Of a stretch of 12,267 nt of DNA, positions 1 through 12,267 are shown piece after piece. The stretch's first letter is position 1, and each line of letters starts with the position of its first letter. A program made the position numbers and the translations under genes. Under the pieces are notes generated by a model. The model did no database searches. It worked only from the letters and a program-made list of their open reading frames with translations, and was not told the origin of the DNA. The stretch is from Treponema sp. (GTDB lineage Bacteria; Spirochaetota; Spirochaetia; Treponematales; Breznakiellaceae): positions 1-12,267 of the forward strand of contig WQZT01000024.1 in the NCBI GenBank assembly GCA_009780595.1, in the 5' to 3' direction.

Positions 1-749
1 GCTTGAATGGAAAGAGGCTTTTCGGCGGCTATCAATTTGAACAAAAAGGGCAATTTTCCGCACCCCGCCGCCGTTTCCTGCCCAAGAAACATTTCAACAT
101 CGTAGCCAATTAAATCCGGCAGAGAAAGCGTTTTTTCCCCATTTCCACCGTTCCCGTCAGGCAGAATCACGCGGGAAGGAGCGGCGGGGTGTACACCCAT
201 CCAAAGCTCCGCCCAGGGAATCTGGCTTAGGTTTCTCTGCCTCATAAGCTCAGGAATCCATCTCGACGAACCCCATTCGTAGTTTTTTACCGTGTTTTGA
301 AGTTTAAAAAACACCGCTGGTATTTTTTTCACAGATGCGGAAGCTTCTGTTTGCGGCGCACAAGGGGAGGGTACACTCTCGTTTGGAGTATCGTTCAACT
401 GCTGGCTTGACTGGCAATCATTCTTCGGAGCATTACGCGGAGTTTCATCACCATCTTCCGCTGGCAAGATCTCCTGGAGACTCAAAATCATTCCCGGAAT
501 AATCTCATCAAGTTCGCCAGATGCTTTTTTTTCGGCGGCGGCACTTTCCGCCTTGCGAAGCTCATCGCACAACAGAAAACCGCTTAGTATGGCAATTTTT
601 AGAGGGTCTTGTAAGGAAGAAATGCGCTGAACATTTTTGACAACTTCCCGGTATTTAGAAAGAAGCGTATCCAAATATTCTGGCTTTTCCTCAGCGGATA
701 TGGTAACAGACGTTCCCAAAATATCAATACGTAGATTGCTTTTTTCCAT
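1..749 (-). CDS. ZapA-ManA fusion protein (cell-division ZapA domain joined to type I mannose-6-phosphate isomerase), partial
   Basis: The minus-strand frame from ATG at 749 is open to the window edge (249 full codons). I read every codon and found no stop. Residues 1-68 are a ZapA domain: the start MEKSNLRIDILGTSVTISAE is the usual ZapA beta-strand region, followed by YLDTLLSKYREVV and LKIAILSGFLLCDEL helices. ZapA binds and bundles FtsZ at the division ring. Residues about 69-143 are a linker rich in Ala, Glu, Ser, Pro and Asn. From about residue 145 the protein matches ManA: LQNTVKNYEWGS, WAELWMGVHPAAPSRV and LPFLFKLIAAEKPLSIQ resemble E. coli ManA, which has NYAWGS, AELWMGAHP and PLSIQVHP. 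ManA interconverts mannose 6-phosphate and fructose 6-phosphate using zinc; Gln249 corresponds to a zinc ligand. The start lies 12 bases after the zapB-like stop with no clear Shine-Dalgarno, so translation is probably coupled. No internal start with a ribosome site precedes the ManA part. The C-terminal remainder lies outside the window. Confidence 0.85.
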   Translation of the reverse strand, partial: MEKSNLRIDILGTSVTISAEEKPEYLDTLLSKYREVVKNVQRISSLQDPLKIAILSGFLLCDELRKAESAAAEKKASGELDEIIPGMILSLQEILPAEDGDETPRNAPKNDCQSSQQLNDTPNESVPSPCAPQTEASASVKKIPAVFFKLQNTVKNYEWGSSRWIPELMRQRNLSQIPWAELWMGVHPAAPSRVILPDGNGGNGEKTLSLPDLIGYDVEMFLGQETAAGCGKLPFLFKLIAAEKPLSIQ

Positions 750-761
750 AGGGTGTCAACG

Positions 762-1202
762 CTAAAAAATGTCCAGCTCCTGTTTTGACTTTTCGTTATT
801 GCTTGGCGCTGTTGCTGGCGGCACTTCCGGGTCAGGTATCAATACTGTACCGGAAGCCTCTTTTTCTTTTTTCTCAGGGGTGTCTGTGCCTTGTTGCAGG
901 GAAACAGCAGGCTTTTCAGCGGAAAGCGTTTTCTCCGCAACCGGATGCTTTTCCACAGAAAGCGCTTTCTCCACAGCGTCCTCAAACTGATTAAGCCTGT
1001 CCAGCGCGGAGAGAATTCCGTTTTCAATACGGCTTTGCTCTTCCTTAAACTGCTGAATGAGAACCTCAAGCTCGTCAATCCGTTCTTGGTACGAATCAAG
1101 CTTTCCCTTCAGGGTTTTATTCTCTTCGGTTACTTTTTTGACGTAATCAACCGCCTTCGTAACTTTGGATTCAAGCAGTTTAATCTGTTCCAGGCTTACC
1201 AT
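762..1202 (-). CDS. ZapB-like coiled-coil cell-division protein
   Basis: This is a 146-residue soluble protein. Residues 1-80 form one long heptad-type coiled coil. The start [20 protein letters not shown] resembles the ZapB family start (E. coli SLEVFEKLEAKVQQAIDT). In E. coli ZapB is a coiled-coil protein that binds ZapA and links the Z ring to the chromosome terminus, and the gene right downstream here encodes a ZapA domain, which supports the call. Residues 77-100 are a tandem pair of 12-residue units (VEKALSVEKHPV, then AEKTLSAEKPAV). The rest is a Pro, Glu and Lys-rich tail that ends in ELDIF. At 146 residues it is longer than E. coli ZapB (about 80) because of this tail. Its ATG shares one base with the rplT stop (TAATG), so it is probably translated by coupling; GGGGG just upstream may serve as the ribosome site. 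The alternative is an unrelated short coiled-coil protein. Confidence 0.65.
   Translation of the reverse strand: MVSLEQIKLLESKVTKAVDYVKKVTEENKTLKGKLDSYQERIDELEVLIQQFKEEQSRIENGILSALDRLNQFEDAVEKALSVEKHPVAEKTLSAEKPAVSLQQGTDTPEKKEKEASGTVLIPDPEVPPATAPSNNEKSKQELDIF
903..974 (-). repeat. 36-bp imperfect tandem duplication inside the zapB-like gene
   Basis: Two adjacent 36-base units (974-939 and 938-903 when aligned to codons) encode related 12-residue segments, VEKALSVEKHPV and AEKTLSAEKPAV. The DNA units share long identical blocks such as AAAGCG and TTTCTCC. The repeat keeps the reading frame and lies in the tail after the coiled coil. Confidence 0.7.
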
Positions 1203-1561
1203 TATGCCCCCAGCGCGGCCTTTGCTTGTGCAACCACTGCCTTAAACGCCCCAATATCCTCGGTAGCCATGTAAGCCAGCGCTTTCCGGTTGATCACAAC
1301 CCCCGCCTTGTTCAGACCGGCGATGAGCCGGGAATAGGACAGCCCCTCGGGGCGGCACGCCGCGTTGATGCGGACAATCCACAGGCGGCGGAAATCGCCC
1401 TTGCGGTCTCTGCGGTCGCGGTATGCGTAAAAGAGAGCTTTGGCAACCGCGTCTTTGGCGGTTTTAAAGTTTGTACTCCGGCGGCCCCAATAGCCTTTTG
1501 CCAGTTTCAGGATTTTCTTGCGATGGTTCTTTCGTTTGGAACCGTCTACCGCTCTTGACAT
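1202..1561 (-). CDS. rplT: 50S ribosomal protein L20
   Basis: This is a 119-residue, very basic protein of full family length. The N-terminal [20 protein letters not shown] and the block [20 protein letters not shown] correspond to the L20 signature. They are followed by the [20 protein letters not shown] core that contacts 23S rRNA and a C-terminal half ending in ALGA. L20 is needed for early assembly of the large subunit and, in E. coli and Bacillus, also represses its own operon. The ATG has a good ribosome site (AAGGAG, 6 bases before the start). It follows rpmI by 15 bases and overlaps the zapB-like gene by one base. Assignment is secure from sequence and from the infC-rpmI-rplT order. 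Confidence 0.98.
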
Positions 1562-1576
1562 GTATTGCTCCTTGTA

Positions 1577-1777
1577 TCACCCGTAGGGTAAAAGCCGCTT
1601 TTTAATAACCGCGGTGTTGTCGCTGGAAAGAATTCCGCCCTTGCGGAGATTCCGTTTCCGTTTCGTGGACTTCTTGGTGAGAATATGGCGAAGGTTTTGC
1701 TTTTTGTACTTAACCTTGCCAGTACCGGTAAATGAGTAGCGCTTTGCCGCGCTTTTCTTTGTTTTCATCTTAGGCAT
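1577..1777 (-). CDS. rpmI: 50S ribosomal protein L35
   Basis: This is a 66-residue, Lys and Arg-rich protein of the usual L35 length. It starts [20 protein letters not shown], the family's signature beginning. It continues with a [19 protein letters not shown] block and ends KKRLLPYG, also typical. L35 is a small structural protein of the large ribosomal subunit. A ribosome site (GAAGGTG) lies about 5 bases before the ATG, and infC ends 17 bases upstream. It is the middle gene of the conserved infC-rpmI-rplT operon. Confidence 0.98.
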
Positions 1778-1794
1778 AATGACACCTTCAATAC

Positions 1795-2316
1795 TTACTT
1801 TTTGGATTTTGGGCTTAATACCATTGACATAAACCTTCCTTCCATTGATGGCGGTTTATCCATTGCATATTCCCCTTCGATCCTTGCTAAAACGTCTTTC
1901 AGAACAACCAACCCGAGTTCTGTGTGGGCCATTTCCCGGCCCCTGAAACGGACCGTAACTTTGACCTTGTTGCCTTCACCCAAAAATTCCCGAATATGCT
2001 TGGACTTAAAATCCAAATCATGGTCGTCTATTTTTGGCTGCATACGGATTTCTTTCAGTTTTAGCAACTTTTGCCGCTTCTTAGAATCCCGTACTTTCTT
2101 TTCATTTTCGAATTTGAACTTGCCGTAGTTCATGATCTTGACAACTGGCGGAGCCGCATTGGGAGCAACTTCTACCAAGTCAAGCCCCTGCTCTCTGGCG
2201 ATTGCAAGCGCCTGCATCGTCGGCATAACTACCTGCTGTTGTTCGCCTTCATCGCGGATGAGGCGAACCTCATGCACCCGAATCTGCTCGTTAATTCGTA
2301 AATCCTTATCCGACAA
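1795..2316 (-). CDS. infC: Translation initiation factor IF-3
   Basis: This is a 173-residue protein with the two IF3 domains. The N-terminal domain begins [15 protein letters not shown] and contains [20 protein letters not shown], then YGKFKFE. A Lys-rich linker leads to the C-terminal domain with the signatures [31 protein letters not shown] and [15 protein letters not shown]3 binds the 30S subunit, keeps subunits apart and checks the start codon and initiator tRNA. The start is TTG at 2316, behind a strong AGGAGG about 4-5 bases away; an in-frame TGA just upstream rules out a longer protein. Rare infC starts are known from other bacteria (AUU in E. coli, used for autoregulation), but TTG is a milder departure. 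It is the first gene of the operon, with the promoter and leader hairpin described separately. Confidence 0.97.
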
Positions 2317-2352
2317 CTGACCTCCTCATGGCTACACATCACTCCTTCCGTG

Positions 2353-2397
2353 AAACAAATCTGCGGCACGCCGCGCGACCGCCGCAGAAACTTGTTT
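2353..2397 (-). promoter_or_regulatory. GC-rich hairpin in the infC leader (candidate autoregulatory element)
   Basis: On the plus strand, 2360-2367 (TCTGCGGC) and 2381-2388 (GCCGCAGA) are perfect complements, giving an 8-bp stem around a 13-base GC-rich loop. An outer 6-bp stem (2353-2358 with 2392-2397) stacks on it across a small asymmetric internal loop. In the transcript from the mapped promoter this covers much of a leader of roughly 90 bases and ends about 37 bases before the infC start. No U-run follows, so it is not an ordinary terminator. Leaders of infC-rpmI-rplT operons bind L20 in Bacillus. A similar role here is inference, since no consensus could be checked. Confidence 0.45.
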
Positions 2398-2410
2398 ATT
2401 AGTTTTTAGA

Positions 2411-2440
2411 ATTATAAGCCAAAAATATAAAGTATGTCTA
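2411..2440 (-). promoter_or_regulatory. Predicted sigma70-type promoter of the infC operon
   Basis: Read on the minus strand, TAGACA (2440-2435; five of six matches to TTGACA) and a perfect TATAAT (2416-2411) are 18 bases apart with an AT-rich spacer. Transcription would begin near 2404, leaving a leader of close to 90 bases before the infC TTG. It is the best promoter-like sequence I found in the window and lies where the operon needs one. Confidence 0.65.
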
Positions 2441-2476
2441 GTGGGTAAACTGCACAAAACACAGAAATCAATTGTG

Positions 2477-2500
2477 GCGGACTTGCTGGAGCAGTCTCAG
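2477..2500. repeat. 24-bp perfect direct repeat, copy 1 (intergenic)
   Basis: These 24 bases, beginning GCGGACTTGCTGG, are identical to 2691-2714, which lies in the 3' end of the exported-protein gene. Flanking bases differ on both sides. The two copies start 214 bases apart in the same orientation. A 24-base exact match this close is very unlikely by chance and marks a duplication or an insertion scar. Confidence 0.9.
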
Positions 2501-2504
2501 TATA

Positions 2505-2636
2505 GGTGACTGGTCTGAGGCTGGGCTTGCAAAGCAGTCGTATGTTGATATGGGAACGATTGTCAGGCTGCCCTATTCATCGGTCGCTGGCAAGAATTTT
2601 GGATACCTGACGCAAGGGTGCCGGGCTCAGGTCTGA
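2505..2636 (+). pseudogene. Possible C-terminal remnant of a PemK/MazF-type toxin gene
   Basis: A plus-strand frame ending at TGA 2634-2636 reads DWSEAGLAKQSYVDMGTIV, then RLPYSSVAGKNFGYLTQ. This resembles the conserved C-terminal pattern of PemK/MazF-family ribonuclease toxins as I remember it: a W..AGL..PS.V stretch, then an I..L strand, then G.LT. The upstream frame closes at a stop at 2439-2441 and has no ATG or ribosome site, and the N-terminal half of such a toxin and any antitoxin gene are missing. If the match is right this is a dead fragment, not an active toxin. It sits just inside the 24-bp direct repeats, which suits acquired and then decayed DNA. The similarity is from memory of the family and is not tested; the frame may be chance. 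Confidence 0.35.
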
Positions 2637-2653
2637 CACCGTAGTCTTGTCAG
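2633..2653 (-). terminator. Weak hairpin after the exported-protein gene
   Basis: CTGACA (2633-2638) and TGTCAG (2648-2653) form a 6-bp stem with a 9-base loop, 8 to 28 bases past the minus-strand stop at 2661. There is no T-run after it, so intrinsic termination would be poor. It is listed because it is the only stem near the end of the tmk pair. Confidence 0.2.
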
Positions 2654-2660
2654 CCAACGG

Positions 2661-3263
2661 CTAATTCGCCTCCATAGCCTGAAAACGCTCGCGGACTTGC
2701 TGGAGCAGTCTCAGCTCACGGTTGATTGTTCGCGCGTAGTTGAATTGCCCGTTGCGTATGCGGTGGGCTTCGTCTTCCCAAAACTGTACTTGTTGGAGGT
2801 TGAGCCAGCGGAAGCTGGGATTGTCAAGGCGTTCCAGCCACGCAAGCGCCTCGCCCCAATAGAATAGCGCCGCGCGAAAACTCGTTTCGGCGATTTCAAG
2901 CGACGACAGAATTGGTTCCCGAAACGGTGCGTTGAAGAAAAAGGCGTTCCGCTTGTTCCACATATTCCCTAAAAACATATGCTGTTCGGCAAGGCGGATG
3001 TTGACGTGCATCATAAAAAGATAGCGGTACTTTTCCCACTGGACTTCGTTTTCTATGCGGGTGAGCGCGTGAAGGGGATTGGCAAAGGGCGCGTTCAGCG
3101 CTTGCTCCAGCCAGTAAATATTTTCGATATAGTTATCCGGCGTGCGGTTGTGGTGAGTGTGAAATAGGCGGTAAAACTCTTCCTTATATGTAACAAAACG
3201 CGCGGAGGCAGTTTCTGCGGCAAACAGGAGGAAGAGCGCAAGGAGCGGGATACATCGTTTCAC
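2661..3263 (-). CDS. Exported protein of unknown function, translationally coupled to tmk
   Basis: This is a 200-residue protein. Residues 1-21 (MKRCIPLLALFLLFAAETAS, then Ala) are a classical signal peptide with a likely signal peptidase I site after TASA. Cys4 is too early and lacks a lipobox, so I do not call it a lipoprotein. The mature part is rich in aromatic residues and mostly helical, with WEKYRYLFMMHVNIRLAEQH, NAFFFNAPFREP and FRAALFYWGEALAWLE segments, which suggests a periplasmic all-helical fold. I believe similar proteins exist in other treponemes but know no function. The start is GTG, overlapping the tmk TGA as GTGA; an ATG close by (GATGTATCC) is out of frame. No Shine-Dalgarno stands clear of the start, so translation probably depends on tmk. 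Its last codons include copy 2 of the 24-bp direct repeat. Confidence 0.8.
   Translation of the reverse strand: MKRCIPLLALFLLFAAETASARFVTYKEEFYRLFHTHHNRTPDNYIENIYWLEQALNAPFANPLHALTRIENEVQWEKYRYLFMMHVNIRLAEQHMFLGNMWNKRNAFFFNAPFREPILSSLEIAETSFRAALFYWGEALAWLERLDNPSFRWLNLQQVQFWEDEAHRIRNGQFNYARTINRELRLLQQVRERFQAMEAN
2691..2714. repeat. 24-bp perfect direct repeat, copy 2 (inside the exported-protein gene)
   Basis: This is identical to 2477-2500. On the minus strand it encodes LRLLQQVR near the C-terminus of the exported protein. The gene continues ten codons beyond it to its stop at 2661. This copy is probably the original and the intergenic copy the derived one, since this one is part of a coding frame. 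Confidence 0.9.
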
Positions 3264-3898
3264 CTTTTCATTATCGGCAGTTTTTGGATAATGCGCCGGA
3301 CTTCCTGTGCCACCGTTTGCACATCGGACGCGGCGTCAACCACTTCGACTATCACGCCCTGCGCCTGGAAACGGGGCAGCAAGTTCTTGTAGCGGGTGCG
3401 TACCTTAATTTGAAAATCGAGGTACTCGTAAATCTCTTGCATATCTCGCCCTGCCATTCGGCGCTGGGCGGTTTCAGGCTCAATATCGAAAAAAATAAGC
3501 AGTTGCGGCAGGGGAAAATCGCCGTTCAGTTTTTCAGGCAGTGCGTCGCCGCATTCAAGCCCCTGATACACCAGCGATGACGGCAGGTAGCGGTCGGAAA
3601 CCACGAGTTCTCCCCGCGCACAGCGTTCGGCAACGCCGCCTGAGGCGTAGATATGCTCGTTGCGGTCGGCGGCAAACAGCATCGCCGCTGTTTGCGGGAG
3701 CAGGGCGGTTTCTTTGCGTAAAAACGAGCGAATGAGCTTTCCGATGGAACTATTTGTCGGCTCGGTTGTTTTATACAGTGGAGGCAGGTGGAGTTGCTCG
3801 GGGTTGCGGCTGAAAAAATCTTCCAGCAGACCAAGCTGGGTTGTTGTGCCGGAGCCATCGCCGCCCTCAAAGACAACAAAATTATCGAGAATTTTCAT
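3260..3898 (-). CDS. tmk: Thymidylate kinase (dTMP kinase) with variant P-loop
   Basis: This is a 212-residue protein of normal family length. It phosphorylates dTMP to dTDP with ATP, a required step to dTTP. Visible family signatures are the P-loop strand FVVFEGGDGSGTTTQ (residues 7-21), the TTEPTNSSIGKLIRSFL segment (44-60), FAADRNEHI (75-83), the thymidylate kinase motif SDRYLPSSLVYQG (101-113) and a LID/late region RRMAGRDMQEIYEYLDFQIK. The Walker A lysine is replaced: the codon at 3847-3845 is ACA (Thr18) where GxxGxGK[ST] expects Lys. Everything else is intact, so I do not regard it as a pseudogene. The ATG at 3898 lacks an obvious ribosome site. It overlaps the downstream exported-protein gene by four bases and is divergent from tamB across 118 bases (64 to the alternative tamB start). 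Confidence 0.93.
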   Translation of the reverse strand: MKILDNFVVFEGGDGSGTTTQLGLLEDFFSRNPEQLHLPPLYKTTEPTNSSIGKLIRSFLRKETALLPQTAAMLFAADRNEHIYASGGVAERCARGELVVSDRYLPSSLVYQGLECGDALPEKLNGDFPLPQLLIFFDIEPETAQRRMAGRDMQEIYEYLDFQIKVRTRYKNLLPRFQAQGVIVEVVDAASDVQTVAQEVRRIIQKLPIMKR

Positions 3899-4016
3899 AC
3901 AGAATAGGGTATACTATTAGTTAAAAGAGTACAATCGGGGTTATTCCCCCACGACGGATTTTGTGGTACAATTGCCCAAATATTTGGCGAAATCAGGCAG
4001 AGCAGAGGGGCGGAAC

Positions 4017-7000
4017 GTGGCAGAACGAAAAGACGGCAGGGAAGGGGAGAAAAGTTTTCTTTCTTTCGCGGGCTTTTTTTTGAAAATTCTCGTTGTTGCC
4101 GTTTTTGTGGCGGGTACTGTTGCCATAATTCGCCCGTTGCACAGCGCCCTTTTGGAGCGGATGGAGCGGGGGCGCGATGTTTTTTTCAGCCGCCTTGAGG
4201 AATACTGGGGGCGCCGGATTCAGTACAGCTCGATGGGGCCTCCTGTTTTCGGTGCGCTGGATATTCGCGATGTCCGAATCCTGCGTGAGGATGACAGCGT
4301 TCTTTTAAGCATTGCGCGCATTAGGCTTTCATATTCGCTTATCAGCCTTGTGCGGGGAAATATCTTTGATTCTTTCCATTCTGTGCGGCTTGATCAGCCG
4401 GTTTTGAACCTTGATGTTGAAAAAGATGCTGATATAGTAGAACGTTTTGCGTTGAGTAATAATCGGAACGGGCAAACGGCTTCCTCCCCGCAATCGGCGG
4501 TTTATCCGGCATCGGCGGCAGAATCTGCTCCGGCTTCCCCGCAGGCGCGGATAACGATTGAGGGGTTGCGCGAACTTTTGCCCGAAGGGTTTTCCCTGCG
4601 GGTTTGGAACGGAACGTGGGACATTGCCGGAAGTGCGGGCAGTGTGGCGCTCCAAGGCTTTGATTTTGGCGTTTCGATGAGCAGCGAGAGTTTCCGGTTT
4701 CAGGGAGGCTGGAACGCTTCTGCTGCCATGAACGGGGAACTGGGGTTGAGCGCGGCGATGGCTGCCCGCATCAGCGGGGAGTATATGCACGAAAGCGGGG
4801 AGGGCAGCGTTACGCTGGCGATTCCTTCCTTTGGCGGGGAATATGTGAAGGTCAGCCCGTTGAGCTTTACGTTTCTGCTCTCCAACGGCGCTATTGAAGG
4901 GCAAAAATCCCACGGTAGTTCTCAGGCATCCGGGCAGCTTTTTTACGATTTTGAAATGGGCAAGTTTTCCAGCACTATCGAGGGTAATAATTTTCCCCTT
5001 TCGGAGCTGCTGAGTTTTTCCGGCCCATGGGCGGACTACGCGCCTTTGCAGGGCATACTGATTTCAGGCAGCGCATCGTTTGAATTGGAGCGCTCTGGTC
5101 TCCCCGTGTACAGCATTCTGCTGTCCGGTTTTCGCCCTGGTGAAACGCCGGATGATGAAGCCGCTTTGTCCCTTGACCTGCGGGGAATCGGGGGCGATAT
5201 AACAGTCGGCGCGCTGGAACTGCAATCGTCCAACGGAAACGTGAGTTTTCACGGCGGTATGGATATGCTCGCCGCCGCCCCCTACGGTGAACTGTTCCTT
5301 GCCAACTTCAGCCGCAGCCAGGACATTCCCGGCGTCAGCGGCACCTTTACGCTGGGCGCGCACGGGCGGGAAATCACCCTTTCCGGCCACAACCTGAGTG
5401 CCGCCGGAGACTCACTCCAGGCGCTGGATGCCGCGCTGTCCCGCGAAGATGGTGGATTTACCTTCTATCTTTCAGCCCTCGCCGGAAAATCAAGCGGCGG
5501 GATCGGCGGTTCAGGCGGAGCTATGCTCATTCAAGGCTCGGTGGATAATAGCCCCCGGCAGTTCAGGACAACCCTGCTCATGGACTCGTTCCCGATTGCC
5601 GGACTATTCAGCTTTGTCGAGCCGATTATGCCCTTACCGGAACGTTTTGCACCGCTCCGTACCGCCGCCACTGGTACTTCTGTAACCACCGAATCGTTCT
5701 TTGCCGCGTACGGCGAGCATATTCTTTACAATGTTCCAAGTCTGACGCTTGTTCACTCAGGCGGCCCCAACGATATTGCAGCCTCCGTATCCTTTGCCGG
5801 AACGGAGCGGCGCTTTGATTTAAGCACAGGCCGCGTTACGTGGAAAGGCGAAAGCGCCGATATTGTCGCTTCTGCCGATTTCGCCAACCCCGATGACGTT
5901 ACCTTTTCTTTCAGCGCAACCTACCAAGACTTGATGTACTATATTGGCGGTTCGGTTACAGAACGCCGCCACATCAACGCCGCCGGTTCCTACGGTTTTA
6001 TGCTCGATATAAACAGTGCGGAGGATGGCTCGCGCCGCGGATACGCTCAGGCAGAAAATATCCCCTTTGCCTCCGGCAACGGACATGCGCTGCTCAGTTT
6101 TCTGTTTTCCCTTCAGCACAATTCTGCCGATTCGTGGGAGGCGGCAATCGAGCGTTTTGAAATATCAGGGCTTGCTACCCCTGCCTCCTCCTCCGCATCC
6201 CTGCACGTAACCGGGTTTGCTAACGAAAGTGCTCTTAATATTCCAGTAATAGTTTTTAATGACGGGCTTGGTACACTGCAAGGCAGTCTTTCTGCCGACT
6301 GGGATTTTGCACAATCGCGCTACACGTTTGAAGCGGATATGCGTGGGAACAGTTTGAGCGAGCTATACATTGTGAACGGAGCGATTGACGGCGGGCGGCT
6401 GGAACTTGATTTTTCAGGGTACGGGATGCAGCTCAGGCGGGCAAGTGCTTACGATGCCGTTGCGGATGCCGGTTTTCGCCTTTCCTGGGAATCGATAAAC
6501 TCATTCCTTGCGGAAGCGGAGCTGTCCTCGCTGATTATGCGCGATGGCAACGAAACGCTCGTAGCGGCGGCATCCGCCAGTGTAAACCAGGAAACTTTTT
6601 CGCTCCGCAATGTGAGTGCCAGCTATGCCGGCCTGCAAGCCTCTGTCCCCAATTTGACGATAGACCGCGCATCTTCTCAGGCGTACACTCGGGGCGTGAT
6701 ACAGGGAAGTCTTTACGAGCGCCCTGTGGATATTGTCTTCCGGAGCGAGGTGTCCTTCAGCGCTGCGCAAACGTGGGCGCAACTGCTGCGGGGATTTGAT
6801 CGTCTGGAAGGTTCTCTGGCGTTCGACACCGCCAAATATTACACGCAGGAAGCGCAGGAGCCGTTCAGTTTTGAGTTTGCCTCCCTACGGCAGCAGGGCG
6901 GCGGTTTTTCCGTCAACGTAAGCGGCGGCCCGCAGAACATGCTGCGTTTTATGTACAGCCCTGCTGACAACCCCGCCCTGAGTACGGGAACGTTCTTTGC

Positions 7001-8588
7001 CGCCCTTTCATCCCCATCTCCCGTGCGAGGCTCGATTGCCGGTTCAATGAGCGCTGCCACGATAGACGCGCATATGCCCGATTTGTACGTGGATTTGGAG
7101 TCGCTGTCGCAGTTTATGCCGCCCGATTTATCAGTTTACTTCCCCGCCGGTTTTGTTTCAGGTTCCGTTCGCATAGTGGGACCTTTGGCAGACCCCGGGT
7201 TTTACGGCAGCGTGATCGGCACTGGCGTGCATATTGTCGTTCCTGAGTTTATCCCCCAGCCCATTCGCCCCGTGCCGGTAACGTTTTTGCTCAACGGGAG
7301 CGAAATGAGCTTTGGCCCGATATTTACCGAAGTAGGGCGCGGCGGCGGGATGGCATCCGCCGAATTTGTCTTTGATCGCTGGGTGCCCGACACATTCAGC
7401 ATCGATATTCAAGTGCCGCAGGAAACACCCATCCCTTACGGGTTTGACATCGACGGGCTTTTTGCTGGCGGGCTGGTGTCGGGAAGGCTTGCGCTCGCCA
7501 TGGAAGAAAAGTTGCTTTCGGTTACTGGGGCGCTGACGGCTCACAACACCGAAATAAGCCTCGGTGCGGCAGGTTTCTTTGCGGAAGGGCCGTTGGGCAT
7601 TTTCGGGAACGAGCCGTTCGGTATCGGCACGGCTGCAACTATGCCGATGACCATTTCTCGTGACAGCGAAAGCGTCGTCGATAAGTTTATAAATCTCTCC
7701 ATTCGCTCAGGCCGCCGTGTGGAATTCTTCTGGCCGAGCGTTAATTTCCCCATGCTGCAAGCCACGGCAACGATGGGTTCGCTTATTCATATCACCAGCG
7801 AGACTGCGTCAGGGAGTTTTAACCTTACCGGAGATGTTGATTTGCGGAGCGGGGAGATTTTCTACCTTGAACGCAACTTTTATATCCGCGAAGGCACGTT
7901 GTTCTTTAACGAAAACGAGACGGAGTTCAATCCCCGCATTACAGCCCGCGCGGAAATACGCGAAGTCTCGGAGTCCGGGCCGGTAACCATCTCCATGATT
8001 ATCGAGAACGAACCGCTCATGTCATTTTCCCCCCGTTTTGTGTCGAATCCACCTCTGTCGCCAATAGAGGTTTTCTCTATTTTGGGGCAGGTTCCGCGGG
8101 AGGGCGAAGCTGCGCGCAACGTGGGAATGTCCGCTGCGCTTGACACACTGGCGCAATTTTCGGTGATGCGGCGGATTCAGCGCCAAGCCCGCGACCTTTT
8201 GGGGCTTGATATGCTTTCGATACGCACGCAAGTCATCAACAACGTTCTGTTTCCCGGCGTTGTCAACCAGTCTGGGGAAGATACAGGCCTTACCCCCGCT
8301 CGACCAAACACACTTGGTAACTATTTTGACAATACTACTGTTTTCATAGGTAGATACTTCGGTAACGTAATTTTTGCTCAGGCAATGCTTACCGTCAAAT
8401 ACGATGAATTTAGGACAAGCGCAGGAGGTGTGATGTTGGAGCCGGAGCTGGGTTTTGAAATGAGAGGACCTCTGTTTGACGTTCGCTTTAATATGATTCC
8501 GCTAAACCCGGAAAACTGGTTTATAGAAGATACTTCCATTTCGTTTCTTATGAGAATGGAACATTTAATGAAAATTGTACGCGGATAA
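4017..8588 (+). CDS. tamB: TamB-family inner-membrane-anchored translocation/assembly protein
   Basis: This is a protein of 1523 residues. A basic N-terminus leads to one membrane anchor (residues about 15-38, FFLKILVVAVFVAGTVAII), followed by a very long beta-rich, Ser and Gly-rich periplasmic region and the C-terminal TamB (DUF490) domain. In that domain LTGDVDLRSGEIFYLE (about 1270-1285), then REGTLFFNENETEFNPRIT and VSNPPLSPIEVFSILGQVP are the recognisable family blocks. TamB proteins form a hydrophobic groove that bridges the periplasm and are implicated in phospholipid transport and outer-membrane protein assembly. In spirochaetes TamB pairs with BamA, the next gene. It is longer than E. 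coli TamB (1259). I prefer GTG 4017, 8 bases after GAGG. GTG 3963 in the same frame adds 18 residues but has only a weak GGAT upstream. No second membrane segment was seen. Confidence 0.93.
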   Translation: MAERKDGREGEKSFLSFAGFFLKILVVAVFVAGTVAIIRPLHSALLERMERGRDVFFSRLEEYWGRRIQYSSMGPPVFGALDIRDVRILREDDSVLLSIARIRLSYSLISLVRGNIFDSFHSVRLDQPVLNLDVEKDADIVERFALSNNRNGQTASSPQSAVYPASAAESAPASPQARITIEGLRELLPEGFSLRVWNGTWDIAGSAGSVALQGFDFGVSMSSESFRFQGGWNASAAMNGELGLSAAMAARISGEYMHESGEGSVTLAIPSFGGEYVKVSPLSFTFLLSNGAIEGQKSHGSSQASGQLFYDFEMGKFSSTIEGNNFPLSELLSFSGPWADYAPLQGILISGSASFELERSGLPVYSILLSGFRPGETPDDEAALSLDLRGIGGDITVGALELQSSNGNVSFHGGMDMLAAAPYGELFLANFSRSQDIPGVSGTFTLGAHGREITLSGHNLSAAGDSLQALDAALSREDGGFTFYLSALAGKSSGGIGGSGGAMLIQGSVDNSPRQFRTTLLMDSFPIAGLFSFVEPIMPLPERFAPLRTAATGTSVTTESFFAAYGEHILYNVPSLTLVHSGGPNDIAASVSFAGTERRFDLSTGRVTWKGESADIVASADFANPDDVTFSFSATYQDLMYYIGGSVTERRHINAAGSYGFMLDINSAEDGSRRGYAQAENIPFASGNGHALLSFLFSLQHNSADSWEAAIERFEISGLATPASSSASLHVTGFANESALNIPVIVFNDGLGTLQGSLSADWDFAQSRYTFEADMRGNSLSELYIVNGAIDGGRLELDFSGYGMQLRRASAYDAVADAGFRLSWESINSFLAEAELSSLIMRDGNETLVAAASASVNQETFSLRNVSASYAGLQASVPNLTIDRASSQAYTRGVIQGSLYERPVDIVFRSEVSFSAAQTWAQLLRGFDRLEGSLAFDTAKYYTQEAQEPFSFEFASLRQQGGGFSVNVSGGPQNMLRFMYSPADNPALSTGTFFAALSSPSPVRGSIAGSMSAATIDAHMPDLYVDLESLSQFMPPDLSVYFPAGFVSGSVRIVGPLADPGFYGSVIGTGVHIVVPEFIPQPIRPVPVTFLLNGSEMSFGPIFTEVGRGGGMASAEFVFDRWVPDTFSIDIQVPQETPIPYGFDIDGLFAGGLVSGRLALAMEEKLLSVTGALTAHNTEISLGAAGFFAEGPLGIFGNEPFGIGTAATMPMTISRDSESVVDKFINLSIRSGRRVEFFWPSVNFPMLQATATMGSLIHITSETASGSFNLTGDVDLRSGEIFYLERNFYIREGTLFFNENETEFNPRITARAEIREVSESGPVTISMIIENEPLMSFSPRFVSNPPLSPIEVFSILGQVPREGEAARNVGMSAALDTLAQFSVMRRIQRQARDLLGLDMLSIRTQVINNVLFPGVVNQSGEDTGLTPARPNTLGNYFDNTTVFIGRYFGNVIFAQAMLTVKYDEFRTSAGGVMLEPELGFEMRGPLFDVRFNMIPLNPENWFIEDTSISFLMRMEHLMKIVRG

Positions 8589-8631
8589 GACTTTAAACTT
8601 TTCTTTTTTTTTGAGATGATAGAGAAAGCGA

Positions 8632-8651
8632 CCGCGAACTGTAGTTTGCGG
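8632..8651 (+). promoter_or_regulatory. Hairpin in the tamB-bamA spacer (bamA leader)
   Basis: CCGCGAACT (8632-8640) pairs with AGTTTGCGG (8643-8651) over nine positions, with one G-T wobble and a two-base loop, so eight pairs are realistic. It is followed by ATAAGAG, not a T-run, and the only T-run (8604-8612) lies upstream, so this is not an intrinsic terminator. It ends 34 bases before the bamA ATG and could shape or stabilise the bamA transcript. Function is inference. Confidence 0.4.
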
Positions 8652-8685
8652 ATAAGAGTAAGACAAGCGTATTCGAGGAGTATAG

Positions 8686-11199
8686 ATGCGTTTTGGTTTA
8701 GCATTTGTTTTGGCAACGGTACTGGCTTTTTCAGGGTTTGCCCAGCAACAGAACGAATGGTTTCAGGGAAAACCTATCAAAAACATTGTTTTCGAAGGAC
8801 TCGTACACATAAGCGCTTCGGAACTCGATGGAATTATCGAGCCCTTTATCGGCGCGCCCTTCAGCGACAGCGCCTACTGGGAGCTTCTGGGGCGCCTGTA
8901 CGCCCTTGAGTATTTTGATAACCTCAGCCCCACGGCGATTCCGGTGGATTCTGCTGCCAGCGGGGTTGTTATCCGCTTCACCGTTACCGAACGGCCAACA
9001 ATTGCGCGGATCACGTTTTCCGGCAACAGCAACATCAGGCGAACGGAGCTGCTGAACCTGATAACGCTCAGCACAAACGATGTTGCCACGCAGCTTCGCC
9101 TGAGAATGGACGAGACGGCGATTGTCAACCGCTACCTTGAACGGGGATTCCCCGATATTAAGGTTAGAGCCGAGACGGAAACTATCAGCCCTTCGCGGGT
9201 TGTATTGACGTTTCATATCGAAGAGGGCGAAAAGATAGCAATCGAGCGTATTCTCTTTGAGGGGAACACGGTTTTCACGTCCCGCGTTTTACAGCGGCAG
9301 CTTTCCCTGCGAACGCGCCGCCTTTTCGTTGACGGTGCGTTCAGCGAGGCTGCCCTTATTGCCGACCGCCAAGCCATCCAGCAGCATTATCACGACCGCG
9401 GGTTTATCGATGCGGCGGTAATCGACGATGTGCGGGAAATCCGCAAGGACGACCGTGGCAACAACCTCATGACGATTACCTTTAGAATCCACGAAGGCAG
9501 GATGTATACCTTTGGCGGAGTTACCTTTTCAGGCAACAGTATTTTTACCACCGAGCAGCTTTCGGCGCAGGTGCGTTCGCGTGTAGGCGCTCCGGTAAAC
9601 TCCCGGCAGTTGCAATCCGACCTTATGCGGGTGTCGGCGATGTACTTTGAAGGCGGTTATATTTTCAACCGCATAGAACCAATTCAAACGCAAAACTCGG
9701 AGACAGGAGTTCTTACCGTCAATGTAGATATTGTAGAGCGGGGGCGGGCGCACATCGAAAATATCATTATCCGGGGGAACACAAAAACCCGTGATTCGGT
9801 AATTCTGCGGGAATTGCCGCTGGTGCCGGGGGATGTTTTTTCTCAGGCAAAGATTATCGAAGGGATGCGGAATCTTTTTAACCTTCAGTTTTTCTCTGCC
9901 ATCAACCCGGAAACGCCTCCTGGCAGTGTTGATGCCCTCATGGATTTGGTGATTAACGTTGAAGAGCAGATGACCACCGATGTGCAGTTCGGTTTAACCT
10001 TCTCAGGTTCTTCCGACCCTAGTACGCTTCCGATATCGGCTATGGTGCGGTGGACAGATAGAAACTTTATGGGTACGGGTAACACGGTGGGTGCTGATGC
10101 TACCTACTCGTCTGATTCTCAGGTTCTTTCAATGCAGTATACCCAACGTTGGGCACTGGGTTTGCCTCTTTCGGCGAATTTTGATTTTACCATCCAGCGT
10201 AATCAACGCAGGGCGCCAATGGCGAATTTTGACTATCTTTTTAACGGGGATGAGTCATTTGCCTTTCCCGCTGGTTTTGATAGTTTTGATCAATACCTAG
10301 AGGCACGGAGAACTCCTCCCAGCGAATACCTGATGACGTATAGCCAGTGGCGCTTGTCGCTGGGCGTTGGAACGGGTTACCGCTGGACGACAGCGGCGGG
10401 GATTTTGGGAGTGGGTGTTGGTTTCCGGGTGGGAATGGTGTTGAACAGCTACGACCAGGAAATTTTTACGCCGTTTGATCCGCTGTTGCGGAATCGCAAC
10501 AATTTGTGGACTCCGGCTACTTCCGTGTGGACAAGCGTCTCTCTCGATCGGCGCGATGTATTTTTCGATCCCACCAGCGGCTATTACTTGTTACAGCGGT
10601 TGGGCTGGTTCGGGATTATGCCGATAGAACAGGAGCATTATATCCGCACCGATTCAAGGGCGCAGTGGTTCTACACCCTTTTGAATCTTCCTGTTACAGA
10701 GAACTGGAACTTCCGGGTAGTGTTTGGTATCAATTCGGCACTTTCCTTTATTTTCCCCCAGCCCCAGCACAGCCAGCCCTTCATCGAAGAAGCCAACCAG
10801 CTTTCTGTTGACGGGATGTTTGTCGGCCGCGGCTGGATATCTGAGTTCAGGCGGCGTGGTTTGGCGCTGTGGGATAACTGGGCGGAGTTACGCATCCCCT
10901 TAGCGCCGGGTATTCTTGCGCTGGATTTCTTCTTTGATGCGGCGGGTATTGCTCCTACTCCCTCAGATATGTTCAGTTCCAATTATTGGCACAATGACGG
11001 AAGTGCGCCGGATCATAACACGTTCTTTTTGCGGTTCAGCGTGGGCGGCGGTTTGCGCTTTACCATACCGCAGTTCCCGATTCGGCTCAGCTTTGCCCGC
11101 CGCGCCTTGATACAGGACGGAAGTTGGCAGTGGCAGCAGGGTGCTCTTTTCGGCAACACATTGGACTTTGTTGTTTCTTTTGCTATATCTGGTTTTTAA
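8686..11199 (+). CDS. bamA: Outer membrane protein assembly factor BamA (Omp85 family)
   Basis: This is an 837-residue protein. A signal peptide (residues 1-19, cleaved near FSGFAQ) is followed by five POTRA domains, at about 29-104, 105-184, 185-274, 275-354 and 355-428. Each ends in a strand of the FTVTERPTI or ITFRIHEGRMY type, and the next begins with an I..I.F.GN pattern (ITFSGNSNI, ILFEGNTVF, VTFSGNSIF, IIIRGNTKT). The rest (430-837) is the 16-strand barrel, with the Omp85 signature NFMGTGNTVG near its start, DRRDVFFDPTSGYYL, loop-6 motif VGRGW (713-717) and a C-terminal beta-signal ending FAISGF. BamA folds and inserts beta-barrel proteins into the outer membrane. In Treponema pallidum the orthologue (TP0326) is a surface-exposed antigen. 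The ATG has GAGGAG five bases upstream, 97 bases after tamB. A single operon with tamB and skp is likely. Confidence 0.97.
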   Translation: MRFGLAFVLATVLAFSGFAQQQNEWFQGKPIKNIVFEGLVHISASELDGIIEPFIGAPFSDSAYWELLGRLYALEYFDNLSPTAIPVDSAASGVVIRFTVTERPTIARITFSGNSNIRRTELLNLITLSTNDVATQLRLRMDETAIVNRYLERGFPDIKVRAETETISPSRVVLTFHIEEGEKIAIERILFEGNTVFTSRVLQRQLSLRTRRLFVDGAFSEAALIADRQAIQQHYHDRGFIDAAVIDDVREIRKDDRGNNLMTITFRIHEGRMYTFGGVTFSGNSIFTTEQLSAQVRSRVGAPVNSRQLQSDLMRVSAMYFEGGYIFNRIEPIQTQNSETGVLTVNVDIVERGRAHIENIIIRGNTKTRDSVILRELPLVPGDVFSQAKIIEGMRNLFNLQFFSAINPETPPGSVDALMDLVINVEEQMTTDVQFGLTFSGSSDPSTLPISAMVRWTDRNFMGTGNTVGADATYSSDSQVLSMQYTQRWALGLPLSANFDFTIQRNQRRAPMANFDYLFNGDESFAFPAGFDSFDQYLEARRTPPSEYLMTYSQWRLSLGVGTGYRWTTAAGILGVGVGFRVGMVLNSYDQEIFTPFDPLLRNRNNLWTPATSVWTSVSLDRRDVFFDPTSGYYLLQRLGWFGIMPIEQEHYIRTDSRAQWFYTLLNLPVTENWNFRVVFGINSALSFIFPQPQHSQPFIEEANQLSVDGMFVGRGWISEFRRRGLALWDNWAELRIPLAPGILALDFFFDAAGIAPTPSDMFSSNYWHNDGSAPDHNTFFLRFSVGGGLRFTIPQFPIRLSFARRALIQDGSWQWQQGALFGNTLDFVVSFAISGF

Positions 11200-11204
11200 G
11201 GTAG

Positions 11205-11230
11205 TTTTGTATGGTGGTATTTTGTATGGT
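11205..11230 (+). repeat. 11-bp direct repeat between bamA and skp
   Basis: TTTTGTATGGT occurs at 11205-11215 and again at 11220-11230, a spacing of 15 bases, right after the bamA stop and 37 bases before the skp start. It might be a small duplication or a binding site; nothing else supports a role. Confidence 0.55.
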
Positions 11231-11266
11231 ATGTGGAGAGAACATTGGGAGTTGTGGAGGATACCA

Positions 11267-11794
11267 GTGAAGAAATTGTGTTTCATGATTTTTATCTGCC
11301 TAGCTGCAAGTTTGTCGCTTGAAGCCCAGCAGATTACCCGTTTTGCAGTGGTTGATCTTCCGAAGGTGTACATGGCTTTTTTCCGGGAATCCAGGGCAGT
11401 GCGGGATTTTGAAGCGCGGAGCGCGCGCGTGCAGGCTGACATCGACCGGATGACTGGGGAAATCCAGACGCTGCGGGTGAATATGGTAAACGCCCAAGCC
11501 GCCGGGAACGAGGATCAGGCGTTGCGGATGGAGGCGGAAATTAACAGAAGGTCGGAAATTTTACGGGAATTTCACCGTACAAGAACTGCCGATCTGGAAA
11601 CGCAACGGGCGCGCCTGACCCAATCGGACACCTTTCTTAGTCAGGTCTATGATGAGATTCGGTTTATTGCCGAAAGCGAGGGGTTCAGTATGGTTTTGAA
11701 CCTGAACAATAACAACAGCATAGTTTGGTTTAGCCCAACTGTAGATATTACCGACAAGCTTATCAGCAATCTTTTGGCAAATACGAACCGTTAG
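11267..11794 (+). CDS. skp: Periplasmic chaperone Skp/OmpH family
   Basis: This is a 175-residue protein. The signal peptide (VKKLCFMIFICLAASLSLEA) is probably cleaved before QQITRFAVVD. The mature start RFAVVDLPKVYMAFFRESRA matches the Skp pattern (a VD strand, then the S.A/..AVRDFE helix). A charged coiled coil of about residues 45-125 forms the tentacles, and C-terminal strands close the body (YDEIRFIAESEGFSMVLNL, SIVWFSPTVDITDKLISNLL). Skp trimers hold unfolded outer membrane proteins in the periplasm and deliver them to BamA, encoded just upstream. I chose GTG at 11267 because GGAGG lies six bases before it and the signal peptide begins there. An in-frame ATG at 11141 lies inside bamA and would put non-signal sequence first. 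In Treponema pallidum the bamA, skp, mutS order is the same. Confidence 0.92.
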   Translation: MKKLCFMIFICLAASLSLEAQQITRFAVVDLPKVYMAFFRESRAVRDFEARSARVQADIDRMTGEIQTLRVNMVNAQAAGNEDQALRMEAEINRRSEILREFHRTRTADLETQRARLTQSDTFLSQVYDEIRFIAESEGFSMVLNLNNNNSIVWFSPTVDITDKLISNLLANTNR

Positions 11795-11814
11795 AGGTGG
11801 AGAGGTAACGGAAA

Positions 11815-12267
11815 ATTACGGGTGCTGCTGAAACCCCCATGATGGGACAGTACCGGCGGATAAAGCGGGACCATCAGGGAGAAGTTCTTTTTTTCAGGCT
11901 CGGCGACTTTTACGAGATGTTTTCCGATGATGCCGTGGAAGTGTCCGCCCTGCTCAATCTTACTCTTACCAGCCGCGCGGGAACTCCCATGTGCGGCATT
12001 CCTTACCATGCGTCGCGTTCCTACATCGCGCGGCTTTTGCGGCTGGGGAAAAAAATCGCCGTGTGCGAGCAGTCCTCCGAAGGCGGCAAGGGGCTTATGG
12101 AACGCCGCGTCGTGGAGATTATCACGCCCGGAACCGCCATTGACGAAGATTTTCTTGATAAGGGCACTTCCAACTACCTTGCCTGTCTTGCACTTGCCAC
12201 TGATTCTGGCGGTGCTGCTACTGATGTAGCGCCTACTGACGTAGCGCCTGCTTTTTCGTTTTCCTAC
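11815..12267 (+). CDS. mutS: DNA mismatch repair protein MutS, N-terminal part (runs off the window), probable ATT start
   Basis: 151 codons of the N-terminal mismatch-binding domain are visible. ETPMMGQYRRIKRDHQGEVL matches the family start (E. coli HTPMMQQYLRLK). GDFYEMF at residues 30-36 contains the Phe-Tyr-Glu that wedges into a mismatch (F32, Y33, E34). LTLTSRAGTPMCGIPYH and VCEQSSEG, then VVEIITPGTAID, are further family signatures. MutS recognises mismatches and recruits MutL. The start is odd: the ATG ATG at 11839-11844 encode the MM of the conserved TPMM and have no ribosome site. GGAGAGG at 11799-11805 lies 9 bases before ATT at 11815, and an in-frame TAA (11806-11808) blocks anything longer. 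A start at 11839 is the fallback. A TDVAPTDVAP duplication sits at residues 136-145. It begins 20 bases after the skp stop. Confidence 0.9.
   Translation, partial: MTGAAETPMMGQYRRIKRDHQGEVLFFRLGDFYEMFSDDAVEVSALLNLTLTSRAGTPMCGIPYHASRSYIARLLRLGKKIAVCEQSSEGGKGLMERRVVEIITPGTAIDEDFLDKGTSNYLACLALATDSGGAATDVAPTDVAPAFSFSY
12220..12249 (+). repeat. 15-bp tandem repeat within mutS
   Basis: ACTGATGTAGCGCCT (12220-12234) is followed directly by ACTGACGTAGCGCCT (12235-12249), one mismatch. It encodes TDVAP twice, in frame, in a segment between the first MutS domain and the next strand that is longer than in E. coli MutS. It is probably a surface loop. Confidence 0.8.

Follow-up and report, generated by a model that had tools for sequence, protein, structure and literature searches.

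In-frame fusion of the division gene zapA to the mannose-6-phosphate isomerase gene manA in certain spirochaete relatives of the termite-gut treponemes

The window, by which we mean the whole stretch of 12,267 nucleotides analysed here from a Treponema sp. of the Breznakiellaceae, begins with a fused zapA-manA frame (3..749, minus strand). The frame starts with an ATG at 749 and continues for 249 stop-free codons until it is truncated by the contig end, base 1 of the window being base 1 of contig C24. Residues 7-77 form a ZapA domain (519..731, minus strand; PF05164, 32.8 bits against a cut-off of 23.8, E 8.8e-8), and a search of the genome hits the same place. Residues 148-249 (3..308, minus strand) are the N-terminal part of a type I phosphomannose isomerase (PMI) catalytic domain (PF20511, PMI_typeI_cat; 49.7 bits against a cut-off of 22, E 5.3e-13, profile positions 2-99 of 143). 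The proposal of a sequence-only reading, that zapA passes into manA from 749 to 3 without a stop, is thereby confirmed, and both Pfam families whose search it had suggested are above cut-off in the one frame. Its linker of about 75 residues is present but shorter: the gap between the Pfam matches is 70 residues, and the linker proper, taken between the ZapA and ManA profiles of relatives, has 50 (residues 96-145; 315..464, minus strand). What it had called a clear type I mannose-6-phosphate isomerase stands as a family match, with only the N-terminal part inside the window. Its last residue falls, by alignment, on the first of the Zn ligands, a glutamine; roughly three quarters of the isomerase lie outside, and TIGR00218 gives 66.1 against a cut-off of 116.2 on this protein cut by the contig end. 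The remainder of manA was not found elsewhere in the genome, an assembly of 1.73 Mb in 277 contigs that is 64% complete.

The predicted secondary structure of the window protein (strands 4-10 and 13-19, helices 23-44 and 49-75) has the strand-strand-helix-helix order of ZapA. The structure model of this protein is of low quality, with a mean pLDDT of 56. Among the first nine structure matches of this model (E 0.026-0.16), six are labelled ZapA, two are the unlabelled 1t3u, which we take to be ZapA, and one is a PMI; ZapA structures lead the search, the best with an E of only 0.026. A complete relative, the intact 529-aa fusion at locus L003, was modelled with a mean pLDDT of 88. Its PMI blocks are mostly at 94-98 (80 at residues 171-180 and 69 at the end), its ZapA blocks at 48-85, and the linker at residues 97-116 is below 50 and hence predicted to be disordered. 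The best match of the L003 model is the Salmonella PMI 3h1m, with a TM score of 0.89 by target.

Upstream of the fused gene and in the same direction runs the series infC, rpmI, rplT and zapB. The zapB gene (762..1202, minus strand; PF06005, E 1.7e-12) lies 12 bases before the fused gene and encodes a coiled coil, hence its weak matches to other coiled-coil families too. It is preceded in the same run by rplT for ribosomal protein L20 (1202..1561, minus strand; PF00453), rpmI for ribosomal protein L35 (1577..1777, minus strand; PF01632) and infC for translation initiation factor IF-3 (1795..2316, minus strand; PF05198 and PF00707). Farther along, a perfect 24-base direct repeat occurs at 2477-2500 and 2691-2714 (plus strand), 214 bases apart; the second copy falls within the end of a 200-aa frame (2661-3263, minus strand) without a Pfam match. 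The remainder of the window, from 3260 to 12267, is an ordinary outer-membrane assembly cluster: thymidylate kinase (3260-3898, minus strand), a 1541-aa frame that is TamB-like by eye (3963-8588, plus strand), an Omp85/POTRA protein (8686-11199, plus strand), an OmpH protein (11141-11794, plus strand) and a frame resembling by eye the start of MutS (11839-12267, plus strand).

Some spirochaetes related to termite-gut treponemes carry zapA joined in frame to manA. We searched 195 genomes of the family, 178 of which matched with the window protein and 167 with ManA alone; 34 of the 195 were left unread because of no match, no listed coordinates or a stretch that was not retrieved. Stretches were available for 157 genomes or copies, 16 of which were not counted because one of the two genes was missing from the stretch. 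Also left out of the count were L003-L006, which repeat G120, G114, G115 and G076, as well as L007 and a second G060 stretch, both without manA. This first set holds 141 junctions in 139 genomes, with 23 fused stop-free frames (22 genomes, 12 of 48 genera) and 118 separate gene pairs. Six further family junctions came from an order-wide search of 291 genomes, one of them fused (G149, with 577 codons from stop to stop) and the other five separate. The family total is 147 junctions in 145 genomes, 24 of them fused (23 genomes, 12 genera) and 123 separate; fusion is a minority state within the family. The five outgroup junctions, from family f3 of the same order, are all separate. Of the 12 genera with fusions, 11 show no separate junction among those read, and the genus of the window, with all four genomes read fused, is one of these; the genus g54 has 2 fused junctions among 28. 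Apart from the truncated frame of the window, fused frames measure 506-577 codons between stops. The domain order that the sequence-only reading had proposed to look for in relatives was found in 23 family genomes, one of them a single contig. That reading had also held that orthologues with zapA and manA always separate would speak against a fusion; separate genes are common, yet not universal.

Five loci, four of them labelled Treponema, came from a scan of genome contigs: L003 is fused, L004, L005 and L006 have separate, adjacent zapA and manA, and L007, on a contig of the Spirochaetales, has zapA but lacks a ManA match within its 10-kb stretch. Two assemblies carry two zapA-manA copies each, both fused in G116 (L033, L101) and both separate in G113 (L028, L045), by duplication or from mixed strains. 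No zapA was seen on the stretch upstream of manA in genera g16, g21 and g24, where the pair seems to have parted (loci including L136, L139, L133, L127, L141, L152, L157, L159 and L163); some other stretches without zapA stop at a contig end. Most f3 genomes have a single weak match to the fused query (E about 1e-8 to 1e-15) that resembles ZapA alone, manA adjoins zapA in the f3 genomes G288, G318, G343, G354 and G357, and type I PMI may be patchy in that family.

Both parts belong to known families, and the fusion is present in databases under the name of the enzyme. PF05164 and PF20511 occur together in 118 of the 120 listed relatives, the exceptions P0054 and P0108 being without PF05164; these 120 are the best of 7544 proteins above threshold in a search whose scoring was confined to the 7997 candidates with the most words in common. 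One listed relative, P0008 from Leadbettera azotonutricia (Breznakiellaceae), is named "mannose-6-phosphate isomerase class I" and is contained letter for letter in the fused frame of G139, a genome consisting of a single contig of 3,855,671 bases.

The gene trees indicate that fusion is a repeated event, with 6-7 state changes of which 4-5 are forced by well-supported branches. On a tree of 141 concatenated ZapA and ManA rows, the fused label, which had been assigned from sequence before tree building, takes 6 changes, 5 of them forced (support of at least 95), against a mean of 21.6 changes when the labels are shuffled. Under a mixture model, a tree of 97 rows has 6 changes, 4 of them forced, and a tree of 110 rows, which includes G149 and takes five f3 genomes as its root, has 7 changes, 5 of them forced. 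All of these are quick trees built from the zapA and manA genes themselves, and the two smaller ones omit ten long or cut rows, the row of the window included, and thin the large genera. A single origin, with the 23 fused rows as one clade, was rejected (p 1.4e-97 on a quick tree with no mixture model). In the simplest reading, independent fusions would have occurred in g1+g12+g40+g50+g55, in g25+g37+g45, in g31, in g18, in g44, in G177 and in G149. As the five outgroup junctions are separate, gains are favoured over losses; a fusion may have been split again somewhere in the family. Some of the fusions are kept across genera.

Our preferred reading, to which we give a probability of about 0.6, is that the frame encodes a single, obligate protein of two domains by which the isomerase is tethered to FtsZ. 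The product would consist of an N-terminal ZapA, a flexible linker and a C-terminal type I mannose-6-phosphate isomerase. It would have arisen from close or overlapping neighbours in the run infC-rpmI-rplT-zapB-zapA-manA, small changes at the junction probably joining both frames several times independently. By sequence the internal ManA start has been lost, so that PMI would normally be produced solely within the fused protein. According to passages of a report on the solved Klebsiella ZapA-FtsZ structure (PMC12216130), ZapA tetramers tether FtsZ protofilaments through their dimer heads and bundled C-terminal helices. The ZapA part of the fusion most likely keeps its ability to assemble on FtsZ filaments, taking PMI along, and the interconversion of mannose-6-phosphate and fructose-6-phosphate would thereby be placed at the division site, as follows from the known binding of ZapA to FtsZ. 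A fusion tetramer would hold four PMI domains at the Z-ring on tethers of 6-59 residues.

The same anatomy could have a more modest reason for its persistence. Where the genes are separate, the spacing between zapA and manA has a median of 2 bases, and a quarter of the pairs overlap by 7 or more, so that loss of the zapA stop might merely be tolerated between overlapping neighbours; the enzyme would be tethered by accident, both domains would work as before and no coupling of metabolism to division would be implied. We regard such a neutral history as a serious possibility, though not the one to bet on. It is in keeping with the closest fused and separate pair, in which the zapA stop of G180 overlaps the manA ATG and the fused junction of G177 is one base shorter with CTG in place of ATG. 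It also agrees with linkers that range from 6 to 59 residues across fusions and are relaxed in sequence (dN/dS 0.36-1.07 in three fused pairs and no value in one, by simple counting), and with the 123 of 147 separate junctions: most of the family does without the fusion and does not need it. Equally tight junctions in the same stretches, however, never fused. Fusions number 0 of 139 at the zapB-zapA junction, where the median spacing is 9 bases, and 0 of 71 at the manA-yaiI junction, where the median overlap is 4, 70 stretches ending before yaiI, compared with 23 of 141 for zapA-manA (Fisher p 9e-8 and 8e-5, respectively, with genomes treated as independent). Either joining is favoured at the zapA-manA junction or these two protein ends tolerate joining best, and the latter would fit a neutral history as well. 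The several independent fusions, together with the retention of some across genera, likewise weigh against mere tolerance.

Another view accepts the fused frame and supposes that ManA is nevertheless made separately, through an internal start or by proteolysis of the linker. Disordered linkers of the kind predicted here could be cut, and remnants of the old start exist. The window keeps an in-frame GTG at codon 146 (312..314, minus strand), the expected start site of a separate ManA, and a further GTG at codon 140 (330-332, minus strand), with no ATG there and no Shine-Dalgarno-like motif upstream of either. A ManA start of its own near residue 140, which the sequence-only reading would have counted against the fusion if peptides showed it, is conceivable in the window. 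G120 retains an ATG at the former start of ManA, the window and G194 a GTG or TTG only a few codons away from it, and three more fused frames keep a start codon farther upstream. An RNA hairpin over codon 146 was not counted, as 11 of 200 shuffles fold equally well. The comparison with separate genes speaks against an internal start; proteolysis of the linker would be compatible with the sequences, yet a separately made ManA is on the whole unlikely. An ATG near the start of the ManA domain is found in only 1 of 23 fused frames (G120, the same as L003) but in 111 of 118 separate genes, and any start codon (ATG, GTG or TTG) in 6 of 23 against 118 of 118 (Fisher p 1e-18 and 3e-17, related genomes being treated as independent). 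Between 12 codons before and 2 codons after the domain start, ATG, GTG and TTG are all absent from 17 of the 23 fused frames. A Shine-Dalgarno-like motif together with a start was seen in 1 of 23 fused frames and 29 of 118 separate genes, the latter figure making the motif a weak test.

Copy number bears on what each half does. No unfused ZapA (PF05164) and no unfused type I PMI (PF20511) was found in the 22 fused genomes searched, which are 59-99% complete. PF05164 is above cut-off in all 22, with scores of 29-54 bits, and occurs at one place in 21 and at two, both fused, in G116. PF20511 occurs at one place in 20, at two in G116, both again fused, and as two pieces of one frame in G070. Further copies of ZapA or PMI may be missing from most of these assemblies since they are incomplete; G139 is a single contig. 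Nor was a whole type II isomerase seen in the 22 genomes (PF01050), the 20 matches in 16 of them all being small cupins in frames of 115-201 aa. The fusion claimed by the sequence-only reading is thus borne out: it recurs, its ManA start is nearly always gone and unfused copies were not found. The interpretation of that reading is supported to this extent, its placement of the enzyme at the division site and its coupling of sugar metabolism to division being putative. As no unfused copy was found, the fusion should serve both the ZapA and the PMI role, a conclusion to which the intact catalytic residues and purifying selection also point.

The positions of the Zn ligands Gln, His, Glu and His and of the active-site Lys and Arg, which we presume to be correctly labelled and which were matched by alignment to 3h1m, are intact in all 23 complete fused and all 118 separate proteins, while the window reaches only the Gln. 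For the structure alignment, 60 of the 120 listed proteins were taken. All four complete fused proteins tested pass the TIGR00218 cut-off, and none of the four passes that of the narrower NF011710 (298-324 bits against 571). Simple counting puts dN/dS at 0.06-0.19 for ZapA and at 0.18-0.22 for ManA when four fused pairs are compared, and at 0.06-0.10 and 0.20-0.21, respectively, for two separate pairs. The mixed pair of fused G177 and separate G180 gives 0.30 for ZapA, higher than the other pairs, and 0.24 for ManA. These values also bear on the idea that the ZapA domain has lost its binding to FtsZ and acts only as an oligomerisation module for PMI. The modest bit scores of ZapA in the fused genomes would suit such a role, but we think it improbable: purifying selection on ZapA is as strong as in separate pairs, and the domain is the sole ZapA found in these genomes and adjoins zapB. 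An assembly or sequencing error in the window, conceivable for a frame at a contig end of a fragmented, 64%-complete genome, is next to impossible and was rejected on recurrence, since a fused frame in all four genomes read in the genus and in 23 family genomes, a single-contig one among them, is not the fault of one assembly.

The proposed tethered isomerase can be set beside several known proteins. With known ZapA, an FtsZ-bundling protein (PF05164; PMC12216130, as far as passages of that report describe it), the window protein shares a Pfam match above cut-off and the predicted order of strands and helices. Known ZapA stands alone with about 100 residues, whereas here an enzyme is attached at its C-terminal end. 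With type I ManA (PF20511, TIGR00218, Salmonella 3h1m) the complete relatives share sequence, fold and Zn-ligand positions; the known enzyme begins at the catalytic domain, whereas here that domain follows ZapA and a linker and has in most cases no start codon left. OpgH of E. coli is among the metabolic enzymes acting on FtsZ. Another, according to excerpts of PMC8270655, is Bacillus subtilis UgtP, and the fusion would likewise place a sugar enzyme at the Z-ring. Enzymes of the UgtP type bind FtsZ themselves, locate to the septum and change FtsZ assembly with the metabolite level; the fusion is not counted among them here, and its proposed link would be covalent through ZapA. A further parallel is ManA of Bacillus subtilis, likewise a mannose-6-phosphate isomerase and, in passages of PMC2940726, needed for normal shape and division. 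Cells without it show an aberrant wall, polyploidy and abnormal nucleoids even in the absence of mannose, active-site mutants fail to complement, and the effect is ascribed there to the carbohydrate composition of the cell wall; that ManA is unfused. An excerpt of PMC8270655 calls the mechanism uncharacterised. Among the matches listed from open-licence PMC full texts, no published description of a ZapA-ManA fusion appeared; a survey of zapA neighbourhoods in proteobacteria (PMC7641849) describes gene neighbours and, in the portions available, no fusion of ZapA to an enzyme.

Possible consequences of tethering PMI to FtsZ are feedback on ring bundling, supply of envelope precursors or merely a fixed dose of both proteins. 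That the tether regulates cell division is a tentative suggestion, with the odds against it. Similarly doubtful, though possible, is an advantageous coupling in which several lineages independently turned their only ZapA and their only type I PMI into one obligate protein, PMI rides on FtsZ by way of ZapA, and the occupancy or product of septal PMI tunes Z-ring bundling or supplies mannose-derived envelope precursors. If true, the fusion would be a covalent coupler of metabolism and division.

What is known of how the nutrient state is conveyed to the Z-ring comes from a few FtsZ-binding enzymes. Database entries named only mannose-6-phosphate isomerase can hide the only ZapA of a cell. The fusion may be relevant to the unexplained dependence of Bacillus subtilis on ManA for normal shape and division, as portrayed in passages of PMC2940726 and PMC8270655. 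Being recurrent and absent in close relatives, it offers natural paired comparisons for asking whether an enzyme on the Z-ring matters.
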